DNA of 9,625 nucleotides from JAUWCW01 sp030609125 [NCBI: Candidatus Rokuibacteriota bacterium] (GTDB taxonomy: Bacteria > JAUVQV01), in contig JAUWCW010000052.1 in assembly GCA_030609125.1 (NCBI GenBank), positions 1-9,625 of the forward strand. Reading direction: 5' to 3'. This document shows, one piece after another, positions 1-9,625 of this stretch. The notes beneath the pieces were generated by a model that was given only the letters and a program-made list of their open reading frames with translations, had not been told where the DNA came from and made no database searches. Both the position numbers and the translations under genes were made by a program. Positions within the stretch are counted from its first letter, which is position 1. Each line of letters starts with the position of its first letter.

Positions 1-1
1 C

Positions 2-3000
2 CGCTCCGGCGAGCGCTGGTCCCTCTCCGCCGACGCGGTGGAGATAGACATCAGCCTCTACTCGCTCTTTTTCCAGAAGGTGGGCGTGGCCAGGGCCAGG
101 CTCGTCCGTCCCCGGTTTCTTCAGAGAATCGACCCCGCGCCCGGCGGGGGGGGAGAGGAGAGCACCGCCCGCAAGGCCCGAAAGGGCCCCTTCGATATCG
201 CGTCCCTTCTGGGCAAGGGGTTTCCTTTTCGCGAGCTGGAAGTCGAGGAGGGGACAGTGCAGATCACGGAGGGAGAGGAGAGGAGACTCTTTCTCGAGGG
301 GATTCGCCTCTCCGCCTTCCTCTCCGGAGGGAGGCTCGTCACCGACCTCGGCTTCCGGGACGGCGTCTTCCGGCACCGGGGAGCGGACTGGGAACTGGGG
401 GAGGTGTCGCTGCGGGCCGCGCTCGACGGCGCCGGGGTGAACATCACTTCCTTCACGTTCCGCTCGCCCCTTCTGGACGGGAAAATTTCGGGCAAAGTGG
501 ACTACCTGGGGGGGGTGGAGCTGAAGGGCTCGGTGACGGGCCGCATCGGCGGCATCACCGAACACCTCGGCCTGGGCAGGAAACTGGACGGGTCCCTCTC
601 CTTCACGGGTGATGCGGGCGGCACCGTGCGCAAGCCGCACCTTGCGGGCCGCGCGGCCCTGATGAAGCCTCTTTTCAGAGGGGAACGCTGGCCGAGCGTG
701 AAGGGAACGGTGAGCTTCGACGACGGTGTGCTCACGTGGAAAGATCTTGTCGCCGCCGTGGAAAAGGGAAGGCTGCGATCTTCGGGGAGCGTGGATTTCA
801 GAGGCACGCTTCCCCGGTACGACGTTCGGGCCGACGTGAAGGAACTGCAGCCGCAGTACCTCCCCGGCGTCTCGGGCCCGGTCGGCGCGGTGAGGTCCGT
901 CAGCGGGAGCCTGTCCTGGTCGGGCGAGGGATTCAGGGAAGAGGATCTTTCCGGGTCCGGCTCGCTCGAGGCGCGTCTTCTTGTCCGGGGCTGGGAGCCC
1001 GGGGAGATCAGTCTCGCCGCCGAGGCGGCGCTTGACGGACCTTTTCTGGAGGTGACGAGGCTCGACGCCGGCAGCGGCACAGCGGTGATCCACTCTCTCG
1101 GGGTCTGGCGTCTCGGAGGTGACTTTGCCGCCTGGGTCGAGGGGGACTCGGGTGACCTGGCCGGGCTTTTCTCCCACTGGGGCATCGAGGACCTGGGCGG
1201 CCGCATATCCTTTCAAGGGGAGGTCGCGTCGTCCCCCTCCGGTGTCAGGTTCGACGGCCCCCTGCGCTGGGAGAGAGGCAGGGTCTTCAACCTGCGGGGA
1301 CTGGATCTGGAGGCGAACGTTTCGGCCGATCGCGAGAAGGTCTCCCTGTCGAACGGGCTTATCCGCTGGATGGGCGCCCGGATAAAGGCGGACGGGTCGG
1401 TGATGATCCCGGAGCGCCAGGTGGATCTTCTGACCACCTGGGAGGATCTGGCGGCGGGGAAAGTGGCTTCCGCCTTTGGACTCGATGCCGACGTGGACGG
1501 AAACATATCCCTGCAGGGGAGGATTCTCGGGGACTGGGAGAGGCCCACCCTCGCCGGTCGTTTCCAGGCCGAGAACCTTCGCTACGGCGGCGTCGTTGTC
1601 GAAAGGGCCGGAGGGAACCTCTCCTTTGCGTCGGGGCGCCTGAAGCTCTCCGAGGTCGCCGTAGGCTCCGGGACCTCGCTGCTCTCGTTCTCCGGCGAGG
1701 TGGACGAGCGGCGCCTGCTCACCGGAACGTTCAAGAGCACCGAATTCGACCTGAAGGATTTTCTTCCCGCCACCGCGGCGGACGTAGTGGGCATCATCGA
1801 GGGGCGCCTGCTGGGGACCCTCGAGAAACCCGTCGTGACCGGGGGTTACGAAGCGAACACGATGGACTACGAGAACTGGAGCTTCAAGGGGGCCCGGGGC
1901 AGTTTCGAGTACCGCGACGGCGCCTTCGCCCTCGAGGGCACCCTGGCGGAGAAGGAGAACCGCTATCTGTTGCGCGTGGAGCCGAGGGGGGCGTGGCCCT
2001 TCGAGGTCTCTCTCTCCCTGGGTCACTTCTCTCCGGAGCTTGCCCGGGAAGGTTTTCCGGGTATGCCGGACAAGCTGAAGGAGTCCCTGGAGGGCCTTTC
2101 CTTTCTCGCCGTGGGGGAGTTCCTCGCCGCGGGACACCTGAGGGATCTCGAATCCATCAGCGCCTCCCTGTCGGTGGAGACGATATGGGTCTACACCGAG
2201 GCCCAGACTCTGCAGAACGCCACGCCGCTGCGCGTCTCCTGGGTGGCGGGAGAGTTCTCGGTGTCGGATTTCACCCTCGTGGGGGAGGACTACCGTCTCT
2301 CCCTCTCCGGCCGGGGAAGCCGGAAGGAGGGGTGGAACATGGCCCTCGACGGCGAAGTCAACCTCGCGATCTTCCAGGACTTCTGGGGGGAACTGGAGGA
2401 AGTGGACGCCCCCGGCAGCGTCCACCTTGCCCTGAAGGGAGACTGGGATTCTCCGGAGATCGGAGGGAAAATCGGCTTCCGCGGCGGCTCCCTGAAACTC
2501 CGGTCTCTTCCCGAGCCCGTCCACGACCTCTCCGGCGAGGTCGAGCTGTCGGGAAATTCTATCGCGCTGAGCGATTTCTCCGGCCGCATGCGCGACGGGG
2601 CCTTCATCGCCGCCGGCACCTACGATTTCGACACCGACTACGTCAACCTTTTCGTCGAGGGACGGCTCGACCTTGCCCTCTTCAAGCGGCGGGTTCCCGG
2701 CGCGCGGGAGATGTCGGGCCCGGTGGAGGTCAGCATCTCACTCTCGGGGACCAGCTCCCGGCCGGAGATTCTCGGGGAGGCCCGCCTCGAGGGGGCGGAG
2801 ATCTTTCTTCTTTCCATGCCGGATAAGATCTCGGACCTGACCGGGTCCGTTCTCGTCGAGGAGAAGAGGTTGGTGCTGAGCGGCCTCGAGGGCCGCATGG
2901 GAAACGGAAGTCTCAGCCTGGGCGGGGAGATCGACTGGAGACAGGAGCCCGTGAAGATGGAACTTGCCCTGAGCGGCAGGAAGATCGTCTTCGTCGTCCC

Positions 3001-3919
3001 CGATATCGCCAAAGCCCTGATCGACACCGACCTTACCCTCTCCGGGGACTTTGAGAGCCCGAAGCTTTCGGGGAAGGTCGACATTCTCAAGGCGAGGTAC
3101 TTCAGGGAGTTCAAGGACAAGATCAGGAACATCCCGGGCCTCTCTCCCGGGGGGGAGGAGGCGGAAGAAAAGACACGCTCCGTGGGCCCGGACTGGGACG
3201 TCATGACCCTCGACATCCGGGTCAATGCCGCCGACCGCTTCTGGATCTCCAACAGCATGGCCGAGCTGGAAAACAGCGTGGGCCTTCACGTGGGCGGAAC
3301 CGTGCAGGATCCCGATCTCGACGGCGAGGTGACTCTCCTGCGCGGGAAGGTGACCTACTTCAACCGGCGCTTCGAGCTCTTCAGCGGCCGGATCTTCAAC
3401 GTCTCGCCCGGGGTCAACCCCGTTCTCGAGGCCCAGGCGGAGGTCTCGGTGGGGTCGACCAGGATCTACCTCCTCCTGGAAGGGCCGCTGCGCAAGCCGA
3501 CCCTTCAGCTGACGTCGGTCCCCCCCTACAGCCAGGAGGATCTTTTTGCTCTCCTCGCCGTGGGCTACACCCGGTCGAGTCTGGAGGAGCAGAAAGGGGA
3601 GAACCTGGCCATCGGGGCGGCTATCGTCCTCAGCACCCCCGTGGTCGAGCAACTCAGGGACGGGGCCCGGGAGGTGACGGGCATAGAGATCTTCCAGGTC
3701 GATCCCTCTTTCGGCGAGGACGAGGGGACAGCCCGCGTCACCGTCGGCACCCAGCTGTCGGACCGACTCTACATGAGCGCCAGCCAGAGCATCGGCGTCA
3801 CCGAGGAACAGCAGGTGCGGCTCGAGTACCAGCTGTTTGACTACTTCTCCGTCCTGGGCCAGCAGCTCCGGCAGGGGATCTACGCCATTGACCTTGTCTT
3901 CAGCTATGACTTTCGGTAA
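2..3919 (+). CDS. tamB: TamB-family translocation/assembly module protein (DUF490), 5'-truncated by window edge
   Basis: Inner-membrane-anchored periplasmic protein of the AsmA-like/TamB group, which bridges to an Omp85 partner in the outer membrane and is implicated in OMP assembly and/or phospholipid transport. The frame is open to the left edge, giving 1305 visible residues. A GTG at 38 is not a credible start because the residues around it already match the AsmA-like N-terminal segment (VEIDISLYSL, then ARLVRPRF), so the membrane anchor and true start lie upstream. The middle is repetitive beta-structure built on G-x-L-x-x-x-G-(4-6)-P-x-L-x-G units, as expected for the groove-shaped AsmA/TamB fold. 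The last ~330 residues are the TamB domain: LRGKVTYFNRRFELFSGRIF (3339-3398), PVLEAQAEVS, GPLRKPTLQLTS and the SQEDLFALLAVGYT segment. It ends in alternating aromatic strands (IDLVFSYDFR). An Omp85 gene follows after 20 nt, the classic tamB neighbour. Family assignment is secure; the cargo is not known from sequence. Confidence 0.93.
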   Translation, partial: RSGERWSLSADAVEIDISLYSLFFQKVGVARARLVRPRFLQRIDPAPGGGGEESTARKARKGPFDIASLLGKGFPFRELEVEEGTVQITEGEERRLFLEGIRLSAFLSGGRLVTDLGFRDGVFRHRGADWELGEVSLRAALDGAGVNITSFTFRSPLLDGKISGKVDYLGGVELKGSVTGRIGGITEHLGLGRKLDGSLSFTGDAGGTVRKPHLAGRAALMKPLFRGERWPSVKGTVSFDDGVLTWKDLVAAVEKGRLRSSGSVDFRGTLPRYDVRADVKELQPQYLPGVSGPVGAVRSVSGSLSWSGEGFREEDLSGSGSLEARLLVRGWEPGEISLAAEAALDGPFLEVTRLDAGSGTAVIHSLGVWRLGGDFAAWVEGDSGDLAGLFSHWGIEDLGGRISFQGEVASSPSGVRFDGPLRWERGRVFNLRGLDLEANVSADREKVSLSNGLIRWMGARIKADGSVMIPERQVDLLTTWEDLAAGKVASAFGLDADVDGNISLQGRILGDWERPTLAGRFQAENLRYGGVVVERAGGNLSFASGRLKLSEVAVGSGTSLLSFSGEVDERRLLTGTFKSTEFDLKDFLPATAADVVGIIEGRLLGTLEKPVVTGGYEANTMDYENWSFKGARGSFEYRDGAFALEGTLAEKENRYLLRVEPRGAWPFEVSLSLGHFSPELAREGFPGMPDKLKESLEGLSFLAVGEFLAAGHLRDLESISASLSVETIWVYTEAQTLQNATPLRVSWVAGEFSVSDFTLVGEDYRLSLSGRGSRKEGWNMALDGEVNLAIFQDFWGELEEVDAPGSVHLALKGDWDSPEIGGKIGFRGGSLKLRSLPEPVHDLSGEVELSGNSIALSDFSGRMRDGAFIAAGTYDFDTDYVNLFVEGRLDLALFKRRVPGAREMSGPVEVSISLSGTSSRPEILGEARLEGAEIFLLSMPDKISDLTGSVLVEEKRLVLSGLEGRMGNGSLSLGGEIDWRQEPVKMELALSGRKIVFVVPDIAKALIDTDLTLSGDFESPKLSGKVDILKARYFREFKDKIRNIPGLSPGGEEAEEKTRSVGPDWDVMTLDIRVNAADRFWISNSMAELENSVGLHVGGTVQDPDLDGEVTLLRGKVTYFNRRFELFSGRIFNVSPGVNPVLEAQAEVSVGSTRIYLLLEGPLRKPTLQLTSVPPYSQEDLFALLAVGYTRSSLEEQKGENLAIGAAIVLSTPVVEQLRDGAREVTGIEIFQVDPSFGEDEGTARVTVGTQLSDRLYMSASQSIGVTEEQQVRLEYQLFDYFSVLGQQLRQGIYAIDLVFSYDFR

Positions 3920-3939
3920 GGGTTTGTGAGGGCCCTTCC

Positions 3940-6720
3940 ATGACCCGGTGCGTGTCGGCAGCGTTCCTTCTCGTCTGTTTCCTCGGCACGGCGGCAGAGG
4001 CGGTGACCGTCAGCCGCGTCGAGTTCGAGGAGCGGCCGCGCCTGTCGAGATACTCCCTTTCCGAGATGGTGACCGTTCACCCCGGGGACGAGTTCAGCCC
4101 CGGTCTGCCTGAGCGCAACAAACGTCTTCTGGAGGCCACGGGCCTCTTCCGGAGCGTGGAGGTGGAGACCTTCGTGGATGAGGGGGGCGCCCGTCTTCTC
4201 TTCAAGGTCGTTCCCTACGAGCTCGTCGGCGACGTCTCCGTAGAGGGCAATTTTCTCATCCTCAAGAAAGGCCTCGTCAGGGTTCTGCGCCTCAAAGAGG
4301 GAGACGAGTTCAGCGAGGCCGGGATGCGTTCCGACGCTGCCGCCCTCATGCGCATCTACGAGAACGAGGGCTACCACGGCACGCTGGTCCGGACCGAGCT
4401 GGAGCACGGAGAGGAGACGGTCTCCGTCACGTACCGCATCAGCGAGGGCAAGCCGGGGATCGTCAGGAAGATCGGCTTCGAGGGGAACGAGACAGTTCCC
4501 GCGGCTGATCTGACGCCTCTGATGAAGCTTACGCTCTTGACCTTCTACCGCCAGGATGATCTGTCGGAGAGCGTGGACAGGGTCGAAAAGTTCTACCGCG
4601 ACAGGGGCTTTCTCGACGTCACCGTCAGCGCCGGCGTCGATCGGGGGGAGGGGGTCGTCCTTCCCGCCTTCTCCTTCGTCAACCCCATCAAGGCACTGGC
4701 GACGCTCCTTCCGGGCCAGTACGAGGTGGTGGACGTGGTCTTTCGCATACAGGAGGGGCAGCGGTACGAAATCGAGCTTCTCGGGGTTGAGAGCTTCAGC
4801 AGGGACGACCTTCTCTCCCGCCTCACCTTCACCGAGACGGGCTTTTTCGATGAGCACGAGGCGGACCTGAGCCGCCGGCGGATCCTTGACTACTATCAGC
4901 AGCGGGGCTACTACGAGGCGGCGGTTGATTTCGATCTCGACCGGGAGGGAGGCCGCATCACCTACGAAATTCAGGAGGGTGAGCAGTACCGCGTCAGCGC
5001 CGTGATGCTGGAGGGGGTGAGCTTTTTCGATGAGGATCTGCTTCGCTCCAAGCTGAAGCTGTGGAAGGAGGCGCCCGAGGGAGAGAGGTTTCTGCGGCGG
5101 GACTACCTGGAGGGGGCCCCCGGCAGGATACTGGACCATTACCGCTACGAGGGCTTCCTGGAGGCGGAGGTCTCACCCGCGCAGGTCCGGTTCGGCGATT
5201 CCCCGGAGGAGACGGTGGTGACGTTCACCGTGGTGGAGGGGGTGCAGACCCTGGTGGGGGAAATCACCTTCGGGGGGGTGACCGCCGTCGATGAGGAAGA
5301 TCTTCGAGAGCTTCTCCGCAGCCGGGAGGAGCTCCCCTACCGTCCCGGCTGGGTGACGAGGGACAAGGAGAGCATCCTGCGCGCCGTCAGCGCCGAAGGG
5401 TATCCGCGCTGCCGGGTGCGGGAGGACATCTTCTTCTCCGTCGGCCGCGGCAGGGCGGACATCCACTTCGTCGTCGACGAAGGGGAGAGGCGCCGCCTCG
5501 GCAAGGTGCTGGTCGTCGGCAACCGCAAGACGAAGCAGAACGTCATCCGCCGCGAGATCCCCCTCGCCGCCGGCGCTCCCTACGGCTTCGGCGCCGTGGC
5601 GGAGGGCAAGCGAAACCTCTACGGTCTCGGCTATTTCGAAGAGGTCACCGTCATTGCGCCGAAGCCCGTGGAAGGTGAGCAGGAGCAGGACCTGGTGGTC
5701 AGCGTACGGGAGCGCCCGTCGGGAAGAATCAGCGTCGGTGCGGGCTACGGTTCCAGGGAGCGCTTCCGGGGCTTCGTTGAGATAGGTGAGAGCAACCTCT
5801 TCGGCAGGGGAAGGGGGCTGAGCCTGCGCGTGAAGGCGAGCACCATCGACCGGCGCATCGACCTCTTCTACCGCGAGCCCTGGCCCTTCGGCCACAGGCT
5901 CAACAGCGAGGCCGACCTCTTCGATGAGTTCCGGGAGGAGGTCTCCTACGACGTCATCAGCCGCGGCATCAACATAGGTGTCAAGAAGGAGTATCGGGAG
6001 CTTTTCACGCTCAACCTCAGGTACCGCTTCGAGTTCGTCGAGTACGACAACGTCAAGTTCGAGTTCGACGACCCGGAGGAGCTGGCGCGGCAGGTGGACG
6101 ACGTGGACCCGATCAACATCTCCAGCGTCATCGCCCTTCTGGGCTACGACCTGCGCGACAACCCCGTCAATCCCCACCGGGGCTCCTATCATCTGGCCGG
6201 GGTGGAGGTGGCGACGGAGCTGCTCGGCGGGGACACGAGGTTCAACAAGTACACCTTCGAGACCTCCTGGTATTTCCCCACGGGTGAGCGCAGCGAGGTG
6301 GCCCTGGGTTTCAGGGGCGGGTTTTCCCAGACCTTCACGGGCTTCGAGAGCCTGCCCCTCTCGGAGCGGTTCTTCCTCGGCGGGGCGCGGGGCGTGAGGG
6401 GATGGCCCGAGGACGAGGTGGGCCCCACGGACGACGCGGGCAACCCCCTCGGCGGCGACGCCTATGCCCTGGGGATCGCCGAGTACCGGTTTCCGCTGGG
6501 GAAGAAGAGATGGCAGGGGGTGGCGTTTTTCGACGTCGGCAACGTCTGGGCCGACCTGGGGCAGATCCAGCCGACGGATGCCAGGTACGCCGTCGGCGTG
6601 GGCCTGCGCTACAACACCCTGGTGGGCCCCCTGCGCCTCGACTACGGCCTCAAGCTCAACCCCGACCCGGGCGAGTCCGCCGGCCGGCTCTACTTCAACA
6701 TCGGCTTCCCCTTCCAATAG
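3940..6720 (+). CDS. Omp85 family outer-membrane insertase (BamA/TamA-like) with seven predicted POTRA domains
   Basis: Outer-membrane beta-barrel protein that inserts or assembles membrane proteins, probably partnered with the adjacent TamB. The ATG is preceded by GTGAGGG at suitable spacing. Residues 1-21 are a Sec signal peptide, predicted cleavage after AEA. By eye I divide the periplasmic part into seven POTRA units: ~22-95, 96-172, 173-274, 275-349, 350-436, 437-517 and 518-592. Each has a GxxxF/Y helix-strand core such as EGYHG, RGFLD, RGYYE, EGFLE, EGYPR and LGYFE. E. coli BamA has five and TamA three. POTRA 3 is longer than the rest, with an insert at ~238-260. The barrel (~595-926) carries the surface-antigen signature RDNPVNPHRGSY (739-750) and the L6-loop motif VRGW (819-822), the counterpart of VRGF. 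It ends FNIGFPFQ, so the aromatic residue is penultimate rather than last. Whether it acts as BamA or TamA cannot be decided from sequence; synteny favours TamA-like, POTRA number fits neither well. Confidence 0.93.
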   Translation: MTRCVSAAFLLVCFLGTAAEAVTVSRVEFEERPRLSRYSLSEMVTVHPGDEFSPGLPERNKRLLEATGLFRSVEVETFVDEGGARLLFKVVPYELVGDVSVEGNFLILKKGLVRVLRLKEGDEFSEAGMRSDAAALMRIYENEGYHGTLVRTELEHGEETVSVTYRISEGKPGIVRKIGFEGNETVPAADLTPLMKLTLLTFYRQDDLSESVDRVEKFYRDRGFLDVTVSAGVDRGEGVVLPAFSFVNPIKALATLLPGQYEVVDVVFRIQEGQRYEIELLGVESFSRDDLLSRLTFTETGFFDEHEADLSRRRILDYYQQRGYYEAAVDFDLDREGGRITYEIQEGEQYRVSAVMLEGVSFFDEDLLRSKLKLWKEAPEGERFLRRDYLEGAPGRILDHYRYEGFLEAEVSPAQVRFGDSPEETVVTFTVVEGVQTLVGEITFGGVTAVDEEDLRELLRSREELPYRPGWVTRDKESILRAVSAEGYPRCRVREDIFFSVGRGRADIHFVVDEGERRRLGKVLVVGNRKTKQNVIRREIPLAAGAPYGFGAVAEGKRNLYGLGYFEEVTVIAPKPVEGEQEQDLVVSVRERPSGRISVGAGYGSRERFRGFVEIGESNLFGRGRGLSLRVKASTIDRRIDLFYREPWPFGHRLNSEADLFDEFREEVSYDVISRGINIGVKKEYRELFTLNLRYRFEFVEYDNVKFEFDDPEELARQVDDVDPINISSVIALLGYDLRDNPVNPHRGSYHLAGVEVATELLGGDTRFNKYTFETSWYFPTGERSEVALGFRGGFSQTFTGFESLPLSERFFLGGARGVRGWPEDEVGPTDDAGNPLGGDAYALGIAEYRFPLGKKRWQGVAFFDVGNVWADLGQIQPTDARYAVGVGLRYNTLVGPLRLDYGLKLNPDPGESAGRLYFNIGFPFQ

Positions 6721-6724
6721 GGGG

Positions 6725-6850
6725 GTTCTCACGGGATCTTTTCCGCCCTGACGGCGTTGCGCCCTGCCTCGCTTGTGCGGCGTACAGCAGTACGCCTCCG
6801 CGCTCACCAGGGCGGCGCCTTGTCAGGACGCAAAATCTCTCCGTGAGAAC
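6725..6850. repeat. 126-bp imperfect palindrome (REP/MITE-like element)
   Basis: Two 61-nt arms (6725-6785 and 6790-6850) flank a 4-nt loop AGCA. The outer 10 bp are perfect (GTTCTCACGG / CCGTGAGAAC), as are the inner 7 bp (GGCGTAC / GTACGCC). Between them the arms pair in blocks, e.g. CGCCCTGAC (6744-6752) against GTCAGGACG (6822-6830) with one mismatch, and CGCCCTG (6760-6766) against CAGGGCG (6808-6814). It begins 4 nt after the Omp85 stop codon and encodes no protein I can support. I see no obvious flanking target duplication. The RNA could fold into one long hairpin that protects the 3' end of the upstream mRNA or reduces read-through, but there is no T-run typical of an intrinsic terminator. 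The shape is that of dispersed extragenic palindromes or MITEs; copy number in the genome cannot be judged from one copy. Confidence 0.75.
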
Positions 6851-6904
6851 GCCGACCCCGGGCCCCCTCTCTCACAGGCAGCCTCGACGCCGCGCGGCTC
6901 CATG

Positions 6905-6933
6905 TTGGTGGTAGACCCGACTCCTGCTATCGT
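6905..6933 (+). promoter_or_regulatory. Candidate sigma70 promoter for lolA
   Basis: TTGGTG (6905-6910) and TATCGT (6928-6933) are separated by 17 nt, and TGC directly upstream of the -10 makes an extended -10. The match is moderate. Transcription would begin near 6940, which suits a GTG start at 6972 better than the ATG at 6948. It lies after the palindrome, where a new transcript for lolA would be expected. Confidence 0.4.
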
Positions 6934-6947
6934 GATACGGTGATTAA

Positions 6948-7640
6948 ATGAGCAGTCAGAGGCAGGTTTTCGTGAAAATACTCATACGCAGACTGTTGAC
7001 GGGGCTTACGGTCCTCACCCTTTTCACGGTGGGCGCACCCGCCGCCTCATGCGCCATAAGCGCCGCCGAGGTTGCCCGGGGGGTGGAGGGGAAATACGCT
7101 TCCCTTCAGGACCTCTCGGCCGACTTCCGGCAGGAGAGCAGAATCGTCTCCCTGGGGCGCACCCGCATAAAAAGCGGGACCATGCGCTTCGAGAAACCGG
7201 GGAAAATGCGTTGGGACTACGACGCCCCGGAACCGCAGACCCTCGTCTCCGACGGCACTACGCTCTGGTACTTCAGGCCCGGGCAGAACCAGGTGGTTAT
7301 CCGGGACCTGGGGCGGGCCTTCACGAACCGGACGCCCCTGCTCTTTCTTTTCGGGGAGGGGAGTCTCGCCGAAGAGTTCACCTGGGAGGAAGAGGACCTT
7401 TCGGGGAGCGGCGACGGGACCTACACCCTCGCCATGCGGCCCCGCCGGGAGACCCCCGATCTGGTCGCCCTCACCCTCGAGGTCAGGGCGGGGGACTTCA
7501 GCATAGGCGCAACTGTCCTGGAGGACGCCTTCGGGAACGTCACGCGCCTGGAGTTCTCCGGGGAGGAGGAGAACCGGGGCCTGCAGGACGAGATCTTTCA
7601 GTTTGAAGTGCCGCCGGGTGCGGAAGTGATACGGCCATGA
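6948..7640 (+). CDS. lolA: LolA-family outer-membrane lipoprotein carrier protein
   Basis: Periplasmic chaperone that takes lipoproteins from the inner-membrane Lol ABC transporter and delivers them to the outer membrane. The protein has an N-terminal Sec signal peptide with hydrophobic core LLTGLTVLTLFTVGA and likely cleavage near SCA (34-36). The mature part carries the LolA signature in order: LSADFRQES (56-64), SGTMRFEKPGKMRWDY (76-91), PQTLVSDGTTLWYF (96-109) and NQVVIRDL (114-121). Near the C-terminus are FGNVTRLEF (195-203) and FQFEVPPGAEVI. Mature length (~194 aa) is normal for the family. Two starts are possible: ATG 6948 has GGTGAT in good register, whereas GTG 6972 has GAGG 9 nt upstream, gives the more typical signal peptide MKILIRR..., and fits the candidate promoter. 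The longer form is listed here. Cys35 is not in a convincing lipobox. The stop overlaps the next start (ATGA), indicating translational coupling to the GGDEF regulator. Confidence 0.9.
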   Translation: MSSQRQVFVKILIRRLLTGLTVLTLFTVGAPAASCAISAAEVARGVEGKYASLQDLSADFRQESRIVSLGRTRIKSGTMRFEKPGKMRWDYDAPEPQTLVSDGTTLWYFRPGQNQVVIRDLGRAFTNRTPLLFLFGEGSLAEEFTWEEEDLSGSGDGTYTLAMRPRRETPDLVALTLEVRAGDFSIGATVLEDAFGNVTRLEFSGEEENRGLQDEIFQFEVPPGAEVIRP

Positions 7641-9142
7641 GCAAGAGCGCCCAACCCCTGGTTCTCGTCGTCGACGACGAGCCGGACATTCTCACCCTGA
7701 ACCGCATGGTCCTGGAGCAGGCGGGATTCCAGGTCGTCACCGCCGGCAACGGGGTGGACGCCATCCAGAAGGCGGTAGACTTCACTCCCGACGTGATCGT
7801 TCTCGATGTCATGATGCCCCGCATGAACGGCTACCAGGTCTGCCGCCTTCTGAAGAACGACCGGCGGACGGCGGCGATCCCCATCATCATCTGCACCGTC
7901 AAGTCCCTCGAGACCGAGAAGCTCTATGCCTACACCTCCGGCGCCGACGAGTACCTGGTGAAGCCCTTTGAAAAGGAGGATATCGTCGCGCTGGTCCGCA
8001 AGAGCCTCAAGGGCCGCGAATACCGCCAGGGTGTCTCTCTCCAGGAGGGCGAGGTCCCGAGGACACGGACCAGCACGGACAGCATCCTCTCCGACGTCAA
8101 CAGCCTTCTTGACCGCCGGCTGATGGAGTTGACCATACTCCAGGCCCTGACCAAGACCCTGAGCAGCACCCTGGCGCTGAACGACGTGCTGCGTGAGATC
8201 CAGGCGGGGCTCCTCGGCCTGGGCTACCCGAACGCCAGGATCCTCCTGCTGAAGGAAAAGGGGATGCTCGAGGAGACCCTCCCCAGTGACTCCCCCATCA
8301 TCGTCGACAGCAGAAAGTACCCGCTCCTGTCAAAGGTCGTCGGCAGGAACGAGGTCTTCATCCTTGAAGCCGAGGAGGCAGCCCGCTCCATCCCGCTGGA
8401 TCTGCAGCAGGTGATGCACGCCCAGACGGTGCTCTTTGTTCCCATCCACGCCAAGGGCCGCCCCATAGGGCTGCTCATCGTGGAGAACACTCCCGGCCAG
8501 GCGATGAACCGCAACCAGGAGGAGTTTCTCCTGACCCTGGCGAGCCAGGCGGGGCTGGCCATCGAGAACGCCAACCTCTACGAGCGCACCCTGCAGCTCT
8601 CCATCACCGACGGGCTGACGGAAATCTACAACTACCGGTTTTTCCGCCAGCGCCTGGAAGAGGAGGTCGCCCGCTCCAAGCGCTACGGCTGCGCCCTGGG
8701 GCTGCTCATCCTGGACATAGATCACTTCAAGGGCTTCAACGACCGGTACGGCCACCTTGTGGGAGACGAGATCCTCAAGAACGTGGCGCGGATTCTCAAG
8801 GCGAACACCCGCGACGTCGACGTCGTGGCCCGCTACGGCGGCGAGGAGTTCGCGATCCTGCTGAACGAGATCGACCTCAAGGAGGCGATCGTCTACGCCG
8901 AGCGCATCCGCGAAGCCGTGGAAGACTTCATGCTGGCCCTGCCCGACGGCTCGAGGGCGGGGGTCACCGTGAGCCTCGGCGTCGCCGTCTGCCAGAGCGG
9001 AAATATTGAAGAGAAGGAGTTCATCCGCCGGGCCGATCAGGCCCTCTACCGTGCGAAGGAAATGGGCAGGAACAGGGTGTGTGTCTGGCAGCCGGAGGGG
9101 GACCATCTCTGCCCGTCCGAGAAGAGCAAAGAAGGCTCTTGA
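7637..9142 (+). CDS. Response regulator with REC-GAF-GGDEF domains; probable diguanylate cyclase
   Basis: Cytoplasmic two-component response regulator that likely makes cyclic di-GMP from two GTP. Receiver domain ~7-125: acidic pair D13/D14, phospho-acceptor D57 in VLDVMMPRMNGY, T87 and K109 (VKPF), all residues needed for phosphorylation. A helical linker (~145-180) leads to a GAF domain (~165-315), a possible small-ligand or dimer module; its ligand cannot be read from sequence. The GGDEF domain (~316-485) has DIDHFKGFND (360-369), GHLVGDE and the active-site motif RYGGEEF (399-405), an active-type variant. An RxxD inhibitory site (R392-D395) sits exactly five residues before GGEEF, so product feedback inhibition is likely. 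There is no EAL or HD-GYP domain. The start codon overlaps the lolA stop by 4 bp. No histidine kinase is present in the window, so the input signal is unknown. Domain calls are firm; enzymatic activity is inferred from intact motifs. Confidence 0.93.
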   Translation: MSKSAQPLVLVVDDEPDILTLNRMVLEQAGFQVVTAGNGVDAIQKAVDFTPDVIVLDVMMPRMNGYQVCRLLKNDRRTAAIPIIICTVKSLETEKLYAYTSGADEYLVKPFEKEDIVALVRKSLKGREYRQGVSLQEGEVPRTRTSTDSILSDVNSLLDRRLMELTILQALTKTLSSTLALNDVLREIQAGLLGLGYPNARILLLKEKGMLEETLPSDSPIIVDSRKYPLLSKVVGRNEVFILEAEEAARSIPLDLQQVMHAQTVLFVPIHAKGRPIGLLIVENTPGQAMNRNQEEFLLTLASQAGLAIENANLYERTLQLSITDGLTEIYNYRFFRQRLEEEVARSKRYGCALGLLILDIDHFKGFNDRYGHLVGDEILKNVARILKANTRDVDVVARYGGEEFAILLNEIDLKEAIVYAERIREAVEDFMLALPDGSRAGVTVSLGVAVCQSGNIEEKEFIRRADQALYRAKEMGRNRVCVWQPEGDHLCPSEKSKEGS

Positions 9143-9167
9143 CATTGGTTTTTCCTGTTGCTATTAA
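9139..9167 (+). promoter_or_regulatory. Strong sigma70 promoter overlapping the end of the GGDEF gene
   Basis: A consensus -35 TTGACA (9139-9144) is followed after exactly 17 nt by TATTAA (9162-9167, 4 of 6 consensus), with TGC just upstream giving an extended -10. The -35 box contains the TGA stop of the regulator gene. The stretch is AT-richer than its surroundings. Transcription would start near 9174 and drive the small Cys-rich/acidic gene with a leader of about 75 nt. Confidence 0.72.
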
Positions 9168-9177
9168 GAGCGTGAAA

Positions 9178-9234
9178 CGTCCGGGGCCGGGTGGAGAGCC
9201 CGTTCAGAATCCGAGGAAGGGAGGAGGCCGGACG
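9178..9234 (+). promoter_or_regulatory. Potential leader hairpin next to the Shine-Dalgarno
   Basis: CGTCCGG (9178-9184) and CCGGACG (9228-9234) are perfect complements, and the inner bases GGCC/GGCC could extend the stem with a bulge. A smaller CGGG/CCCG hairpin lies inside the loop. The 3' arm ends at the first G of the Shine-Dalgarno GGGGAGG (9234-9240), so folding could affect ribosome access. Short complements are common in GC-rich DNA; there is no match to a riboswitch class I know. Confidence 0.35.
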
Positions 9235-9248
9235 GGGAGGGAAGAACC

Positions 9249-9509
9249 GTGTGCTGCGACCTCTGCGATCTGTACGAGAAGTGCCGGGAAGTAGTCTCTC
9301 CGGAGGCGCTCTGCTGCAGCGAATGCGCCCAGATGCCGGCTTGCGGGGACAGCGCCGTTGCCGGGCAGCACCTGATGGACGACGACGAGTACGACGACCT
9401 CGACGACGAGATGGAAGACGACGACCTCGACGGCCTCTATGACGACGACCTCGACGATGACGCAGACTACGAAGAGGACGACGAAGAGGACTACGAATCC
9501 CGCCACTAG
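9249..9509 (+). CDS. Small Cys-rich (putative metal-binding) protein with highly acidic C-terminal tail
   Basis: I do not recognise this family. The 86-residue product starts at GTG, 8 nt after a near-ideal Shine-Dalgarno GGGGAGG, downstream of a strong promoter, so it is likely expressed. Residues 2-32 hold a duplicated motif CCx2Cx5C: C2, C3, C6, C12 and C22, C23, C26, C32, with each cysteine repeated exactly 20 residues later. Eight cysteines so spaced suggest zinc or iron-sulfur binding (inference). Residues 44-83 are 29 of 40 Asp/Glu, with Tyr at 48, 64, 74 and 82 and a repeated DDDLD (57-61, 65-69). This tail may bind cations or mimic nucleic acid. There is no signal peptide or membrane segment, so it is probably cytoplasmic. 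The tail is encoded by GAC-rich repetitive DNA that may vary in length between strains. It could be an independent gene or the end of the lolA transcript. Coding status likely, function unknown. Confidence 0.75.
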   Translation: MCCDLCDLYEKCREVVSPEALCCSECAQMPACGDSAVAGQHLMDDDEYDDLDDEMEDDDLDGLYDDDLDDDADYEEDDEEDYESRH

Positions 9510-9564
9510 CCCGGATGTTTCATGATATCCGCGCTCGCAGCAGATGGCTCATGAAATTTCCGGG
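9510..9564. repeat. Inverted repeat immediately after the small acidic-protein gene
   Basis: The arms are 16 nt, CCCGGATGTTTCATGA (9510-9525) and TCATGAAATTTCCGGG (9549-9564), pairing at 14 of 16 positions around a 23-nt loop. It starts directly after the TAG stop. No T-run follows (CTGGCGGCG), so it is not a standard intrinsic terminator in the + direction. It could stabilise the mRNA end, be a dispersed palindromic repeat, or be an operator. The remaining bases to the window end show only a TTTTTGTTTG tract with a very short CCG/CGG stem before it and a TTGACG that might be a -35 for a gene outside the window; neither is callable. Confidence 0.55.
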
Positions 9565-9625
9565 CTGGCGGCGTTCGGGTCCGGGGTTTCCCGCGTTTCC
9601 GGGTTCCGTTGACGGTTTTTGTTTG

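Follow-up and report, generated by a model that had tools for sequence, protein, structure and literature searches.

The locus studied here raises the question of whether a very short reading frame behind a regulatory gene encodes a functional protein, and of what kind that protein would be. The window (the whole stretch of 9,625 nucleotides that was analysed, contig C252 of the 2.3-Mb draft genome G000) carries, in this order, genes for TamB, Omp85/BamA, LolA and a response regulator-GAF-GGDEF protein (7637-9142, plus strand, assigned with Pfam), followed by the frame in question at 9249-9509 on the plus strand, which runs from a GTG to a TAG and translates into 86 aa with eight cysteines.

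The reading frame and its relatives

The 27 codons that separate the GTG at 9249 from the in-frame stop ahead of it include no ATG, GTG or TTG. The other of the two genomes searched in the window's phylum, G001, carries a syntenic orthologue: there, an orthologue of the response regulator-GAF-GGDEF gene (57% identity) is followed by a 94-aa frame (locus L021, 819-1103, minus strand) that starts with MCCDLCD and has all eight cysteines, the same offset of 20 residues and a differing acidic tail. Because this orthologue keeps all eight cysteines and the offset, we conclude from sequence comparison that the 86-aa frame is a real, conserved gene, and the more distant relatives described below agree with this. 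Elsewhere in the window, the LolA-type frame (6948-7640) and the response regulator-GAF-GGDEF frame (7637-9142) overlap by 4 nt, which suggests translational coupling, and a Val-rich antisense frame of 100 aa (9204-9506, minus strand) is a shadow of the acidic codons.

Relatives were reached through the cysteine pattern. A similarity search of the genome contigs with the window protein returned no relative, and neither did tblastn of phages and plasmids. Scanning the genome contigs for the eight-cysteine pattern in DNA gave at least 118 stretches and at least 199 in-frame rows; after a filter on the number of cysteines or on acidity, the matches listed contained seven rows at new loci, one of which is a relative, L088, in Candidatus Auribacterota bacterium RA.bin133 (the genome G389, with the same protein at the same contig place, in the phylum of G089). 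Profile A1, made of three cores, gave five matches at E<=0.01 in 386 genomes, the real ones being G000, G001, G089 and G209. With five rows, profile A3 gave nine matches at E<=0.05, four of them real, in a sample of 385 genomes whose listed members largely overlap the A1 sample; G079, with a linker three residues shorter, was new. Profile A5, with 11 rows, gave 19 matches at E<=0.1 in 386 genomes, seven of them real (G000, G001, G079, G089, G209, G221 and G350), and a single match, L088's own genome, in a set of 57 genomes (40 in the phylum of G089, three in that of G209 and 14 reached via loci of other searches). Counted by phylum, the protein was found in 7/7 genomes of G079's (profile A4), 2/2 of the window's, 2/44 of G089's and 1/6 of G209's (both A3). 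Weak profile matches at 18 loci (12 from A5, G214 from A1 and five from A3) were discarded after a frame-by-frame scan found neither a strict nor a loose double module there; as a control, the same scan found the double module in all 13 positive loci. In viral contigs the peptide pattern of the profile matched nothing, and the cysteine-pattern scans gave at least 1338 core matches, none of which, among the matches listed, lay in a frame with at most 10 cysteines. On these searches, whose profile part reached at most 448 of 97,973 genomes, the family is real, and in this sample it is rare and scattered, with 12 loci including the window, spread over four phyla by the grouping of the genome search, and proteins of 40-94 aa.

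The earlier note had called the protein unrecognised, and the libraries bear this out for the members scanned. Neither Pfam nor NCBIfam, each searched with seven members (window, G001, L088, G089, G209, G079 and G433), had a match at cut-off; PHROGs (four members) and PADLOC (three members) gave no convincing match, and a phage or defence origin was rejected on those two scans. Listings across the scanned members were weak (best E 0.19), and an 11-sequence profile found no PDB chain at E up to 10. The AlphaFold models, with a mean pLDDT of 54.5 and 63.1, were unusable.

Cysteine modules, acidic tail and flanking signals

The cysteines of the window protein lie at residues 2, 3, 6, 12, 22, 23, 26 and 32 and nowhere else, forming module 1 (CCDLCDLYEKC, residues 2-12, 9252-9284, plus strand) and module 2 (CCSECAQMPAC, residues 22-32, 9312-9344, plus strand). 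The translation confirms the two copies of CCx2Cx5C offset by 20 that had been reported, and the view that chance would hardly produce them also stands: random placement over 86 positions produced such a two-block repeat 25 times in 400,000, and 813 times in 400,000 when all eight cysteines were confined to 31 residues. The internal duplication read from this pattern finds modest support beyond the cysteines, the two modules showing a modest likeness that 117 of 5040 permuted registers equalled in a test on five representative sequences.

Both modules are present in 12/12 loci, a count that is partly by construction as the loci were found via pattern or profile, and module 1 begins at residue 2 or 3. 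The earlier note had proposed conserved cysteines, a conserved offset and a variable tail as a check: cysteines and tail behave in this way in 12/12 loci, but the offset is not fixed: five loci have 20 and the other seven 17, with 6 or 9 residues between the modules. A ninth cysteine stands at position 9 in L088 and G089, and cysteine codons alternate between TGC and TGT while the modules are kept. Proline follows the triad's second cysteine in both G209 modules and in 13 of 14 G079-group modules, and is absent from that place in the window, G001, L088 and G089; the same proline occurs in WhiB-like proteins. Of the 23 pairs compared, 22 (21 from the G079 group and one from the G089 group) combine a pN of 0.01-0.17 with a pS of 0.51-1.32, values of pS above 1 being an artefact of multiple hits. 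The remaining pair, window and G001, taken by itself shows little selection contrast, with a pN of 0.42 and a pS of 0.53 over 34 core codons.

The acidic tail of the window protein (residues 44-83, 9378-9497, plus strand) has 29 Asp or Glu in 40 residues by composition count, as had been stated, while the regular placing of its tyrosines was overstated: Y48, Y64, Y74 and Y82 are separated by gaps of 16, 10 and 8. The DNA of the tail consists of imperfect tandem repeats, which could allow quick changes of length. Across the family, tail length and net charge are 62 and -43 in G001, 54 and -29 in the window, 34 and -14 in L088, 37 and -9 in G089, 24 and -1 in G209, and 10-11 and -2 in seven G079-group loci, so that acidity is strong in the first two, moderate in L088 and G089, and near neutral in G209 and the seven G079-group loci. 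Since the tail ranges from 62 residues (-43) to 10 (-2), we regard the cysteine core of 28-31 residues as the conserved part of the family and the tail as an add-on. By the same comparison an acidic tail is not a defining family trait and, with charge and length varying in this way over loci, it cannot carry the basic function of the family. It would rather be a lineage-specific, fast-changing polyanionic arm, which may gather cations by the core or keep the protein soluble.

Upstream of the gene, a putative Shine-Dalgarno sequence, GGGGAGGG (9234-9241, plus strand), was read by eye 7 nt ahead of the GTG. The promoter of its own that the earlier note gave the gene has evidence on one scale and fails on another. 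A promoter-like TTGACA-17-TATTAA (9139-9167, plus strand), whose -35 shares bases with the GGDEF gene's stop codon, has a plain hexamer score of 10/12, reached by 1 of 500 mononucleotide shuffles; a stricter sigma-70 scan of 9000-9625 accepted no site because its -10 hexamer has to end in T, and across three loci (window, L088 and G001) that scan likewise accepted no such site. The plain score is 11/12 upstream of L088 and G089 (3/500 and 6/500 shuffles respectively) and 8/12 upstream of G001 (25/500); upstream of G209 it is also 8/12, with no excess above chance (389/500). The promoter and the expression of the 86-aa protein are predictions. Downstream, an inverted repeat that starts in the gene's last codons (9501-9573, plus strand; 25-nt arms, 84% complementary, 23 nt spacing) would form a strong hairpin, the RNA fold of 9495-9580 reaching -47.2 kcal/mol (z -5.5), which 0 of 200 shuffles equalled. 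It has no T run, and the terminator scan made no call; it may serve transcript ending or protection, or be a repeat element.

Probable metal ligands in the core

Eight invariant cysteines that form one pattern twice are best read as metal ligands, although both metal binding and the choice of metal are inferred from sequence. No export signal was seen in the eight-cysteine protein, and its thiols would therefore probably lie in a reducing compartment, as expected of a small soluble protein that is probably cytosolic. The two duplicated CCx2Cx5C half-sites would bind metal via thiolates, most likely as iron-sulfur clusters, and each CX2CX5C triad, with one more cysteine, would hold a [4Fe-4S] cluster as the triad does elsewhere. 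To this reading, a soluble metal-thiolate micro-protein with iron-sulfur at its core, we give a probability of about 0.45, a figure that covers iron-sulfur and not metal binding in general.

Iron-sulfur appears likelier than zinc, since SPASM, WhiB-like and RseC proteins all use CX2CX5C to ligate Fe-S. In the available text of these sources, CX2CX5C ligates Fe-S in the motif of the SPASM-type proteins AhbD and PqqE (PMC10452713, PMC5715301), CxnCx2Cx5C is given as the Fe-S ligand motif of WhiB-like proteins (PMC7363131), and the CX2CX5C of RseC is reported to form an oxygen-sensitive Fe-S cluster (PMC11729352), which would amount to three unrelated settings. These precedents, as far as the available text goes, and a sub-threshold WhiB match are the reasons for favouring iron-sulfur over zinc. 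That match (PF02467) covers module 1 of one G079-group protein, with E 0.53 and 11.3 bits against a cut-off of 23.6 bits, and it is absent in the other six scanned members, including a second G079-group protein. Two clusters within 28-31 residues would be tight, and one cluster or zinc fits the space better.

The family can be compared with several known systems. With WhiB-like (Wbl) proteins it shares the CX2CX5C triad with a fourth cysteine, small size, solubility and the one sub-threshold Pfam match, and the Wbl motif CxnCx2Cx5C, as defined in the available text of PMC7363131, is present twice with n = 0. It differs in having the triad twice, with the fourth cysteine directly adjacent, in a protein of 40-94 aa; the G[V/I]WGG motif of Wbl proteins is absent from the 12 family sequences, and Wbl proteins are described, in the available text of PMC6282962, as exclusive to Actinobacteria. 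The auxiliary [4Fe-4S] motif of SPASM/Twitch proteins (AhbD, PqqE) has the same triad, but is defined in what is available of PMC5715301 as CX2CX5CX3C with further cysteines after a radical SAM domain, whereas the eight-cysteine family consists of free-standing small proteins without CX3C and without a radical SAM domain. As the protein has neither G[V/I]WGG nor CX3C nor a radical SAM domain, membership of Wbl or SPASM was rejected and we place it outside both. The N-terminal cysteine motif of RseC/RnfF is also CX2CX5C, and an Fe-S cluster has been reported for RseC in the available text; RseC, however, is a membrane protein with one triad.

That the eight cysteines would instead hold one to three d10 ions, as a zinc (or copper) thiolate protein for buffering or structure, is possible but somewhat unlikely. 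Zn2Cys6 and metallothionein-like sites are all-cysteine half-sites joined by a linker, an arrangement that the duplicated half-sites recall, and the invariance of all eight cysteines in 12/12 loci suits this reading as well; yet the published CX2CX5C precedents are Fe-S in the text available, and zinc-family models went unmatched by the members scanned with Pfam. Bacterial metallothioneins and 2[4Fe-4S] ferredoxins are, in the same broad way, small and cysteine-rich or endowed with duplicated cysteine sites. All three differ from the family in cysteine spacing, profile matches being absent; the Zn2Cys6 cluster has CX2CX6C, a spacing not found in the family, which has CX2CX5C.

Neighbouring genes and the polyamine question

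Beyond the cysteine core, the gene neighbourhood offers a lead to function. At all seven loci of the G079 group the cysteine gene lies directly after speE, with speD ahead of speE in six and the contig end reached in the seventh, and a shikimate-kinase-like gene lies downstream in 7/7 (neighbours named by Pfam for the G079 copy and by eye for the remainder); the cysteine gene is predicted to be co-transcribed with speE. In both genomes of the G089 group it lies on the same strand, 36 and 42 bp ahead of a PvlArgDC frame as called. These placements would suit an accessory or regulatory factor of polyamine biosynthesis, in which the cysteine core docks on the enzymes and the tail, where present, binds polyamines; such a role is compatible with either metal, and we consider it unlikely. 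As a lead, the tie extends to two of the four groups and was picked once the data had been seen, and the group with the speD-speE link has no acidic tail. Loci of the window's phylum and of G209 have no polyamine genes beside the cysteine gene. PvlArgDC is encoded elsewhere in the window's genome (contig C185) and in G001 (contig C279), and was absent in G209 and three G079-group genomes tested. Among 40 chosen genomes, which include 29 of the 44 in G089's phylum, 22 have PvlArgDC and only four of these also have the cysteine protein; the control for this search matched three of the 14 named genomes, each of them archaeal. The double cysteine module was missing in nine of ten returned PvlArgDC loci scanned, the exception being G389, and in six PvlArgDC regions it was found in that of G089 alone. 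A search of the literature on cysteine-rich small proteins with polyamine genes, Dictyoglomus, PvlArgDC or acidic tails found nothing relevant.

Other neighbours vary. In the G079 copy, a short frame seen by eye between the cysteine gene and the shikimate kinase (L157, about 1631-1738) has the look of a micro-protein with a single membrane span. The G209 locus has an ArsR-type regulator upstream, past some small frames, and downstream a 410-aa frame that matches nothing in Pfam at E 0.01; the small basic frame directly before the cysteine gene (L183, 8382-8585, 68 aa as called) likewise has no match there at that threshold. What follows the cysteine gene in G001 (a frame at L021, 2-832, minus strand) looks secreted and of outer-membrane type, with a weak DUF2490 match (20.6 bits, below the 29.8 cut-off), and would be about 16 bp away if its start is the TTG at 802. 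A role tied to BamA, LolA or TamB was rejected, none of these being seen beside relatives elsewhere.

A thiol-redox or disulfide switch in place of a metal protein is very unlikely: vicinal CC and CxxC pairs occur in both modules, but there are eight invariant cysteines rather than one pair, and the Pfam scans gave no thioredoxin-type match. To a chance frame in GC-rich DNA we give next to no credence, since its shortness, GTG start, low-complexity tail and 100-aa antisense frame are contradicted by the syntenic orthologue, the invariant cysteines at 12 loci and a pN that falls far short of pS in all but one of the 23 pairs.

In conclusion, the window protein belongs, on sequence evidence, to a new family within a broad class already known, that of small cysteine-rich, probably metal-binding proteins. 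The structural core of the earlier interpretation is supported, whereas the metal-sensing, metal-buffering or nucleic-acid-mimic role that it put forward would be conjecture. A fuller picture, distinctly unlikely as a whole, would be an unnamed family outside Actinobacteria with two WhiB-type CX2CX5C Fe-S half-sites in about 30 residues, which would rank with the smallest duplicated Fe-S sites; in some lineages it would partner polyamine enzymes in a redox- or metal-dependent way, and in others it would bear a polyanionic, polyamine- or metal-binding tail. What the locus adds is a conserved small-protein family missing from the libraries searched. If it binds iron-sulfur, as we favour, nature would offer in it a minimal iron-sulfur peptide with a double site, useful for the study of cluster origins; should the polyamine neighbourhood prove functional, polyamine enzymes would gain a new partner.
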